Below are positions 1 through 64,000 of a stretch of 64,000 bases of DNA, piece after piece. The DNA lies in contig JAHCJV010000001.1 of NCBI GenBank assembly GCA_026126105.1, positions 62,001 to 126,000 on the forward strand, in the 5' to 3' direction. Source of the DNA: Enhydrobacter sp. GTDB taxonomy: Bacteria; Pseudomonadota; Alphaproteobacteria; Reyranellales; Reyranellaceae. The notes under the pieces are model-generated. The model was given only the letters and a program-made list of their open reading frames with translations. It searched no databases and was not told the DNA's origin. Both the position numbers and the translations under genes were made by a program. Every line of letters starts with the position of its first letter. Positions within the stretch are counted from its first letter, which is position 1.

Positions 1-612
1 GCGGCGATCGACCATGGTCAGGATGACCCCGGCAATATGCAGCCGCGGATTGAGCGATTTCCGGACCCTTTCCACGGTGTTACGAATTGCCCCAATACCC
101 TCCAGAGCGAGGAATTCCGCCTGCAGCGGTACCAGGACGGCATCGACGGCAACCAAGGCGTTCAGGGTAACCAACCCGAGCGATGGCGGGCAATCGATCA
201 GGATGGTGTCCCATCGGTTCCGGGCGTTGTTGCTTGAGGCTGCGAGCGCGTCGGCCAAACGGTGTTCGCGCCGCTCCATGTCGATCAGCTCGATCTCGGC
301 ACCGGCAAGAGACTGGTCGGACGGCATGACCGCCAAGCCCGGAATCTGCGTCGCGCGGATCACATCATCAAGCGACGAAAGGCCGAGCAGGAATTCATAT
401 GATCCAGGCGAGCGCTCACTCCTGCCGATACCCAGTCCGGTGGAAGCGTTTCCCTGCGGATCCATATCTATCAGTAGTACTTGCTCCCCGACCGCAGCCA
501 AAGCGGTTGCGAGATTCATGGCGGTGGTGGTCTTCCCGACGCCGCCCTTTTGATTAGCGATCGCGAAGACCTTTGGCGCTGAACTGGGCAACTCGGAGGA
601 GAACGGCGTCAC
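1..612 (-). CDS. parA: ParA chromosome-partitioning ATPase (3' end outside window)
   Basis: Walker-type ParA/Soj ATPase that works with ParB on parS sites to segregate the chromosome. Translating the minus strand gives the deviant Walker A NQKGGVGKTTT about 20 residues from the start, then LLIDMDPQGNAS (Walker A') and a Walker B-like ILIDCPPSLG. The frame runs off the left edge with no stop, so roughly 200 residues are seen and the C-terminus and parB lie outside. There is no ATG in frame near the start. The GTG at 612 lies inside the end of rsmG and is my choice; a TTG at 591 is the alternative. The overlap with rsmG implies translational coupling. Two parS copies lie just upstream. Confidence 0.93.
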   Translation of the reverse strand, partial: MTPFSSELPSSAPKVFAIANQKGGVGKTTTAMNLATALAAVGEQVLLIDMDPQGNASTGLGIGRSERSPGSYEFLLGLSSLDDVIRATQIPGLAVMPSDQSLAGAEIELIDMERREHRLADALAASSNNARNRWDTILIDCPPSLGLVTLNALVAVDAVLVPLQAEFLALEGIGAIRNTVERVRKSLNPRLHIAGVILTMVDRR

Positions 613-1213
613 GGTCGGTCACGCTGGAAAAGGACTGGGACTGGATGTCCCAATCCTTCATGGCCTCGGCCAGTTCGAGTTGCCAGCCTTTGCCTTTGTG
701 GAAAAGACAAATAGCGGAAGCGGAGCGGTGAGGGGCGGCCCATGCCAGCAATTGAGCAAGCGGAGCGAGTGCTCGCGCAGTAATGATATCGGCATTCAGC
801 GGGGGCGTCGCCTCGATCCGGCTTACGATGACCTTCGGCTGCTTCTTCAGGCGCATCTGCCGCCCGGCTTCGCTGAGGAAGGCGCTTTTTCGCGCGTCCA
901 CCTCGATCAAGGTTATTTCCAGCTGGGGACGAAGCGCAGCAATCACCAAGCCGGGAAAACCACTGCCGCTGCCAAGGTCGACAAGAGAGTCGGCCTCTCT
1001 CGGAAGCAAGGGGAGCAACTGGGCAGAGTCTAGAACGTGACGCGTCCACACCTCCGCCAATGTGGCCTTTCCGACGAGATTGATTGCCTTTTGCCATCGC
1101 TCCAACGTGTAAACCAAAGCTTCCAACTGGTCACATGTTTCACGTGAAACATCGATGCCGAGATCGCGCAATTTTTCTAATGCCAGATCCGAGCCTGCGT
1201 GAAGATGACTCAT
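554..1213 (-). CDS. rsmG: 16S rRNA (guanine-N7) methyltransferase RsmG (GidB)
   Basis: Methylates N7 of a 16S rRNA guanine (G527 in E. coli numbering) with S-adenosylmethionine. The 219-residue protein has the family's usual length, and the SAM-binding loop DLGSGSGFPG is at residues 79-88. The ATG at 1213 follows the mnmG stop codon directly with no spacer, so the two are almost certainly co-translated. The 3' end overlaps parA. Residues 21-27 (DVSRETC) are encoded by a perfect parS palindrome, which is why this otherwise variable N-terminus carries that string. Confidence 0.96.
   Translation of the reverse strand: MSHLHAGSDLALEKLRDLGIDVSRETCDQLEALVYTLERWQKAINLVGKATLAEVWTRHVLDSAQLLPLLPREADSLVDLGSGSGFPGLVIAALRPQLEITLIEVDARKSAFLSEAGRQMRLKKQPKVIVSRIEATPPLNADIITARALAPLAQLLAWAAPHRSASAICLFHKGKGWQLELAEAMKDWDIQSQSFSSVTDRDAVLLRVAQFSAKGLRDR
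1135..1152. promoter_or_regulatory. parS: parS centromere site 1 (inside rsmG)
   Basis: ATGTTTCACGTGAAACAT is a perfect 18-bp palindrome containing the full 16-bp bacterial parS consensus TGTTTCACGTGAAACA, the ParB loading site. It lies within the rsmG coding sequence, about 0.5 kb upstream of parA. Confidence 0.93.
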
Positions 1214-3121
1214 TCAAGCAACTCTGCGCCGGACGAAGCGCAGCAGTGACACCAGTGCCGCCGGTGTCACACCCGAGATCCGGGCCGCCTGGCCGAGCGT
1301 CCCCGGACTATGGGCCTTGAGCTTTTGGCGGATTTCCGTGCTCAATCCTCCGATCTCCGAATAGTCGAGGTCAGCAGGCAACGCCAACGCCTCGTCTCGG
1401 CGATAGGCGACGATGTCCCGACGTTGACGACCCAAGTAACCTTCGTAGCGGGCATCTATCGTCAACTGTTCGGCAATTTGGTCTGGCACCGAGCCAAGTT
1501 CAGGCCATAGATCGACCAAGCGGGGCCAGTCGACATCAGGGTACGCCAACAAGTCCATAGCCGAGCGAACGACACCATCCTGGTTGATCGCAACGCCCCG
1601 CTTCGCCAAGGCCGAAGGGCTGGCCCGGAGATCGAGCATAAGAGCTCGACCACGCTCCAACGCTTTATGTTTCACGTGAAACATCGTGGCCCTCTCCGCA
1701 CCCACGCAGCCACATGCCAACCCTTTCGGCGTCAGACGCTGGTCCGCATTGTCGGCGCGCAACCACAAACGGTACTCCGCTCGCGAGGTGAACATCCGGT
1801 AAGGCTCAGTCACTCCGAGCGTGACCAGATCGTCGATTAAGACCCCCACATAGCCATCAGCCCGGTCGACTTGGAACGGCGGTGAGCCAGCGGCGGCAAG
1901 CGCCGCGTTGAGCCCCGCGACCAGGCCCTGCGCTGCAGCCTCCTCATAACCGGTCGTCCCATTGATCTGGCCGGCCATATACAAGCCCGGTATCCTACGG
2001 GTTTCCAAGGTCGCATAAAGCTCTCGGGGATCTATGTGGTCGTACTCGATTGCGTAACCCGGCCGAAACATGGTCGCGCGCTCCAGCCCAGGAATGGTGC
2101 GAAGCAATTCGACTTGGATTTCACGCGGCAATGACGTGGAGATTCCGTTGGGATAGACCGTCGGATCGTCCAACCCTTCGGGTTCGAGAAAAATCTGGTG
2201 GCGCTGGCGATGGGCAAACCGGACGACCTTGTCCTCGATCGACGGACAGTATCGGGGGCCAACGCTTTCGATCTGGCCGGAATACATCGGCGCAAGATGG
2301 AGGTTGGCCCGGATGATCTCGTGGGTCGCCGTCGTCGTCTCGGTAATATGACAGGCGATTTGAGGACTGACGATCTCACGGGTCATATAAGAGAAGGGCT
2401 GCGGCGGCGCATCGCCGTCCTGCCGCTGCAAGGAACCGTAATCGATCGTGCGCCCATCGAGGCGAGGGGGTGTTCCGGTCTTCAGCCTTCCCATGACAAA
2501 GCCCGCCGCCTGCAATCGCCGGGCAAGCGCCCGGGACGGAGGCTCGACGGTACTTGCAGAGAGATCCCAAGGCGGGCCGCCCTGTTGTCCACATGCGCGG
2601 CCAGCCGGGATCTTCTCCTCTCCAACATGGATCAATCCGCGCAGGAATGTCCCGGTGGTCAGCACGACACGGCCGGCACCGAACTCTTCCCCATCGTCCG
2701 TGCGGACGCCGATGCAGGTACCACTCGAATCGACGATAAGATCGGCGACGGGCTTCGCGCGTACCTCGAGGTTCGCTTGCTCGGCGAGCAGAGACTGCAT
2801 GGCTTTCCGATAAAGCATGCGATCTGCTTGGGCGCGGGGCCCGCGAACCGCCGGCCCCTTCGAAAGGTTGAGCATCCGGAACTGGATGCCGGCCTGATCG
2901 ATTGCCCGCGCCATCACGCCATCGAGCGCATCGATTTCGCGCACCAGATGGCCTTTACCCAACCCGCCGATCGCTGGATTGCAGGACATTTCCCCGATCG
3001 TGTCGAGCCGATGAGTAAGCAATAGCGTCCGCGCGCCAAGCCGAGCTGAAGCCGCCGCCGCTTCACAGCCGGCGTGTCCACCACCCACCACGATGACATC
3101 GTAACGAAAAACTGTGCGCAT
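1214..3121 (-). CDS. mnmG: tRNA uridine 5-carboxymethylaminomethyl modification enzyme MnmG (GidA)
   Basis: FAD-dependent partner of MnmE that installs the cmnm5 group on wobble uridine 34 of certain tRNAs. The 635-residue length is normal. The N-terminus carries the dinucleotide-binding motif [12 protein letters not shown] at about residues 11-22, and the family signature [12 protein letters not shown] sits mid-protein. A second parS palindrome encodes the string MFHVKH in the C-terminal third. It heads mnmG-rsmG-parA. The usual neighbour mnmE is about 5.8 kb away, beyond ku-ligD-katE. In the 98-bp gap upstream a TTGACC hexamer on the minus strand could be a -35 box, but no good -10 follows. 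Confidence 0.97.
1667..1684. promoter_or_regulatory. parS: parS centromere site 2 (inside mnmG)
   Basis: Second perfect copy of ATGTTTCACGTGAAACAT, read on the minus strand as codons for Met-Phe-His-Val-Lys-His of MnmG. It lies 532 bp from the first copy. Two exact 18-bp palindromes so close together are strong evidence for a functional parS cluster. Confidence 0.93.
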
Positions 3122-3219
3122 GCCGCGGTACGTCCGCGATTACGCTTCCCCGGTCAAGTGCCGTCGACGCACGCCATTGAAGGACCGGATGCGATTAATC
3201 GACGGCCGTCCACTGCCGC

Positions 3220-4104
3220 TCAAGCGGCGCGCCTTGGGGACGGCTTCCTTTTCGCCTTCGCCGCGCCCTTCGGTGCAGCCAAGAAACGCTCGGCCTTCGC
3301 CCGCGCCGCGCCATTGCCCTTCAAACTGTCTCGCAGGGCCGCCATCAGGTCCACGATCTTCTCGTCTTTCTGATCGGGCTCCTCAGCCGTGACAGGCTGC
3401 CCCTTCTTCTTTCGGGCGATGAGCTCGCGCAGGGCCTCCTCGTAGCGGTCCTTGAACCGGGTAGGATCGAACGCCGCCTCCTGCTGGGCGATGATCTTCT
3501 CGGCGATGTCCAGCATACCCGCTTCGGGCTTCGGCAGATGACGGTCGAAGATGCCGGCACTGCTTCGAATCTCATCGTGGCTCCGCAGCGTGGTGAGCAA
3601 AATTCCCCCATCTCGCGGCTCAAGCGCGCACGGGTGTTCGCGCTGATGCAACACGAGTCGTCCCAATGCAACCTTGCCCTGCTTCTTCATTGCTGCCTGG
3701 ATCACCGCGAAAGCTTCGATGCCGGTCTTGCCGGCCGGAGCAAGGTAGTAGGGTTGGTCCCAATAGATGCGATCGATGGCATCCGCGTCGACGAACTCCT
3801 GAATGTCGATGATCCGCGTCGACTCGAGCTTCACCGCATTCAGTTCGTCCTTGTCGAGCAGTATGTACTTATTCTTGGATACTTCATATCCCTTCACAAG
3901 GTCCGCGCGATCGACGGCGCGGCCGGTAACCGCATCGACCGTCTGCATCCGGATGCGATTCTTGGTTTTGGGATTGATAAGATTGAAATGAACGTCCGCC
4001 GCACGCTCCGTCGCCGTATAGAGCGCCACTGGGCACGTCACGAGGGACAACCGTAGATGGCCCTCCCACGTGGGGCGCATCGCCTTGCGTTGTGCCTTGG
4101 CCAT
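3220..4104 (-). CDS. ku: Non-homologous end joining protein Ku
   Basis: Bacterial Ku forms a homodimeric ring on DNA double-strand ends and recruits LigD. The protein has 294 residues, within the usual 260-300 range. It begins RPTWEGHLRLSLVTCPV and contains the core string IYWDQPYYLAP, both typical of the Ku beta-barrel family. The C-terminus is a Lys/Arg/Ala-rich tail (about the last 30 residues), as in extended bacterial Ku proteins where the tail binds DNA. The start ATG is 7 nt beyond the ligD stop, so it is the last gene of katE-ligD-ku. Confidence 0.95.
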   Translation of the reverse strand: MAKAQRKAMRPTWEGHLRLSLVTCPVALYTATERAADVHFNLINPKTKNRIRMQTVDAVTGRAVDRADLVKGYEVSKNKYILLDKDELNAVKLESTRIIDIQEFVDADAIDRIYWDQPYYLAPAGKTGIEAFAVIQAAMKKQGKVALGRLVLHQREHPCALEPRDGGILLTTLRSHDEIRSSAGIFDRHLPKPEAGMLDIAEKIIAQQEAAFDPTRFKDRYEEALRELIARKKKGQPVTAEEPDQKDEKIVDLMAALRDSLKGNGAARAKAERFLAAPKGAAKAKRKPSPRRAA

Positions 4105-4111
4105 ATAGTGC

Positions 4112-6724
4112 TCACTCCTTCGAATCGATCAGCGCCTGGATTGCCTGCCTTAGCGGGACCGCGCCCTCGTCGTAGTCTTGCCAAGCCTTCGTCTTTCTGA
4201 GCAGGGCTGGCACGGTCCGGATTGTGAACCGCCCGGGATCGAGACCCGCTTTCACTTGGCTCCAAGTCAATGGCATCGACACGGGGGCGCCATCCCGCGC
4301 ACGCGGCGACAATGGCGCCACCGCCGTCGACGTCCGGTCGTTACGCAGATAGTCGAGGAAGATGCGACCTGTACGATCCTTCTTCGCCATGCTGAGCAGA
4401 TAGCGGTCAGGTCGGGAATCCGCCAAGCGACGGCAAACCTCCTTGGCGAAGGCCTTGGCGGCATCCCAGTCAGGACTCTTCCTGTCGTTCGTAAGCGGCG
4501 TTACGATGTGCAGCCCTTTGCCTCCGGTCGTCTTGCAGAAAGTCGCAAGGCCGAGCATTTCCAACCGCTTGCGCAACTCAAGCGCGCCTTTCACCACGTC
4601 ATCAAAGCCGACGTCCGGTGCAGGGTCGAGATCAAAAACCAATCGCCCAGGCAAATCCGGCACGCCGGGCTGATTGTTCCAAGGATGAAGCTCCGTGGTG
4701 CCGATCTGGGCAACTGCGGCGAGGGCTTCCTTGCGGTCAATCTGGACGTAGGGCTTCCTGTCGCCACTCACCTTGACGTCCGTGATCAGGTGCGAGCCAC
4801 CGGGCATGACATGACGCTGGAAGAACTTCTGATCGCCCTTGATGCCATCGGGGGTCCGCACCAGAGAGCAGGGCCGACCTTCAAGGTGCGGCATCATCCA
4901 ATCGCCGACCTCTTCGAAATAGCGCGCCAACTCGATCTTCGTGACCGGCGGTTTCTCATCCGGCCACAGCGCCTTGTCGGGATGAGAGATCGTCACTCCC
5001 ATCACCACGGCCGGTGCCGATGAGGAAGGCTTCGGTCGGGCCACCTTGATCTTCTCCGGCTTCGCAGGCTTCTCGGCCTCGATCTCCTCGGCCGGCTTGT
5101 CGGCGCGAAGTCCTTTGAAGGCAGCCTGCCGCACATTGCCGTCGCCGGTCCATCCGGCGAACTCGATCTCGGCGACCAGCTCCGGCCTCGCCCAATGCAT
5201 GTTCGCTTCCTTACGCGGGCTCGCGCCTGCAGCGAAGGGACTGGTCTTGCTCTCGACCTTCTTCAGTTCGGGCAGGAGCTTGCGCATCACCGCTTCGCTG
5301 AAGCCCGTGCCCACCCGACCGACATGCACCAGCTTCGCGTGCGTTCCCTCGCCTCGGTACACGCCCGCAATGAGCGAGCGAAGCTTCCGCCCTTCTTGCG
5401 TCCAGCCGCCGATGATCACTTCCTGGCCGCCGCGGCATTTGGCCTTCGTCCAGGTCCCCGAGCGCGTCGACTGATAGGGCGCATCCAGCTGCTTCGAGAC
5501 GATGCCTTCGAGATGCATGTGGCAGGCTGAAGCGAGCACCGCATCCCCTGCAGTCTCCAGATGCTCGACGTAACGGATCTGCTTGCGCTTGTCCTTCAGG
5601 GCGCCGAGCAGCTCCTCCAGCCGAGCCTTGCGATCGACCAGCGGCAACGGCCGCAGATCCTCGCCCTCGGCGAACATCAGGTCGAAGGCGAAGTAGATGA
5701 GGTCTTGGGATCTGCCAGCCGACAAAGCGGCCTGCAGCCCGGCAAAATCTGGCGCACCGGTATGGTCCAGCGCGCACGCCTCGCCATCGATCATGCAGTC
5801 GGGCAGCTGCTGGGCGACGTCCGCAATCGCGCGGAATTTGCTCGTCCAATCCAGGCCCTTGCGCGTCTTCAAGGTCGCCTTGCCGTTCTCGACGCGCAGT
5901 TGCAGCCGGTAGCCGTCGAGCTTGATCTCATGCACCCAACCGGGCTCGGAAGGCGCGCGGTCGACGAGCTTCGTCAGCTGCGGCTCGATGAAGTCCGGCA
6001 TCGCGCGGACTTTCTTCGCCCTGGCTGCCGGCTCGGGCGCAACCGCCTTGTCGCCTCCGCCCTTCTTCTTACTGTCCCACACGGCGCCGGCGGTTCGCCT
6101 TCTAGAGGTCATGAAAGGAGTGGGTGCCTTGCCGCTGCCGATCGCAATCTCGCGCAAGGTGCGGCCCGACGCCACCGACGTTTCGTTCTCCCGGAGAATG
6201 GCGTCTTCGCTGCCGTCCTTGGATACCTCGTCGCGATGCTTGATCAACAGCCAGTTGGTCCGCTTGCCGCCGCCCCCTTTGCGATCCCATTTCATCCGAA
6301 CGAGGACCCAGCTGCCGGACAGGCGCTCACCCACCAGGGAGAATTTCAGGTCGCCTCGCTTCAGACCCTCATGCGGATCGCCCTCCGGAAGCCAATAGCC
6401 ACGGTCCCAGAGCTGCACCGTTCCGCCGCCATACTGACCCTTTGGAATGGTACCTTCGAAGTCGCCATAGTCGAGCGGATGGTCCTCGACCTCGACCGCC
6501 AGCCGTTTGACCTTGGGGTCAAGCGACGGGCCCTTCGTAACGGCCCACGACTTGAAGACGCCGTCGAGCTCGAGCCGAAAATCGTAATGCAGCCTCGTTG
6601 CGTCGTGGCGCTGAATAACGAATCGCAGCTGCGGCGCCGCCGAGACAGAGGCCTTGCCCGAAGGCTCGGCCGTCTGTTTGAAGTCACGCTTGGCGCGATA
6701 GGTCGCGAGACTGTCTCGACGCAT
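4112..6724 (-). CDS. ligD: Multifunctional DNA ligase D (phosphoesterase-ligase-polymerase)
   Basis: End-processing and sealing enzyme of bacterial NHEJ. The 870 residues hold three domains in the order phosphoesterase, ligase, polymerase. The phosphoesterase part (about 30-190) has [17 protein letters not shown] and the [11 protein letters not shown] loop. The ATP-dependent ligase part (about 245-545) has the nucleotidyl-lysine motif EIKLDGYR near residue 267. The primase-like polymerase (about 580-860) has the metal-binding FDLDPAPD near residue 700. Two Lys/Ala/Pro-rich linkers separate the domains. The domain order is the common proteobacterial one. The ATG lies 3 nt after the katE stop. 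Confidence 0.96.
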
Positions 6725-6727
6725 GGC

Positions 6728-8806
6728 TCACCGTGGCGGATTCACCAGATTGTCCCGCTCCCAGATCTTATGTTCCTTCGCCACCGCGATGAAGTCGTCG
6801 ACGCCTTTGGCCACCGAGACAATCCCGGGCGCCGCCGCATCGAGGCCGGCCTTGCCGAACATCGCCTGCGCGGCATTGTTGAAGCCGATCGCCTTGAGAT
6901 GGCCGAACGCATCGCGGAGCCAATTGATCGATGACGCCATGCCCAGCAGGATCGGCATCTCCGCCTGTCCCGGAAGCAACACCACAGCATCGAACAGGCA
7001 GGACGGCCCGCCGTCGATCGTCATATCCGGCGTCAGCCCGTTCTTCATCGGCCCGATCTTGGGGGCGATGAGCTTCAGTTGTGCGCCTTCCTTCTTTAGC
7101 GCCTTCTGCAGCGCCGCAACCGCCTTGGCATCGCTGCTGTCGGTAACCAGGGCAGCGAGCGTACGACCCTTGATGGTCTTGGGCGCCTTGGCGACGAGGC
7201 TGAGCGCCTTGGAGGGCTTGAGATCGTCGCGCGGCTCTACCGCCGGGGTGATCTTGTCGGCCTGGCCCGTCATCGCCATGGCAGCAGCGACCCGCTTACC
7301 GAGGTCCGGCTCGATCAGGTCGAGATGGCCCAGCATGCGCGTGCGCACCGCGACGGTTTCTACTTTGCTGAGCTCGAAGGTCAGAGCGCTCACGATGTTG
7401 GTCTGCTCCGGCGGTGTCATCGACCGGTAGAATTGCCGCGCCTGGGAATAGTGGTCAGCGAAGGTTTCCGGTCGCTTGCGCAGCTTCGGACCGGACTCGG
7501 GATCGGGAAAGCTCTTGAACCCTTTCTCCGGGTTTTCGCGCGCCCCGTTGGGATCGAGCGAGTTGGGCTCATAGGCGACGCGACCAACGGGCACCTGCAT
7601 CTGCATATGGCCGTCGCGCTGGAAATTGCGGAACGGACAAACCGGCGCGTTGATCGGGATCTGATGGAAGTTCGGGCCGCCGAGGCGGATGAGCTGCGTG
7701 TCCTGATACGAGAACAGCCGCCCCTGAAGCAGCGGATCGGGCGTCACGTCGATGCCGGGCACCAGGTTGCCGGGATGGAAAGCGACCTGCTCGGTCTCGG
7801 CGAAGAAGTTCGTCGGGTACCGGTCGAGCACCATGCGGCCGATCGGGGTCAGCGGAATGATCTCTTCGGGAATGATCTTGGTGGCGTCGAGGATATCGAA
7901 ATCGAGCGAATCGGCCGTCGCCTGGTCGAACGCCTGAACCGAGAGCGTCCATTCCGGAAAGTCGCCCGCCTGGATCGTCTCGAACAGATCACGGCGATGA
8001 TGGTCGGGATCGGTACCGGCGATCTTCACGGCCTCGTCCCATACCGTCGACATGGCGCCGACCGACGGGCGCCAGTGGAACTTCACGAAAGTCGACTCGC
8101 CGTCCTGATTGATCAGCCGGAACGTGTGGACGCCGAAACCTTCGATATGGCGCAGCGAGTAGGGGATCGTGCGATCGGACATCGCCCACATCACCATGTT
8201 CATGCTCTCCGGCATGAGCGAGATGAAGTCCCAGAAGGTGTCGTGCGCGGATGCCGCCTGCGGGAAGCCGCGATCCGGCTCCATCTTCACCGAGTGGATG
8301 AGGTCGGGAAACTTGATCGCGTCCTGGATGAAGAACACTGGGATATTGTTGCCGACCAGGTCGAAATTCCCTTCCTCGGTGTAGAACTTCACTGCAAATC
8401 CGCGCACGTCTCGCGGCGTGTCGACCGACCCCGCGCCGCCGGCCACGGTCGAGAAGCGGGCAAACACCTTGGTGCGCTTGCCCGCCTGCAGGAAAGCCGC
8501 CTTGCTGAGTTTCGATGCTCCTGGCGCTGCTTCGAAGTAGCCGTGGGCTGCCGAGCCCCGGGCATGAACGATGCGCTCCGGAATGCGCTCATGGTCGAAG
8601 TGGGTGATCTTCTCGCGAAGAATGAAGTCCTCGAGCAGGGCAGGACCGCGCGAACCGCTGGTCAGTGAGTTCTGGTTGTCCGCAACAGGCATGCCCTGGT
8701 TTGTCGTCAGCGTGCTGTCGGCCGACGCAGCGGTCTGATGCGTTTCGCCGCCTTCAGACACGACTTTAGAAGGCGTCCGCGATGCGCGCTTGGTCGGCTT
8801 GCTCAT
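6728..8806 (-). CDS. katE: Large-subunit monofunctional catalase (HPII/KatE type)
   Basis: Disproportionates hydrogen peroxide. At 692 residues it belongs to the large-subunit clade: a catalase core followed by a flavodoxin/DJ-1-like C-terminal domain (about 535-690). Visible heme-pocket residues are the distal His81 in RIVHARGSAAHGYFEA, the Asn in NFDLVGNNIPVFF, and the proximal Tyr in the RLFSYQDTQ segment. No signal peptide; a Lys/Arg-rich N-terminal tail. A GGGGA Shine-Dalgarno lies about 7 nt before the ATG. It is first in a katE-ligD-ku operon and is preceded by an EcfG-type promoter, so co-control by the general stress response is likely. Confidence 0.96.
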   Translation of the reverse strand: MSKPTKRASRTPSKVVSEGGETHQTAASADSTLTTNQGMPVADNQNSLTSGSRGPALLEDFILREKITHFDHERIPERIVHARGSAAHGYFEAAPGASKLSKAAFLQAGKRTKVFARFSTVAGGAGSVDTPRDVRGFAVKFYTEEGNFDLVGNNIPVFFIQDAIKFPDLIHSVKMEPDRGFPQAASAHDTFWDFISLMPESMNMVMWAMSDRTIPYSLRHIEGFGVHTFRLINQDGESTFVKFHWRPSVGAMSTVWDEAVKIAGTDPDHHRRDLFETIQAGDFPEWTLSVQAFDQATADSLDFDILDATKIIPEEIIPLTPIGRMVLDRYPTNFFAETEQVAFHPGNLVPGIDVTPDPLLQGRLFSYQDTQLIRLGGPNFHQIPINAPVCPFRNFQRDGHMQMQVPVGRVAYEPNSLDPNGARENPEKGFKSFPDPESGPKLRKRPETFADHYSQARQFYRSMTPPEQTNIVSALTFELSKVETVAVRTRMLGHLDLIEPDLGKRVAAAMAMTGQADKITPAVEPRDDLKPSKALSLVAKAPKTIKGRTLAALVTDSSDAKAVAALQKALKKEGAQLKLIAPKIGPMKNGLTPDMTIDGGPSCLFDAVVLLPGQAEMPILLGMASSINWLRDAFGHLKAIGFNNAAQAMFGKAGLDAAAPGIVSVAKGVDDFIAVAKEHKIWERDNLVNPPR

Positions 8807-8845
8807 GAATATTCCCCACGGCCTGGCGATGATCTCGGCAAGGTG

Positions 8846-8870
8846 AACGTGAGTCGCGCCCTCCGGTTCC
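8846..8870 (-). promoter_or_regulatory. EcfG-type general stress promoter of katE-ligD-ku
   Basis: On the minus strand GGAAC (8870-8866) is followed after exactly 16 nt by CGTT (8849-8846). This matches the alphaproteobacterial EcfG/SigT/RpoE2 consensus GGAAC-N16/17-CGTT with no mismatch. The -10 element ends about 40 nt before the katE ATG, which leaves a short leader of about 30 nt carrying the Shine-Dalgarno. Stress-inducible catalase is a common type of target for this regulon. Inference: ligD and ku are induced together with katE. Confidence 0.8.
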
Positions 8871-8916
8871 AGATCGCGGTGTCCTGCGGCTCTCCTATCT
8901 TACTGCGCAAAGGCGT

Positions 8917-10299
8917 CTACTTGCCGATGCAGAAATCCCGGAAGATCACGTCGAGCAGCTCGTCGATGCGCACCGTCCCGGTGATGCGGCCCAGCGCACG
9001 CATCGCGAGGCGCAGATCTTCTGCCGACAACGCAATTTCCGGCGCTTCCAGCGCACGGCAAAGCGCTGCGTGCGCCTCCATCAGCGCCTCCCGGTGCCGC
9101 GCGCGGGTGAGTGGCGGTGCGACGGCACCGTGCTCCATCAGCTGGCTGGCGGAGCGTTCAATGCGCGCCAGGAGGTCCGGTAGCCCGGCGCCCGTCTTGG
9201 CCGAGAGAGACACAGCGCCCGCCGTCGCCACAGGCGCCATATCTGTCTTGTTGGCGACGACGATGTCCCGTGCGGCCACCCAACTTGTGCCCGCCGCGGT
9301 CAGTGCCTGCATCGTGTCGGGCCAGCCGGGATCGCTGGCGTCGAGCACCAGGATCCGCAGATCGGCTATGTCGGCCCGTGCCCGGGCGCGGCGTACCCCC
9401 TCCTGCTCGACCGCATCGCCGGTCTCGCGCAGGCCTGCGGTGTCGGCCAGCACCACCGGCCAGCCGCCGAGATCGAGATGGACCTCGATCACGTCGCGCG
9501 TGGTGCCGGCGGTCTCCGACACGATCGCTGCCTCGCGCCGTGCAAGCAGGTTGAGCAGCGAGGACTTTCCCGCATTGGGTGGCCCGATGATGGCGATGCT
9601 CAAGCCGTCCCGCAGCCGCTCGCCGCGCCGGTCCCCGAGATGGGCCGCGATCTCTCCTTGCAGCTGCGTGATGGCGATCGTCACTTGGTCGGCAAGACCG
9701 TCGGGCAGATCCTCATCGGGAAAATCGATCGCCGCCTCGAGATGAGCGAGAGCCCCGAGGCCCTGCCTGCGCCAGTCCTCGTAGAGGCGGTGCAGGGCAC
9801 CCTCCATCTGCAGCAGCGCCAGCCGGCGCTGCTGCTCGGTCTCGGCACCGACCAGATCGGCAATCGCCTCGGCTTCGGTGAGGTCGAGCTTGAAATGCTC
9901 GAACGCGCGGCGGGTGAATTCCCCGGGCTCGGCCAAGCGGCAGAAGCCCAGTCTCTGGATTGCCGCCAGCGCGGCGTTCGCCACGGCGCGCCCGCCATGC
10001 AGATGCAGCTCGGCCATCGTCTCGCCGGTTTCCGTATGCGGCGCCTCGAACCATACGACCAGGCCGCGATCGATCTTTTCACCACTCACCGGATCCCGCA
10101 CCGTCCGCAACGCCATACGGCGCGGCGCGGGCAGGGCGGGATTGCGCGCCGAACGGCCGCGTTCGAAGGCCTTCGGCTCGGTCAGGAAGATCAGCGCATC
10201 GGCCGCCCGCGGACCGCTGAGGCGAATGACCGAGAGCGCGCCGGGATGGGCGCGCGACGGCGTCGGCGTGCCGAGCGCGTAGATCGTCATGTCGTCCAT
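8917..10299 (-). CDS. mnmE: tRNA modification GTPase MnmE (TrmE)
   Basis: GTPase partner of MnmG in wobble-uridine modification. The 460 residues hold an N-terminal tetrahydrofolate-binding domain and helical domain with an embedded G domain: GPPNAGKSS (P-loop, about 227-235), the switch II region DTAGLRETGD, and NKTD. The protein ends in FCIGK, the invariant C-terminal Cys motif. Two in-frame ATGs (10299 and 10290) are possible starts. The upstream HhH gene stops 4 nt before the first one, which suggests co-translation. The nearby mnmG is displaced by katE-ligD-ku. Confidence 0.97.
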   Translation of the reverse strand: MDDMTIYALGTPTPSRAHPGALSVIRLSGPRAADALIFLTEPKAFERGRSARNPALPAPRRMALRTVRDPVSGEKIDRGLVVWFEAPHTETGETMAELHLHGGRAVANAALAAIQRLGFCRLAEPGEFTRRAFEHFKLDLTEAEAIADLVGAETEQQRRLALLQMEGALHRLYEDWRRQGLGALAHLEAAIDFPDEDLPDGLADQVTIAITQLQGEIAAHLGDRRGERLRDGLSIAIIGPPNAGKSSLLNLLARREAAIVSETAGTTRDVIEVHLDLGGWPVVLADTAGLRETGDAVEQEGVRRARARADIADLRILVLDASDPGWPDTMQALTAAGTSWVAARDIVVANKTDMAPVATAGAVSLSAKTGAGLPDLLARIERSASQLMEHGAVAPPLTRARHREALMEAHAALCRALEAPEIALSAEDLRLAMRALGRITGTVRIDELLDVIFRDFCIGK

Positions 10300-10303
10300 G
10301 GCT

Positions 10304-10648
10304 TCAGCCGCGCTTTGGCGGCGCTGCCGGAGCAGGTTTCGGCGGCGGTGGCGCGGGCGGCGGCGGACGGGCGAAGACCTTGTCGGCGATCTTCTCGTAC
10401 AACGCCTCGGGGATCAGCCGGCGCTCCACCAGCTCGGTCTTGGCCTTGAACGGCCGCGCGCGGATGATCGCATCGGCCCGCACCTCGCCGATGCCGTCGA
10501 GCGTCATCAGCGCGTCGCGGCTGGCGCTGTTGAGCTCAAGCTGATTGCTGGCCGGCGCGGGCGCCGGCGCCGGCGCAGGGCGGGTCTGCGCCGAGGCGAG
10601 AGGCCCCAAGAGCCCCACCGCAAGAGCAATGAAGACGGCGACGCGCAT
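10304..10648 (-). CDS. Exported ComEA-like helix-hairpin-helix protein
   Basis: A 114-residue protein with a Sec signal peptide (hydrophobic AVFIALAVGLLGPLASA, cleavage expected before QTRP), an Ala-Pro repeat linker, one helix-hairpin-helix DNA-binding unit (LNSASRDALMTLDGIGEVRA, about 38-57), and a second Pro-rich tail. The HhH and export signal resemble ComEA-type proteins that bind DNA outside the cytoplasmic membrane. It lies immediately upstream of mnmE and downstream of a binding-protein-like gene. A role in DNA uptake is inference; no com genes are nearby. Confidence 0.8.
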   Translation of the reverse strand: MRVAVFIALAVGLLGPLASAQTRPAPAPAPAPASNQLELNSASRDALMTLDGIGEVRADAIIRARPFKAKTELVERRLIPEALYEKIADKVFARPPPPAPPPPKPAPAAPPKRG

Positions 10649-10654
10649 GGGCGA

Positions 10655-11548
10655 TTATCGCACGATCTCGTCCCAGGCGGGACAGGGCCGCTCGACCATC
10701 GGCACTGTCCATTGCCCGATATTGCCCCGGTCTATGAGCGCGGCCGGCACCATGATCTCCTTGGGGACCGGCTGGCCGCGGAGATGACGCAGCACCGCGC
10801 GGGTGGCGATGGCCGCGATGTTGAGCGCGCTGAAATCGGCGGTTGCCAGCATCGTCCCGCGCTGGATGTTGGCGATCGCCTCGGGCAGACCGTTGACGCC
10901 GACTACCTGCGCGCGCCGGCCGGCGGCCGCCAGGGCATCGACCGCCCCGAAGGCCATCATGTCGTTGGCAGTCCATACGCCGTCGATCTCCGGATGCCCG
11001 GCGAGGAGCTCGGCCATCGCCTCCCTTGCCGGCGCGCGCTGGAGATAGCCCACCCGCGCCGCCAGCAGCTCGATCCCGGGATGCTCGGCGACAGCTTGGC
11101 GCAATCCCTTGCCGCGGTCGCGGGCGGTCGGAGCGGTGGGTGTGCCGTCGAGGGCGACGATGCGGCCCTTGCCGCCTAGACCGTCGATCAGCGCCTTCGC
11201 CACGCCATGGCCGATCGCCACGTCGTCCGATCCGACGAATGTGAGGGCGGGGCCGCTCATGCGGTTGATGAACACCGCCACCGGGATGCCAGCCGCTGCA
11301 AATCGGTCAAGGTCCTCAACCATCTGCTGATCGTCGGCCGGGTTGAATACGACGCCCGCCGGCCGGGCCGCCAAGGCTTGCGTAACCAGCGCCTTCTGCT
11401 CAGCGACGTCGTCGGGAGTGTCTGGCACGTAGTGGGCCGTCCGCAACCCCGACTCCGCGGCGACCCGGTCGGCGGCGACTCGCGCGGCATCGTAGGCCGG
11501 ATTGAGCCGGTTCTTGGTGAAAACAGCAAGCGTCGGTGAGTTCATCAT
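10655..11548 (-). CDS. Periplasmic-binding-protein-like (sugar-binding fold) protein without a signal peptide
   Basis: The 297 residues have the type I periplasmic-binding fold seen in ribose/xylose ABC binding proteins and LacI effector domains: an N-terminal VFTKNRLNPAYDAARVAAD, VVFNPADDQQMVEDLDR, and WTANDMMAFGAVDAL late in the protein. It starts MMNSPTLAVF with no signal peptide and no helix-turn-helix. An in-frame TAA three codons before the start rules out a missed N-terminal extension. No permease or ATPase gene is adjacent. It is divergent from glnD with 39 bp between start codons. It could be a cytoplasmic ligand sensor or a decayed transporter component. Confidence 0.8.
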   Translation of the reverse strand: MMNSPTLAVFTKNRLNPAYDAARVAADRVAAESGLRTAHYVPDTPDDVAEQKALVTQALAARPAGVVFNPADDQQMVEDLDRFAAAGIPVAVFINRMSGPALTFVGSDDVAIGHGVAKALIDGLGGKGRIVALDGTPTAPTARDRGKGLRQAVAEHPGIELLAARVGYLQRAPAREAMAELLAGHPEIDGVWTANDMMAFGAVDALAAAGRRAQVVGVNGLPEAIANIQRGTMLATADFSALNIAAIATRAVLRHLRGQPVPKEIMVPAALIDRGNIGQWTVPMVERPCPAWDEIVR

Positions 11549-11587
11549 CCTATTTTAGCCCTTCCGGGCGCTGTAGTATCCGGCGCA

Positions 11588-14380
11588 ATGGCAACTCCCT
11601 ACGATTCCATCCCCGATCGCCGCGCGATCTTCCGTCGCCGTGAACTGGGGGAGTCGCTGGCCAAGCTGGTCGAGGATGTCCCGACCGGTGCTGACCTGCC
11701 TCGAACCCGGATACTTGGGCTGATTCGCGAGGCGTTGACGATCGGCCGCGCCGAGATTCGCCATCGCTTCGAGACACCAGGTCCGCTCAAGAATGACGGG
11801 CTCGCGGTGCTGGCCGCCACCTCCTTCCTGATGGATCAGCTGATCCGCGTGATCTTCGACTTCGCCGACGGCCGCGCGTATCCCGCCGCGAACCCCAGCG
11901 CCGCTGAGCGTCTTGGCGTGGTCGCAACCGGGGGGTTCGGACGCGGCGAGATGGCACCGCTGAGCGACATCGATCTGTTGTTCTTGCGGCCCTATAAGCA
12001 GACACCGCGCGGCGAGCAGATCGTCGAGTTCATGCTCTACCTGCTCTGGGACCTCGGGCTGAAGGTCGGGCATGCCACGCGTACGGTCGAGGACAGCCTG
12101 CGCTATGCTGAACGCGACCAGACGATCCGCACAGCTTTGCTCGAAGCACGCTATATATGGGGCGACCGTGAACTGTTCGACGAGTTGGTAAAAGGCTATG
12201 CGGCCAAGGTCGCCACCGGCGACGGCCGAGACTTCGTCGAGGCGAAGCTGAGCGAGCGCGATCAACGCCACACCCGCATGGGCGATTCCCGCTACGTCGT
12301 CGAGCCCAACGTCAAGGAGGGCAAGGGCGGCTTGCGCGATCTGCACACGCTGTTCTGGATTGCCAAATATCTCTATCGTGTAAGCGCGCCGTCGGAGCTG
12401 GTCGACAAGGGCGTGTTGACCAAGGACGAGGCACGCCATTTCGAGCGCGCCGATCGCTTCCTCTCCACCGTTCGCTGTCACATTCATTATCTCTCGGGGC
12501 GCGCCGACGACCGGCTTTCGTTCGATCTCCAGCGCGAAATAGCCGCGCGTCTCGGCTACCAGGATCGGGCCGGCAGCCGCGGCGTCGAGCGTTTCATGAA
12601 GCATTATTATCTTCATGCGAAGACGGTCGGAGATCTGACCCGGATCTTCGTCGCCGCACTGGAGGACAGCCGCCGTCGCAAACCAAAGCTTGCGGCCCTG
12701 TGGCAGAGTCTGCGGCCACGACAACTTGACGGTTTTCGCCTAGACGGTGAGCGGCTGGCGGCAGCAACGCCCGATACCTTCGTCAAGGATCCCGTGGCCA
12801 TCCTGCGGCTGTTCCATGTCGCGCAGGAGAATGGCCTCGATATCCATCCCGCCACGCTGCGGCTGATCACCCAGAACATCCGTCTCGTCGACCGGCTGCG
12901 CAACGATCCGGAAGCCAACCGCCTCTTCATGGCAATGCTGACCTCGCGCCACGACCCCGAGACAACCTTGCGTCGGCTCAACGAGGCCGGCGTGTTCGGC
13001 CGCTTCATCCCCGACTTCGGGCGCGTCGTGGCCCAGACGCAGCACGACATGTATCACACCTACACTGTCGACGAGCACACGATACGTGCCATCGGCATCC
13101 TGGCGCGAATCGAGAACGGAACGCTGAAGGAGGACCACCCACTCTCGGCCGACGTCGTCCACAAGATCCTGTCACGACCCGTCCTCTACCTCGCCGTGCT
13201 GCTGCACGACATCGCCAAGGGTCGCGGCGGCGATCATTCGATCCTCGGCGCCGATGTCGCCATGGCGCTAGGCCCGCGCCTCGGTCTGAGCGAAGCCGAG
13301 ACCGAAACCGTCGCCTGGCTGGTGCGCTATCACCTCGCCATGTCGGCAACCTCGTTCCAGCGCGATCTGATGGATCCCAAGACGATCGAGACCTTTGCTG
13401 CTTTGGTGCAATCGCCGGAGCGGTTGCGGCTACTGCTGGTACTGACGGTGTGTGACATCCGGGCGGTCGGTCCCAACGTATGGAACGGCTGGAAAGCTGC
13501 CCTTTTGCGCCAGCTTTACAACGCCGCCGAGCGGGTGATGTCGGGTGGCACTCTATCGGGCGGCCGCGCCGAGCGGATCAAAGCGATCCAGACCGACGTC
13601 GGCAAGCGTCTCGTCGGCTGGAGCGACGTCGAGAAGGAAGAGCATTTCGCGCGCGGCTATGCGCCTTACTGGCTGTCGTTCCAGATCGATGCCCTGGTGC
13701 GTCAGGCCGAGCTGGTGCGTCGCGCAGAGCGCGACCACCAGCCCCTCGCAATAGAGCACCGGGTCGAGGCCGATCGCTCGGTCACCGAGATCACGATCTA
13801 TACACTCGACACACACGGCCTGTTTGCCCGCCTCGCCGGCGCCATGGCGATCAGCGGTGCCAACATCGTAGACGCGAAGATATTCACTTTGGCCAATGGC
13901 ATGGCGCTCGACGTCTTCTGGATCCAGGATCTGGAGGGCAAGCCTTTCGACGGGCCGCAGCGTCTCGCGCGCCTTGCCGCGCGGGTCGAGATTTCACTCT
14001 CCAACCGCCTCGACATCGCTCGCGAGCTCGAATCGCAGAGGAGTTCCTGGCCCAAGCGTGACCGCCTCTTTACGGTGCCCCCGCGCGCACTGATCGACAA
14101 CAATGCGTCGGACACCTTCACCGTGATAGAGGTAAACGGCAGAGATCGGCCGGGCTTCCTGCACATCGTCACGCGCGCCCTTACACGACTCAATCTGCAG
14201 ATCGCCTCGGCCCACATCACAACCTACGGCGAACGCGCCGTCGACGTATTCTATGTCAAGGACCTGTTCGGACTTAAGGTGGTCAACGCCGACAAGCTGA
14301 AGCAGATCGCCGCCGAAGTAGAAAGATCGATACGCGACTTCGACGCCCGCTTCGAGCCCGCGATGAAGGCGGCGGAATAA
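11588..14380 (+). CDS. glnD: [Protein-PII] uridylyltransferase / uridylyl-removing enzyme GlnD
   Basis: Senses glutamine and uridylylates or deuridylylates the PII proteins, controlling nitrogen assimilation. The 930 residues show the full architecture: a nucleotidyltransferase motif GGFGRGEMAPLSDIDLL (about 115-131), an HD phosphohydrolase motif LLHDIAKGRGGDHS near residue 540, and two C-terminal ACT domains starting near 736 and 844 that bind glutamine. It is the only rightward gene in the first 17 kb. No glnB or glnK is in the window. Confidence 0.97.
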   Translation: MATPYDSIPDRRAIFRRRELGESLAKLVEDVPTGADLPRTRILGLIREALTIGRAEIRHRFETPGPLKNDGLAVLAATSFLMDQLIRVIFDFADGRAYPAANPSAAERLGVVATGGFGRGEMAPLSDIDLLFLRPYKQTPRGEQIVEFMLYLLWDLGLKVGHATRTVEDSLRYAERDQTIRTALLEARYIWGDRELFDELVKGYAAKVATGDGRDFVEAKLSERDQRHTRMGDSRYVVEPNVKEGKGGLRDLHTLFWIAKYLYRVSAPSELVDKGVLTKDEARHFERADRFLSTVRCHIHYLSGRADDRLSFDLQREIAARLGYQDRAGSRGVERFMKHYYLHAKTVGDLTRIFVAALEDSRRRKPKLAALWQSLRPRQLDGFRLDGERLAAATPDTFVKDPVAILRLFHVAQENGLDIHPATLRLITQNIRLVDRLRNDPEANRLFMAMLTSRHDPETTLRRLNEAGVFGRFIPDFGRVVAQTQHDMYHTYTVDEHTIRAIGILARIENGTLKEDHPLSADVVHKILSRPVLYLAVLLHDIAKGRGGDHSILGADVAMALGPRLGLSEAETETVAWLVRYHLAMSATSFQRDLMDPKTIETFAALVQSPERLRLLLVLTVCDIRAVGPNVWNGWKAALLRQLYNAAERVMSGGTLSGGRAERIKAIQTDVGKRLVGWSDVEKEEHFARGYAPYWLSFQIDALVRQAELVRRAERDHQPLAIEHRVEADRSVTEITIYTLDTHGLFARLAGAMAISGANIVDAKIFTLANGMALDVFWIQDLEGKPFDGPQRLARLAARVEISLSNRLDIARELESQRSSWPKRDRLFTVPPRALIDNNASDTFTVIEVNGRDRPGFLHIVTRALTRLNLQIASAHITTYGERAVDVFYVKDLFGLKVVNADKLKQIAAEVERSIRDFDARFEPAMKAAE

Positions 14381-14472
14381 TAAGGCTTCGTGCAGTGCGC
14401 GGTTCGGTTGAATTATCTTCTGAGTGCTCTCTGAAGAAAAATTCAGTCAGAGGCCTGATACCGAGTTCGCAT

Positions 14473-14973
14473 CTACCGCGGCGCAAACTTGTATCGGAAC
14501 GTGCAGCTCGGCGCGCCCTGCATGATTGTCTGATTGCGCTCCAGGCTCACCTCGCCGCCGCTGGCAGCGGCAATGTCGAAATCCGTCTGGCATGCGAGCA
14601 ATGCGCCCAGCTCCGGCTCATCGAGAGCCCGGAAGAATTCGGCGAAGCGACAGCGAGTCACGTCGAACTCGAACGCTTCCCTGTCCTTGCGATGTGTTTC
14701 GAATTCGACCGAAGGTCCGGAGACCTCATTCATGTGGCCCTGCATTACCGCCCATTTGCGGCGCGGGCTCGCATCGATGTCCCTGCCGATCGTCGCGAAC
14801 ATTTCCCTGGACCAGGCACCCAGCGCCTTCTTCACGATCGCATCGGCATTTTCCTTGCCGAGTTCCGTACGCAGGGCATGCAGCACCGGCACGAGGACCT
14901 GCGCCTGCAGCCGCGTCTTGTCCAGAAGCGACAGGGAGGGATTTACCATATAGTCGTCGAGCACACCGGTCAT
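14473..14973 (-). CDS. L-2-amino-thiazoline-4-carboxylate hydrolase family protein
   Basis: A 166-residue protein whose C-terminal half fits the ATC hydrolase family (PF14196): a TRCRFAEFFRALDEPELG block, CQTDFDIA, and a closing QTIMQGAPSCTFRYKF. The prototype opens D,L-ATC on the bacterial route to L-cysteine; many family members have unknown substrates. The ATG at 14973 is chosen because GGAGGAA lies 4 nt upstream; the open frame extends further back but overlaps tctC. It follows an orphan TctC gene in the same direction, which hints at uptake and hydrolysis of a small carboxylate (inference). Confidence 0.8.
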   Translation of the reverse strand: MTGVLDDYMVNPSLSLLDKTRLQAQVLVPVLHALRTELGKENADAIVKKALGAWSREMFATIGRDIDASPRRKWAVMQGHMNEVSGPSVEFETHRKDREAFEFDVTRCRFAEFFRALDEPELGALLACQTDFDIAAASGGEVSLERNQTIMQGAPSCTFRYKFAPR

Positions 14974-15043
14974 GTGTTCCTCCGCCTGCGTGTTTGCCGC
15001 AAGCGTGCCCCGTTGGCGCCGCCTGCGCCAGCGCAGAAAGTGC

Positions 15044-16006
15044 TTACTCCGGCTTATAGCCCGCGTTGCGCAGCAGCGTCGTATTCGTGTCGACCTCGCT
15101 CTTGATGAACGCGGTGAACTCCTGCGGTCCGCGTCCGGTCGGGACGAGGCCGAGCGATCCGCACTTGGCGATGAAGCCCTTGTCCTTGTTGACTTCGGCC
15201 ATTGCCAACGCCAGCCGATCGACGACGGCATCAGGCGTAGCCTTGGGTGCCCACACGCCGTACCAGGAGCTGAGGTAGAAATCCTTTAGACCGACCTCGT
15301 CCGACGTCGGGATATCGGGAGCGAGAGGCGTGCGCGTCCTGGAGGTGACGAACATCGCCCGCGCCTTGCCGGCGCGCGCGAGCGGCAGCAGCGCCGTCCA
15401 AGGATCCATGAAGAGCTGCACGCTGCCGCTCAGCAGGTCGGCGTTGGCCGGGGCAGTGCCCTTGTAGAGCACTGTGTCCAGCGGCAGCCCGGTACGGCGC
15501 AGGAACTCGAGCGTCGCGACATGGCCCGCCGAGCCGCCGGACGACAGAGCGAAGAAGTACTTCTTCGGCTCCTTCCCGATCGCGGCCATCGTACTGGCAT
15601 AGTCGGTACCGGGCACATCGATATTGACCAGCAGCACCAGCGGGGCCTCGCCCGCCTGGGCAATCGGCCGAAAGTCGGCCTGCGGGTCGTACGGACAAGA
15701 GGCGACGACGTGCTTGCCCAGCACGAACAGGCTCGCGTTGAACAGCAGGGTATAGCCATCCGGCTCGGAGCGCCGCACCGTGTCGGATCCCGTTACGCCC
15801 GAGGCACCGCCGATATTGCGGATGATGATCTGCTGGCCGATCTTCTCGGACAATATGTCCGAGGTGATGCGGCCGAAGCCGTCCGTCCCGCCGCCCGGTG
15901 GATACGGCACGATCATCTGGATTGGCTTGCTGGGATAGCTCTGCGCAATCGCAGGTGCCGCGAGCAGCGACGCGGCCGCGCCGCCGAGGATCGTCCGACG
16001 CCTCAC
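15044..16006 (-). CDS. Bug/TctC family tripartite tricarboxylate binding protein
   Basis: Extracytoplasmic solute receptor of the Bug family. Starting at the GTG at 16006 gives 320 residues: a signal peptide (RRRTILGGAAASLLAAPAIA), then YPSKPIQMIVPYPPGGGTD and the GTAPANADLLSGSVQLFMD segment typical of Bug folds. The GTG overlaps the stop of the upstream small gene in a GTGA quartet, which supports this start over a TTG nine codons earlier. No TctA/TctB membrane partners are nearby, as is common for Bug expansions. The likely ligand is a carboxylate; specificity cannot be read. Confidence 0.9.
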   Translation of the reverse strand: MRRRTILGGAAASLLAAPAIAQSYPSKPIQMIVPYPPGGGTDGFGRITSDILSEKIGQQIIIRNIGGASGVTGSDTVRRSEPDGYTLLFNASLFVLGKHVVASCPYDPQADFRPIAQAGEAPLVLLVNIDVPGTDYASTMAAIGKEPKKYFFALSSGGSAGHVATLEFLRRTGLPLDTVLYKGTAPANADLLSGSVQLFMDPWTALLPLARAGKARAMFVTSRTRTPLAPDIPTSDEVGLKDFYLSSWYGVWAPKATPDAVVDRLALAMAEVNKDKGFIAKCGSLGLVPTGRGPQEFTAFIKSEVDTNTTLLRNAGYKPE

Positions 16007-16413
16007 GGCTGGATGCTCACCGAAGAGTTGCAAGCCTTGCCAGCGGCTTCGCAGATCGTTCGAGCGACGCTGCGGACCTTAACGTCTGCGCAACCGACAC
16101 CCAGCGCGCGTGATGTATCCAGATGCTGTTTCAAGGTCGCTGTCTCCCCGGGTGCGATAGGAAAGAGCACGCCCTCCCGATAGGCCGACATCAACTCGAC
16201 GGTTTGCTGACGGCCATCGCTCAGTGCAACGACCAGATCGACCTGAAGATAGTCGATCGTCTCCGACGACTTGTTCTCGACCACCAGGCTCGGCACGCAA
16301 CTGCCGTACACAAGACTGTCCTCGCCGCGTTTAACATCAATGCCGTTTGCCGCGAGCGCCGACGACGTAGCAACAATCAGACCAAGCGCAATCAGGGAAC
16401 GCGTCCGCATCAT
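16003..16413 (-). CDS. Small exported protein of unknown function
   Basis: A 136-residue protein with a clear signal peptide (MMRTRSLIALGLIVATSSALA) and a mature part of about 115 residues holding four cysteines (GSCVPS, VGCADV, RTICEAAGKACN), probably two disulfides, and a predicted beta-rich fold. I do not recognise the family. GGGGAGGG lies 5-7 nt before the double ATG, which fixes the start. Its stop overlaps the tctC GTG, so it is co-translated with the binding protein and may be a secreted accessory to it (inference). Confidence 0.75.
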   Translation of the reverse strand: MMRTRSLIALGLIVATSSALAANGIDVKRGEDSLVYGSCVPSLVVENKSSETIDYLQVDLVVALSDGRQQTVELMSAYREGVLFPIAPGETATLKQHLDTSRALGVGCADVKVRSVARTICEAAGKACNSSVSIQP

Positions 16414-16442
16414 CAAGCCCTCCCCTCGTTCTTCATCCAGCG

Positions 16443-17276
16443 CTACAGGGTCTCCTGCTTCCGGGCGCGCCGGGTTGCCAGCATCTGCATGATTGCAGCC
16501 GCCGTCTCCTCGATCGAGCGGCGGGTGACGTCGATTGTCGCCCATTTGCGTCGAGCATAGAGCCGGCGCGCGTCCTGGATCTCGCTCTGCACGCGCTCCA
16601 TGTCGGTGTATTCACTCTCAGTGTCCTGCTGCAGCAGCCGCAGACGATTGACGCGAATCTGCACGAGACGCTCGGGATCGGTGATCAGGCCGACGACCAG
16701 GGGCCGCGTTGCCGTTTCGAGCTCCGCCGGAGGTGGCACCAGCGGGACAAGCGGCACGTTGGCGGCCCGCACGCCGCGGTTCGCGAGGTAGACACAGGTC
16801 GGCGTCTTGGAGGTTCGCGACGGACCGACCAGAATCACGTCCGCGTCGTCGAGATCATGCGTCGACTGTCCGTCGTCGTGCGCCAGCGTGTAGTGCATCG
16901 CGTCGATCCGATCGAAATAGCCCTCGTCGAGCTGGTGCTGGCGGCCGGGCCATTGTTCGCTCTTGGAATGAAAATGCAGCCCCAGCACGCTCATCGCCTG
17001 ATCGAGCACCCCGACGCAGGGCAGCTGAAGGCTGCGGCAGCTGTCACGCACCTGGTCTCGCAGCTCCGGATCGACCAGCGTATAGAGCACTGGTCCACGG
17101 TCCCGTTCGACCGCCTGCATCACTTTCTCCATCTGGCCCTTGGTCCGGACAAGCGACCAGACATGCTCCTGGACGAAAATTCCTTCGTACTGCACCAGGC
17201 AGGCGCGGGCCACGCTCGACACGGTTTCGCCGGTGGAATCCGAAACGAGATGGACGTGGAAATTGCGATTGGCCAC
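16443..17276 (-). CDS. ppsR: Pyruvate, phosphate dikinase / PEP synthase regulatory protein (DUF299)
   Basis: Bifunctional ADP-dependent kinase and Pi-dependent pyrophosphorylase that switches PPDK or PEP synthase on and off. The family N-terminus FHVHLVSDSTGETV and the nucleotide loop VGPSRTSKTPTC (about 158-169 from this start) are present. From the GTG at 17276 the protein has 277 residues, matching the family; an upstream ATG at 17327 would add 17 unconserved residues. It is divergent from hemE, an arrangement seen at the chromosomal origin in several alphaproteobacteria. Confidence 0.93.
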   Translation of the reverse strand: MANRNFHVHLVSDSTGETVSSVARACLVQYEGIFVQEHVWSLVRTKGQMEKVMQAVERDRGPVLYTLVDPELRDQVRDSCRSLQLPCVGVLDQAMSVLGLHFHSKSEQWPGRQHQLDEGYFDRIDAMHYTLAHDDGQSTHDLDDADVILVGPSRTSKTPTCVYLANRGVRAANVPLVPLVPPPAELETATRPLVVGLITDPERLVQIRVNRLRLLQQDTESEYTDMERVQSEIQDARRLYARRKWATIDVTRRSIEETAAAIMQMLATRRARKQETL

Positions 17277-17576
17277 AGCCCAACTTACCCCACAGATCCC
17301 CCGGGAGAAACGCGGGATTGCCCGCATGTCATCGGGGATAGTACGGACACTGTCCGGAAGAGCTCCGCATTGAGACCCGGATTGCCTCTTGCGCCCCGCC
17401 TTTCGTCCCCTCGGGATAGTCTGCTCCCGGCAGCGACCGAGTCGGGAATTCAGCCGAGCGACGCTGCTTCATGGGCGATTCCCATCCACAAGCTGCTGGG
17501 GACGGGTGTCTAATGACACGCATCCCCACGTTCCTCACCCCCTACTACTGCTACTACCTATTAAGAAAGGATAAGA
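17277..17576. other. ppsR/hemE divergent intergenic region, candidate oriC locus
   Basis: A 300-bp gene-free interval between divergent ppsR and hemE. In Caulobacter and other alphaproteobacteria oriC lies beside hemE, and gene orientation here also flips near this point (leftward before, rightward after). The sequence is only weakly origin-like: CCATCCACA (two mismatches to TTATCCACA) and a CATCCCCAC string are the best DnaA-box candidates, and the last 40 bp before hemE (a CTACTACTGCTACTAC repeat, then TATTAAGAAAGGATAAG) are AT-richer. It must also hold the hemE promoter. No perfect DnaA box is seen. Confidence 0.4.
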
Positions 17577-18638
17577 GTGACACATGAGGGAAAGAACTTG
17601 AGCAGCGGGAAATTCCTGGAGACGCTCGCCGGGACGCGCTTTCCGACGCCGCCGATCTGGCTAATGCGCCAGGCCGGACGCTATCTGCCGGAGTACCGTG
17701 CCGTTCGGGCAACGACAAAGTCGTTCCTCGAGTTCTGCTATACACCGGAGAAAGCCGTCGAGGTCACGTTGCAGCCGATCCGGCGGTTCGGGCTCGACGC
17801 TGCCATCATCTTCTCCGATATCCTCGTGGTGCCTGACGCGCTGGGCCAGAAAGTCTGGTTCGCCGAGGGCGAAGGTCCGAAGCTCGAGCCACTCACGGAC
17901 CCCGCACAGTTCGGACAGCTCTCGCGGGCGCGGCTCACCGACCATCTGGAGCCAGTCTATGCCGCCATATCTGCGACCCGGCAGGCGCTCCCAAATGACA
18001 TTGCGCTACTGGGATTTGCCGGCGCGCCGTTTACGCTCGCCTGCTACATGATCGAAGGCGGCAGCAGCAAGGACTTCGCCAAGGTGAAGCTCTGGGCCTA
18101 TCGTCATCCGGAGTCCTTCGCGCTTCTCGTCGATCTGCTGGTCGACTCGGTGGTCGACCACCTCGCCAATCAAGTCGAGGCCGGTGCCGATGCTGTCCAG
18201 CTGTTCGACTCGTGGGCGGGGATTCTGCCGGAGGAGCAGCTGTTCGGCTGGTCACTGGAACCGATGGTGCGCATCGCCCACGCTCTGCGCGCCCGCCATC
18301 CCAAGGTGCCGGTAATTGCCTTCCCACGCGCGGTTGGTCCGGCAGCGCTGATGTACCGCCGGCCGGACGCCTTCAGCGCTCTCTCGATAGACACCGGAAT
18401 CGGTGCACACTGGGCCGCTCAGAAGTTGCAACCCCACATCCTGCTGCAGGGAAATCTGGACCCCATCATGCTCGTGGCCGGCGGTCCCGCGCTCGAGCGC
18501 GAGGCGACGCGGATTCTGGACAAGCTCGGTCAGGGTCGCTTCGTGTTCAACCTGGGTCACGGAGTAATCCCGCAGACGCCGCCGGAACATGTTGCCCAGC
18601 TCGTCGACATCGTGCGCAACTGGAAGCCGTCGGCATGA
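17577..18638 (+). CDS. hemE: Uroporphyrinogen decarboxylase
   Basis: Converts uroporphyrinogen III to coproporphyrinogen III in heme synthesis. The 353 residues carry the active-site arginine motif IWLMRQAGRYLPEYR at about 25-39 and FSDILVVPDALGQ with the catalytic Asp. The GTG start is supported by AGGA 6 nt upstream; a TTG seven codons later is the alternative. It heads hemE-hemH-hemJ. rho, which often follows these genes in alphaproteobacteria, is not here. Confidence 0.97.
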   Translation: MTHEGKNLSSGKFLETLAGTRFPTPPIWLMRQAGRYLPEYRAVRATTKSFLEFCYTPEKAVEVTLQPIRRFGLDAAIIFSDILVVPDALGQKVWFAEGEGPKLEPLTDPAQFGQLSRARLTDHLEPVYAAISATRQALPNDIALLGFAGAPFTLACYMIEGGSSKDFAKVKLWAYRHPESFALLVDLLVDSVVDHLANQVEAGADAVQLFDSWAGILPEEQLFGWSLEPMVRIAHALRARHPKVPVIAFPRAVGPAALMYRRPDAFSALSIDTGIGAHWAAQKLQPHILLQGNLDPIMLVAGGPALEREATRILDKLGQGRFVFNLGHGVIPQTPPEHVAQLVDIVRNWKPSA

Positions 18639-18711
18639 TGATGGTCGATTCTATACCCTCTCGGATTGTCTTTCCCCTGGCAGAGGCGGAGAGAACAGGC
18701 AGAACGCTCGC

Positions 18712-19659
18712 GTGAAAATCGCCATCATCCTCTTCAATCTCGGCGGCCCCGATTCTCCCGACGCCGTGAAGCCCTTTCTGCGCAACCTGTTCAGCGATCC
18801 CGCGATCATCACTTTGCCGGCCTGGCTGCGTTTGCCGCTCGCCAGCTTCATCGCGTCTCGTCGCGCGCCGAAGGCACGCGAGATCTACGCGAAAATTGGC
18901 GGGGGCTCGCCAATCGTCGGGCAGACCGAGGCGCAGGCGCGGGCGCTCGAAGCGGCGCTCGGCCCGGAGCACGAATGGCGCGGCTATGTCTGCATGCGCT
19001 ACTGGCATCCGATGACGGAGGCGGTCGTCAGCGCCGTGCAGCGCTTTGCACCGGACCGCATCGTGCTGCTGCCGCTCTATCCGCAGTTTTCGACGACGAC
19101 GACGGCATCGTCATTCAAGGCCTGGAAGAAGGCATCGAGCCTCAAGGCGCCGACAGTCGAGATCGAGAGCTACCCTACCGAACCAGGGTTCGTTCGGGCT
19201 TCGGTAGAGCTCATCACGCAAGGACTCGCAGCGGCCGGCGATGGTCCAAAGCGCGTGCTGTTCTCCGCCCATGGCTTGCCGGAGAAGATCATCAAGGCGG
19301 GCGATCCGTACCAGGCCCAGGTCGAGCAGACGGCGGGGGCGATCGGCCAGCATCTGGGAGGAGTGGATTGGTCAGTCTGCTACCAGAGCCGGGTCGGGCC
19401 GCTGAAGTGGATCGGGCCGTCGACAGAGGCGGAAATCCGGCGCGCTGCTGACGACGGTAGGGGAGTCGTGCTTTATCCGCTGAGCTTCGTGTCGGAGCAT
19501 TCGGAGACGCTCGTCGAACTCGACATCGAGTATCGCCACCTCGCCGAGCAGGCCGGTGTGCCAACGTACGTACGCGTGCCCGCCGTCGGCACCCATCCGC
19601 TATTCATCCACGGTTTGGCCAATCTGGTTCGGGCGGCGCTATGGTCTACGAGATCCTGA
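18712..19659 (+). CDS. hemH: Ferrochelatase
   Basis: Inserts ferrous iron into protoporphyrin IX (or the coproporphyrin-path equivalent). The GTG at 18712 gives 315 residues beginning VKIAIILFNLGGPDSPDAV, the normal family N-terminus; the frame is open further upstream but unconserved. LFSAHGLPEKI holds the metal-binding His, and SFVSEHSETLVELDIEY holds the conserved Glu. It ends 19 nt inside hemJ, implying coupled translation. Confidence 0.96.
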   Translation: MKIAIILFNLGGPDSPDAVKPFLRNLFSDPAIITLPAWLRLPLASFIASRRAPKAREIYAKIGGGSPIVGQTEAQARALEAALGPEHEWRGYVCMRYWHPMTEAVVSAVQRFAPDRIVLLPLYPQFSTTTTASSFKAWKKASSLKAPTVEIESYPTEPGFVRASVELITQGLAAAGDGPKRVLFSAHGLPEKIIKAGDPYQAQVEQTAGAIGQHLGGVDWSVCYQSRVGPLKWIGPSTEAEIRRAADDGRGVVLYPLSFVSEHSETLVELDIEYRHLAEQAGVPTYVRVPAVGTHPLFIHGLANLVRAALWSTRS

Positions 19660-20072
19660 AGGCCCTTCATATCGTCGCGGTGATTTCGTGGATGGCGGGT
19701 CTGCTCTATCTGCCGCGCCTGTTCGTCTATCACGCAGACACTCCGGCCGGATCGCCGCAGAGCGAGACCTTCAAAATCATGGAACGTCGGCTGTTCCGCG
19801 GCATCATGAACCCGGCGATGATCCTCGTCTGGATCTTCGGACTGGTGCTCGCCTGGCAGGGCCAGTGGTGGCACGCCGGGTGGTGGCAGATAAAGTTCGC
19901 GCTCGTTGCCGGGTTGACCGCCGTCCATCACCTCTACGGTCGCTGGCGCAAAGATTTCGAGGCGGACCGTAACAGTCGTCCGTCCCTCTATTTCCGGTGG
20001 TGGAACGAGGTGCCGACACTGCTGATGATCGCCATCGTCTTCCTGGCGGTCCTGAAGCCCTCCTTCGCATAG
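19641..20072 (+). CDS. hemJ: Protoporphyrinogen oxidase HemJ
   Basis: Membrane protoporphyrinogen IX oxidase of the HemJ (UPF0093) type. The 143 residues have four hydrophobic segments, the conserved early His in LKALHIVAVISWMAGLLYL, and a Lys in the third segment (WWQIKFAL) that the family uses with it. The gene overlaps the hemH 3' end by 19 nt. With hemE and hemH it covers late heme synthesis; hemD and hemY are at the far end of the window. Confidence 0.95.
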   Translation: MVYEILKALHIVAVISWMAGLLYLPRLFVYHADTPAGSPQSETFKIMERRLFRGIMNPAMILVWIFGLVLAWQGQWWHAGWWQIKFALVAGLTAVHHLYGRWRKDFEADRNSRPSLYFRWWNEVPTLLMIAIVFLAVLKPSFA

Positions 20073-20241
20073 GCCGTAGAGTTACGTAGCGGTACGACCG
20101 AAAAGTACGCGGTGTTCACCGGGCAATCGCGCGCCGCGCTACCCGCACGGTGAGTTGCGAAGAGGATGCGCGCATCGCGGGTCGTCGCGCCGCGCGAAAC
20201 CGGTATGGTGCGTCACGCCGCCGGCGCTATAAACTGTCGCC

Positions 20242-20757
20242 ATGAACGATTGGCGCGACGACATCTTCGAGGTCTTTCAGGACCATGACATCAAGCAGGT
20301 TTATCATGTGCCGGATGCGGGGCATTCGCGCCTCATAGAAGCCTGCCAGAAATCGAACTCGGTGCGCACTATGGCGCTGACGACCGAAGAGGAAGGCATT
20401 GCGATTGCCGCCGGCGCCTGGCTCGGCGGTCAGCGGTCCGCGATGCTGATGCAGAGTTCCGGCGTCGGCAACACCATCAACATGGTGGGACTGACAAAGA
20501 CGCTGCGGTTCCCGTTCCTGACGCTCATCACGATGCGGGGCGACTATGGCGAGTTCAATTCCTGGCAGTATCCGATGGGACAGGGGACGCCCAAGGTGCT
20601 CGAGGCAATGGGCATGCTGCTCTATTCGGTCGACAAGGCCGAGGATGTGAAGGCAACCGTCGATGCGGCCGCGCGCTCGGCGTTCCATGGCGGCCAGTCG
20701 GTGGCCGTCCTGCTGCGCCAGAAGCTCATCGGCATCAAGACATTCGGGAAGAAGTGA
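20242..20757 (+). CDS. Thiamine-diphosphate decarboxylase, alpha subunit (ComD/sulfopyruvate-decarboxylase-like)
   Basis: A 171-residue PYR-type half of a split ThDP decarboxylase. It has the activating glutamate region ALTTEEEGIAIAAGAWLGG (about 46-64) and the QSSGVGNTINM block typical of sulfopyruvate and phosphonopyruvate decarboxylase alpha parts. The PP half is the next gene, starting 1 nt after its stop. The substrate should be a 2-oxo acid; no phosphonate or sulfonate genes are near, so the substrate is unknown. A TATAAA string lies 10 nt before the start, but a promoter there is uncertain. Confidence 0.88.
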   Translation: MNDWRDDIFEVFQDHDIKQVYHVPDAGHSRLIEACQKSNSVRTMALTTEEEGIAIAAGAWLGGQRSAMLMQSSGVGNTINMVGLTKTLRFPFLTLITMRGDYGEFNSWQYPMGQGTPKVLEAMGMLLYSVDKAEDVKATVDAAARSAFHGGQSVAVLLRQKLIGIKTFGKK

Positions 20758-20758
20758 C

Positions 20759-21373
20759 ATGAGCCAGGCCACTCTTCAGCGCCGTCCGCTGGTGAAGAAA
20801 ATCCTCGCCGGTGCCGACGACAATCTCCTGGTGATTGCAGGCCTCGGCTCGTCCAACTGGGACATCACCAACGCGGGCGACCGACCACTGAACATGCCGC
20901 TGTGGGGCGCGATGGGAGCGCCGGTCGGCATGGGCCTCGGCCTCGCCATCGCCCAACCGACCAAGCGCGTGCTCGTGATCACGGGCGACGGCGACATGCT
21001 GATGAGCCTGGGTTCTCTCGCCACCGTCGCTGCCCAGTCTCCCGACAATCTCGCGATCTGCGTGCTCGACAACGAGAAGTTCGGCGAAACGGGTAATCAG
21101 GCGACGCATACTTCGCCGCGCAACAACGGTCCGACCGATTCGGGCGCCGGTACCGATCTCGCGATGATTGCCAAAGGCTGCGGGATCGCCGATTGCAGCA
21201 CCGTCACCGAGAAGGCCGAAGTGTCCCAGCTCGTGAAGGATCTGCGCGGCAAGAAGGGCCCGATCTTCCGCTTGGTCAAGGTGATGGTCGAGAAGCTCGA
21301 ATTCGTCATGCCGCCCCAGGATGGCGCCCATCTCAAGGACCGGTTTCGTCAAGCACTGCTCGGGAACCCCTGA
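20759..21373 (+). CDS. Thiamine-diphosphate decarboxylase, beta subunit (ComE-like)
   Basis: The 204-residue ThDP/Mg-binding half. The canonical GDG-to-N motif is complete: ITGDGDMLMSLGSL, then LDNEKFGETGNQ about 25 residues on. MPLWGAMGAPVGMGLGLA matches the entry to the PP domain. It pairs with the alpha subunit directly upstream. Its TGA shares an adenine with the next gene's ATG, so a C45-family Ntn hydrolase is translated from the same message. Related enzymes act on sulfopyruvate, phosphonopyruvate or similar 2-oxo acids. Confidence 0.88.
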   Translation: MSQATLQRRPLVKKILAGADDNLLVIAGLGSSNWDITNAGDRPLNMPLWGAMGAPVGMGLGLAIAQPTKRVLVITGDGDMLMSLGSLATVAAQSPDNLAICVLDNEKFGETGNQATHTSPRNNGPTDSGAGTDLAMIAKGCGIADCSTVTEKAEVSQLVKDLRGKKGPIFRLVKVMVEKLEFVMPPQDGAHLKDRFRQALLGNP

Positions 21374-22506
21374 TGGCCTATGCACCCTTTCCGCTCGTCG
21401 AGCTGAGCGGCAGCCCGCGCGAGCGCGGTCGTCAGCATGGTCATGCCGCTCCTGATCGTATCAAGTGCGGCATCGAGATGTATTCGGAGTCGCTGGTAAG
21501 GAACGGCGTCGACTGGAAGCATCTCGAGCAGCGCGCCAATGCGCTCGTGCCAGTGGTCGAGAAGTTCGATCCGACCTACGTCGACGAGATGCGGGGAATT
21601 GCCGAGGGGGCAGGGGTATCGTTCGCCGGTGTGATGCTGATGAACGCGCGGACCGAGATGGTCGCCGCGGCGCGCAAGCAGCACACCCACCAGCATTTCC
21701 CGGACGGCTGCACGGCGGCATTTGCCCTGCCCGAAGCCAGCGCCGATGGCGTGCTGCTGCACGGCCAGAACTGGGACTGGCGCGCCGAATGCGCCGAAAC
21801 CGGCGTGGTGCTGCGAATTCGGCGCGATGACGGACCCGATATCCTTACCTTTACGGAGGCAGGAGGCCTGGCCCGTTCCGGCCTGAACTCGGCAGGCATC
21901 GGGCTTACCGCCAATGCGCTGGAATGCGATCGCGACTATCAACGTGGCGCAGGCGTTCCCCTGCCCTTCATTCGCCGCAAGGTGCTGGAGAGCAGCCATC
22001 TCGCCGAGGCGATACGCACGATCTTCTCGACTCCCAAGCTGGGCTCAAACCACATGGCGGTCAGCCATTGCGGAGGTGAGGCGTTCGGCTTCGAATGCGC
22101 TCCGGACGAGACGTTCTGGGTCGCTCCCGAGCGGGGCATCTACGTTCATGCCAATCACTGGATCGCGGACGCCGCCCGGGCGCGCGTAAAGGACACGGGC
22201 ATTCAGGAAACCCCCTGCTCGCTATATCGCGACATGCGGGTGCGTGAGCATCTGACGCCCAAGCAGGGCCACCTGACCTTGGAAGATCTCCGGCAAGCCT
22301 TTTTCGACGATTACGGCTCGCCATATTCGGTGTGCCGTCCGCCGCGACCCAATAATCGCGGAAACACCGTTGCGACATCGGCGATGATCCTGATGCGACC
22401 AGGCGAAGGCCACCTCGAAGCTTGCCCCATGCCTGCGCTCAACAGGCAGTTCACGACCTATACACTCACGCCGGACAAGATGGCGCAGAAGCAGGCCGCG
22501 GAGTAA
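21373..22506 (+). CDS. C45-family Ntn acyltransferase/hydrolase (penicillin acyltransferase-like)
   Basis: A 377-residue member of the acyl-CoA:6-aminopenicillanate acyltransferase superfamily. These are made as inactive precursors and cleave themselves before a Cys that becomes the nucleophile; here DGCTAAFA puts that Cys at residue 113. HGQNWDW follows, the block that helps form the oxyanion site. No signal peptide is visible. The start overlaps the upstream decarboxylase stop (ATGA). Family members make or break amide or ester bonds. The pairing with a 2-oxo-acid decarboxylase suggests a small catabolic or biosynthetic unit of unknown substrate. Confidence 0.87.
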   Translation: MAYAPFPLVELSGSPRERGRQHGHAAPDRIKCGIEMYSESLVRNGVDWKHLEQRANALVPVVEKFDPTYVDEMRGIAEGAGVSFAGVMLMNARTEMVAAARKQHTHQHFPDGCTAAFALPEASADGVLLHGQNWDWRAECAETGVVLRIRRDDGPDILTFTEAGGLARSGLNSAGIGLTANALECDRDYQRGAGVPLPFIRRKVLESSHLAEAIRTIFSTPKLGSNHMAVSHCGGEAFGFECAPDETFWVAPERGIYVHANHWIADAARARVKDTGIQETPCSLYRDMRVREHLTPKQGHLTLEDLRQAFFDDYGSPYSVCRPPRPNNRGNTVATSAMILMRPGEGHLEACPMPALNRQFTTYTLTPDKMAQKQAAE

Positions 22507-22532
22507 TCGCTGCGGCCCGCCTGATGCTCGGA

Positions 22533-23321
22533 TTAGTCCGGGTACCACGAGGGCTTGCGCTTCTCCCTGAAGCTGGCCAGCCCCTCCGTCGCCTCGTCCT
22601 GCTGGCGGGTACGGGCATGCTCCTCAATCAGGTCTCGCATCTCGCCCTCGTCGATGAAGGCCCGCGCCGAGGCAAGCGCGCGAAGTTTGGTCGCCGACGT
22701 AGCGGCCGGGGCATTCATGAGCACTGCTTCGATGATCTTCCCTCCTGCCTCCTCCAGGCCCCCAGTTGGGCAGACCTCGTGGACGAGCCCGAGCCGTTGT
22801 GCCTCCGCGGCACCAAACCGTTCACCCGTCAGGGCGTAACGGCGGACCTGACGCAAACCAATGGCCTGGCAGAGTTGCGGCAGAATGATTCCTGCCATCA
22901 AGCCCCATCGTGTTTCGCTTATGGAAAAAACAGCATCCTCGCTGGCCACGACGACATCGCACGCCGCAGCTATTCCGGTACCGCCGCCAAAGCATCCGCC
23001 CTGAATCAAGGCCAGCGTCGGCACTGGCGTCGTATCGAGGCGGCGGATCGCCTCTGCCGTCAGCCGGCTAACGGCTTCGTTCTCGCGCGGGCTTTGTCGG
23101 GCGACCCCGCTGATCCAGGCCAGATCCGCCCCCGCCTGGAAGTGCCGTCCATTGCCTTTCAGCACGACGATACGCAGTGAAGGCTCGCGGCCCAGCGCAT
23201 CCATGGCCGCATGCAGGCCGCCGATGAGATCGCCGTTGTAGGCGTTGTTGACCTTGGGGCGATTGAGCGTGACGGTGGCGACGCCGCGCCGATCGACGTC
23301 CCAGAGAACGGTGTCGTTCAT
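22533..23321 (-). CDS. Enoyl-CoA hydratase/isomerase family protein
   Basis: A crotonase-fold protein of 262 residues. The oxyanion-hole strings GNGRHFQAGADLAW (about 55-68) and GGCFGGGTGIAAACD (about 108-122) are present; the second Glu of classical hydratases is not obvious, so the exact reaction is open. The C-terminus FREKRKPSW is typical for the family. Its ATG lies 1 nt after the stop of the SnoaL-like gene, so the two form a leftward operon. Confidence 0.88.
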   Translation of the reverse strand: MNDTVLWDVDRRGVATVTLNRPKVNNAYNGDLIGGLHAAMDALGREPSLRIVVLKGNGRHFQAGADLAWISGVARQSPRENEAVSRLTAEAIRRLDTTPVPTLALIQGGCFGGGTGIAAACDVVVASEDAVFSISETRWGLMAGIILPQLCQAIGLRQVRRYALTGERFGAAEAQRLGLVHEVCPTGGLEEAGGKIIEAVLMNAPAATSATKLRALASARAFIDEGEMRDLIEEHARTRQQDEATEGLASFREKRKPSWYPD

Positions 23322-23322
23322 G

Positions 23323-23691
23323 TCACTCGGTCTTCAGGTAACTGTCCTTGAGGGAGATCTTGCCGTCCTTCACCTCATAAAGATCGATGCCGTATCGGTC
23401 GAACGCCTTGCCGGCATGATCGATTCCGGTGACGCGGAAGGTCCCGAACAACTTCTCGCCTGCACGATGGATGCGCGCCTCCGAAAAGCGGGCCTCTCGA
23501 TGCGCTTTGCTCTTGTCTGCAAAGTGAGCGCGCAGATCGTCTTTCCCCTTCAGCACACGCCCGGTCGGGGCTGCGCCGGCATTCAGGCGCCATTCGAAAT
23601 CGTCGGTAACGCATGCCGCAATCTCTTCGACATCGCCCTTGTTGAAGGCTCTTCCAAAACGGCGAAACAGATCGTCGATAGCATCCGTCAT
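23323..23691 (-). CDS. SnoaL/NTF2-like fold protein
   Basis: A 122-residue single-domain cone-barrel protein: an N-terminal helix DDLFRRFGRAFNKGDVEEIAACVTDD, then the strand pattern of SnoaL-like polyketide cyclases and ketosteroid isomerases, ending YEVKDGKISLKDSY. It lies directly upstream of, and probably co-translated with, an enoyl-CoA hydratase-like gene. It may be an isomerase or dehydratase acting on the same acyl substrate (inference). Confidence 0.82.
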   Translation of the reverse strand: MTDAIDDLFRRFGRAFNKGDVEEIAACVTDDFEWRLNAGAAPTGRVLKGKDDLRAHFADKSKAHREARFSEARIHRAGEKLFGTFRVTGIDHAGKAFDRYGIDLYEVKDGKISLKDSYLKTE

Positions 23692-23845
23692 GATTACAGC
23701 TCCGAAGGTTGCCCGATAGGGTGAAATCGAACAGGTCCGGCTAGGCCCTTGCCGCCGGCGACCTTTCTATCTCGGCCTTTCCCTCACCCGCGAAGGCCGC
23801 AACTCTGTGACATTGGCTACGGGTGATTTCATTCGCGAGTCTGGT

Positions 23846-24184
23846 CTATTTCGCGGGCTTCAAGAGAAAGGACTCGCGCTTGCGGCCCGCTTTCTCGGCT
23901 GCGACCAACCACAACGGAGGCCGGCCGCGACCTGTCCACTTGTTGCCCTTCTCGTCGGCATACTTGACCGGCACGGGTTTGCCGGCACCGCGGGACATAC
24001 CCCGCTTGCCGCCCTTGCTGAGGGCGACGGCCTGCCGCCAGTCGGCCGGCGACAGCGAGTGGAGCGAAATGAGTTTCGCCAATGCCGTGATCCGCTTATC
24101 CGCCTTCGCTTCTATGGTCTGGGCGCGTTTCTCCAGCGCCCGTATCTGGGCACGAATGGCGGAAAGAGATTTGGTGCGCGGCAT
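23846..24184 (-). CDS. H-NS family nucleoid-associated protein
   Basis: A 112-residue H-NS/MvaT-type DNA-binding protein. An N-terminal coiled-coil region (about 5-45, SAIRAQIRALEKRAQTIEAK) for oligomerisation is joined to a C-terminal DNA-binding core, VKYADEKGNKWTGRGRPPLWL (about 73-93), with the TGRGRPP hook that reads the AT-rich minor groove. GAGGAA lies about 6 nt before the ATG. The region upstream of its start is AT-rich, so autoregulation is plausible. Confidence 0.88.
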   Translation of the reverse strand: MPRTKSLSAIRAQIRALEKRAQTIEAKADKRITALAKLISLHSLSPADWRQAVALSKGGKRGMSRGAGKPVPVKYADEKGNKWTGRGRPPLWLVAAEKAGRKRESFLLKPAK

Positions 24185-24671
24185 GGACGATTCCTCGAAG
24201 AAGGTAGCAAGTGCTTAGACGAGTATTGCAAGATTAAGTACTACATAAAATTTCAGGGTCTTTGCAGGTTGTCCACAACCAATTCTGCATTTCATTGAAG
24301 CACCTCGGCACGGGAATCTGTCCACCCCGGACGATAATTGGCCAATTATCATGAAGCATTCCTCCAGCGCGGCGGACGTATTTTGCCTCCGAGGTCGCTG
24401 CGGTATTCTCCTCCCCAATGGTCCGCGCAAGCAGCCCGAGAGTTTTCCATGGCGAGGCAGCAGCGGAAAACGTCCTGCGCCAGCTCGACATCTGCTCAAT
24501 GGTGTAACGGCCCTCCGTCCGAATAAATCGTGGTTGAAATGCAGATGGGCCTGCCCGCGTAGCGTCTGATGCTCGTCCGAGTGTGATCGGCGGAGCGCAT
24601 CGCCAACCGCGCGCGACATCGAGTACCGCTCAGGCGGTTTATGCGGTCCCTCACACTGGCGGGAGCCTTTG
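24185..24671. other. Gene-poor, AT-richer region between the H-NS gene and a hypothetical gene
   Basis: About 490 bp with no gene I can support. The 24220-24300 stretch is clearly AT-richer than the rest of the window and should contain the H-NS-family promoter. It also holds a GGTTGT-CC-ACAACC inverted repeat (24267-24280) with an internal TTGTCCACA string, and an 18-bp perfect palindrome at 24333-24350. Open frames here (for example 24234-24491 on the minus strand) have no recognisable domain. Confidence 0.5.
24333..24350. repeat. 18-bp perfect palindrome
   Basis: GATAATTGGCCAATTATC is self-complementary over all 18 bases in a GC-rich genome, about 150 bp upstream of the H-NS-family start and about 320 bp upstream of the next rightward gene. 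Shape and size fit an operator for a dimeric regulator; no regulator is assigned. Confidence 0.6.
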
Positions 24672-25094
24672 GTGCAGTTCGTGCGTTGTTTGCGCATGAC
24701 ACAACGCCCTTGGACCCACCTCGTGAATGAACCGGCCGCTCGGCACCTCGTCGCGGTCAGGCTCGCACCGAAGGCCGCGGACGAACCTGCGGCGCTTCTG
24801 ACAACGCTCATCGAAGGCTTATGTCCGAACGCTGACTTCGCGCTCCTGACGCGATGCGAAGAAGAATGCGCGGTGACCTTCTGCGCCTTTGCAACCCCTC
24901 GGGACGCCGAGCAACTCGCATCCGCTGTCGGCGCGGAAGAGACGGAGGATTACCCGGAGTGGGCAAGCCAGCGCTGCTTCACCCTCGACGAGCCGACCGT
25001 GCAGGCAATCACCGAAGCGATCGAAGCGAATGTTTATTCCGGGGGCATGCCGCAACAACATCGCCCCACCGACGTTCTAACAGTCCAACACTGA
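24672..25094 (+). CDS. Hypothetical protein, unrecognised
   Basis: A possible 140-residue acidic protein from a GTG preceded by GGGAG 6 nt upstream; an ATG at 24696 is the alternative. It contains a run [24 protein letters not shown] and [17 protein letters not shown] that read like a small alpha/beta fold. There is no signal peptide or membrane segment, and I recognise no family. Third-position GC is high across the frame, which supports coding. It lies 14 bp before csbD on the same strand. Confidence 0.5.
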
Positions 25095-25108
25095 TAGAGG
25101 AGAGACCG

Positions 25109-25300
25109 ATGAGCAGCACGACCGACAAGATCAAGGGCGCCGCCAACGAGGCGATCGGCAAGGCCAAGCAGGGTATTGGCGCGGCCGTCGACAGCGACAA
25201 GATGCGGGCCGAAGGCGCTCTGCAGGAGGCCAAGGGCGACATGCAGCAGGCCAAAGGCAAGGCCAAGGATGCGGTGAAGGACACGATCGATAAGGTCTAA
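25109..25300 (+). CDS. CsbD family stress-response protein
   Basis: A 63-residue, very hydrophilic, Lys/Ala/Asp-rich protein: [20 protein letters not shown] followed by [20 protein letters not shown]. This is the CsbD repeat pattern (PF05532), abundant under general stress in many bacteria, of unknown mechanism. The strong Shine-Dalgarno AGAGGAGAG lies just before the ATG. No EcfG-type promoter was found upstream. A strong stem-loop terminator follows 30 nt after the stop. Confidence 0.92.
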
Positions 25301-25329
25301 CCTATCGACACGACCCACACTCTAAAGCA

Positions 25330-25383
25330 GGCGCCGGCCTTCACACCTCGGGCGTGAAGGTCGGCGTCTCTATGTCTTTTTTT
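25330..25383 (+). terminator. Intrinsic terminator of csbD, overlapping the 3' end of the RND gene
   Basis: CGCCGGCCTTCAC (25332-25344) pairs with GTGAAGGTCGGCG (25354-25366) over 13 positions with one G-U pair, closed by a 9-nt loop and followed at 25377-25383 by TTTTTTT. The right arm is also the last codons of the convergent RND transporter gene, whose stop codon sits inside the stem. Confidence 0.75.
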
Positions 25384-28300
25384 CGCCATTTGAACCGCAA
25401 CTCTGCCAGGCCGGTCGAGATCACATAGAAGACGGGCGTGAAGATAAGGCCGAAGATCGTCACTCCCAGCATACCCGCAAATACGGCCGTGCCGAGCGAC
25501 TGGCGCATCTCCGCTCCGGCCCCGGTGCTGAAGACCAGCGGGACCACACCCAATATAAAGGCCAGGGACGTCATCAGGATTGGGCGCAAGCGCGTCCGTG
25601 CCGCCGAAACCGCGGCTTCATAACGGGTCATTCCGGCTTCATGCGCCTGCTTGGCAAACTCCACGATCAGAATGGCGTTCTTTGCCGCGAGGCCCACCAG
25701 CACCACCAAGCCGATCTCGACCAGAATGTTGCGGTCGAGACCCCGAATATTCACGCCGATCATGGCGGCCAGGATGCACATCGGCACGATCAGAATGACC
25801 GCAAGCGGCAACAGCCAGCTCTCATAGAGCGCGGCAAGCAGCAGGAAGACGAACAGCACCGCGAGGCCGAACGCGAGGATCGCGGTGTTGCCTGCCAGCT
25901 TCTCCTGGAGGGCGATCTCCGTCCATTCGAAGCCGAAACCGGACGGCAGCACCTTGCTGGCCAGATCCTCCATCGCTGCGATTCCCTGTCCGGACGAAAA
26001 CCCCCGGGTGAGGGCGACCTGCACTTCTGCCGCGGGATAGAGATTGTAGCGGGCCACGCGATACGGCCCCGTCGTGTCGCTGAAGGTTGCAACCGAGCCG
26101 ATCGGCACCATCTCTCCACTCGCACTGCGTGTCTTGAGGTTGGCCACGTCGCGAACAGTAAGGCGATAAGGATCGTCGGCCTGCGCCGTTACCCGGTAGG
26201 TGCGGCCGAGGATGTTGAAGTCGTTCACGTACGCCGAGCCCATGTAGACGGATAGTGTCTGGAAGACGTTACCGATCGGCACGCCGAGCTGTTCGGCCTT
26301 GGTGCGGTCGATGTCGGCGAATATCTGCGGTGTCTTGGTGCTGAACAGAGTGAAGGCCTGTGTGAGACCGGGCGTCTGGCCCGCCGCGCCGGCCAACGCC
26401 CAGGTTGCGCCCTCCAGTGCCGGGAGACCGCGCGCGGCGCGATCCTGGACATAGCCCTTGAGGCCTCCGCCGGTGCCGATGCCAGGGACCGAAGGTGGCT
26501 CGAGCACGAAGACGAACGCCTCGCGCAGCGAGAACATCTTGCCGCGCAGCTCGTTGAGGATCTGCTCCTTGGGCAGGTGTGCGCGCTCGGCGAAAGGCTT
26601 GAGGGTGACGAAAATGACGCCCGTGTTCGGGGCATTCGTGAAGGTTGCCCCATCGAAACCGACGAACGACACGGCGTGCTCCACGCCTTCCGTCGCCATG
26701 ATCATTTCCGAGGCTTGGCGCACCAGCCTGTCGGCGCGTTCGAGCGTCGAGCCGGGCGGCAGCTGCATCGCCGCGATCAGGTACGAGCGGTCGAGCTGCG
26801 GGATCAAGCCGGTTGGAGTGCTCACCAACCGATTGTAAGTGAGGAACAGCAGGCCGGCGTAGATGACCAGCACGACCACGATCATGCGGACCGCTCGAGC
26901 GGTGAACCTGCCGTAAGCGTCGGCCAGCCATTCGAAGGCGCGATTGAATCCATTGAAGAACCAGTTGATCGGGAACATCAGCCGGTCGCCGATGGTCGGC
27001 TTGCCAGACTCGACATGTGACAGCGCGTGGGTCTTGAGCAGCAGCGCGGCGAGCGCAGGCGACAGCGTCAGCGAGACGAAGGCCGAGATCGCCGTCGACG
27101 CCGCAATGGTGATGGCGAACTGCTTGTAGAACGAACCCTGCAATCCTGTGATGAAGGCTGTCGGCAAGAAGACGGCGATCAGCACGAGCGAGATCGCGAT
27201 CAGGGCGCCGCCGACCTCGTCCATGGTCTTGTGCGCAGCTTCCTTGGGCGACATGCCCTGCGTCAGGTAGCGCTCGACGTTCTCGACGACCACGATTGCG
27301 TCGTCGACCACGATGCCGATCGCCAGCACCAGGCCGAACAGCGACAGCGTGTTGAACGAGACGCCGACCGCCGACATGACGGCGAACGAGCCAATCAGCG
27401 ACACCGGGATGGCCAACAGCGGAATCAGCGCCGCGCGCCACGTCTGCAGGAACAGGATGACCACGACCACGACGAGGATCAATGCCTCGAACAGCGTGTG
27501 AATAACGGCGTCGACCGACGCCTGGATGAATTCTGTCGGGTTGTAGACGACGGTATAATCGATGCCGGGCGGAAAAAGCTTCTTGAGCTCCTCCATCTTG
27601 GCCTTGATACCGTCGGAGGTGGACAGCGCGTTCGATCCAGGGCGCTGAAACACACCGAGGGCCACGGCGTTCTTGTTGTCGAGATAGGAGTTCTGGGTGT
27701 AGTCCTGCGCGCCCAGCTCGATGCGCGCGACGTCGCGCAGGCGGACTACCGAGCCATTGGTCTCGGCGCGCAGCACGATGTTCCCGAACTCGTCGGGCGA
27801 GGTCAGGCGACCGAGCGTGTTGACCGTCAGCGTGAATCCGCCGGGCGACGAGGCCGGCGCCTGATTGATCGCTCCCGCCGCGACCTGCAGGTTCGCCGCG
27901 CGCATGGCCAGCACGACTTCGCCGCCCGTCAGATTGTGGGCCGCGACACGTGCCGGATCGAGCCAGATCCGCATCGAATAGTCGCGTGCACCGAATACGA
28001 TCACATTCCCGACGCCCTCCACGCGCGTGAGCACGTCCTTCACGTAGAGCGTCGCGTAGTTCGAGATGTATTGCTGGTCGCGCGAGCCGTCGGGCGAGGT
28101 CATGTGCACGACCATCATCAGGTCTGGCGAGGCCTTGCGGACGACGAGTCCGAGGCGCTGCACCTCCTCCGGCAGGCGCGGCTGAGCGACTGCCACCCGA
28201 TTCTGCACAAGCACTTGCGCCTGATCCACATCGACGCCTGGCTTGAAGGTCACGCTGACCGTGAGCTGGCCGTCGCCGGTGGATTGCGACGAGATGTAGA

Positions 28301-28532
28301 GCATGTCGTCTACGCCGTTCACCTCCTGCTCGATCGGCGTGGCGACCGTCTGGGCGATCACCTCGGCGGAGGCGCCGGGATAGGTCGCATTGATGGTGAC
28401 CGTGGGCGGCGCTATCTCGGGATATTCCGAGACGGGCAATCCGAACTGGGCGATGGCGCCGACGATCAGGATGATGAGCGACAGGACCGACGCGAAGATC
28501 GGCCGATCGATGAAAAAATGGGAAAAGCGCAT
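25341..28532 (-). CDS. RND multidrug efflux transporter, AcrB/HAE1 family
   Basis: Inner-membrane proton-driven pump component. The 1,063 residues match AcrB-like proteins: the start MRFSHFFIDRPIFASVLSLI, the first large periplasmic loop, a transmembrane segment with VLAIGIVVDDAIVVVENVER (the Asp-Asp proton-relay pair), and the second half ending in a cytoplasmic tail. It begins 3 nt after the membrane-fusion gene stop, forming a leftward pair. No outer-membrane channel gene or TetR repressor is adjacent. Confidence 0.96.
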   Translation of the reverse strand: MRFSHFFIDRPIFASVLSLIILIVGAIAQFGLPVSEYPEIAPPTVTINATYPGASAEVIAQTVATPIEQEVNGVDDMLYISSQSTGDGQLTVSVTFKPGVDVDQAQVLVQNRVAVAQPRLPEEVQRLGLVVRKASPDLMMVVHMTSPDGSRDQQYISNYATLYVKDVLTRVEGVGNVIVFGARDYSMRIWLDPARVAAHNLTGGEVVLAMRAANLQVAAGAINQAPASSPGGFTLTVNTLGRLTSPDEFGNIVLRAETNGSVVRLRDVARIELGAQDYTQNSYLDNKNAVALGVFQRPGSNALSTSDGIKAKMEELKKLFPPGIDYTVVYNPTEFIQASVDAVIHTLFEALILVVVVVILFLQTWRAALIPLLAIPVSLIGSFAVMSAVGVSFNTLSLFGLVLAIGIVVDDAIVVVENVERYLTQGMSPKEAAHKTMDEVGGALIAISLVLIAVFLPTAFITGLQGSFYKQFAITIAASTAISAFVSLTLSPALAALLLKTHALSHVESGKPTIGDRLMFPINWFFNGFNRAFEWLADAYGRFTARAVRMIVVVLVIYAGLLFLTYNRLVSTPTGLIPQLDRSYLIAAMQLPPGSTLERADRLVRQASEMIMATEGVEHAVSFVGFDGATFTNAPNTGVIFVTLKPFAERAHLPKEQILNELRGKMFSLREAFVFVLEPPSVPGIGTGGGLKGYVQDRAARGLPALEGATWALAGAAGQTPGLTQAFTLFSTKTPQIFADIDRTKAEQLGVPIGNVFQTLSVYMGSAYVNDFNILGRTYRVTAQADDPYRLTVRDVANLKTRSASGEMVPIGSVATFSDTTGPYRVARYNLYPAAEVQVALTRGFSSGQGIAAMEDLASKVLPSGFGFEWTEIALQEKLAGNTAILAFGLAVLFVFLLLAALYESWLLPLAVILIVPMCILAAMIGVNIRGLDRNILVEIGLVVLVGLAAKNAILIVEFAKQAHEAGMTRYEAAVSAARTRLRPILMTSLAFILGVVPLVFSTGAGAEMRQSLGTAVFAGMLGVTIFGLIFTPVFYVISTGLAELRFKWRKKDIETPTFTPEV

Positions 28533-28535
28533 GAC

Positions 28536-29678
28536 CTACTTCGCCTGCGCAGTGATCTGCCCCTTTTGGGGCGCGATCTTGGCGCCCGGGCGCACCATCG
28601 GGTTGGCAAGCCCGTCGAGCACCACTCTTTCGTCGGCCTTGAGGCCATCGCGAACGACCCTCAGCCCGTCGACCAGCGGGCCGAGCGTAATCGGTCGCGC
28701 CTGCACGACGTCGTCCTTGGCGACCACGAACACGATCTTGCGAGCCTGGTCGGAGATGACAGCCGAGTCGGGAATCAGCAGGGCGTCGTATTCACCTCCA
28801 TAAAGCTGGACGCGGCCGAAAACGCCGGGCGTCAGCAGGCGATCCTTGTTCTCGACGATGGCGCGGGTGCGGATCGTGCCCGATCGCGGGCTGAGCGAAT
28901 TATCGACGAAATCTACCTTGCCGGTGCGCTTCCAGTCGGCTTCGTCCGCAAGCTTGATGCGCACCGGAATGGCCGAGCTGCCGGCCTGCGCCCGCTCGCC
29001 GGCGAGGAACAGGCGTTGGTAACGCAGATGGTCGGCCTCCGAGACGTCGAACACGAAACGGATGGGATCGGTGCTGACGATGGTTGCGAGCAGGGTGGCT
29101 CCGCTCTGGCCGCCCTGGATCAGATTGCCGGCGTCGACCTTGCGGTCGGAGATTCGGCCACTCAGCGGCGCAGTGACCCTGGTCCACTCGAGGTTGAGCT
29201 GGGCATTGCGTTGCGCCGCCTCGGCCGCCTTGAGCTGCGCTTTGGCCACCGCGAGGTTCGATTTGCGCGTGTCGTTGTCCGCTTCGGTGATGGTACGCGA
29301 ACCGATCAGCGCCGCGCCGCGACCGACCTGCAGCTCGGCGAGCTCCACCTGCGCCTTGTTGCGGGCCACGTCCGCTGCCGCCACGTCGACGGCGATCTCG
29401 TAGGGGCGCTGGTCTATGGTGAACAGCGGATCACCTTCGTTGACCCACTGGCCGTCCTTGAAATGAAGCTTATCGATGAAGCCGGAAACGCGGGCTCGCA
29501 CCTCGACGGTGGCGACCGCTTCGAAACGACCCGAATACTCGTCCCACTGGGTGACTCTTTTCGCGACCGGCTCCGAGACCGAGACAGGCATCGCCTGCGG
29601 CGGACCGCCCTGGGCCCACGAGGGAAGGGCAACCAGCATTAGAGCTGCAGCAAAGGCGAGGCGACGGATTGGGTACAC
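28536..29678 (-). CDS. RND efflux periplasmic adaptor (membrane fusion protein)
   Basis: A 380-residue AcrA/MexE-like adaptor: a signal peptide (RRLAFAAALMLVALPSWA), barrel-sandwich lipoyl halves around EVRARVSGFIDKLHFKDGQWV and VTAPLSGRISDRKVDAGNL, and an alpha-hairpin between them. The mature end is rich in Gln/Lys. There is no lipobox Cys after the signal, unlike AcrA. The start is GTG with GGGGAG 9 nt upstream. It is co-transcribed with the RND pump. Confidence 0.95.
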   Translation of the reverse strand: MYPIRRLAFAAALMLVALPSWAQGGPPQAMPVSVSEPVAKRVTQWDEYSGRFEAVATVEVRARVSGFIDKLHFKDGQWVNEGDPLFTIDQRPYEIAVDVAAADVARNKAQVELAELQVGRGAALIGSRTITEADNDTRKSNLAVAKAQLKAAEAAQRNAQLNLEWTRVTAPLSGRISDRKVDAGNLIQGGQSGATLLATIVSTDPIRFVFDVSEADHLRYQRLFLAGERAQAGSSAIPVRIKLADEADWKRTGKVDFVDNSLSPRSGTIRTRAIVENKDRLLTPGVFGRVQLYGGEYDALLIPDSAVISDQARKIVFVVAKDDVVQARPITLGPLVDGLRVVRDGLKADERVVLDGLANPMVRPGAKIAPQKGQITAQAK

Positions 29679-30023
29679 GGTCAGAAACTCCCCCAGCCGA
29701 TTTGCGGCGCGAAAGGCTCATGTGGTTGCGTTGCAGCAAACTGTCAATTGGTTGCATGTCTCGGCAGGAGAGGAAATCTCGGGGACACGAGCACAAAATC
29801 TCGCCCCATTGCCATATCCGTCCTTTCGAAGTTGCCGCTTAGCAGTCATCGGGAGAATTCAGACTGGCCCTCGACAGGAAACTCACGCCCAACATCAAGC
29901 CGGCCGGGTCGTGATCCGAGTTGCTCGGAATTCATCAGACATATGCATTGCCACCGCTCGCGCTTCGGACTAGCCGCGCGCCTTTAATCGTGCCTAGCTT
30001 CCAGCAAACTCTGGGGAGAGGGC
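29679..30023. other. Divergent intergenic region (efflux operon / amino-acid-binding protein)
   Basis: 345 bp without a gene. It must hold promoters for both flanking units. On the minus strand TTGACA (29747-29742) is a good -35 for the efflux operon, but no clear -10 follows. A GTTGCGTTGCAGCAAAC segment at 29724-29740 is nearly palindromic and may be an operator. GGGGAGAGGG just before 30024 is the Shine-Dalgarno of the binding-protein gene. Nothing else stands out. Confidence 0.4.
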
Positions 30024-31043
30024 ATGAATATTCTTGGGTGGGTGATAGCGAGTACCATTGCGCTGCTGTTGGCCGTGCCGGCGGCGGCACAGTCGACACT
30101 CGAGACCGTGAAAAAGCGCGGCCAGTTGATCTGCGGCGTCGACGGCACACTGCCGGGCTTCTCACTGTTCAATGCGGTGAAGGAATGGGAGGGTCTTGAC
30201 GTCGACCTCTGCCGCGCCGTCGCCGCAGCGGTGCTGGGCGATGCGACCAAGGTGAAGTTCGTCTCGGTCTCGGCCAGCGACCGCTTCGACAGGCTCGCGG
30301 CCGGCGATTTCGACGTGCTGGCGCGCAATTCCACCGTGACGCTGCAGCGCTCCGCAGGCAAGAAAGTCCGCTTCGCTGTCGTAAACTACATCGACGGCCA
30401 GACCTTCGTGGTGCCCAAGAAGCTCAAGATCGAGCAGCTCGCCAATCTCAGCGGCAGCACAGTCTGCCTCGCCAAGGGAACGACCCACGAATTCAATCTG
30501 AAAGCCTGGTTCGGCGCTCGCCGGCTATCGATCACGCCAATCAGCCTCGACACGGCGGAGGCGATGTACGGCGCGTTCTATGCGAGTCGTTGCGCCGCGG
30601 TGACCGCCGATTCGACGGCGCTCGCTGCTGCCATCGTCCGAAGCGGCCGTGCCGCTGAATACAGGATGCTGCCGGAGGTGATCTCCAAGGAGCCGCTCGG
30701 CCCTTATGTGCGCGATGGCGATTCACCCTGGCTCGACGTTGTGCGCTGGACTCATTACGCGATGCTCGAAGCCGAGGATCGCGGCATCAGCGCGAAAAAC
30801 ATCGATGCGCTCAAGCGCGAGCTGAACGATCCCATCCTGCGCGTGCTGCTGGGGGTGGATCCGGGCAACGGAAAGGCGCTCGGGTTGAGCGAAGAGTGGA
30901 TCTACAACATCATCAAGCAGGTCGGGAACTACGGCGATATTTACGAAAAGAATGTCGGCCAGGGCTCGCCGCTGAAGTTCGCGCGCGGGATCAATGCGCT
31001 GGCGAGCAAGGGCGGGCAGATGTACGCGCTCCCACTGCGCTGA
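30024..31043 (+). CDS. Amino-acid ABC transporter substrate-binding protein (AapJ-like)
   Basis: A 339-residue periplasmic receptor with a signal peptide (NILGWVIASTIALLLAVPAAA) and the mature start STLETVKKRGQLICGVDG, a hallmark of general L-amino-acid receptors. GLDVDLCRAVAAAVLGD is the family ligand-site block. Later blocks include KGTTHEFNL and SEEWIYNIIKQVGNYGDIYE, again AapJ-like. No aapQMP-like permease or ATPase is nearby, so it is either an orphan receptor sharing another transporter or the remnant of a moved operon. Confidence 0.93.
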   Translation: MNILGWVIASTIALLLAVPAAAQSTLETVKKRGQLICGVDGTLPGFSLFNAVKEWEGLDVDLCRAVAAAVLGDATKVKFVSVSASDRFDRLAAGDFDVLARNSTVTLQRSAGKKVRFAVVNYIDGQTFVVPKKLKIEQLANLSGSTVCLAKGTTHEFNLKAWFGARRLSITPISLDTAEAMYGAFYASRCAAVTADSTALAAAIVRSGRAAEYRMLPEVISKEPLGPYVRDGDSPWLDVVRWTHYAMLEAEDRGISAKNIDALKRELNDPILRVLLGVDPGNGKALGLSEEWIYNIIKQVGNYGDIYEKNVGQGSPLKFARGINALASKGGQMYALPLR

Positions 31044-31118
31044 GCTTTGCCGGACGCTACGCCGCGGTATCGGTCGTTCCGGCCGCGTGCTCTACTGGCG
31101 AAAAAGCGGGGAGGAGCA

Positions 31119-32111
31119 ATGAAGATCGGCGTCCTGCAATTCTTCAGCTGGCCGGGCCGCCACGGACCGCTGGAAGACGTCTTCGCCCGTGCGCTCGAGC
31201 GCATCGAGATCATGGACAGAGGCGGCTTCGACGCCGTCTGGCTGGCCGAGCATCACTTCACGACCTTCAGCGTCTGCCCTTCGGTGCACATGCTGGGCGT
31301 GCTGGCCGCGGCGCGCACCAAGCGGCTGCGGATCGGCACGGCGGTGTCGCTCGCCGCACTCTACCACCCGTTGCGACTCGCGGAGGAAGTGGCGCTGCTC
31401 GACATGCTCTCCGGCGGCCGGGTGAACTGGGGCGCCGGCCGCGGCTTCGCGCCTTCCGAGTTCAGCGCGTTCGGCGTACCGGTCGAGGAAAGCGCCGAGC
31501 GTTTTCGCGAGGCCGTCGAGATCGTGCTGGCGGCCTGGACGCAGGAGCGCTTCAGCTTCCAAGGGACGCACTATCGCTTCGACGATATCGAGGTGTTGCC
31601 CAAGCCCCTGCAACGTCCCTTGCCGGTCTGGATGGCTGCCACGTCGGAATCGGCGATCGACTGGGCGGCGGGCCGCGGCTTTTCCATCCTCATGGATCCC
31701 CATGCCTCGACCCGGGAACTCGGCGTCAAGCGCCGTCGCTACGCCGACAAGCTCGCCGAGGCAGGCTTTTCCGACGCCGGCCGCGATATCCCGATGGCCC
31801 GCCTGATCGCGCTCGCACCGACGACGGTCGAGGCCGAGGCGATCGCGCGGCGCGGCGCGCAATGGTTGGTCGACGCCTATGCCGGCCCTCAACACGCGCA
31901 TCGCAAGAGCCTCCCGCCACGCACCTACGACGGCAAGGATCCCGCCCAGCACTATGTCGACAGCGTCATCCTGCACGGCACGCCCCAATCGCTCGTCGAC
32001 CAGATCGCTCGCCTCGAGGAGGAAATCGGCCTCAACTACCTGATGTGCGCACCGCTCAGTCGCGAGACATTCCGGCTGCTTGCCGACGAGGTACTACCGC
32101 GCCTCGCCTGA
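31119..32111 (+). CDS. Luciferase-like (LLM class) flavin-dependent monooxygenase
   Basis: A 330-residue bacterial-luciferase-fold protein: MKIGVLQFFSWPGR, WLAEHHFTTFSVCPS (about 44-58) and a GGRVNWGAGRGFAPSEF block that binds FMN. Family members oxidise small aldehydes, sulfonates or similar molecules with reduced flavin from a partner reductase; the substrate cannot be read here. GGGGAGGAG precedes the ATG. The 3' end overlaps the convergent regulator gene by 18 bp. Confidence 0.9.
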   Translation: MKIGVLQFFSWPGRHGPLEDVFARALERIEIMDRGGFDAVWLAEHHFTTFSVCPSVHMLGVLAAARTKRLRIGTAVSLAALYHPLRLAEEVALLDMLSGGRVNWGAGRGFAPSEFSAFGVPVEESAERFREAVEIVLAAWTQERFSFQGTHYRFDDIEVLPKPLQRPLPVWMAATSESAIDWAAGRGFSILMDPHASTRELGVKRRRYADKLAEAGFSDAGRDIPMARLIALAPTTVEAEAIARRGAQWLVDAYAGPQHAHRKSLPPRTYDGKDPAQHYVDSVILHGTPQSLVDQIARLEEEIGLNYLMCAPLSRETFRLLADEVLPRLA

Positions 32112-32906
32112 CCCAGGAGCCCAGCCGCGCAGCACCGCGGCCGTGGCGCGATCCATCGGGAAGAAGCTCTCGATGCGCAGCTCCTGCGCGGTAATGTCCT
32201 GCGGCGTGCCGAGCGTGGCGATGGTGGTGAGGAGCTTCAGCGCGACAGCGCCCTTGCGGAAATGCATCGGCAGCACGGCGACAGCCGCATCTCCGGTCAC
32301 GCCCGGCCTCAACAGCGCCCGCACGCCACCGTAAGACAACAGGCGCTCGAGCAGCGCCGCCGTCTCGGGCCGTCCGTCGGCCGCGGCATCGGCTTCGACG
32401 CTGCGCAGGAAATAGCGCACCACCTCGGCCCAGTTCAGGAGATAGGGACGCAGGACGTCGGGACCGACCAGCGCATCGGCGAGGTTGACCGCGGTGCCGG
32501 GCGCCAGCGGACCCACCAGGAATTCGACCAGGCGCAGCGCGCCGCCGTTCGCCTTGAGCAGGTTCCAGTGGCGATCGACCGCGACGACGGGAAAGGGCTC
32601 CTGCTGGGCGAAGATGTAGTCGATCGCCTCGCGTACCTCGGCGAGCTCCGGCGCGTCGAGATCGGTCTCGCGCCACACCGGCGCAAAGCCTGCCGCGATC
32701 AGCAGCGCGTTATGCTGGCGGAGCGGAATGTCGAGCGCACTCGCGAGCCGCAGGACCATGTCGCGGCTGGGCGACGCGCGGCCAAGTTCGAGGAAGCTGA
32801 GATGGCGCTGCGAGATCTCGGCGCGACCCGCAAGCTCGAGTTGCGACCAGCCGCGGCGATGACGCCAGAAGCGAAGCTTCGATGCGAATTCCTGCTCGCG
32901 CGACAT
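32094..32906 (-). CDS. XRE-family regulator with MmyB-like ligand-binding domain
   Basis: Transcriptional regulator of 270 residues from the ATG at 32906. The N-terminal helix-turn-helix (about 8-62) is GWSQLELAGRAEISQRHLSFLELGRASPS. The rest is the MmyB/MLTR-like PAS-type domain, with EPFPVVAVDRHWNLLKAN and FFLRSVEAD-like helices, which in known cases binds fatty acids. The frame is open for another 27 codons upstream, but that part is unconserved. It is divergent from an EamA transporter; a 7-bp inverted repeat lies in the shared promoter gap, suggesting it controls both. Confidence 0.9.
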   Translation of the reverse strand: MSREQEFASKLRFWRHRRGWSQLELAGRAEISQRHLSFLELGRASPSRDMVLRLASALDIPLRQHNALLIAAGFAPVWRETDLDAPELAEVREAIDYIFAQQEPFPVVAVDRHWNLLKANGGALRLVEFLVGPLAPGTAVNLADALVGPDVLRPYLLNWAEVVRYFLRSVEADAAADGRPETAALLERLLSYGGVRALLRPGVTGDAAVAVLPMHFRKGAVALKLLTTIATLGTPQDITAQELRIESFFPMDRATAAVLRGWAPGSGEAR

Positions 32907-32922
32907 CTGTACCTGCCGGGTA

Positions 32923-32949
32923 GTTGCGGCTCTGCGGACCGACCGCAAC
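32923..32949. promoter_or_regulatory. Inverted repeat in the regulator/EamA promoter gap (candidate operator)
   Basis: GTTGCGG (32923-32929) and CCGCAAC (32943-32949) are perfect inverted arms with a 13-bp spacer, centre to centre 20 bp, two helical turns. They sit in the 79-bp gap between the divergent regulator and transporter starts. Confidence 0.45.
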
Positions 32950-32985
32950 ATTGCACGCGCATTCCGGGAACGACAGGAGACAGAC

Positions 32986-33900
32986 ATGGGAGAATGGATC
33001 GGCGTGCTGATCGCCCTCGTGTCGAGCTCATTGGGAGGGACGGCCGCGGCGGTGACGCGCTATCTCGTCGGCAGCGGCGATCCGCTCACTTTGTCGATCC
33101 TGCGCTGGGGTATCGGCTTCCTGTGCGTGCTGCCCGTCGCGCTGGCGCTCCGCGTGCGATGGCCCGCACGCGCCGATTGGCCAGGAGTAGCGTTTCTTGG
33201 CTTCTGCCTCTACGGGCTGTTCTTCGTTTTCTACAACCTGGCCATGAGCTACACGACCGCCGCGCGCGCGAGCCTCGCGCTGTCGACGCTGCCATTGCAG
33301 ACCATGATCGTCGGTGCGCTGCTCGGCATCGAACGCCTGACGGCCCGGAAGACTATCGGCGTCACCATTGCCGTCCTCGGCGTGTTCGCGGCGCTCGCTT
33401 CGGGGCTGGCGGAGGCCCCGGAAGGTGCCTGGCGCGGCGAGCTGATCATGGCCGGCGCAGTTCTGTGCATGGCTTTCTACAATGTCTTCTCGCGGCCGTT
33501 CATCCAGCGCTCGAGCGCGCTCGGCTTCCTGGCGGTCGGCATGGGCAGCGGCGCCCTCGCCTTGATCCTGGCCGGCCTGCTGACCGGCCGCCTCGAGGTG
33601 CTCGCGAGCTTCGGCCCGGCGCAGTGGTATGCCGGCATCTATCTGGGTGTCGCCGGCGGCGCGCTCGCCTTCATTCTGTGGGTGATGGCCCTGCAGCGCG
33701 CCTCGCCGACACGCGTGGCGACCACCATGACGGTCAATCCGATCGCCGCCGCGCTGCTCGCGCAGCAGCTCGTGGGCGAAGCGATCACCCTCGATCTCCT
33801 GCTCGGCCTCGTCGCGGTGTTCGCGGGAATCTGGATCGCCACATCCGAAGGCAGAAAACGTCCCTGGCTCGGGCCGCACCGTGAGGCCCCGCCCCGGTGA
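32986..33900 (+). CDS. EamA/DMT-superfamily transporter
   Basis: A 304-residue membrane protein with ten hydrophobic segments in two EamA repeats (about 5-140 and 150-285), the drug/metabolite transporter topology. AGGAGA lies 6 nt before the ATG. It is divergent from the MmyB-like regulator, so an exporter controlled by its neighbour is likely (inference). Substrate unknown. Confidence 0.92.
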   Translation: MGEWIGVLIALVSSSLGGTAAAVTRYLVGSGDPLTLSILRWGIGFLCVLPVALALRVRWPARADWPGVAFLGFCLYGLFFVFYNLAMSYTTAARASLALSTLPLQTMIVGALLGIERLTARKTIGVTIAVLGVFAALASGLAEAPEGAWRGELIMAGAVLCMAFYNVFSRPFIQRSSALGFLAVGMGSGALALILAGLLTGRLEVLASFGPAQWYAGIYLGVAGGALAFILWVMALQRASPTRVATTMTVNPIAAALLAQQLVGEAITLDLLLGLVAVFAGIWIATSEGRKRPWLGPHREAPPR

Positions 33901-33963
33901 CGTGCACAACCGCCACCCGGAGGCTGGGCACGCTCCTGGCGCGGTCAGCTCCTGAAAGTGCGC

Positions 33964-35577
33964 TCAGTGCCGGAAGTGGCGCATGCCGGTAAAGACCATG
34001 GCGAGTCCCGCCTTGTCGGCCGCGTCGATCACCTCCTGATCGCGCATCGAGCCGCCGGGCTGGATGACGGCGGTGGCGCCCGCTTCGGCGGCCGCGAGCA
34101 GGCCGTCGGCGAAGGGAAAGAAGGCATCCGACGCGACCACGCTGCCGATCGCGGGGCTCTGCGCGAGCTTGGCGATCTCGCCCGACTCGGCAGCGCGGAG
34201 GGCCGCGATGCGCGAGGAGTCGCGCCGGTTCATCTGTCCCGCCCCCACGCCCACCGTCGCGCCGTCCTTGGCGTAGACAATGGCGTTCGACTTCACGTGC
34301 TTGGCAACGGTGAACGCAAACAGGAGGTCCGCCAGCTCGCGGTCGGTCGGCGTCCGTCTGGTGACGACCTTGAGGTCGGCCCTGGTGACACGACCGCTGT
34401 CGCGCGTCTGGAACAGATACCCGCCGGCGACGCTCTTCAGCATCATCCCGGTGCTCGAAGGATCGGGCAGCGTGCCGGCAATCAGCACCCGCACATCCTT
34501 GCGCCGCGCCAGGATCTCGAGCGCCTCCGGCGTCGCGTCGGGCGCGATGATCACTTCGAGGAAGCGCTTGGCGAGGTCGGTGGCGGTCTGTGCCTCGAGC
34601 GTGCGATTGACGGCGACGATGCCGCCGTAGATCGACACCGGATCGCAGGCGTAGGCCTTGAGGTAGGCGCTGTATTGATCGGCCGCGATCGCGACGCCGC
34701 TCGGGTTGGCGTGCTTGATCACCACGACGGCGGGCTCGGCGAACTCGGCCACGCACTCGTAGGCGGCATCGGTGTCGTTGATGTTGTTGTAGCTGAGTTC
34801 CTTGCCCTGGACCTGGCGGGCGGTGGCGACCCCCGGCCGCTTGCTGCCGTCGCTGTAGAAGGCCGCCTGCTGGTGTGGATTTTCGCCGTAGCGCAGGGTT
34901 TGCACGCGGTCGGCCGCGAGCGTCAGCCGCTCGGGGAAGGTGTCGCCCTGCTGCCCGGAGAACCAGGCGGCGATTGCCGAATCGTACGCGGCCGTGCGCG
35001 CATAGGCCTTGGCGGCGAGCTTGCGGCGCAGCGCGAGGGTGGTGGCGCCCCCGGTCGCGGCGAGTTCGTCGAGCACCGGCGCGTAGTCGGCGGGATCGAC
35101 GACGACGGTGACGAAGTCGTGGTTCTTGGCCGAGGCGCGGATCAGCGCCGGCCCGCCGATGTCGATGTTCTCGACGCAGGTCGGGAAGTCCGCGCCGCGC
35201 GCCACGGTCGCCTCGAACGGATAGAGATTCACCACCACGAGATCGATCGGCGCGATCTTGTGGTCGTTCATCGCCTTGGCGTGGCCAGGGTCGGTGCGGC
35301 GGGCAAGAATTCCGCCGTGGATCGCGGGCTGCAGCGTCTTCACCCGCCCGTCCATGATCTCGGGGAAGCCTGTGTGGTCGCTGACCTCGACCACCTCGAT
35401 GCCGGCCTCGCGCAAGGTCTTGGCCGAGCCGCCGGTCGACAGGATCGCGACGCCATGCGCGGCCAGCGCCGTGCCGAGCTCGACGAGGCCGGTCTTGTCG
35501 GACACGGAAATCAGCGCGCGCCCGATCTTCGCGAGGTCGGGCGTAGGCGACGGGACGTAGGTGGGGGCGGTGGACAT
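33964..35577 (-). CDS. purH: Bifunctional AICAR formyltransferase / IMP cyclohydrolase
   Basis: Catalyses the last two steps of de novo IMP synthesis. The 537 residues hold an N-terminal cyclohydrolase half with [15 protein letters not shown] and [13 protein letters not shown] (about 77-89), and a C-terminal formyltransferase half with [22 protein letters not shown] and a closing [10 protein letters not shown], which carries the catalytic His region. Single gene, leftward, separated from the upstream asmA-like gene stop by 96 bp. Confidence 0.97.
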
Positions 35578-35673
35578 GGCGGGTCTTTTAGGGCGCGGGC
35601 GCGACGATCGCTACGTCTCGCGCCGCGTCATTTGGGCATTCTTGTCCGTCTCGGGCTATCGTAGCGCAGCGCC

Positions 35674-38600
35674 TCAACGGCCGAAGATATTCGGGATGTG
35701 GGGCGTGGGAATGTGCGGCACGCGAATCGGAATGTCGGGTAGGGGCACGTGCGGCAAGTTGTGGAAGATGCCGATCACGCCCGGCGGATCGCTGGCGGAG
35801 CCGCGCACCGCGTTGAATGAGGGCGACGTCAGCGCGCCGTGGGCGGTGACGATCAGGTAAGGCGCCGATGGCTCCTCGGCGAGCATGAAGTTGATCGTGG
35901 TGTCTGTCGTGGCGCGGGCGAGATCGGTGCGCGTGGCAATCCTGGCCAAAGCGCGGTTTCCCTGCAGGTTCAGGTTGCGGTCCGTCAGTACGCCGCCCGC
36001 GATCTCGACATCGCCCGACAACGGGTTGTCATGGTTGACGAAGCGATTCAGCACCAGCGAGATCGCGTTCAGCAGGTTGCCAATTCCGACGCCACCCTTT
36101 TCGCCGAGAACGCTCATGACGTTGCCCAGCGTGAGGTCGATCACGCCGCCCGCGGCTCCCGTCGCCGCCGCGCCGAGAACCTGCAGGAACCGGTCGGCCC
36201 GCGCCTGGACATGACCGCTCAGCTGCGCGCTCCCGGCCAGCGAGTTCTTGATTTCGGCAACGGTCGTCCCGTTGCCGCGCAGCGCCATGCCGTTCGCGCT
36301 CAGGCGGCCGTCGATCGCGATCTTGATGAGGCTGCCGATTTCGTTGCTGCCGGAGCTGCGACGCAGCATCTCGCCGAGACTGAGGTCGCGGGCCTCTCCC
36401 TTGAAGTCGAAGGACAGCGACGGCTCGCGGCCGTCGACGACGCCGGCCAGGCTGATCGTTCCGCCATAGAGCCCTCCCTCGAACCGGGAGACGGTGAGCA
36501 CACCGTCCTTCAGGGTCGCCGCGATTTCCGCATTGCCGAGGGGCATCGGCGCGCCCCCAAGGCTCGCCACCGAAACCTTCAACGTACCGTCCACGCTTCG
36601 CAGCGGCGTGCCGATCGGCCGCGAGGCGAGAGTGGGCGCAGGCCGCTGCGGCCGCGGCGCGGCCGTCCCGCCGCCGAGCCGGCCGAAATCCAGCGTACTG
36701 GTCCGGAGATCGGCGGAGATGACCGGCTTGTTGCCTGAGAGGTCGGCGTCGAGCACGGCCTCGATCGGCTGGCCGTTGACGACCAGGCTGCCCTGGTACG
36801 ATGCCCTCTTTATCGCGCGTTCGCCGGCGCCGGGCAGGGCGAGTTTGCCGTTCGCCAACAGGCTCCATCCCGCGGCATCGAGCGCGCAGTCCCGCAGCGC
36901 GAGGCCTTCCCAATTGCCGGCGACGCTGCCACGCAGGCCCAGCGGCCCGAAGCCGGCCGGCGCGCCACCCGCGAGCCTCAGCAGCCGATCGACGTCCGGC
37001 GTCCCGAGATCGAAGGCGAGATCGACCTGCGGCCGGGGCGTCCAGTAGCGGTCGACGGCTCCGCGCAAGGCCATATGCCCACCCGCCAGGTTGGCTACCT
37101 TGACCTCGTTCAGGAGAAGCTTGCCGGCATCCCGCGCGACGTCGAGGGCGACCCCGGTGATCGCATCGCCCCGAAAGTGGATTCGCGCCACCGTGAGCTT
37201 GAGGCCGATCGAAGGCCCCAGCAGGGCGAGGATGGGCGTGACCGACGCGATCGCCGAGGTTTCCTCTGCCGGCGTCGGACCGGGTGGCGGCATATACGAA
37301 TCGAAATCGAGCGTTCCGAGGTCGACACGGGTCACGACCGTCAGCGGCACCGTGAAGCTCACCACGATGCCGCCCGCGCCGGTGAGGTCATCGAGGGCGA
37401 AGACGGCATCGGTCACCTGGACGTTGCCGTCTCTCGAGCCCATTTGTCCCTTGGCGCTGAGCTGCGTCAGCTTGTTCGCTGGTATCGACGAGACATCGAT
37501 CGCGAGCCACGCCAGGGTCTCGCGCAGCTTCGGCCCGACCAGGCTGAAATCACCGGACACGGTGGGTCGTGCCGGATTTCCCGCCAGAGTGGACTTAGCC
37601 TGCACGACGAGGTCACCCGGCAGCGTGGCCGCAAGTCTCGGCACGGCGACGACGCCGCCCCGCGCTTCGAGCTCCAGCGCGAGGCCGCGGACGGCCTGCT
37701 TGTTGTAGATCACTTCGCCGATCTCGAGCGCGAGCTTTGCGTCGAGGCTTGCGAGCCAACCGGGACCGGACGGCTGCGGGGGCGTCGCGGGCGCAGCGAC
37801 CGAGGCCGGCAGCGCGGCCGATCGATCCAACAGCTGATCGGGAAGCGCGATCGCCGCCAACCAGCGGTCGAGATCGAACCGGGGCGCCGTGAATCTCGCT
37901 TCGACCGCGAGCGAGGGTGTCAAGGTGAGCGCGAGCGAGCCGGACCCGGCATCCTCGCCCACCACCAGCCTGTAGTCCCTGGCCGTCACTGACTGGGGCG
38001 AAAGCTCGACGGGACCGTCGAACCTGAATTTGCCGGCCAGCAAGGGCGGCACGCGGACCTGGGACTGACCGGCGATCCCGAGCAGCGTCTCGGCGAAATT
38101 CAAGAGATTGTCCGCCGCCGCCGAAACTGTGCCCGACAGCCGTGCTGCGGGACCGAGCTCGCTCATCGTGCCGTTGTACGAGAGCTTGCCGCCGCCGGCT
38201 TCCAGGGCGACGTCGACGGTGTGGCCGGTCGCGCTCCTGGTACTCACGGCCAGATCGATCTTCAGCGGCGCGCCGTTGACGGTTGCGCTACCGGCCAACG
38301 AAAAGGGCCCGTCGATCGAGCCCACCGCGGCGCTGAAACTGGCCTTCCCGGCCGCCACCGACAGGCCTGTCCTGGAATCACTGAAGATTATCGTTCCGTT
38401 TTCGACGGTGAGCCGGCCGAGCGACAGAGGCTTGGGCGGGCTGGGCTTCGCCGCCGCGGGGCCTACCTCGGCCGCGGAGGGAGCGAATTCCCAATTCGGT
38501 TTGCCCTCGGCCGTGACCTCCAGAACGATCTTCGGTTCGACGAGCGTCACCCCGTCGACCTCGATATCGCCCGCCAGCAGGGAGAGCATCGAGGGTTTCA

Positions 38601-38892
38601 CGGTGACCGACTTCACCTCGACCATGATGGGGCTCTTCGATCCCGCGAGGTTGAAGAACTTGACGCCATCGAGCTCGACGCTGGGCGTCGGCATCAACGA
38701 CAGCCGGATCGGACCGTCGATGGCGACGTCGCGACCCGTTGCGCGCTTCACCTGCGCAACGATCTCCGGCTTGTAGGCCTCGACGTCGATGAGCCAAGGC
38801 AAGGTCAGCAGCGCGGCGATCAGCAGGCCGACGATGCCGCCAACGCCGATCAGAAGCCGTTTGCGAATGCTGCGTGCCATGGAACGTTCCAT
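35674..38892 (-). CDS. AsmA family protein
   Basis: A 1,072-residue envelope protein with one N-terminal membrane helix (IRKRLLIGVGGIVGLLIAALLTL, about 9-31) and a long periplasmic part. The AsmA N-terminal domain is clear (IDVEAYKPEIVAQVKRATGRD, then repeats of EVKSVTVKPSMLSLLAGDIEVDGVTL). The AsmA C-terminal domain is near 830-1000 (LSFDFKGEARDLSLGEMLRR). The tail is Pro/Ile/His-rich (VPHIPTPHIPNIFGR). AsmA-like proteins are thought to move phospholipids between membranes. The ATG at 38892 has GGGAG just upstream; 38880 is an alternative. Confidence 0.92.
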   Translation of the reverse strand: MERSMARSIRKRLLIGVGGIVGLLIAALLTLPWLIDVEAYKPEIVAQVKRATGRDVAIDGPIRLSLMPTPSVELDGVKFFNLAGSKSPIMVEVKSVTVKPSMLSLLAGDIEVDGVTLVEPKIVLEVTAEGKPNWEFAPSAAEVGPAAAKPSPPKPLSLGRLTVENGTIIFSDSRTGLSVAAGKASFSAAVGSIDGPFSLAGSATVNGAPLKIDLAVSTRSATGHTVDVALEAGGGKLSYNGTMSELGPAARLSGTVSAAADNLLNFAETLLGIAGQSQVRVPPLLAGKFRFDGPVELSPQSVTARDYRLVVGEDAGSGSLALTLTPSLAVEARFTAPRFDLDRWLAAIALPDQLLDRSAALPASVAAPATPPQPSGPGWLASLDAKLALEIGEVIYNKQAVRGLALELEARGGVVAVPRLAATLPGDLVVQAKSTLAGNPARPTVSGDFSLVGPKLRETLAWLAIDVSSIPANKLTQLSAKGQMGSRDGNVQVTDAVFALDDLTGAGGIVVSFTVPLTVVTRVDLGTLDFDSYMPPPGPTPAEETSAIASVTPILALLGPSIGLKLTVARIHFRGDAITGVALDVARDAGKLLLNEVKVANLAGGHMALRGAVDRYWTPRPQVDLAFDLGTPDVDRLLRLAGGAPAGFGPLGLRGSVAGNWEGLALRDCALDAAGWSLLANGKLALPGAGERAIKRASYQGSLVVNGQPIEAVLDADLSGNKPVISADLRTSTLDFGRLGGGTAAPRPQRPAPTLASRPIGTPLRSVDGTLKVSVASLGGAPMPLGNAEIAATLKDGVLTVSRFEGGLYGGTISLAGVVDGREPSLSFDFKGEARDLSLGEMLRRSSGSNEIGSLIKIAIDGRLSANGMALRGNGTTVAEIKNSLAGSAQLSGHVQARADRFLQVLGAAATGAAGGVIDLTLGNVMSVLGEKGGVGIGNLLNAISLVLNRFVNHDNPLSGDVEIAGGVLTDRNLNLQGNRALARIATRTDLARATTDTTINFMLAEEPSAPYLIVTAHGALTSPSFNAVRGSASDPPGVIGIFHNLPHVPLPDIPIRVPHIPTPHIPNIFGR

Positions 38893-38998
38893 TCTCCCGA
38901 TACCGGGATACTAGCGCATCATCGATGCCGGGCCACGGAGCGGAAAGTGCCGAAGCCGCTCAGGGACGCTCGCGGGCTTGCGCGCAGGACAGCCTTAC

Positions 38999-39232
38999 GC
39001 TTCCACACCCTCCAGCACGCGGACGGCGAAGCCGTCGGCCTTCGGGGCCGAGACCAGCTCCCCCATGTGATGGCCGTCGCGCGTCTCCACGGTGACGTCG
39101 AGATCGGCAGCCTTGGCGACCACGCCACCGACCAGGCGATGGTGCCGGACCTCGAGGTGTCCCGCACTGCAATGCCCTTCGCGATCATGTCGCCGCCGCC
39201 GGCTCGCCGGCGAGGAGCTGGTTGGCGGAGCG
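38999..39232 (-). pseudogene. Decayed, internally deleted copy of the threonine dehydratase gene
   Basis: Two blocks match the intact gene at 41688-42914 by eye. Positions 38999-39156 align base for base at a constant offset of 2,693 with 41692-41849 (about 90% identical), the ACT-domain end. Positions 39159-39232 align with about 42204-42284, including codons for LLAGEP and IAKGIAVRD (LLAGEP and IAEGIAVRD in the intact copy). About 350 bp between the blocks is missing, and a further small deletion breaks the frame. No functional product is expected. Confidence 0.85.
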
Positions 39233-39246
39233 TTGTAAGGCGCTGC

Positions 39247-39276
39247 TTTCTAGACTAGATAGACGAATTCTAGAAA
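39247..39276. promoter_or_regulatory. Candidate VapBC operator
   Basis: TTTCTAGA (39247-39254) and TCTAGAAA (39269-39276) are perfect 8-bp inverted arms centred 22 bp apart, ending 13 bp before the antitoxin ATG. Toxin-antitoxin pairs of this kind usually repress themselves through such repeats. An additional CTAGATAGA lies between the arms. Confidence 0.6.
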
Positions 39277-39289
39277 CGTGGAGAAATCC

Positions 39290-39544
39290 ATGGGCATCAG
39301 CATCAAGAGCGTCGAGGCCGAGCGCAAGCTTCGGCGGGCGTCCCGCCTGATGGGCAAGAGCCTGACCGCGACGGTGATCGAGCTGGCCGACGCCAAGCTG
39401 AAGGAGTTCGATGCCAAGAAGGATCGTGACAGGCGAATGCGGAAGGTCGAGGAAATCGTTCAGCGTATCAAGAGGTTGCCGGTTCTTTCGACCGCGAGTG
39501 AGGACGAGATTCTCGGCTACAACGAAAAAGGCTACTTCGATTGA
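39290..39544 (+). CDS. VapB-like antitoxin
   Basis: An 84-residue protein starting MGISIKSVEAERKLRRASRLMGKSLTATVIE in outline: a short ribbon-helix-helix-type N-terminus as in the Rv0623/PSK family of antitoxins, then a Lys/Arg-rich helical middle and an acidic/aromatic tail (EDEILGYNEKGYFD) suited to gripping the toxin. GGAG lies 6 nt before this ATG; a GTG at 39278 is less likely. It overlaps the toxin by 4 nt. Confidence 0.87.
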   Translation: MGISIKSVEAERKLRRASRLMGKSLTATVIELADAKLKEFDAKKDRDRRMRKVEEIVQRIKRLPVLSTASEDEILGYNEKGYFD

Positions 39545-39933
39545 TCGTCGTCGATAGCTCGGCATTGCTTGCGATCTATTTGGGTGAAGCCGAAGGGCCT
39601 ATGTTTGCCCACAGTATGATTTCTGTCGATGGTCCGTTGATCGGAGCTCCGAATCTCGTCGAGGCATCAATGATCGCTGAGGGACGCAACGGCGAGCGTG
39701 GGTGTCGTGATCTCGACGAATTGATCGAGGCGCTTGGTATCAAAGTCGTCGAATTCGGCGCACATCACGTCGAGGCGGCGCGGGAGGGATTTCGGCGCTT
39801 CGGGAAGGGCCGGCATCACGCAGCGTTGAATTTCGGCGACTGTTGCGCGTATGCGCTCGCCAAGACGCTCAACGTCCCCCTGTTGTTCAAGGGCGACGAC
39901 TTCACCCAGACGGACATCAAGTCGGCCTTGTGA
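39541..39933 (+). CDS. VapC-like PIN-domain ribonuclease toxin
   Basis: A 130-residue PIN protein. The acidic metal-binding set is visible: Asp5 in MIVVDSSALLAI, Glu41 in NLVEAS, Asp100 in NFGDCCAYALAK, and Asp119/120 in LLFKGDDF. The start is TTG within a TTGA overlap with the antitoxin stop, the usual coupling. VapC toxins cut specific tRNAs or rRNA when freed from the antitoxin. The next gene starts 1 nt after the stop, so the SDR gene is probably on the same transcript. Confidence 0.92.
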   Translation: MIVVDSSALLAIYLGEAEGPMFAHSMISVDGPLIGAPNLVEASMIAEGRNGERGCRDLDELIEALGIKVVEFGAHHVEAAREGFRRFGKGRHHAALNFGDCCAYALAKTLNVPLLFKGDDFTQTDIKSAL

Positions 39934-39934
39934 C

Positions 39935-41200
39935 GTGCGAGTCCTGCCGACGGGCGCCAACGGGTTCATCGGCGGACAAGTGCTGGCCGGGCTGGCCGCG
40001 CGCGGCCATGCGGTCATCGCCGCCGTCCGCGATCCGCAGGCGCTTCGTCGCAAGATGCCGAACGCAGAGACGGTCGCCGTCGACTTCAACCGAGACCTTT
40101 CGCCCGAGACATGGCAGTCGCGCCTTGCCGGCGTGGACGCCGTGATCAACTGCGCCGGAGTGCTGCAGGGTGGACGTGGGCAGAATATCGGGGCGATCCA
40201 TGCAACCGCGCCGATCGCGCTTTTCGAGGCCTGCCGACAGGCGGGCGTTTCCAAAGTGGTGCAGATTTCCGCCATCAGCGCTGACGCGGAGGTCGGTACT
40301 CTTTACGCCCTGACCAAGAAGCGTGCCGACGATTACCTGCGCGGCCTTCCGCTCGATTGGACCGTGTTGCGACCGTCGCTGGTCTATGGCGAAGGCAGCT
40401 ACGGCGGGACCTCGACGCTGCGGGGACTCGCCGGGTTGCCACTCATGACTCCGCTGATCGGCGGCGCAAGCACGTCGTTCCGACCGATCCATGTCGACGA
40501 TCTGGTCGAGACCGTGGCGCGTGTCCTGAACGGCGGTTTTGCGCGCCGGACGCTCGAACCAGTCGGCCCCGAGACATTGAGCCTGCGCGACGTCGTCGCG
40601 AAGTACCGAAAATGGCTCGGCCTCGCGCCGGCCTGGGAAGTGAGCGTGCCGCTGCCGCTCTTGCGTCTGGTTGCCCGCCTCGCCGACTGGGCAGGCGGCG
40701 GGCCGATGGGCAGTGCAGGGCTTGCCCAGACGCTCGCCGGGAATGCTGGCCATGAACCGGCCGGTGCCTTCGCACAGGCAATCGGCTTTGTACCGACCTC
40801 GATCGACGAACGTCTGGCGCGCCGCCCGGCCCAGACGCAAGACCTCTGGCACGCGCGTCTCTATTTCCTGCGTCCGGTTCTGCGGACCGGGCTGGCTGCG
40901 ATGTGGCTGGGCTCGGCGGCGGTGGGGCTGTTCACGCCACCGGAGCGGTATGCCGCGATCGCCGCGCCGTGGGTGGCGTGGCTGTTCTCCGCAATCGATC
41001 TGCTGATCGGCCTTGCCTTGGTTACGCTTACCAAGCCGCGGCTGCTCGGCCTGGCTCAACTCATTGTCATCGGCGGCTATACGATCGGCCTGACCATGCT
41101 GGCGCCGTCACTCTGGCTCGATCCCTACGGCGGCTTGCTCAAGAACCTGCCCCTCCTCGCTGCCGTATTGGCGTGGATGGTGCTGGAGGAAGAGCGGTGA
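39935..41200 (+). CDS. SDR-family NAD(P)-binding protein fused to a DoxX-like membrane domain
   Basis: A 421-residue fusion. Residues 1-290 are an atypical (complex I NDUFA9-like) SDR: VLPTGANGFIGGQVLAGLAARGH for the nucleotide loop, VVQISAISAD, and WTVLRPSLVYGEGSYGG with the Tyr-region. Residues about 305-420 are four hydrophobic segments of the DoxX-like type. The first residue is encoded by GTG, 1 nt after the vapC stop. The DUF2269 gene begins inside its stop (GTGA). Such fusions next to DUF2269 are common; the substrate is unknown. Confidence 0.88.
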   Translation: MRVLPTGANGFIGGQVLAGLAARGHAVIAAVRDPQALRRKMPNAETVAVDFNRDLSPETWQSRLAGVDAVINCAGVLQGGRGQNIGAIHATAPIALFEACRQAGVSKVVQISAISADAEVGTLYALTKKRADDYLRGLPLDWTVLRPSLVYGEGSYGGTSTLRGLAGLPLMTPLIGGASTSFRPIHVDDLVETVARVLNGGFARRTLEPVGPETLSLRDVVAKYRKWLGLAPAWEVSVPLPLLRLVARLADWAGGGPMGSAGLAQTLAGNAGHEPAGAFAQAIGFVPTSIDERLARRPAQTQDLWHARLYFLRPVLRTGLAAMWLGSAAVGLFTPPERYAAIAAPWVAWLFSAIDLLIGLALVTLTKPRLLGLAQLIVIGGYTIGLTMLAPSLWLDPYGGLLKNLPLLAAVLAWMVLEEER

Positions 41201-41682
41201 TTCTGGGCTTCGACTCCTATCTCTGGCTGAAGTGGCTGCATGTGCTGAGCAGCACGGTCTTGTTCGGCACCGGCATTGGCACTGCCTTCCAGATGTGGTT
41301 TGCGCACCGGCGTGGCGATGTGACCGCCATCGCCGTCGTGTCGCGCAATGTCGTGCTGGCCGACTGGCTGTTCACTTTGCCGGCCGGAATCGTGTAGCCG
41401 GCCACAGGGCTCGCGCTGGCGATGGCAAGTGGGCTCAGCCCCTTCACGTCATGGCTGGTTGCGACATATGCAAGCTACCTGATCGCCTTCGCCTGATGGG
41501 TGCCGGTGGTGGCCCTTCAGATTCGTGTTCGCGACCTCTTCGCGCAAGCGGCGGCGACCGGCGCTGCGTTGCCCGTAGAATACGATCAGGCGATGCGGCT
41601 GTGGTTTGCGCTCGGCTGGCCGGCCTTTATTGGGCTGATTGCCGTCTTCATGCTGATGATCGCCAGGCCCGATCTTTGGTGA
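41197..41682 (+). pseudogene. DUF2269-family membrane protein broken by two in-frame stop codons
   Basis: Read straight through, this frame encodes a four-helix DUF2269 membrane protein of 161 codons, starting ILGFDSYLWLKWLHVLSSTV and ending with FMLMIARPDLW. It is interrupted by TAG at 41395-41397 (expected Gln in LPAGIV-Q-PATGLALA) and TGA at 41494-41496 (expected Trp in IAFA-W-WVPVV). Both are single-base changes from CAG and TGG. Frame and composition are otherwise intact, so decay is recent, or one stop is a sequencing error. It is coupled by GTGA to the SDR-DoxX gene. Confidence 0.85.
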
Positions 41683-41687
41683 GGCCG

Positions 41688-42914
41688 TCAGGCCTCGACG
41701 CCCTCCAGCACCCGGACGGCGAAGCCCTCGGCCTTCAGGGCCGAGACCAGCTCTCCCATGTGATGACGGTCGCGCGTCTCCACAGTGACGTCGAGATCGG
41801 CGGCCTTGGCCACCACGCCGCCGAACAGGCGTTGGTGCTGGACCTCGACGATGTTGCCGCCGGCCTTGCCGATGATGGTGGCGACGCGGGCGAGCTGGCC
41901 GGGCGCGTCGGTGATCCGCAGCCGCAGGCGGACGATCCGGCCGTCTCGCACTAGGCCGCGCATCAGCACCGAGGCGAGCAGGCGGGTGTCGATATTGCCG
42001 CCGCTCAGGACCAGGCCGACCTTGCGGCCGGCGAACAGCTGCGGATGGGCGAGCAGCGCGGCGAGCCCGGTGGCGCCGGCGCCCTCCGTCACCGTCTTCT
42101 CGATCTCGAGCAGCAGGGCGATGGCATGCTCGATCTCGGCTTCGCCGACTGCCACGACCCGGTCGAGCAGCGCGCGGCAGAGCGCCAGCGGCAGCGTGCC
42201 GATGTCGCGCACGGCGATGCCCTCGGCGATCGTGTCGCCTCCCGCCGTCACAGGCTCGCCGGCAAGAAGCTGGCGCATCGCCGAGTAGCCGGCCGATTCG
42301 ACGCCGATCACCTTGACCTCCGGCTTCAGCCCGCACGCCGCGACGGCGCAGCCGGCGATCATGCCGCCGCCGCCGACCGGCACGACCAGCGTGTCGAGCT
42401 GCGGCACGTCCTGCAGCATCTCGAGCGCGATCGTGCCCTGGCCGGCAATGATGCGCGGATCGTCGTAGGGATGGACGAAGACGAGCTCGTGCTCGGCGGC
42501 GAGGCGATGCGCTTCCGCGCCGGCCTCGGCGAGCGTGTCGCCGTGCAGCACGACCTTGGCGCCGTGGCCGCGCGTGTGCGTGACCTTGGTATTGGGCGTG
42601 AAGGACGGCATCACGATGGTCGCCGGGATGCCGAGCCGGCCCGCGTGATAGGCGACGCCCTGCGCATGGTTACCGGCCGACATGGCGATCACGCCGCGCT
42701 TGCGCTCCTCCGGCGTGAGCTGCAGCAGCGTGTTCAGCGCGCCGCGTTCCTTGAACGAGGCGGTGAATTGCAGGTTCTCGAACTTGAGCCAGACATCGGC
42801 CTTTGCGATGCGCGACAGCGTCTCGCTGCGCAGGCAGGGCGTGTGGACGACCGCGCCGGCAATCCGCCCGGCGGCCTCCTTCACATCATCCAGCGTGACG
42901 GGGAACTCAGTCAT
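41688..42914 (-). CDS. Threonine ammonia-lyase (dehydratase) with ACT domain
   Basis: PLP-dependent conversion of threonine to 2-oxobutanoate. The 408 residues from the ATG at 42914 carry the lysine motif FTASFKERGALN (Lys near residue 58), the PLP phosphate loop VPVGGGGMIAG, and a C-terminal ACT domain (about 330-405). Its start overlaps the stop of the upstream enoyl-CoA hydratase gene by 8 nt, so it is third in a leftward operon. The family covers both IlvA and TdcB types; the single ACT domain and 408-residue length fit the shorter form. A decayed copy lies 2.7 kb downstream. Confidence 0.93.
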   Translation of the reverse strand: MTEFPVTLDDVKEAAGRIAGAVVHTPCLRSETLSRIAKADVWLKFENLQFTASFKERGALNTLLQLTPEERKRGVIAMSAGNHAQGVAYHAGRLGIPATIVMPSFTPNTKVTHTRGHGAKVVLHGDTLAEAGAEAHRLAAEHELVFVHPYDDPRIIAGQGTIALEMLQDVPQLDTLVVPVGGGGMIAGCAVAACGLKPEVKVIGVESAGYSAMRQLLAGEPVTAGGDTIAEGIAVRDIGTLPLALCRALLDRVVAVGEAEIEHAIALLLEIEKTVTEGAGATGLAALLAHPQLFAGRKVGLVLSGGNIDTRLLASVLMRGLVRDGRIVRLRLRITDAPGQLARVATIIGKAGGNIVEVQHQRLFGGVVAKAADLDVTVETRDRHHMGELVSALKAEGFAVRVLEGVEA

Positions 42915-43740
42915 CCTTGCGCTCGCGATAGTCGGCAAATTGCGCATCGCGCTCGGTGAGCAGTTTCGAGACGCTGGCGCCGTCGCGGCGGAAGCGGGTC
43001 ATGTAGTCCTTGCTCGGTTCGGTCTGGAAGGCGAGCGCCTGGATCTCGGTGCCGGCCCGGATCGCCGCCCGCATGCCGGAGATCTCCATGGCGCGGTGGA
43101 CGGAGCGCTTGTTGATCTGCGCAAGCTCGGTCGGCAGCTTCGCCACCCTTTCGGCGATCGCCAGCACCTCGCGTTCGAGATCGGCCGCCGCGTAGGCGCG
43201 CGTCGCCCAGCCCTTGTCCGCCGCCTCGCGGCCGCTCAGCGCATCCCCGGTCAGCATCGATTCCATCGCCTGCCGCATGCCCATCAGCCAGGGATGGAAC
43301 TGCATGTCGGGCGGGCTCATCAGGCGCACCGGCGGATAGCCGATCTGCGCATCCTCCGCGACATAGACGAGATCGCAGGCCGTCGCGAGCTCGGTGCCGC
43401 CAGCGAGGCAATATCCGTGGACCTGGGCGATCACCGGCTTGGCGAGGTCCCAGACCTTGAACCAGCCCTCGACGACATGGCGTGACCACTGCCCGAGCCC
43501 GGCCGCCGAGTGATAGGGCTGCCCGACCCGGTTGTCCGCCGACAGGTCGTAGCCCGAGCAGAAGGCGGGTCCGGCGCCCCGGATGACGGTGACCTTCACC
43601 TCGCCGTCGCCGTCATGCGCTTCGAGCGCCTTGAAGATCGCGCCCCGCAGCTCGTTGTTCAGCGCATTGCGCTTCTCCGGCCGGTTGAGGGTGAGGCGAC
43701 GCACGCCGGGAATCGGCGTGTCGACGAGCAATACGGTCAT
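42907..43740 (-). CDS. Enoyl-CoA hydratase/isomerase family protein
   Basis: A crotonase-fold protein of 277 residues: [16 protein letters not shown] (about 56-71) and [20 protein letters not shown] (about 108-127) form the oxyanion hole, and [15 protein letters not shown] follows. A GGAG sequence precedes the ATG by 7 nt, 12 nt after the oxidoreductase stop. It is the second gene of an operon with an FAD amine oxidase and threonine dehydratase. This set suggests amino-acid or amine breakdown, but the acyl-CoA substrate is unknown. Confidence 0.9.
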
Positions 43741-43752
43741 GAGGAACTCCGT

Positions 43753-45084
43753 CTAGCCGGCCAGCCGCCGGTCGAACCAGTCGCGCGCGCGGTACCAGGC
43801 GCCGATCGCCGGCAGGAACCACGATGGGTCGCCGTTGTAGAGCGGATAATCTGGAAACACCCGGCCGTCGAGCGGGTTGACCGGCGTGTTGCGGCCGCCC
43901 GCGATCTTCCTGGCGGTCTGGGTGCCGAGATAGGTCATCATCGCCACGCCGTTGCCGTTGCAGCCCAGCAGGTAGTGCAGCCCCTCGTCGGTGCCCATGT
44001 GCGGCATGTAGTCGAGCGCGAAGGCGACGTTGCCCGTCCAGACATGCGTGATGCGGATGCCGTCGAGCTGCGGGAAGCGGTCGATCATGTACCGGTAGAG
44101 CGCGGGCGCGCTGACTTCCGGCGGTGCGGCGGTGAAGCGGGCACGGCCGCCGAAGATCAGCCGTTTGCCGTCGGGCGACGGCCGGTAATAGGTCAGCACC
44201 CGCTTGGTGTCGCCGATCGCGCGCATTGCGGGGATCAGCATCCTGTCGGCCGGCTCGGGCAGGTCCTCGGTGGCGATGATGTGGCTCGCAACCGGCACCA
44301 CGCGACGCTTCAGGCGCGGGGTCAGGTCGCCGGTGTAGCCGTTGGTCGCCACCACGACCTCGCTGCACTCGATCGGTCCCTTGGCCGTCAGCACGCGCCA
44401 GCCCGTCGCCGTCTTCTCGGTGCGCTCGGCCTCGATGTTGGCGCACAGGATCGCGCCCTGCTTGTTCGCCGCCTCGAGCAGGCCCTTGTAGTAGAGCGCC
44501 GGATGGAGATGGCCGGCACGGGTCGAATGCATGCCGCCGTAGTAGTAGTCGGACTTGATGAACTCGTGCTGCCGCTCACGCGGCACCATCGAGGCGCCCG
44601 CGTCGGCATATTTGTTGTAGCTCTCGACCTTGGTCGCCATGTCGTCGTAATGGCGCGGCGTCCAGGCGCCGACGAAGCGGCCGTTCCGGTGCAAGCCGCA
44701 GTCGATGCCCTCGCGGGCGATGATGTCCTCGAGCACCGTGAGCGAGTCCGCCCCCGCGCCCATCAGCTCGGCCTTGTTGCGCTCGAACTCCTCGACGATC
44801 GGGCTCTTGCCCCCCAGTCCCTTGCCGAGGCTGGTGCCGCCCGAGATCATGCCGCCGTTGCGCGTCGATGCGCCGATGCCGAACACGCCGCGCTCCAGCA
44901 CCGTGCAATCGATGCCGTTGCGCCGGAGCTCCAGCGCCGTCGACAGCCCGCCATAGCCCGCGCCGACGATCACGACCTGCGTCTTCGCCGGCGGGTCCTG
45001 CGACAGCGCCGTGTTCGGCGTCCACGCTTCCCACCACCAGGGCTGCGCCTTGAAGTCGGGCGCGTAGATGTCTTTGCGTGTCAT
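43753..45084 (-). CDS. FAD-dependent amine/amino-acid oxidase (DadA/PuuB-like)
   Basis: A 443-residue D-amino-acid-oxidase-fold protein. The ADP-binding motif is [21 protein letters not shown] (about 38-58); [11 protein letters not shown] follows, typical of gamma-glutamylputrescine oxidase-like proteins. The C-terminal [17 protein letters not shown] contacts FAD. An N-terminal PWWWEAW string is characteristic of this subgroup. First gene of the operon with enoyl-CoA hydratase and threonine dehydratase. It likely oxidises an amine or N-substituted amino acid. Confidence 0.9.
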
Positions 45085-45103
45085 CAGATCATCACTCAGT
45101 TCG

Positions 45104-45188
45104 GTCGTCCTGAGCGAAGCGAAGGAGCTAACGGAGCGACCAGCGATTCTGTTGCCGGCGTGAGGTCCTTCGCCTCGCTCAGGACGAC
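45104..45188. repeat. Imperfect palindromic intergenic repeat
   Basis: GTCGTCCTGAGCGAAGCGAAGGA (45104-45126) is repeated inverted at 45166-45188 with one mismatch over 23 bp and a 39-bp centre. The arm sequence is a familiar dispersed intergenic palindrome of alphaproteobacteria. It lies upstream of the oxidase gene and downstream of the DUF1674 gene (both leftward), where its hairpin could stabilise or end transcripts. Confidence 0.75.
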
Positions 45189-45225
45189 AGCGTTGCAGGT
45201 CTGCCGCCTCCAGGGCGACAGGTCG

Positions 45226-45393
45226 CTAAAAATCCGTCACCTTGCCGTTGAATTGCCAGTCCCCGTAGCGGGTCGGCTCGGGGCCCGGCGGGCCGCCGAT
45301 CTCTTCGACTTTCTTGGGCTTCTCGGACGGGACGGGCTTGGCGGCGGGGTCGGGCTTCTCACCCTCGGGAGGGGCTTTGGGAGTGTCGATCAT
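45226..45393 (-). CDS. DUF1674 (SDHAF4-like) protein
   Basis: A 55-residue protein: a Pro/Lys-rich N-terminal half and the conserved C-terminal signature [20 protein letters not shown] closing KVTDF. The domain is shared with mitochondrial SDHAF4, which helps flavinylated SdhA assemble into succinate dehydrogenase; the bacterial role is inferred. An ATG three codons upstream (45402) is an alternative start; GAGG lies closer to 45393. It is divergent from htpX with about 60 bp between. Confidence 0.85.
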
Positions 45394-45453
45394 GGGCCTC
45401 ATGATGCCGCCAGGCGACTTGATTCGCCACCGTCCGGGGCCATGTTTCCGCGC

Positions 45454-46386
45454 ATGAACTACTTTCGCACCGCCCTCCTTCTGGCAGCCCTGACCGGCTT
45501 CTTCCTGGTTGTCGGCTATATGCTCGGCGGCCAATCCGGCCTCGTCATCGCGCTCGTCGTGGCGCTCGGCATGAACCTCTTCGCCTATTGGAACAGCGAC
45601 AGCATGGTGCTGCGCATGGCGAACGCGCAGGAGGTCGGCCCCAACGAGGCGCCCGAGCTCTATGGCATCGTGCACCAGCTCGCCCAGCGCGCCGGCCTGC
45701 CCATGCCGAAGGTCTACGTCATCCACGAGGACCAGCCCAACGCCTTCGCCACGGGCCGCGACCCCGAGCACGCCGCCGTGGCCGTCAATACCGGCCTGCT
45801 GAACCATCTCTCGCGCGAGGAAGTGACTGGCGTGCTGGCCCATGAGCTCGGCCACATCAAGAACCGCGACACCCTCACCATGACGGTGGCCGCGACCCTG
45901 TCGGGCGCCATCGGCATGCTAGCGAGCTTCGGCGGCCTGTTCGGCGGCGGCCGCGACGAGAACGGCCGACCGCTGGTCAGCCCGATCGTCGCCATCGCCG
46001 CCATGTTCCTGGCGCCGCTCGCCGCCTCGCTGGTGCAGATGGCGATCAGCCGCAGCCGCGAGTACGAGGCCGACAAGGCTGGGGCCGAGATCTCGGGCAA
46101 TCCACTTTGGCTTGCCTCGGCGCTGAACCGCCTGCATGCGGGCACGCAGGCGATCCCCAACGCCACGGCCGAGGCCAATCCGGCGACGGCGCATCTCTAC
46201 ATCGACAACCCACTGTCGGGTGGCGGGATGCGCAGTCTGTTCTCGACCCATCCGCCGATGGAGGAGCGCATCGCGCGCCTGCAGGCGATGGCGGGACAGT
46301 ATGCCGGCAGGGCGTCGGCGGCGCCGTCGGGCTTCCGGCGCGGCGGCTCGGTGCCGCGGACCAGCCGCGGCCCCTGGGGCGCCTAA
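45454..46386 (+). CDS. htpX: Membrane zinc metalloprotease HtpX
   Basis: Quality-control protease of the inner membrane. The 310 residues have two N-terminal membrane helices (about 5-48), the zinc motif [12 protein letters not shown] near residue 130 with the third ligand in [10 protein letters not shown], and two further helices between them. The C-terminus carries the THPPMEERI motif and a Gly/Arg/Ser-rich tail. An ATG 12 nt earlier (45442) is a possible start. Its stop overlaps the convergent rmuC stop by 4 nt. Confidence 0.95.
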
Positions 46387-47393
46387 GGCTTCGGCAGCGC
46401 GTCGGGCCGCTCGCCCAGCTCGACGCTCAGGATGCGTTCGCCGCGGCGCATGATCTGGGTGCTCGAGGTGTCGACCTCGCGCAGGTCCTTCTCGGTCATC
46501 GCGAAGTGCTTCTTGAGATTGTCGACCCTGTCCTGCAGCCGCCGCGTGTCGCCCAGCATCAGCCCGACCAGCTTCTGAATCTCACCCGCCTGCTCGCGCA
46601 TCTCCACGTCCTTCAGCACGGCGCGAACGGTGTTGAGCGTTGCCATCATGGTCGTTGGCGAAACGATCCAGACGCGAGCCCGATAAGACTCGTCGACGAT
46701 GCCGCCGAAGTTGGCATGCAGCTCGGCGTAGATCGCCTCGGACGGCAGGAACAGCAACGCGGACTCCGCCGTCTCGCCGGGCAGGATGTACTTGTCGCGG
46801 ATGTCGCCGATATGCTTGCGCATCGCGGCCTGGAAGGCGCGTTGCGCAATGGCAAGCGCCGAAGCGTCGCCGGCCGAGACGGCGCGCAGCTGATGATAGC
46901 TCTCGAGCGGGAACTTGGCGTCGATGGCGATCGAGCCCGGCGGGTTCGGCAGCTTGAGCAGGCAATCGACCCGCGTGCCCGTCGAAAGCGTGCATTGCAG
47001 CGCGTAGGCCGAGGGCGGTAGCGCATTCGAGACGAGGTCGTTCAGCTGCACCTCGCCGAACGCGCCGCGCGCCTGCTTGTTGGTGAGGATATGCTGCAGG
47101 CTCACTACCTGGGTCGAGAGATCGCCGATCTTCTTCTGCGCCTCGTCGATCCTGGCCAGCCGCTCGCGGAGGTCGGTGACGACCTGGCCGGTGGCCCTCT
47201 CGCTGCGGTCGAGCCGGTCGCTCACCAGCGCGGCCAGTGCCCGCTCCTGGTCCCGCAACGACTCCTGGATGCGCTGCACCGTGTCGGCCAGCACGATCTG
47301 GCCTTGGGCGTCGTTCCGGCGCAGCATGAGCGCCACCAGCGCCGCGCCGAGAATGACGACCGCCGCCACAAGGACATAGACCACGATATCCAT
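46383..47393 (-). CDS. rmuC: DNA recombination protein RmuC
   Basis: A 336-residue RmuC-family protein: one N-terminal membrane helix ([21 protein letters not shown]), a coiled-coil region (about 35-100), and the conserved nuclease-like core with [25 protein letters not shown] and [13 protein letters not shown]. RmuC limits inversions and rearrangements at inverted repeats in E. coli. It is shorter than the E. coli protein, as in other alphaproteobacteria. Its start lies 38 bp from the divergent HAD gene. Confidence 0.94.
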
Positions 47394-47431
47394 TGCCAGC
47401 CCTTATAGGCGGCATTAAGCAAAACTCCCAA

Positions 47432-48115
47432 ATGCCCATCCCCACCCACGATCCCGACGTCTGGCTGTTCGATCTCGACAACACGCTCTATCCGGCGAAA
47501 TGCAATCTGTTCGCTCAGATCGACGTGCGAATCGGCCGCTATATCTGCGACTGGTTGAAGGTCGATTCCGAGGAAGCGCGGCGGGTGCAGAAGCAGTACT
47601 GGCGCGAGCACGGCACCTCGATGCGAGGCATGATGACCCTGCACGGCGTCGACCCGAAGCACTACCTCGATTTCGTGCACGACATCGACTACTCGCCGGT
47701 CGAGCCCAACCCGGCGCTCGAGAAGTCGCTGGCCGCGCTGCCCGGCCGCAAGCTGATCTTCACCGCGGGGGACGTGCCGCATGCGGAGAAGGTGATGGAG
47801 CGGCTCGGCGTGGCGCATCACTTCGAGGCGATCTTCGACATCGCCGCGGGCGACTATTGGCCGAAGCCGCACCAGGCGATCTACGACCAGCTCGTGCGCA
47901 AGCACGACATCGATCCGGCGCGCGCGGCCTTCGCCGACGACATCGTGGTCAATCTAAAGCCGGCGCACGACATGGGCATGCGCACGGTGTGGATCCGGAC
48001 CGACGAGAGCGTGAAGCGCGCGGCCGACACCAGCCTCGACCATATCCATCATCAGACCGACGATCTCGCGACCTGGCTCGCCGACTGGATCGCGGAGAGG
48101 AGCGTGAAGAAGTGA
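47432..48115 (+). CDS. HAD-superfamily pyrimidine 5'-nucleotidase
   Basis: A 227-residue HAD phosphatase of the SDT1/PHM8-like group. Motif I is WLFDLDNTLYPAKCNLFAQID (Asp nucleophile near residue 12), motif II is in KLIFTAGDVPHAEKV, and the metal motif is RAAFADDIVVNLKPAHDMG. Family members remove phosphate from pyrimidine nucleotides. The ATG at 47432 is chosen because earlier in-frame codons overlap the rmuC promoter region. The stop overlaps the next gene's GTG (GTGA). Confidence 0.9.
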   Translation: MPIPTHDPDVWLFDLDNTLYPAKCNLFAQIDVRIGRYICDWLKVDSEEARRVQKQYWREHGTSMRGMMTLHGVDPKHYLDFVHDIDYSPVEPNPALEKSLAALPGRKLIFTAGDVPHAEKVMERLGVAHHFEAIFDIAAGDYWPKPHQAIYDQLVRKHDIDPARAAFADDIVVNLKPAHDMGMRTVWIRTDESVKRAADTSLDHIHHQTDDLATWLADWIAERSVKK

Positions 48116-49044
48116 AGATCCTGATCCTCGGCGCCGGCGCGGTCGGCGGTTATTGGGGCGCACGCCTTCACCAGGCCGGCGGCGATGTGACCTTTCTTCT
48201 CCGCGAAAAGCGCGCCGAGGCGGTGAAGCGCGACGGTCTGGTGGTCAAGAGCCCGCGCGGCGACGCCACCCTGCCGGTCAAAGTGGTTACGAAGGCAAGC
48301 GAAGGCGGGCCCTATGACGTCATCATCCTGGCCTGCAAGGCCTACGATCTCGATTCGGCGATCGCGGCGATTGCCCCGGCGGTAGGCGCCGGCACGACCA
48401 TCGTGCCGATCCTGAACGGGCATGCGCACTTCGCCATGCTCGATGCGAAGTTCGGCGCCGATAAGGTCGCGGGCGGACTGGCGCGTATCTCGGGCATGCT
48501 CGGCCCGAACGGCGAGATCCTGCACAGCGGCGCCAGCGGCGTGTCGTTCGGCGAGCGCGGCGGCAAGCCCGCACGCGCTTCCCTCGTCGAGCTCGACGCC
48601 GCCTGCAAGAAAGCGGGTATCGACGGCGGCCTCAACCCGGACATCGACCAGGATCTCTGGGACAAGTGGATCATGCTGGGCTCGATCGCCTCCATGTGCT
48701 CGGCGATGCGCGGCAGCGTCGGCGACATCATGGCGTCGGAGGACGGCGAGGCGATCATGAACGAGATTCTCGAGGAATGCCGCCAGGTCGCGGCTGCGGC
48801 CGGCCATGCGCCGAGCGAAAAAGCGCTGGCGGCCGTCCGAGGCAGCCTGACGCAGAAGGGCGGCAAGGCCGTCGCCTCGATCCTGGGCGACATGGAGAAG
48901 GGCGGCCCGGTCGAGGGCAAGCAGATCGTCGGCGACATGCTGGCGCGCGCCCGCAAGGCCAGCATTGCCGCGCCGAACCTGCGCTTCGCCTACGCGCACC
49001 TGCAAACCTATGAGGCGCGCCGCGCGCGAGGAGCGTTGAAGTGA
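48112..49044 (+). CDS. Ketopantoate reductase-like protein, copy 1
   Basis: A 310-residue 2-dehydropantoate 2-reductase family protein: KILILGAGAVGGYWGARLHQAGG (NADPH loop), ILACKAYDLDSAI with the catalytic Lys region, and ILNGHAHFAML where the family usually has NG(M/L). The GTG start sits in a GTGA overlap with the HAD gene. The next gene is a close paralogue with the same coupling. Bona fide PanE or an oxidoreductase for another 2-oxo acid cannot be told apart by eye; note His-Ala in place of the usual Met/Leu-Gly after NG. Confidence 0.88.
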   Translation: MKILILGAGAVGGYWGARLHQAGGDVTFLLREKRAEAVKRDGLVVKSPRGDATLPVKVVTKASEGGPYDVIILACKAYDLDSAIAAIAPAVGAGTTIVPILNGHAHFAMLDAKFGADKVAGGLARISGMLGPNGEILHSGASGVSFGERGGKPARASLVELDAACKKAGIDGGLNPDIDQDLWDKWIMLGSIASMCSAMRGSVGDIMASEDGEAIMNEILEECRQVAAAAGHAPSEKALAAVRGSLTQKGGKAVASILGDMEKGGPVEGKQIVGDMLARARKASIAAPNLRFAYAHLQTYEARRARGALK

Positions 49045-49970
49045 AGACCCTCATCCTTGGCGCCGGCGCGATCGGCGGCTATGTCGGCGGCCGGCTGCAG
49101 CAGAGCGGCGCCAACGTGACGTTCCTCGTGCGGCCGGCGCGCAGCGAAGCGCTGCAGCGCGATGGGCTCGTGATCAGGAGCCCCAAGGGCGACATCACCC
49201 AAAAAGTGAAGACTGTGCTGAGCGGTAGCGAAGGCGGCCCGTACGATGTCGTGCTCCTGACTTGCAAGGCCTACGATCTCGAGTCGGCCATCGAGGCGAT
49301 TGCGCCCGCAGTCGGGCCGAATACGACCATCGTGCCGCTGCTGAATGGCATGGGGCATCTCGATGTGCTCGACGCCAGGTTCGGCAAGGACAAGGTCGTG
49401 GGCGGCCTCGCGCGTGTTGGCGTCGCCATGTCGGCCGAGGGCACGATCCTGCACACCAGCCCGTTCGCGGCGATCTCGTTCGGCGAGCGCAACGGCAAGC
49501 CGCCGCGCGCTTCGCTTGTCGAACTCGACACGGCGATCAAGAGATCCGGGATCGATGGCGGACTCAACCCCAAGATCGTTCAGGATCTCTGGGACAAATG
49601 GGTCATGCTCTGTTCGCTGGCGGCGACCTGCTGCCTGATGCGCGGCTCGTCCGGCGACATACTGGAAGCCGACGAGGGCCAAGCCATCGTGCTCGAGACC
49701 GTGGACGAATGTCGCAAGGTGGCCGCCGCCGCGGGCCACGATCCCGGCGAAAAGGGCATGCAGACGATCCGCTCGTTCCTGACCGTGAAGGGGTCGCGCT
49801 TTACGGCCTCCATGCTGCACGATCTCGAGAAGGGCGCGATAGTCGAGGCCGATCACGTCGTCGGTGACATGATTGCGCGGGCACGACAGGCGGGAATCGC
49901 CACACCCAACCTGCGCATGGCCTACGCGCACCTGCAGGTGTATATGGCCCGTCGCTCCCGAGGCGGTTGA
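49041..49970 (+). CDS. Ketopantoate reductase-like protein, copy 2
   Basis: A 309-residue paralogue of the preceding gene, clearly similar along its whole length. It has KTLILGAGAIGGYVGGRLQQSG, LLTCKAYDLESAIEAIAPAVG, and a standard PLLNGMGHLDVL. It starts at GTG overlapping the copy 1 stop (GTGA). The retained NGMGH string makes this copy the better PanE candidate. Both copies end in a similar YAHLQxY segment. Confidence 0.88.
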   Translation: MKTLILGAGAIGGYVGGRLQQSGANVTFLVRPARSEALQRDGLVIRSPKGDITQKVKTVLSGSEGGPYDVVLLTCKAYDLESAIEAIAPAVGPNTTIVPLLNGMGHLDVLDARFGKDKVVGGLARVGVAMSAEGTILHTSPFAAISFGERNGKPPRASLVELDTAIKRSGIDGGLNPKIVQDLWDKWVMLCSLAATCCLMRGSSGDILEADEGQAIVLETVDECRKVAAAAGHDPGEKGMQTIRSFLTVKGSRFTASMLHDLEKGAIVEADHVVGDMIARARQAGIATPNLRMAYAHLQVYMARRSRGG

Positions 49971-50001
49971 AACGGTCGCTTGCGACGCCCACCTTTGGAG
50001 G

Positions 50002-50397
50002 ATGGCTACTCGCACCCGCTCCGTTCCCGGCATCGTGGTCAGCAGTGCTGACTACGAACGGCTCACCGATCTGGCCAGCGCTTCGCTCGAGCGCCTGCCC
50101 GATGTCGCGCAGGAACTGCTCGACGAAATGGAGCGCGCCAAGATCGTCGACGAGGCCAAGCTGCCGGCCGATGTCGTGCGGATGGGCTCGACGGTCACGT
50201 TCGAGTCCGACGACGGGCAGACCCGCACCCTGAAGCTCGTTTGGCCCATAGACGAAAGCCTCGATGAGCATCGCCTCTCGGTGTTGACGCCTGTAGGCGC
50301 GGCGCTGATCGGACTCGGCACTGGCCAGTCGATCTCCTGGACCGCGCGTGACGGCAAGCACCATCGCCTGACCGTCACCAAGGTCTCCACTCCCTGA
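50002..50397 (+). CDS. rnk: Rnk-like nucleoside diphosphate kinase regulator (GreA/GreB C-terminal domain)
   Basis: A 131-residue protein: an N-terminal coiled-coil-like part (DYERLTDLASASLERLPDVAQELLDEMERA) and a C-terminal FKBP-like GreA/GreB domain (VVRMGSTVTFES, LSVLTPVGAALIGLGTGQSI). It matches Rnk, which binds RNA polymerase without the acidic hairpin that gives GreB its cleavage activity. GGAG nearly abuts the ATG. It converges on the amidohydrolase gene. Confidence 0.87.
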   Translation: MATRTRSVPGIVVSSADYERLTDLASASLERLPDVAQELLDEMERAKIVDEAKLPADVVRMGSTVTFESDDGQTRTLKLVWPIDESLDEHRLSVLTPVGAALIGLGTGQSISWTARDGKHHRLTVTKVSTP

Positions 50398-50414
50398 GCT
50401 TACGCTGCCGCGCC

Positions 50415-50434
50415 GGCGCTCGCGACCGAGCGCC
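50415..50434. terminator. Hairpin between convergent rnk and amidohydrolase genes
   Basis: GGCGCTCG (50415-50422) and CGAGCGCC (50427-50434) form a perfect 8-bp stem with a CGAC loop, between two convergent stop codons. There is no U-run on either strand, so it is a weak bidirectional terminator candidate at best. Confidence 0.35.
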
Positions 50435-50452
50435 ATGCTGCGCGGCGAGACT

Positions 50453-52174
50453 CTACTGCGCCGCCATCGCCGTGTTGTGCGCGCCTTGCGAGGCGTTGAA
50501 GCGGTCGAGCACGTGCCCCGGGCCCTTGGCGTGCGTCACGTAATCCTTGCCGTCGAAGGTCATGACGCCGTTGCAGAACACGCCGTGCACGCCGGTCGGG
50601 CGACGGATCGTGCGGCGACCGCCGCCCGGCAGGTCGGCGACGCGCTCGGCTGGCGAGACGCCGACGGTCGCGGGGTCGAACAGCAGCAGGTCGGCCTGCG
50701 CGCCGACCGCTATCCGGCCGCGGTTCTGGATGCCGTAGAGGTCGGCCGGGTGCGAGGTGAGGCGGCGGATGCCCTCGGCGATGTCGAAGTCGCCGCGCTC
50801 GCGCACCCAGCGCGCCAGGAAATGCAGCCCGAAGCCCGCGTCGCACATATAGATCAGGTGGGCGCCGGCGTCGGACAGTGCGACCACGCCCGCTTCGTGC
50901 TTCAGGAGCCTGGCCACGCCGTCGTCGCCGACATTGAGGAAACGGCCGAGGAAGGCGGTTTCGAGATTCTCGTCGAGCGCGAGGTCGAGCATCACGTCGA
51001 GCGGATCGCGGCCCTCGCTGGTGGCGATCTCCGCGACGTAGCGGTTGACGTACTTGGCATTGGCCGGTTTGTGCGCCACCGCCACCATCACACGATGCCA
51101 GTCACCCTGGAAGATCATGCCGGGGCGCGGGTTCTGCGCGTTCTCCCGGAACTGGGCGCGCCATGAGGCGTCGCGGAACACGGTCTCGAGCTGCTCGGGC
51201 GTGTACGCCTTGATCGGGTCGAACGCCGGATGGCTGTAGAACGGATAGGCGTTGGCCATCGTGAAGTCGAAGCTGAGAGGCTGACAAGGGATCTGGATGT
51301 AGAGCCCATTGCCCCGCCGGATGGCGGCGGCGCAATCGTCGAAGATCTTGAGCGAGCGCGCAGGCTCCTGCTCGTTGTACATCGCCATGCCGGTCCCCTG
51401 GAAAAAGGGGCGGCCGTACTTCGCGGCCATCGGCTCCAGCTCCTGCGGAGTCTTGACGCCCGAGGCGATGGCGACGACGCCCTTGCCGCGCGGGCCCATC
51501 GCGCCCACCAGAGCATCCAGCTCATCCATAGGCGCGATGGTCGAGGGCATCGGCACGCCGCCATAGCCCGAATGGTTGAGGGAGTAGGACGCGCCGAGCC
51601 CGATCGCGCCGTTGGTCATGGCGTCGACCACCATCGCCTTCATCTGGGCCAGCTCCTCGGGCGTCGCGTCCTTGCGCTGCGATGCCGCCTCGCCCATCAC
51701 CGCGGTGCGGATCGTCGAATGGCCGGCGAGCACCGCGACGTTGGCGTAGGGCGAGCGGCGGCGCAGCATTGCCATGTAATCGCCGAAGCTCTCGAAGTCC
51801 CACTTGATGCCGGTGCGCAGCGCATCGAGGTCCATGCCCTCGACCACCGACAGGTTGCGGATCACCAGGTCTCGACCGGCCGGCGTCGCCGGCACGATGC
51901 CGAAGCCGCAATTGCCCATCACCGCCGTCGTGACGCCGAGCGACGGCGAGGGCGATAGCGTGGCATCCCACGTCACCTGCGCATCGTAGTGGGTGTGCAC
52001 GTCGACGATGCCGGGCGAGAGCGTCAGCCCGCCGGCGTCGATCGTCTTGGCGCCATCGCCCATGATGTCGCCGATCCTCTCGATACGGCCGTCCTTCACC
52101 GCGACATCGGCGCGGCGAGGTGCATTGCCCAGCCCGTCGACGACCGTTGCGCCGCGGATCACGAGGTCGGTCAT
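50453..52174 (-). CDS. N-acyl-D-amino-acid deacylase-like amidohydrolase
   Basis: A 573-residue metal-dependent amidohydrolase: a beta-sandwich start MTDLVIRGATVVDG, the metal motif GIVDVHTHYDAQVTWD (about 58-73), GNCGFGIVPA with the Cys ligand of D-aminoacylases, and SDAGAHLIYMCDAGFG near residue 430 with the catalytic Asp. The C-terminal sandwich closes with VFCNGVMTFDG. Its start is 3 nt after the maeB stop, so it is co-transcribed with malic enzyme. Substrate unassigned. Confidence 0.9.
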   Translation of the reverse strand: MTDLVIRGATVVDGLGNAPRRADVAVKDGRIERIGDIMGDGAKTIDAGGLTLSPGIVDVHTHYDAQVTWDATLSPSPSLGVTTAVMGNCGFGIVPATPAGRDLVIRNLSVVEGMDLDALRTGIKWDFESFGDYMAMLRRRSPYANVAVLAGHSTIRTAVMGEAASQRKDATPEELAQMKAMVVDAMTNGAIGLGASYSLNHSGYGGVPMPSTIAPMDELDALVGAMGPRGKGVVAIASGVKTPQELEPMAAKYGRPFFQGTGMAMYNEQEPARSLKIFDDCAAAIRRGNGLYIQIPCQPLSFDFTMANAYPFYSHPAFDPIKAYTPEQLETVFRDASWRAQFRENAQNPRPGMIFQGDWHRVMVAVAHKPANAKYVNRYVAEIATSEGRDPLDVMLDLALDENLETAFLGRFLNVGDDGVARLLKHEAGVVALSDAGAHLIYMCDAGFGLHFLARWVRERGDFDIAEGIRRLTSHPADLYGIQNRGRIAVGAQADLLLFDPATVGVSPAERVADLPGGGRRTIRRPTGVHGVFCNGVMTFDGKDYVTHAKGPGHVLDRFNASQGAHNTAMAAQ

Positions 52175-52177
52175 GGT

Positions 52178-54478
52178 CTATCCCTTTCGGCTGAGCGCGC
52201 CATAGGCGGCGAGCGCTGCGTGGTTGACGAGATCGCTGACGGTCGCGCCCATCTGGACGATCTGCACCGGTTTGGCCAGACCGTCGATGACCGGGCCGAT
52301 GACGGTGACGCCGCCCAGGCTCTGCATCAGGCGCGAGGAAATGTGGGCGGAATGCAGGCCGGGCATCACCAGCACGTTGGCGGGACCAGTGAGGCGCGTG
52401 AACGGATAGGTCGACTTCAGCAGGTCGTAGTCGAGCGCCATGTCAGCCTGCATCTCGCCGTCGTACTCGAAATCGACCTCTTCGGCGGCGAGGATGCGGA
52501 TCGCCTTGCGGATGCGGTCGATGCGCTCGATCTCGCGGCTGCCGAAGTTCGAGAACGAGGCGAAGGCGATTCGCGGATCGTGCCCCATGGTGCGGGCATT
52601 CTTGGCCATCTGCTTGGCGATGGTGGCGAGTTGTTCGGGGGTGGGCGTCTCGTTGATCGCGGTGTCGGCCAGAAATACCGTGCCGTGGCGGGCGACGATG
52701 ATGGAATAGCCCATCGCCACCTTGTTGAGCTCGACGTCGATGACGCGCTTCACGTCTGCGTAGCACTCCGGAAAGCGCCGCGTGATGCCGGTCACCATGC
52801 CGTCGGCATCGCCCAGCGCCACCATGCAGGCGCCGAACACATTGCGGCCCTGGTTTACCATGCGCTGCACGTCGCGCCGCAGGAAGCCGTCGCGCTGGAG
52901 CCGCTTGTAAACCATTTCGGTATAAGGCTCGTTGCGCGTCGAGAGCCGCGCATTGTGGATCTCGAGTCCCCTGGTGTCAGTGATGCCGAGGCCCTTCATC
53001 GCCTCCAGCACCTGCTCCTCGCGGCCAATCAGGATCGGCGTGCCGTAGCCATTGTCGCGGAACACGATCGCCGCGCGGATGGTGCGCTCCTCCTCGCCCT
53101 CGGCGAAGACGATGCGCTGCGGGTTGGCCTTGACCTGCTCGAACAGGCTCTGCAGCCAATGGCTGGTCGGATCGAGGCGGCCCGACAGCGATCGCCTGTA
53201 TTCGTCCATGTCCGGAATGTTTCGGCGCGCGACCCCGGAATCCATCGCCGCTTGGGCGACCGCCGACGACACCGCCGATATCAGCCTCGGGTCGAACGGC
53301 ACCGGCACGACATAGTCGGGGCCATAGCGCAGCCGCCGGCCGGAATAGGCCCGATCGACCTCGTCGGGCACGTCCTCCCGGGCGAGCTTGGCCAGCGCCT
53401 CGGCGGCGGCGACCTTCATCTCCTCGTTGATCGTGCGGGCGCGCACGTCGAGCGCGCCGCGGAAGATGTAGGGGAAACCCAGCACGTTGTTGATCTGGTT
53501 GGCGTAATCGCTGCGTCCGGTGGCGACGATCGCATCGGAGCGCACCGAGCGGACGTCTTCGGGCGTGATCTCCGGATCGGGATTGGCCATGGCGAATATG
53601 ATCGGCCGGTCGGCCATCGACAGCACCATCTCCTTGGTCACCGCGCCCTTCACCGACAGGCCGAAGAACACGTCGGCGCCCTTCATCGCTTCTTCGAGGG
53701 TGCGCGCCTTGGTGCGCACGGCGTGGGCGCTCTTCCACTGGTTCATGCCCTCGGTCCGGCCCTGGTAGATCACCCCCTTCGTGTCCACCAGGATCGCGTT
53801 CTCGTGCGGCATGCCCATCGCCTTGACGAGCTCGATGCAGGCGATCGACGCGGCGCCTGCGCCGTTCACCACCATCCTGATGTCCTTGATGTCGCGGCCG
53901 GTGAGGTGCAGCGCGTTGATCAGGCCGGCGGCGGAGACGATAGCGGTGCCGTGCTGGTCGTCGTGGAAGATCGGGATGTCCATCAGCTCGCGCAGACGCT
54001 GCTCGATGATGAAGCATTCCGGCGCCTTGATGTCCTCGAGGTTGATGCCGCCGAAGGTCGGCCCGAGGTAGCGCACGCAGTTGACGAACTGGTCGACGTC
54101 CTTGGTGTCGACCTCGAGGTCGATGCAGTCGACGTCGGCGAAGCGCTTGAACAGGACAGCCTTGCCCTCCATCACCGGCTTGCCGGCCAGCGCGCCGATA
54201 TCGCCCAGCCCCAGGACGGCGGTCCCGTTGGAGATGACGGCCACCAGGTTGCCGCGCACCGTGTAGTCGTAGGCGGTGTTGGGATCCTTGTAGATCTCCA
54301 TGCACGGCGCGGCGACGCCGGGCGAATAGGCGAGCGCGAGGTCGCGCTGCGTAACCAGCGGCTTGGAGGCAATGATCTCGATCTTCCCCGGCCGGCCGGT
54401 GCGATGCATGATCAGCGAATCGCCGTCGAGATCGCCCATCTCGTTGCTGACCGCCGCTTCCGAGCCTTTGCTCGCCAT
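52178..54478 (-). CDS. maeB: NADP-dependent malic enzyme with phosphotransacetylase-like domain
   Basis: Oxidative decarboxylation of malate to pyruvate. The 766 residues from the ATG at 54478 (GGGAG 8 nt upstream) hold a malic enzyme domain (about 1-430: [28 protein letters not shown]-like [27 protein letters not shown]) fused to a phosphotransacetylase-like regulatory domain (about 440-766). The fusion is normal for proteobacterial MaeB, and the Pta part binds acetyl-CoA as an inhibitor. The preceding GTG (54487) is a less likely start. Confidence 0.95.
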
Positions 54479-54584
54479 TCGTTCCACTCCCGATTAGGCA
54501 GGCATATTGGCGGCAATCGACGGCGGGTGCCAGAAGCCTGTCCCGCGCTGCAAGGTGGCCTAATTTTATAGCTTGAATGGCCCC

Positions 54585-55010
54585 TCAGGTGCCGCTCGCC
54601 TCAGCCTTGAAGCGCTCCCAGCGTTCATTGAGCGCTGCGGCCACCATCCGATAGTTCGCGTCGCTATCCTCCGCATAATAGACTGATTCCAAGTCCTGGA
54701 TCAGCAGACCGCCGACATCCTTCAGGTATCCGTCATAGTGCGTATCCGCGAAAGCCTGGCCTTCCTCGCTCAGATCGCTGGGCCATAGCTTGCCGTCCAG
54801 ATGTTCCATCACGAAGTCTCGGCCCGACATCGTGCCCGTGCGGACCGCATCGATCACATCGGCAGGCGTACCTTCCTCAGCCACGAACAAACCGCGTTCG
54901 ATTACCCAGCGCACGAACCAACCAATGTGCGTCGCGCCATTCTCCTCAGGAACATCGTCGGGAAAGTCGTCGGCGCCGGAGTGCAAGTCCACTTTATCGA
55001 TTGATGCCAT
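54585..55010 (-). CDS. Hypothetical acidic protein (DUF7832-like pattern)
   Basis: A 141-residue acidic soluble protein from the ATG at 55010 (AGGCGG about 6 nt upstream). The start KVDLHSGADDFPDDVPEENG followed by THIGWFVRWVIERGL, then LSEEGQAFADTHYDGYLKDV, reads like a widespread uncharacterised family that I recall as DUF7832; the name is from memory and unsure. No membrane segment or catalytic motif is evident. Composition is a little less GC-rich than the neighbours. Confidence 0.72.
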   Translation of the reverse strand: MASIDKVDLHSGADDFPDDVPEENGATHIGWFVRWVIERGLFVAEEGTPADVIDAVRTGTMSGRDFVMEHLDGKLWPSDLSEEGQAFADTHYDGYLKDVGGLLIQDLESVYYAEDSDANYRMVAAALNERWERFKAEASGT

Positions 55011-55215
55011 GACGCACCGCCTACAGGCCTCGGGACACGATGCTAGACTTGGATCGATACGCAAAGCTAGCGGGGAGGTTCGAGGCATTCGGGTGGCCGG
55101 ACCCCTGCGAGGCGAGGGCGATCGGTCGGGTAGAGGCCCTCTGCGAGCCTAGGAGAACGCGCGCTCGCCGCTCGTGAGGACACGGCCAGCTTGTTGATAG
55201 CTTGAAACACCTGTC

Positions 55216-57945
55216 GTGGCGGGTGCCTCAGCGCGCATGTTAGGCAGGGGCGTGCCCGACAGCGCCTCCCTGCCGCCGATTGCGGCCCCGATTCCGGCCG
55301 ATGCCACGCCGATGATGCGTCAGTACCTGGCGATCAAGGCGGCGCATCCGGATCATCTCGTGTTCTACCGCATGGGCGATTTCTACGAGCTTTTCTTCGA
55401 GGACGCGGTGAAGGCCTCCGCGGCGCTCGACATCGCCCTCACCAAGCGCGGCCAGCATCTCGGCGAAGACATCAGGATGTGCGGCGTGCCGGTGCACAGC
55501 CACGAGGCCTACCTCTCGCGCCTCATCCGCCAGGGCTTCAAGGTCGCCGTCTGCGAGCAGACCGAGGATCCGGCCGAAGCGAGGAAGCGCGGCGCCAAGT
55601 CGGTGGTCGAGCGCGCCGTCGTGCGGGTCATAACACCCGGCACGCTGACCGAGGACGCGCTGCTCGACGCGCGCAGCCACAATTATCTCTGCGCGCTGGC
55701 CGAGGCGCAGGGCGAGCTGGCGCTGGCATGGCTCGACCTGTCGACCGCAGATTTCGCGACCCAGCCGTTGGAGACCGGCCAGCTCGCGGCGGCGCTCGCG
55801 CGGCTTGCGCCCGGCGAGATATTGGTGCCCGATCGGTTGCTGGCGCGTGACGGCCTGAAGGCGGCGCTCGAAGACTGGAACTCGGTGCTGACGCCGCTGC
55901 CCTCGGCGCGCTTCGATTCCGACAATGCGCGCAAGCGGCTGCAGGCGGCGTTCAACGTCGCGGTGCTCGACAGCTTCGGCGCCTTCTCGCGCGCCGAGAT
56001 CGCGGCGTGCGGCGCGCTGCTCGACTATGTCGAGCTCACGCAGGCCGGCAAGCGCCCGGCACTCGCTCCGCCGCGCCGCGAGCGGCCTGACGGCACGATG
56101 GAGATCGATCCGGCGACGCGGCGCAACCTTGAGCTGGTGCGCGGCCTGGACGGACGGCGCGAGGGCAGCCTGCTCGCAACCATCGACCGCACCTTGACCG
56201 GGCCGGGCGCGCGCCTGCTGGCCGAGCGGCTCGCGGCGCCGCTCACCGTGCGGGCTGAGATCGAGCGGCGGCTCGACCTGGTCCAGCTTTTCCTCGAACG
56301 GCCCGCGCTCCGCGAGCGGGTACGCGAAGCGTTGAAGCGCACGCCCGACGTCGAGCGCGCCCTGCAGCGGCTGTCGGTCGGCCGCGGCGGGCCGCGCGAT
56401 CTCGCGGCTCTGCGCGACGGCCTGGATTCGGCCGAGGCGCTGGCGGCGCTGCTGGGCGCAGAGCCGGAGGCGCTGATGCCGGCGCCTGCGCCGCTCGCCG
56501 AGATCGTGATGGCTGCCTCAAACCACCGCGCGCTGATCGACTCGCTCGCGGCGGCGCTGGCCGACGAACCATCGCTGCTGGCGCGCGACGGCGGCTTCAT
56601 CCGCGCCGGCTATCGCGCCGAGCTCGACGAGCAGCGCACGTTGCGCGACGACAGCCGCAAGACCGTGGCGGCGCTCGAGGCCAAGTACCGGACGGCGGCA
56701 GGCGTGCCGTCGCTCAAGATCCGGCACAACAACATGATCGGCTACCATATCGAAGTGACGGCGACGCACGCCGACAAGCTCGATCTGGCCGGTCTCGGCT
56801 TCACGCGGCGCCAGTCGATGTCCAACGCCACGCGCTTCAGCACGGCGGAGCTCGCCGATCTCGAAACCCGCATCGGCCGCGCGGCCGACCAGGCACTTGC
56901 GCTGGAACTGCAGATCTTCGAAGCGCTGGTCCGCGAGGCGATGGCCGTATCGGCGGCCGTCGTCGCTGCCGGCAGGGCGTTGGCCGCGCTCGACGTCTCG
57001 GCTGCGCTCGCCGAACTGGCGGCCAGCGGCAACTACGTTCGGCCGGTTCTTTCCGACGACACGTCCTTCACCCTCGTCGGCGGGCGGCATCCCGTGGTCG
57101 AGGCGGCGCTGGCGCGTCAGGGCGGGTCGGGCTTCGTGCCCAACGATTGCGAGCTCGGGCCCGCGCGGCGGCTGTGGCTGCTGACCGGCCCGAACATGGC
57201 CGGCAAGTCGACCTTCCTGCGCCAGAACGCCTTGATCGCGGTCATGGCGCAGGCCGGATCGTTCGTGCCGGCGAAGCAGGCTACGATCGGCATCGTCGAC
57301 CGGCTGTTCAGCCGCGTCGGCGCGGCCGACGATCTCGCGCGCGGGCGATCGACCTTCATGGTCGAGATGGTCGAGACGGCCGCGATCCTCAACCAGGCGA
57401 CGGCGAAGAGCCTCGTGATCCTCGACGAGATCGGCCGCGGCACGGCGACGTTCGATGGCCTGTCGATCGCCTGGGCCGCGCTCGAGCACCTGCACGAGGT
57501 GAACAAGTGCCGCGCCCTGTTCGCCACGCACTATCACGAGCTCGGCGCGCTCAAGGAGCGCCTGCCAGCCCTCGCGCCCTACACGATGCGTGTGAAGGAA
57601 TGGCAGAACGAGGTCGTCTTTCTGCACGAGGTGGCGCCGGGCGCCGCCGATCGCTCCTACGGCATCCATGTCGCCCAGCTCGCCGGCTTGCCGGCCTCCG
57701 TCGTGGCCCGTGCCGAGGAGGTGCTGGCCGAATTGGAGAAGGGCGAGCAGTCGGGCGCGGTGACGCGTCTTGCCGACGACCTGCCACTGTTCGCCGCCGC
57801 GCCGGCGCGTCCGTCAGGCGGTGTGGTGAAGGTTAAGGAGTCGGAGGTCGAGAAGGCCCTCGCGAGGATCAATCCAGATGAGCTGACACCGCGGGAGGCC
57901 CTGGAGTTGCTCTACGATTTGCGGAGACGACTGCCGCCAGGCTGA
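55216..57945 (+). CDS. mutS: DNA mismatch repair protein MutS
   Basis: Recognises mismatches and small loops. The mismatch-binding motif [11 protein letters not shown] is near residue 53 with the Phe and Glu that wedge into DNA. The ATPase part has the Walker [15 protein letters not shown] near residue 657, then [12 protein letters not shown] and FATHYHELG. The 909 residues include an N-terminal extension; the GTG at 55216 or the ATG at 55237 may be used, and neither has a clear Shine-Dalgarno. The C-terminal [19 protein letters not shown] is the conserved tetramerisation/clamp tail. Confidence 0.97.
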
Positions 57946-57951
57946 CGTTTA

Positions 57952-58731
57952 TCAAACCTCGGGAAGAGGGGCGGGCTGCCAATTGGTCTTCGCGATGAAG
58001 AGACGTGAGGTGCCATAAGCAACCAGATAGAGCGCAAACAGATCCAGCAGTATCGCCAGCACCTGCAAAGCAAGTGCAAAGACAAGAGATTGCGATTGTT
58101 GCAGAAGCGCGTTGAGTGATATCAGCAGCGGCCCTACCGCCGCCATCAGCGTGCCCAGCATCGCCAGTGTCATTAGCGAACCCCGGAAGCCGATGGATTC
58201 TCGAAACGCGTCGCCCAGATTCCATGTCAGCCCTGCGACACGCGCGGGCAGAAACAACAAACTGGGTGCAAGGACGAGCGTCGCAACACACATCGCCAAG
58301 GCTACGGCTACAGCGGATAGCACAATGGTCGATGGCTCCATGCGGCCGCGAAATATCTCTGGCGCCATCACGGAAAATAGCAACATTCCCGTGGCGAATA
58401 CTATGAAAGCGTAGGTAAAGCCGAAGCCCCAGAAGCTCATACGAGGATACGTAAGGCCTCCCCCCTCCTTCGTTTTCCTCAACGCCAGTTCGCGTTGCTT
58501 CCAGTCGGGAAACATTGCGAGCTTCAGCCATTGGTCGAAGAGGAAAATGTACAATCCTGCCAGAACAGCCGAGGACCCGCTCTGAGTTAACATCTTCAGG
58601 ACTATTGTTGCGACAGTGGCAAACGCGGCAGGTAACCAGAATGTGCGTTGATGGTTGCGCCAATGCTGGATACCCTCTCGGAGCAGTTGACCTGCCGAAG
58701 GCAATTCTTCCGCCATTGATGGCGCCGTCAT
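57952..58731 (-). CDS. Polytopic membrane protein of unknown function
   Basis: A 259-residue protein with about six hydrophobic segments (near 30-70, 100-125, 137-160, 185-205, 215-240) and a short charged N-terminus. The spread of segments resembles generic bacterial membrane proteins of the glycerophosphoryl-diester/DUF-type set; I cannot name a family. It starts 6 nt after the MesD stop and is the last gene of the hemD operon. Codon usage is less GC-rich than in its neighbours, suggesting a later arrival. Confidence 0.75.
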   Translation of the reverse strand: MTAPSMAEELPSAGQLLREGIQHWRNHQRTFWLPAAFATVATIVLKMLTQSGSSAVLAGLYIFLFDQWLKLAMFPDWKQRELALRKTKEGGGLTYPRMSFWGFGFTYAFIVFATGMLLFSVMAPEIFRGRMEPSTIVLSAVAVALAMCVATLVLAPSLLFLPARVAGLTWNLGDAFRESIGFRGSLMTLAMLGTLMAAVGPLLISLNALLQQSQSLVFALALQVLAILLDLFALYLVAYGTSRLFIAKTNWQPAPLPEV

Positions 58732-58737
58732 CGATCT

Positions 58738-59757
58738 TCAGCCAAATGCCTTGCGCGCGATGGCCGCGCCCTGGGCAAGCGAACGCAGCTTGCCGTAGGC
58801 GGTCGCGAGGCTCATCGGAGCCATGCCGCAATTGGTGCAGGCCTGGATGCGCTCGGGATCGACGAACTGTGTCGCGAGCTTCAGCGTGGCGGCGACTTCC
58901 TCGGGCGTGTCGACCCGCTCCGACGCGACATCGATCGCGCCGACCAGCACCGTCTTGGTCTTGAGCAGCTTCATCAGCTCGGGCGGCACGTGGCTGTTGC
59001 GGCATTCGAGCGAGACCTGCTGGATCTTGCTGCGGTCGAGGGCGGGGAAGGTGTTCTCGTACTGACGCCAGCTCTCGCCCAGCGTCTCCTTCCATTTGAT
59101 GTTGGCCTCGATGCCGTAACCGTAGCAGATGTGCACGGCGGTGGTGCACTTCAGGCCTTCGGCCGCACGCTCGAGCGCCGGCACGCCCCATTCGACTGTC
59201 TCGTCGAGATAGACGTTGAAGGCCGGCTCGTCGAACTGCACGACATCGACGCCGAGCGCTTCCAGATCCTTCGCCTCCTGGTTCAGCAGCTCGGCAAAGG
59301 CAAAGGCCATCTTCACGCGGTCGCCGTAATAGCCGTCGGCCAAGGTGTCGATCAGGGTCATCGGCCCGGGCAGCGTGAACTTGAGCTTGCGTGCCGTGGC
59401 GGCGCGGGCGACGCGCGCTTCCTTTTCGTGCACGAACTTGCGACGTTTGAGCGGTGCGGTGACAGTCGGGCAGTCCGCGTCATAGCGATTGTTGCGGATG
59501 CCCATGCGGACCTTCCTGTCGAAGTCGACGCCGTCGACCTCGGCCAGGAAGCCGTGCACGAAGTGTTGCCGCGCCTGCTCTCCGTCGCTCACGATGTCGA
59601 TGCCGGCCTCTTCCTGGCGCCTGATGGCGAGTGCGGTCGCGTCTTCCTTGGCTTCCTGCAGCGGCGCGCCGGTCAGGGTCCAGGGCGCCCATAGAACATT
59701 CGGTGTCGCGAGCCACGAGGGTTTCGGCAGGCTGCCGGCCAAGGTCGTCTCGAACAT
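58738..59757 (-). CDS. MetE-like methionine synthase, MesD type
   Basis: A 339-residue protein matching only the catalytic half of MetE. The zinc ligands are visible as His209-x-Cys211 (VHICYGYG) and Cys310 (CTNCGMAP), with the Asp/Glu region VVQFDEPAFNVYLDE. The start TTLAGSLPKPSWLATP and IVSDGEQARQHFVHGF match the folate-independent MesD family as I recall it. MesD usually works with MesX (DUF1852), which is not in this window. The ATG abuts the hemY stop with GGGGGA upstream. Confidence 0.82.
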   Translation of the reverse strand: MFETTLAGSLPKPSWLATPNVLWAPWTLTGAPLQEAKEDATALAIRRQEEAGIDIVSDGEQARQHFVHGFLAEVDGVDFDRKVRMGIRNNRYDADCPTVTAPLKRRKFVHEKEARVARAATARKLKFTLPGPMTLIDTLADGYYGDRVKMAFAFAELLNQEAKDLEALGVDVVQFDEPAFNVYLDETVEWGVPALERAAEGLKCTTAVHICYGYGIEANIKWKETLGESWRQYENTFPALDRSKIQQVSLECRNSHVPPELMKLLKTKTVLVGAIDVASERVDTPEEVAATLKLATQFVDPERIQACTNCGMAPMSLATAYGKLRSLAQGAAIARKAFG

Positions 59758-61131
59758 CTATCCCCCTGAAACCGTGTTCATTGTCGTCATGCCGATCGCC
59801 GCCTTGGGCGTGCTGCCCGGCACGAGGATCTGTCCGTAGGTTCCGGGCGCGCGCCAGTGCAGTGTGCCAAAGGCGCCGCAGCTCTCGCACACCGGATGAT
59901 AGGCCTCGTGATGCGCGCCGCAGGCCGTGCAGCGCCAGGCCCTGTCTGCCGGGGCTTCGGCCGCACGCGCCAGCCAGTCGCGAACCTTGGTCTGGTCGGA
60001 GTCCGCCCGCTCCTCGAGTTCGGCCATCATCCGGCAAACGCGCACTGGCGGATTGTCGCCACCCGCCGCTTCGAGATGCCGCCGCGCCTCGCCCCACAGG
60101 CCGGCTTCGAGCGTCGCCCGGGCGAGCGCCAGATGGCTCTCCATATCGTCCGGCTTCTGCGCGACGAGCTTGCGCACAACGGACACCCGCTTAAGTGGAT
60201 CGGTTTCGCCCGACGCTCGCAGATAAAGCTCCGCAAGGTCGGGATGCGGCGTCAGCGACCAGCCACGCTCGATCGTCTTCAGGGCGCGCCGGGCTTCGCC
60301 CGACTTGACCTGCAGCTCGGCGAGCCGGGCCGCGGTGGCGATGCGCTCGGGGGCGAGGCCGAAGGCTTCGCGCGCAAGGCCCAGCGCTTCGTTGCCGTGG
60401 CCATCATGCTCGGCCGCTCGGCTGCGCTCGACGAGCAGCAGGGCGCGCAGCGTGCGGCCCCGGTCAGCGCTCACCACCTTGCGCCGCATGCCGGCGTCGA
60501 GGGTATCCTGCGCCGCCCGCCACTGCTGGAGCTGTGCCTGCATGTCGAACAGTGAATGCACGACCCACGGAGTCTGCGGCTTGAGCGCGAAGGCGCGCTC
60601 GGCATAATCGAGCGCCTGCGCCTGGTTGCCGTCGCGGAGCGCCTGGGCGATCAGTCCGCGCAGGCCGAGAAAGGCCATCTGCTCGTCCTCGAGCATCGCC
60701 TTGAAGGCGCGATTGGCGCCTTCGCGGTCGCCATTGAGCTGGGCGGCCTGGGCCGAGAGCAGAAGGGTGAGCGCGGGTTCGGAGAGCAGCTGCTCGGCCT
60801 TGCGCGCATGGCGCTGCGCTTCAACGCCGTCGCCGGCCGCAACGGCGGCAAGCCCCTGCGTCAGCTCGCGATAGCCGCGTCGCCGCCGGCTCTCGCCCCA
60901 GCCTTCGAGAAATGCCCCCGGCGCGCCGACGATCCAGCGGTAGAGCAGCCACAGCGCGACGCCGAGCAGGATGAGAAAAACGACGCCGACCAGCAGCACG
61001 CCGACGCTGGTGTCGAGCCGCCAGCCGCGCCACTCGACGACGACGTTGCCAGGCCGTTCGGCGAGCCACACCGCGCCCAGCATCGCGACAGCAGCGACGG
61101 CGAACCAGATCAGCGTACGCAACATTGTCAT
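59758..61131 (-). CDS. hemY: HemY-like TPR membrane protein with zinc-ribbon tail
   Basis: A 457-residue protein of the proteobacterial HemY family (not the Gram-positive oxidase of the same name). It has two N-terminal membrane helices (about 4-25 and 40-63), a TPR array (about 90-380), and a C-terminal cysteine knuckle CTACGAHHEAYHPVCESCG (about 395-413) that can bind zinc or iron. Its role in heme or envelope biology is unproven. It lies 6 nt after the hemD-Mic60 fusion. Confidence 0.9.
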   Translation of the reverse strand: MTMLRTLIWFAVAAVAMLGAVWLAERPGNVVVEWRGWRLDTSVGVLLVGVVFLILLGVALWLLYRWIVGAPGAFLEGWGESRRRRGYRELTQGLAAVAAGDGVEAQRHARKAEQLLSEPALTLLLSAQAAQLNGDREGANRAFKAMLEDEQMAFLGLRGLIAQALRDGNQAQALDYAERAFALKPQTPWVVHSLFDMQAQLQQWRAAQDTLDAGMRRKVVSADRGRTLRALLLVERSRAAEHDGHGNEALGLAREAFGLAPERIATAARLAELQVKSGEARRALKTIERGWSLTPHPDLAELYLRASGETDPLKRVSVVRKLVAQKPDDMESHLALARATLEAGLWGEARRHLEAAGGDNPPVRVCRMMAELEERADSDQTKVRDWLARAAEAPADRAWRCTACGAHHEAYHPVCESCGAFGTLHWRAPGTYGQILVPGSTPKAAIGMTTMNTVSGG

Positions 61132-61137
61132 GGCGGA

Positions 61138-63015
61138 CTACCGGGCGCTGCCCAGCTGCGAGACGCCCAGCGCCGCGAGCTGGTCGACCGCGCGCTGGGC
61201 GGAGAGATGCGCCTCCGCCCGGGCCAACCAGTCGGCGGTGGCGCGCGATGTCTCCGGTGGCAGCGATTTCACCAGTCCGACGGCGCCGGCAAGATCGCCC
61301 GCGTTGATCGCGGCTTCGGCGCGCGCGAGCTTCGCTTCGACCGAATCGCCCTGCACGTCGGCACCGGTGCGGCGCAACGAGACCAGCCTCTTCAGCCTGC
61401 CGAGGAGCCGCTGCCAGAAGGAATCGTCAGCGAGGTCGTCCGCGAGAGCCATCTTGGCCATCGCCGGAAACGATGCGGCAAGACTTGCCCGCGAGGCGAC
61501 GCCTTTCGCGGCCAAGGGCTGCAGCACCGCGATCGGCTCGCCGAGCTTGCTATCGCCCTGTGCCAGCGGAGTCAGCAGGCCGAGGTCGGTGGCGAAGGGC
61601 TGCCCGGCTGTCAGGCCTGCGCTGATGCGGGCGGCGATGGCTATCAAAGCCGAGCCGCGCGCGGCGGCAAGCGCCTTCTGTTCGCCCGTGGTGCTGGCGC
61701 TCGCTGCGGCGGCAGCCTTTTCTACAGAGGCCTTCTGGCCGGCGACCGCCTGATCCAGCGATTGCAGACCCGCGCGCAAGGCCACGATTTCGGATTTCAG
61801 GGCAGAGGTGTCGGATTCCGTGGCCGTAGGCCGACTTTCGAGGGCCTCCAGCTTGCGACGCAGTTCCTCGATCGCAGGATCCGGGCCTTCCTGCCGCTCA
61901 GCCGGCGGTCGCTGGGCCTGCGCGGCCGTCGACGCGATGGCACGCAGACGCGTGTCGAGATCGTCGAGGCGGGCGGAAAGGTCGCGCTTTGCCGCATCCA
62001 GGGCAGCGGTGTCCATGACGGGCGCGGCCGGCGGCGCGACAGGTTTAGGCGGCGAGGGTTGGGCAACGGCCGGGCCGCGCCACAAGGCGCGCGCCTCCTG
62101 CGGCCAATAAGGCAAGGAGACGAGTGCGGCCGCCAGCACCAGCACGGCGGCCAGCACCCCGATTGCGAAGGCGCCGATCACGCCCACTCCCCGGCGCGCG
62201 GGCGCCGCAGGGGGCACGGCTGCGGAAGCGACGGCGCGCTCGACCGGTTCGGGGGGCGGCGAAGAGGCGGGAATATCGGTCATGAGGGTGGAGCTTTCTA
62301 CGCCGGACGGGGGTAGCCGGTCGATCTCATCCAGCACGGACTGCCGGGTGGGACGCTCTGCCGCGATGGTCCTGGCGAAGGGCAGTGCGGCGAGCGGCTC
62401 CGCGGCGGCGGGACTGATGGCGACAGCGGTGACGCCGCGGCAGGTATCGACAAGGTTCGCCTGCGTGGCGAGCCGGACGAATGCATCCGAGGCGCGCGGC
62501 GAGAAGAAGGTCGCCACATCGAGGGCGCGGGCTTCCAGCGCGGCGCGTGCCGAGTCCGGCAGTGCATCGGCTTCGCGCGCCTCGTAGAGCACGACGCGCC
62601 TGGTTTCGAAACCCTCCGGCGTCAGGTCGCCCGCAATGTCCGAGCCGCTGACATGAAGAAGCGGGCCGTTCGCCGGATCGAGCCGTTGGCGCACGAGGTC
62701 GGACAGGGAGGCCGCGTCGCCCGACGCCGAGGTGACGGCGCCGAAGCCCAGCCCTTCCGCCGTCGCAGCGGTCGTGTCGCCGACTGCGAAGATCGGCTTG
62801 CTGCGCTGCTCGCTCGCTTCGGCCAGGGCGCGGGCGCCATTGGCGCTGGTGATCAGTACGGCCTGACAGTCCGCAAGCGACGCAGGGAAGTCGGCTGGTG
62901 GATGCAGCATCTGCAGCCGGAACAGCGGTGCGATGACGGGCGAATGGCCGCGCAAGGTCAGCGCCTGGGCCAGCGCCGTCGCTTCGCGTTCCGGACGGGT
63001 GATCAGCACGCGCAT
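61138..63015 (-). CDS. hemD: Fusion of uroporphyrinogen-III synthase (HemD) and a Mic60/mitofilin-like protein
   Basis: A single 625-codon frame without a stop. Residues 1-235 are HemD: MRVLITRPEREATALAQAL, QAVLITSANGARAL, and the FFSPRASDAFVRLA block. A Pro/Ala-rich linker leads to a membrane helix (VGVIGAFAIGVLAAVLVLAAALV in outline, about 275-297), coiled coil (about 335-440), and the C-terminal region with VEAKLARAEAAINAGDLAGAV typical of alphaproteobacterial Mic60/mitofilin homologues. An internal ATG near residue 244 has no Shine-Dalgarno. hemC is not adjacent. Confidence 0.88.
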   Translation of the reverse strand: MRVLITRPEREATALAQALTLRGHSPVIAPLFRLQMLHPPADFPASLADCQAVLITSANGARALAEASEQRSKPIFAVGDTTAATAEGLGFGAVTSASGDAASLSDLVRQRLDPANGPLLHVSGSDIAGDLTPEGFETRRVVLYEAREADALPDSARAALEARALDVATFFSPRASDAFVRLATQANLVDTCRGVTAVAISPAAAEPLAALPFARTIAAERPTRQSVLDEIDRLPPSGVESSTLMTDIPASSPPPEPVERAVASAAVPPAAPARRGVGVIGAFAIGVLAAVLVLAAALVSLPYWPQEARALWRGPAVAQPSPPKPVAPPAAPVMDTAALDAAKRDLSARLDDLDTRLRAIASTAAQAQRPPAERQEGPDPAIEELRRKLEALESRPTATESDTSALKSEIVALRAGLQSLDQAVAGQKASVEKAAAAASASTTGEQKALAAARGSALIAIAARISAGLTAGQPFATDLGLLTPLAQGDSKLGEPIAVLQPLAAKGVASRASLAASFPAMAKMALADDLADDSFWQRLLGRLKRLVSLRRTGADVQGDSVEAKLARAEAAINAGDLAGAVGLVKSLPPETSRATADWLARAEAHLSAQRAVDQLAALGVSQLGSAR

Positions 63016-63087
63016 ATGTTCTCGTAACCCATAGGGCGACGGGCTTCCAGCCGCCTCATTGCGGTAAGAGGCGCACGGTCCCGACGA

Positions 63088-63552
63088 CTAGAGCAGAACG
63101 ACGCCTTCCAGCGCCAGCAGCTTGCGCTTGGTTGGCAGGCCTTGGCCGCCGGAGAAGCCGCCTTCCCTGCCGCCGCTTCCCAGCACGCGATGGCATGGAA
63201 CGATGATCGGGAGGGGATTGCGGCCGCACGCCATGCCGACCGCGCGCGGGCCCGAGCCCAGTGCCATCGCCATGCCGCCGTAGGTCGCGGTCCCGCCGTA
63301 AGGGATTTCACGCATCATGTTCCAGACGCTCTTCTGGAAGTCGGTACCGCGGCCGGCGAGCGGCAGGTCGAAGCTCCTGAGCCGGCCCGCGAAGTAACGC
63401 TCGAGCTGGCGGCGGGCTTCCTCGAGGACAGGCGACGACTTGTCCGAGGTCGCCTCGCCGTTGCTTGCCCACCGCACGCCGGTCAGCGCCTCGCCGTCTG
63501 CCTCCAGCGCCAGCCGGCCGACCGGGCTCGCCATATAACAACAAAACGTCAT
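63088..63552 (-). CDS. ogt: Methylated-DNA--protein-cysteine methyltransferase (Ogt type)
   Basis: Suicide repair enzyme for O6-alkylguanine. The ATG at 63552 gives 154 residues beginning with TFCCYMASPVGRLALEADG, and the active site IIVPCHRVLGSGG is complete. FQKSVWNMMREIPYGGTATYGG is the DNA-binding helix-turn-helix. The open frame extends upstream to 63732, but that part overlaps the divergent hydrolase gene and has no homology. It is followed 72 bp on by hemD. Confidence 0.93.
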   Translation of the reverse strand: MTFCCYMASPVGRLALEADGEALTGVRWASNGEATSDKSSPVLEEARRQLERYFAGRLRSFDLPLAGRGTDFQKSVWNMMREIPYGGTATYGGMAMALGSGPRAVGMACGRNPLPIIVPCHRVLGSGGREGGFSGGQGLPTKRKLLALEGVVLL

Positions 63553-63597
63553 GCCGCGAGCGTAGCCTTCGCCTCGCGCCTTTGCCAACATGCGGTC

Positions 63598-64000
63598 ATG
63601 AAGAGGGGGAGAATGAGGCGGCGTACCCTGCTGGCGGCTGCGGCTGCATTCTGGCCGGCGGGGGTGGTCGCCCAACCGCAGCGCCGTCAGGCATCCGAGC
63701 CGGGCTTGCCGCCACCCGTGGTGTTCGTGCACGGCAACGGCGATTCGAGCGCTCTATGGATAAACAACATCTGGCGTTTCGAAGCCAACGGCTACAAGCG
63801 CAGCCAGCTCTTCGCCATCGATTTCACCAATCCGGTGGCGCTCAGTGACGACTCCAAGATGCAACCGTTCCGCTCGTCCACGGCCGAGGCGATGACCGAG
63901 CTGGCGGCGTTCGTGGCGCAGGTGAAGAAGGAGACGCGTCGCCGAAAGGTCGCGCTGATCGCGTCCTCGCGTGGCGGCAATACGGTACGCAACTACCTCA
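63598..64000 (+). CDS. Exported lipase-like alpha/beta hydrolase (3' end outside window)
   Basis: The N-terminal 134 residues of an exported hydrolase. A twin-arginine-like or Sec signal (RRRTLLAAAAAFWPAGVVA) is followed by PPPVVFVHGNGDSSALW, the oxyanion strand, and ALIASSRGGNTVRNYL, a nucleophile elbow with Ala in place of the first Gly of GxSxG. An ATG at 63613 with GGGGAGA just upstream may be the real start. The frame is open to the window end. Family: class 2 lipase/PGAP1-like (inferred). Confidence 0.8.
   Translation, partial: MKRGRMRRRTLLAAAAAFWPAGVVAQPQRRQASEPGLPPPVVFVHGNGDSSALWINNIWRFEANGYKRSQLFAIDFTNPVALSDDSKMQPFRSSTAEAMTELAAFVAQVKKETRRRKVALIASSRGGNTVRNYL

Follow-up and report, generated by a model that had tools for sequence, protein, structure and literature searches.

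The window, the whole 64,000-nucleotide stretch of Enhydrobacter sp. DNA analysed here, contains three intact open reading frames on the same strand, which encode the predicted alpha and beta subunits of a ThDP decarboxylase and a C45-family Ntn enzyme. The features of the locus are as follows:

19641–20072, plus strand: hemJ, the conserved gene upstream of the trio (from NCBIfam and relatives' loci)
20242–20757, plus strand: alpha subunit of the two-subunit ThDP decarboxylase, 171 aa, contributing the pyrimidine-binding half (from Pfam, NCBIfam and motifs)
20386–20388, plus strand: conserved alpha Glu49, candidate ThDP-activating Glu
20759–21373, plus strand: beta subunit, 204 aa, diphosphate-binding half, starting 1 nt past the alpha stop
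20984–21073, plus strand: beta GDG (residues 76–78) to DN (104–105), putative ThDP/metal-binding motif, aligned with RhiF (9iz3_B)
21086–21088, plus strand: beta Glu110 in DNExxGETGxQ, a subfamily marker; RhiF has Ser there (DNGMHESTGGQ)
21371–21375, plus strand: TGATG junction, a 1-nt overlap of the beta stop (21371–21373) and the C45 start (21373–21375)
21373–22506, plus strand: C45-family Ntn hydrolase/acyltransferase, 377 aa (from Pfam AAT, NCBIfam C45_proenzyme and a match to 2x1d)
21709–21711, plus strand: C45 Cys113, directly following Asp-Gly; predicted catalytic nucleophile and site of autoproteolysis, at the position of the AAT Cys that likewise follows Asp-Gly

The genes thus nearly abut or overlap in the window, with a 1-nt gap between alpha and beta and a 1-nt overlap between beta and C45. 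The initial annotation described the trio as translated as one unit; the alpha/beta gap it reported is correct, while the ATGA overlap it read at the second junction is actually TGATG. Tight beta/C45 coupling is not constant across relatives: in 41 measured junctions the genes overlap by 1 nt (10 cases) or 4 nt (1), abut (1), or are spaced by 9–33 nt (29). Gene order and spacing indicate that alpha-beta-C45 is a probable transcription unit. A scan of positions 19900–22800 yielded no promoter-like sites and a single terminator-like match (minus strand, within beta), against 1.8 expected by chance. Genes annotated around the trio in the window include hem, enoyl-CoA hydratase-family, SnoaL-like and TctC genes.

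Pfam identified TPP_enzyme_N in alpha and TPP_enzyme_C in beta, with the PYR and PP domains split over adjoining genes, which bears out the earlier description of a two-subunit ThDP decarboxylase. Both marks of such enzymes are present: a GDG...DN motif in beta, which we take to be the ThDP/Mg motif, and a conserved Glu in alpha, Glu49, the candidate activating residue by analogy with other ThDP enzymes. The alpha subfamily is further marked by the motifs VPDAGH, TTEEEG, LMQSSGVGN and RGDYGEFNSWQYPMG. Glu49 is retained in >97% of 68 Reyranella-like alphas and >90% of 72 outgroup alphas, and beta Glu110 in >97% of 70 Reyranella-like betas and >90% of 71 outgroup betas, in alignments where some rows are redundant copies of one genome and groups excluded rows at 62%–75% identity (e.g., locus L145). 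Beta Glu110 is a candidate specificity or catalytic residue. The nearest solved chains are 9u8r_A, 9u8q_A and, as third-best match, 9iz3_A (RhiE) for alpha, and RhiF for beta (E 3.3e-12). Judged by sequence, alpha-beta is a separate alphaproteobacterial subfamily that is related to ComDE/RhiEF and has its own loop motifs.

Consistent with the penicillin-acyltransferase-like C45 Ntn enzyme of the initial annotation, the third protein scored above cut-off against NCBIfam C45_proenzyme NF040521 (285.3 bits, cut-off 85) and Pfam AAT PF03417 (54.6, cut-off 23.2). Its residues 12–332 match the C45 isopenicillin N acyltransferase AAT (2x1d, E 3.9e-28), a 321-residue homology within which the Asp-Gly-Cys site and the Asn-Trp-Asp and Cys-Arg motifs are kept. 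Position 113 is Cys in 55 of 57 aligned sequences, with the other two gapped there, and the enzyme would be expected to cut itself at Gly112-Cys113. Unlike AAT, the window C45 is bacterial, and its relatives outside the genus adjoin genes for dipeptide-type ABC importers, GntR/FCD, class III aminotransferase and amidase proteins. Because these homologues sit with dipeptide-type importers, hydrolysis rather than acyl transfer is suggested. No obvious signal peptide was apparent by eye, and we infer that C45 is a cytosolic amide hydrolase. An AlphaFold model built with 19 close sequences had a mean pLDDT of 38 and was too poor for use.

We searched 61 genomes of the Reyranella-like genus and found alpha in 56, C45 in 53, and both in 50. 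Gene-order conservation, a check proposed at the outset, was evident: the trio is co-oriented and conserved across the genus, with alpha-beta adjoining C45 in 44 of the 50 genomes that hold both. Values of dN/dS against six relatives (0.033–0.143) point to purifying selection on all three genes; these values cover alpha, beta and C45 only, as hemE of locus L044 gave a nonsense dN/dS of 2.4, probably reflecting a faulty reading frame or alignment. Given the adjacency and the dN/dS values, the arrangement within the genus is not a product of chance. We likewise rejected a strain-specific oddity, since the trio occurs across the genus; it is neither confined to this strain nor missing its Ntn gene in all relatives, the two outcomes named beforehand as counting against it. 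C45 without a detected alpha was seen in only three genus genomes, each with a contig end beside C45, and beta is present in one of them. A glnD-tctC-PSRP-hemE-hemH-hemJ block (names assigned partly by eye) recurs in most loci that reach far enough, and the gene after C45 differs between loci (cysK-like, membrane protein, or enoyl-CoA hydratase family).

Comparison with relatives also revealed where the two enzymes part. In the sister genus, the order is hemE-hemH-hemJ-alpha-beta and C45 is absent from the locus. In one derived clade, alpha-beta is located elsewhere, mostly with its LysR gene, and C45 is still at the hem locus; six genomes have this split arrangement, and in four of them C45 lies within about 30 nt after hemJ. 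A LysR orthologue (71–84% identity to hem-locus copies) is divergent from alpha in five of seven moved-type loci, and the gene is missing at the window locus and at loci L049 and L050. In loci that have the LysR gene, LysR, alpha and beta behave as a unit, with C45 as a separable partner. Trees indicate at least three losses of C45 with alpha-beta retained, a count that excludes locus L021, which was scored as C45-absent and is a contig end. On this evidence, the alpha-beta pair would have been at the hem locus before the genus arose; C45 would then have been inserted after it in the ancestor of Reyranella, and the three genes kept together thereafter. The earlier idea of a pathway that needs exactly this trio fared poorly: C45 is missing from the sister-genus locus, was repeatedly lost, and is left behind when alpha-beta moves. 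We therefore downgraded an exact-trio pathway, as C45 is lost, left behind, or, outside the genus, never adjacent.

Our preferred reading, which we hold with slightly better than even confidence, is that an alpha-beta 2-oxo acid decarboxylase and a separable cytosolic C45 amide hydrolase have been joined at the hem locus. Alpha and beta would form one ThDP-dependent enzyme of ComDE/RhiEF architecture that decarboxylates a 2-oxo acid, other than sulfopyruvate or phosphonopyruvate, to an aldehyde, and C45, once self-cleaved, would hydrolyse an amide in the cytosol. That the C45 product feeds alpha-beta is a doubtful addition. Adjacency of the trio within this one genus, at a hem block that is itself conserved, may represent inertia. 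The corresponding alternative – that the two enzymes have unrelated housekeeping or catabolic roles and their genes share one transcript only through location, their adjacency being synteny inertia of the hem block – seems to us plausible at a little under even odds. It accommodates the recurrence of the hem block, the varied gene following C45, and the six genomes whose hem locus has C45 but no alpha-beta, and it is less easily reconciled with adjacency and close spacing across divergent species or with the restriction of C45 without detected alpha to three genus genomes at contig ends.

A closer functional tie between the enzymes was assessed across the class. Searching 385 alphaproteobacterial genomes, we found the alpha-beta subfamily in 85. 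Among 381 class genomes outside the genus, alpha-beta and C45 co-occur in 21 (7.4 expected) and are adjacent in none of these; the co-occurrence is above chance, but both genome size and phylogeny confound it, and it drops for closer C45s (8/18, p=0.03). We found no neighbour family common to alpha-beta loci over the class: 112 neighbours at 40 loci fell into 108 Pfam families, with a top count of 8 (MFS). Taken as raw counts, amide hydrolases make up a minority of the neighbours, and they occur in unrelated genera: an M20 gene 12–15 nt downstream of alpha-beta in three loci of one genus (L146, L147, L152), an amidase gene 27 nt upstream (L168), adjoining amidase and nitrilase family genes (L097), and adjoining genes with an amidase BLAST label (L056, L177). 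These associations are consistent with a dedicated three-gene pathway, in which C45 would hydrolyse an amide to expose a carboxylate beside C=O or C=N for removal by alpha-beta. A precedent has been published: PMC12746152 describes LumKL, a ThDP quinoxaline-carboxylate decarboxylase of riboflavin catabolism (subunits of 20 and 23 kDa), fed by the amide or urea hydrolases LumH/LumI/LumM. LumKL, as described there, resembles alpha-beta in having two subunits of similar size, and differs in that riboflavin-pathway partners are absent among the window trio's annotated neighbours. Because the two enzymes live apart outside the genus, separating freely, we regard a dedicated single pathway as rather unlikely.

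With respect to substrate, the best equivalog models with a named enzyme for alpha-beta are TIGR03845, TIGR03846 and TIGR03297. The sulfopyruvate decarboxylase cut-offs were missed (119.2 against 147.95 bits for TIGR03845, 117.7 against 221.5 for TIGR03846), and in none of the 61 genomes did beta reach the TIGR03846 cut-off, which two methanogen controls passed. ComDE, the methanogen sulfopyruvate decarboxylase, thus shares with alpha-beta two small subunits carrying PYR and PP halves and the best named models, and is set apart by these cut-offs. Scores against TIGR03297, for phosphonopyruvate decarboxylase, were 69.2 and 101.4 against 312.5 bits, a cut-off set for a single-chain enzyme and so not one that either half should attain by itself. 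RhiEF (9iz3, 9iz4), which acts as phosphonopyruvate decarboxylase in the rhizocticin pathway, is among the close solved relatives and has the same two-gene layout (PMC12141560); its loop motifs differ, with ESTGGQ and GNDAVEH against GETGxQ and GEFNSWQ in alpha-beta. Profile searches found Xsc above cut-off in 0 of 62 genomes and PhnX above cut-off in 0 of 62; every one of the 62 genomes and of the 14 controls gave matches below the cut-off, and none of the controls exceeded it. Further routes for sulfo- or phosphonoacetaldehyde exist. Despite its nearest named models and its kinship with RhiEF, a true sulfopyruvate or phosphonopyruvate decarboxylase is improbable on the below-cut-off scores, the replaced RhiF loop and the Xsc and PhnX searches, and we rejected catabolism of these substrates, offered for comparison in the initial annotation, as the best reading. 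Most likely, the product of alpha-beta is an aldehyde formed from some other 2-oxo acid. Conversion of a 2-oxo acid to an aldehyde, as first proposed, fits the minority of relatives that adjoin aldehyde dehydrogenase, 3-hydroxyisobutyrate-dehydrogenase-like, or sugar-acid-type dehydratase (MR_MLE or IlvD-type) genes; it draws on a minority of loci because the genes around alpha-beta relatives vary widely.

Two-subunit ThDP decarboxylases of known function named in the consulted parts of a review (PMC12141560) and a 2025 paper (PMC12746152) are ComDE, RhiEF and LumKL. A search of titles and abstract openings in the open-licence PMC literature found no paper on the trio or the alpha-beta subfamily. 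More speculatively, and in our estimation improbably, the pair may found a further functional class of these enzymes, widespread in Alphaproteobacteria. Amide hydrolases of unrelated families, C45 in this genus and M20, amidase or nitrilase-family enzymes in others, would then have been independently recruited to supply or unmask the acid that alpha-beta decarboxylates. The nearest named models of this subfamily are for two substrates that the evidence argues against, and a function found for alpha-beta would carry over to its counterparts in many genomes. Because variants that lack C45 or have the parts split occur naturally, the Reyranella trio is a ready test system.

Three intact genes lie in succession on the plus strand of the window (ORF listing and sequence), two encoding the subunits of a ThDP decarboxylase and the third a C45 Ntn hydrolase:

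20242-20757, plus strand, alpha subunit, 171 aa
20759-21373, plus strand, beta subunit, 204 aa
21373-22506, plus strand, C45, 377 aa

The initial annotation correctly described a 1-nt gap between alpha and beta, but the ATGA overlap it gave for beta and C45 reads TGATG, because the beta stop TGA (21371-21373) and the C45 ATG (21373-21375) share one base. Pfam matches were to TPP_enzyme_N (4.8e-7), TPP_enzyme_C (7.7e-22) and AAT (1.6e-14), and the NCBIfam model C45_proenzyme was exceeded (285.3 bits vs a cut-off of 85). The nearest NCBIfam decarboxylase models to the window pair fell short of their cut-offs: TIGR03845 (119.2 vs 147.95 bits), TIGR03846 (117.7 vs 221.5 bits) and the single-chain model TIGR03297 (69.2 and 101.4 vs 312.5 bits). 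The best NCBIfam match of beta was an unnamed family, NF004813 (124.9 bits, below its cut-off of 240).

The trio sits in a 6.3 Mb genome, downstream of hemE, hemH and hemJ – window hemE/hemH being named by eye and via the sister-genus homologue, a ferrochelatase per Pfam – and is followed on the opposite strand by two genes, one enoyl-CoA hydratase-family and one SnoaL-like. This surrounding block is largely recognisable in most loci of sufficient reach. A gene for a TctC-type solute-binding protein (15044-16033) lies beside the hem block, as in many relatives. The closest alpha relatives come from Reyranella, Enhydrobacter aerosaccus and MAGs under many different names. Some Reyranella-type versions carry Asaia bogorensis, Rhizobium sp. 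or Syntrophaceae in their record titles (L017, L028, L032, L053), apparently through misnamed MAGs, mixed bins or, for L053, gene transfer. The window's genome also holds a second, divergent alpha-beta pair (G000:C197, L096; alpha 53% identical) near LysR, TctC-like binding protein and TauD/TfdA-family dioxygenase genes.

Far from being confined to one strain, alpha and C45 adjoin each other in 44 of 61 genus genomes (the window's own included). Strong matches were found for alpha in 56 and C45 in 53, beta was present in 57 (TIGR03846, E 1e-20), and both alpha and C45 were present in 50: side by side on a single contig in 44 and on separate contigs in six (G012, G014, G020, G033, G047, G054). 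Three of the 53 C45 matches (G030, G034, G043) were incomplete or split in two; the two reading frames in G043 (L010, left out of junction measurements) reflect either a frameshift or an assembly error. C45 was found without alpha in three genomes of 73-85% completeness: in G007 beta adjoins C45 at the contig start, and in G034 and G048 the contig ends inside or shortly before C45. Six genomes have alpha without full C45 (G004, G006, G045, G052, G057, G059); C45 fragments remain in G006 and G052, and the G059 contig ends inside beta. Neither alpha nor C45 was found in G019 (89% complete) or G041 (60% complete). Pairwise dN/dS of the window genes against six relatives was 0.033-0.141 for alpha, 0.073-0.143 for beta and 0.066-0.123 for C45. 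The 41 measurable beta/C45 junctions comprised 1-nt overlaps (10), a 4-nt overlap (1), abutting genes (1) and spacings of 9-33 nt (29). An extra broken C45 fragment lies downstream of the intact C45 in L034 (G060). Eight loci (L004, L018, L023, L027, L032, L046, L051, L054) carry, 3-19 nt past C45 and co-oriented with it, a gene that by eye resembles cysteine synthase; in L022 such a gene comes after a C45 remnant, and none was seen adjoining the window trio.

The trio proposed in the initial annotation is real and genus-wide and fits that description in part, with C45 a later, separable companion. We built trees of alpha+beta, C45 and HemE+HemH+GlnD (quick method, SH-aLRT). Six genomes with C45 at the hem locus and alpha-beta elsewhere form one derived clade (support 99 in the hem-gene tree, 93 in the C45 tree), and a trio row, L052, groups among them in the alpha+beta tree. 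C45 lies ~30 nt or less from hemJ in L090, L091, L094 and L095, and 1.5-2 kb away in L092 and L093. A LysR gene divergent from alpha occurs in five of seven moved-type loci (L007, L038, L047, L048, L108; not found in L049 or L050) and in 15 trio-type loci, the L007 copy being 71-84% identical to hem-locus copies; no LysR gene lies by alpha in the window. Because hem-locus and moved-type loci share LysR copies while C45 sits at the hem locus, LysR-alpha-beta most likely relocated as one unit, leaving C45 behind.

The trees also imply at least three C45 losses with alpha-beta still at the hem locus (L017 with L104; L022; L028); a fourth row labelled as lacking C45, L021, is only a contig end. 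No C45 match was found in G004, which has moved-type alpha-beta (L049), and four more high-identity pairs stand in other contexts without C45 (L030, L036, L045, L053). In G247 (L145), from a sister genus within the family, the order is hemE-hemH-hemJ-alpha-beta, followed by glnD on the opposite strand. Its alpha and beta are each 67% identical, and C45 was found neither genome-wide at E 1e-40 nor within the locus at 1e-3. Because this hem locus carries alpha-beta without C45, the hem position of alpha-beta predates the arrival of C45, on the basis of one sister genome.

In a sampled set of 385 class genomes, C45 occurred in 39 (E to 1e-40) and alpha in 85 (E to 1e-30); with four genus members removed, 381 genomes gave C45 in 35, alpha in 81 and both in 21. 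The 21 genomes with both outnumber the 7.4 expected by chance (Fisher 1.5e-7), with genome size and phylogeny as confounders; for closer C45s only (E to 1e-80), alpha was present in 8/18 (p=0.03). The tight coupling first proposed was not seen beyond the genus: in none of the 21 genomes are alpha and C45 adjacent, lying on different contigs or at least ~0.24 Mb apart.

Alphas (68 Reyranella-like, 72 outgroup) and betas (70 Reyranella-like, 71 outgroup) were aligned, with some rows redundant. By sequence, alpha-beta forms a clear subfamily, with motifs VPDAGH, TTEEEG, LMQSSGVGN and TMRGxxGExNxWQ in alpha and GDG(D/E)xLM and DNExxGETGxQ in beta, from which some single loci depart in part. The evidence tells against the substrates of the sulfopyruvate and phosphonopyruvate decarboxylases initially suggested for comparison: both methanogen controls score above the TIGR03846 cut-off but 0/61 genus genomes do, and the loop motifs differ from RhiEF, the rhizocticin phosphonopyruvate decarboxylase. 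Where subfamily beta has DNExxGETGxQ, RhiF (solved) has DNGMHESTGGQ, and RhiE has RGAYGNDAVEH where window alpha has RGDYGEFNSWQ. Because the differing beta loop lies after the ThDP motif, alpha-beta likely acts on a substrate other than that of RhiEF. Xsc and PhnX were each over cut-off in 0/62 genus genomes; these searches lack a positive control, since none of 14 control genomes reached cut-off. Sub-cut-off matches, present in 62/62 genus genomes and 14/14 controls, could come from any ThDP or HAD-type enzyme.

The genes around alpha-beta relatives form a mixed set (112 neighbours yielding 108 families). Betaproteobacterial loci include ALDH, CoA-transferase III, acyl-CoA dehydrogenase, an enolase-superfamily protein and a second ThDP enzyme; L151 has the order MR_MLE-alpha-beta-ALDH, HIBADH-like genes adjoin alpha-beta in L158 and L178, L183 has TctA-alpha-beta, and moved Reyranella loci carry an IlvD-type dehydratase and a CoA ligase. 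These loci make sense for conversion of a 2-oxo acid to an aldehyde. AMP-ligase and MaoC-like dehydratase genes accompany alpha-beta in two unrelated groups (L156, L160; moved Reyranella L007, L047-L050), hinting at a shared acyl-CoA pathway. No characterised subfamily member was found in the literature searched.

C45 residues 12-332 match fungal isopenicillin N acyltransferase, AAT (2x1d, 3.9e-28); the C45 structure model had a mean pLDDT of 38, too low to be usable. Cys113 is retained in 55/55 covering sequences (57 rows, 2 gapped), and Asn133, Trp134, Asp135, Asn261 and Arg322 are invariant. The AAT residues matching these conserved positions have catalytic roles. Arg329 is present in 9/9 Reyranella rows shown and absent from 5/5 outgroup rows shown. 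Around 16 non-genus C45 loci (some near-duplicates; 19 listed, three at ~30% identity excluded), 93 neighbours included permeases (10), GntR regulators (10), family-5 solute-binding proteins (9), ABC ATPases (6), class III aminotransferases (4), amidases (4) and ALDH (2). These neighbours suggest that C45 is a catabolic amide hydrolase.

The best precedent for a hydrolase-fed two-subunit ThDP decarboxylase is LumKL, which decarboxylates a quinoxaline carboxylate produced by the LumH, LumI and LumM hydrolases; its authors state that the only other two-subunit ThDP decarboxylases known were those of the rhizocticin and coenzyme M biosynthetic pathways (PMC12746152). Unrelated genera have other amide hydrolases (M20, amidase, nitrilase family) next to alpha-beta: an M20 gene 12-15 nt after beta (L146 by Pfam; L147 and L152 by BLAST), an amidase 27 nt upstream of alpha-beta in L168, amidases by BLAST label in L056 and L177, and amidase and nitrilase-family genes in L097 (G061). 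These neighbours are only suggestive of a link between the two enzyme types, and it is possible, if rather unlikely, that alpha-beta and C45 constitute one small pathway. Alpha lies ~5 kb from beta in L097; a set of TRAP-like transporter genes (named by eye) and the amidase lie between them, the nitrilase-family gene outside. The genomes with the M20-type peptidase/amidohydrolase (G297, G378, G196; another family) also hold some of the closest non-genus C45 homologues (55-57%), unlinked.

Follow-up and report, generated by a model that had tools for sequence, protein, structure and literature searches.

An open reading frame of 625 codons in the DNA analysed here (a stretch of 64,000 nucleotides from Enhydrobacter sp., hereafter the window) joins a HemD (uroporphyrinogen-III synthase) domain to a Mic60/mitofilin-like membrane protein, and all 67 Reyranellaceae loci at which the junction could be checked, spread over five genera, carry the same fusion. 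As the overall model, to which we assign a probability of about 0.72 on the basis of comparative sequence evidence, we propose that the frame would encode a membrane-tethered HemD-Mic60 protein and that most of the family would make free Mic60 as well. In this model, cytoplasmic HemD would convert hydroxymethylbilane to uroporphyrinogen III while anchored at the inner membrane through the Mic60 helix, with the Mic60 coiled coil and mitofilin domain in the periplasm. Most members of the family would still carry the original ribosome-binding site and start codon of mic60 in frame and would produce free Mic60 too, so that Mic60 could outnumber HemD; in the window's clade, in which the internal site has decayed, mainly the fusion would be made. 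A sequence-only reading of the window had already recognised the single 625-codon frame, and the PF02602 and PF09731 matches described below bear it out; likewise, the Pro/Ala linker and the one membrane helix that it named are found in the sequence and, for the helix, in an AlphaFold model. The position that it gave for the frame (61138-63015) stands, and the frame lies on the minus strand, with its start codon at 63015-63013 and its stop at 61140-61138. The features are as follows.

61138..63015, minus strand: fused hemD-mic60 open reading frame, 625 aa (reading frame and domain scans; joined in all 67 checkable Reyranellaceae loci)
62335..62976, minus strand: HemD (uroporphyrinogen-III synthase) domain, residues 14-227 (PF02602; predicted fold; T82 and Y144 kept)
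62185..62334, minus strand: Pro/Ala-rich linker, residues 228-277, differing between loci in both length and sequence (sequence, family comparison)
62281..62283, minus strand: internal ATG, Met245, putative ancestral Mic60 start (M-[S/T]-[D/E] in 67/67; starts of free Mic60 in outgroups)
62293..62301, minus strand: GTAGAAAGC, decayed counterpart of the relatives' GTA-NAA-GGA Shine-Dalgarno site (dG -0.4 versus a family mean of -5.7)
62119..62184, minus strand: membrane helix, residues 278-299, with Arg-Arg just before it (model helix and sequence; orientation inferred)
61606..62010, minus strand: coiled-coil region, residues about 336-470 (modelled as long helices; weak matches to coiled-coil families)
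61174..61653, minus strand: mitofilin domain, residues 455-614 (PF09731; 7PV1)
59758..61131, minus strand: hemY-type gene, HemY_N plus TPR (starts 6 nt past the fused-gene stop; PF07219, E 3.2e-28; TIGR00540)
63088..63732, minus strand: 6-O-methylguanine-DNA methyltransferase gene, directly upstream, where hemC is not found (PF01035, E 6.2e-29)

The case for a second product comes from the linker, which is unalignable across the family apart from the motif M-[S/T]-[D/E]; this motif occurs in 67/67 family loci, about 11 to 30 residues past the HemD core, and the free Mic60 of several outgroups opens likewise. In the window the methionine is residue 245 (62283-62281), so that the internal ATG of the sequence-only reading exists, one residue beyond the approximate position (near 244) that had been given for it. 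In 44 genus members the internal methionine is preceded by x-[Q/E/K]-G, encoded as GTA-NAA-GGA, and several codons are frozen when compared with how these genes use codons in general, a yardstick that has to be read with the relatedness of the species in mind, the counts not being independent events: GGA is found in 43/44 members, in each of the 43 exactly three codons before the ATG, compared with 6.6% of the Gly codons in these genes; the NAA codon is CAA in 20/20 (usage 14%), AAA in 6/6 (8%) and GAA in 18/18 cases (35%); and the Ser codon right after the internal ATG is AGY in 57/57 cases versus a usage of 34%. Pairing of the internal site with the 16S tail averages -5.7 kcal/mol versus -2.7 at control positions, with 54 of 67 loci at or below -5, and the internal Shine-Dalgarno site is about as strong as that of the hemD start (-5.8 versus -6.7). 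These patterns indicate that the constraint upstream of the internal ATG acts on nucleotides and not on amino acids alone, and translation starting at this ATG accounts for it best. As both the methionine and the Shine-Dalgarno site are conserved in most relatives, a separate Mic60 is probably made there besides the fusion, and most relatives should make two products, HemD-Mic60 and free Mic60, from one frame.

The same letters suggest how the genes came to be joined. The fusion probably arose by loss of a hemD stop codon next to the downstream Shine-Dalgarno site of mic60, a stop that would have overlapped this site, because NAA-GGA occupies the place of a TAA-GGA overlap. The base N of NAA is C, G or A and never T, and since it changes only about four times on the tree, the absence of T is weak evidence. 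The GTA ahead of NAA-GGA (62299-62301 in the window) is frozen as well (38/40 Val codons versus a usage of 4.6%) and lies outside the Shine-Dalgarno pairing.

In the clade that unites the window with L002, L003, L031 and L039 (support 99) GGA has been replaced by AGC, and the window itself has the weakest internal site of all (dG -0.4), the ATG being kept. With the Shine-Dalgarno site decayed, this clade probably makes mainly the fusion, which in the window's genome is probably the main product if not the only one. A start at the internal ATG, which the sequence-only reading had counted against a fusion, is thus likely in most relatives, where the methionine is conserved behind a Shine-Dalgarno site, and sits behind a decayed site here. 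Of the 30 fusions from other families, 17 show an ATG behind a good site no more than 40 codons from the HemD end, compared with 41 of 414 control windows, and alternative starts are found in L121 and L139 (TTG behind GAGGAGG or AAGGAGG) and in L115 (GTG behind AAGGAG). By contrast, the fusions L123, L128 and L138 have no usable internal start near the HemD end, so that the fusion alone must serve there and internal initiation would not be needed in every lineage.

These three linkers and the decay of the site in the window's clade are what one would expect if the two parts worked solely as one protein and the internal methionine and the Shine-Dalgarno-like letters were relics. We consider such a fusion-only protein unlikely, on the basis that GTA-NAA-GGA and ATG-A are frozen at the nucleotide level in an otherwise unalignable linker, among proteins of the genus that share no more than about 62-80% identity with the window's. 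Alternatively, HemD and Mic60 could be functionally two proteins, the fusion being cut in the linker and the joint frame ensuring equal co-expression of both. The Pro/Ala linker is indeed variable and likely exposed, and the fused or split state flips within families (see below); against this, the linker showed no conserved cleavage motif, its only strictly conserved element being the start region, and we give cleavage a low probability. Under the preferred model of a tethered fusion with additional free Mic60 in most of the family, the sequence itself would imply that HemD is tethered to the membrane, provided that the protein stays uncut.

Several lines of evidence support a complete HemD domain in the N-terminal half. 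First, HEM4 (PF02602) matches residues 14-227 with an E-value of 3.8e-34 and 118.2 bits (cut-off 27.5), covering positions 2-229 of the 231 in the profile. Second, the HemD half matched the human uroporphyrinogen-III synthase 1JR2 (E 0.003) in a sequence search of solved structures, and its predicted fold in the AlphaFold model superimposes on the solved structures 3re1 and 3mw8 with a Z-score of 13.6 over about 144 residues, the first half of the domain being clear in the model and the second half poorly modelled. Third, T82 is kept in 66/66 family loci and Y144 in 67/67, and in the alignment with 1JR2 both have counterparts in the human enzyme; we take these two positions to belong to the HemD active region. 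The protein resembles HemD (PF02602; 3re1, 1jr2) in having the complete domain with catalytic-region positions kept, and differs in that a membrane protein is linked to HemD. None of the Reyranellaceae genomes examined, the window's included, has a further HEM4 gene above the cut-off, and a second, free HemD in this genome was rejected on this ground. Because there is no stop between HemD and Mic60 either, all HemD molecules encoded by the genome must be made as the HemD-Mic60 fusion and would be free only if cut, and the fused HemD, as the sole HEM4 gene above the cut-off, is expected to have uroporphyrinogen-III synthase activity.

The C-terminal half was assigned to Mic60 from profile matches and layout. 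When the whole fused protein is scanned, mitofilin (PF09731) matches residues 455-614 with 26.8 bits, just below the cut-off of 27.4 (E 3.2e-6); when the C-terminal 382 aa are scanned alone, the match reaches 33.1 bits and exceeds this cut-off (E 4.1e-8), so that the mitofilin match on which the sequence-only reading had made its fusion depend is present. Mitofilin is also matched at E 0.01 by 14/16 relatives, and the Mic60-Mic19 construct 7PV1 is found at E 0.002 by sequence and at 4e-9 with a profile of the Mic60 parts. The layout is that of Mic60, an N-terminal helix (278-299) followed by long helices (336-470), as judged from sequence and from a model of low confidence around the membrane helix. 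The AlphaFold model derives from a shallow alignment (mean pLDDT 62, pTM 0.33), and a fold search with the full-length model gave no clear solved match for the mitofilin part, which says little at a pLDDT of 62. We infer that HemD is cytoplasmic and the mitofilin domain periplasmic, because Arg-Arg precedes the helix and the substrate of HemD is cytoplasmic.

The nearest precedent is the HemD-HemX fusion (NCBIfam NF005411, PRK06975), in which HemD likewise forms the N-terminus and continues into a membrane protein with one helix and a coiled coil; when encoded separately, this membrane protein has its gene next to hemD and before hemY. The C-terminal part of that fusion is HemX, whereas here it is mitofilin/Mic60. 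As it shares the gene order and resembles that fusion in layout (a helix and a coiled coil), the window's gene could in principle be this known fusion with a HemX-type C-terminal half, which we regard as very improbable and have set aside: NF005411 is absent among the matches of the window's protein up to an E-value of 1, which places the protein outside that family, PF04375 matches neither the fused protein nor anything else across the genome, profile comparison with HemX yields a probability of 3%, and the relatives match mitofilin as described above. L107, a HemX-bearing frame of 622 aa, was also rejected as a HemD-HemX fusion, HemD there lying in another frame. The other close relative is the separate Mic60 of alphaproteobacteria (PMC7641849), which shares the mitofilin domain, the membrane helix and the position after hemD and before hemY, and from which the fusion differs in that the hemD stop is absent, HemD is attached and the old Mic60 start lies in frame. 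The gene order hemC-hemD-mitofilin-hemY has been described in alphaproteobacteria (PMC7641849), in agreement with the sequence-only reading, which had named hemD, a mic60-like gene and hemY as neighbours in many of them.

HemY had also been placed just downstream in the window, and a gene does begin 6 nt after the stop. It encodes a HemY_N/TPR membrane protein (PF07219, 98.4 bits, above the cut-off of 31, with TIGR00540 at 117.5 bits, under its cut-off of 142) and not the oxidase that also bears the name HemY, a distinct protein. An open frame of 586 aa runs antisense to the fused gene (window 60556-62316, plus strand) and looks like a GC-rich shadow frame, no gene.

The joined frame is shared throughout Reyranellaceae, as the sequence-only reading had proposed to check in sister genomes. 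Within the genus, 62 of 65 genomes match; 59 of them have the frame joined across the junction, and three are truncated by contig ends. Eight genomes of four further Reyranellaceae genera are fused too, so that no split hemD/mic60 locus occurs among the 67 checkable loci, fused and split states being called from the DNA, stops included. Moreover, between the HemD end and the internal methionine the fused frame has no stop in 974 codons, compared with 35 and 10 stops in the other two frames. These counts confirm that the joined frame in the window is real, far beyond chance. A sequencing or assembly error that deleted a stop or shifted the frame between two overlapping genes is practically negligible as an explanation: closely spaced hemD and mic60 are normal in Alphaproteobacteria, and in several split outgroups the two share a reading frame and are separated by one stop and a short gap, but a base error at the junction is ruled out by the recurrence of the joined frame in 67 loci from different species, with 76-80% identity to the window's protein in the nearest relatives and about 62-80% over the genus. 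In two Reyranella drafts, L021 (G019) and L022 (G021), the Mic60 part carries a frameshift or TAG downstream of the junction, either a draft error or a real loss.

The fusion also occurs elsewhere in the class. The two genes are split in L083, from the one other family sampled in the order, as they are in the first class-level outgroups. A class-wide HEM4 search of 385 genomes returned frames of at least 500 aa in about 54 of some 150 listed genomes (counted by hand), and 30 of 40 loci inspected from other alphaproteobacterial families, from more than 20 family codes, are true HemD-Mic60 fusions, a proportion that gives no estimate of prevalence, as the 40 loci were mostly picked for long frames. 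In a phylum sample, HEM4 frames of at least 500 aa were rare outside the class, with two among the matches listed. Both states occur within one family (f22 has L123 and L140 fused and L149 split), and on the HemD tree the fused or split state changes about 13 times, at least four changes being forced by well-supported branches. This distribution indicates that the HemD-Mic60 fusion has repeatedly been gained or lost in Alphaproteobacteria and is not peculiar to this genome. Contig C1 of G106 has three HEM4 matches of identical score, at 1969-2613 (minus), 3231-3875 (plus) and 4596567-4597211 (plus), near both contig ends and with two forming an inverted pair, possibly a contig-end assembly artefact.

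Taken together, the recurrence of natural fusions and the conservation of a second start in frame suggest that HemD and Mic60 gain from being together and that Mic60 is also needed alone. We know of no accepted explanation for mic60 lying among heme genes in alphaproteobacteria; a plausible, unproven hypothesis is that HemD-Mic60 helps to coordinate membrane shape and heme supply. Membrane bending and a role at membrane junctions have been reported for other alphaproteobacterial Mic60 proteins, and bacterial Mic60 function has been reviewed (PMC12136173). In a reading that we hold to be somewhat less likely than not, one frame may give two proteins in a ratio set by an internal Shine-Dalgarno site, kept by selection in most lineages and dropped in others, and may physically couple a step of heme synthesis to a membrane-shaping protein inherited by mitochondria. 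The HemD-Mic60 fusion was not found described in the literature searched, outside which lie the main Mic60 papers of 2015, 2016 and 2023, and among the papers in that search naming hemD or uroporphyrinogen together with Mic60 or mitofilin, the gene-order paper (PMC7641849) alone was relevant.

Some fusions from other families carry an additional element, a carph-isopro domain (NF046037) between HemD and the membrane helix, as in L111, L112 and L142 (family f109), L122 and L148 (f127) and L131 (f101). NF046037 scored over its cut-off in all three proteins scanned (L112, L131 and L148), with weak matches to YdaS/Cro helix-turn-helix families, and a stretch similar to the carph-isopro region opens the split Mic60 of L089; the region is a possible candidate for a DNA-binding module on a Mic60 protein.
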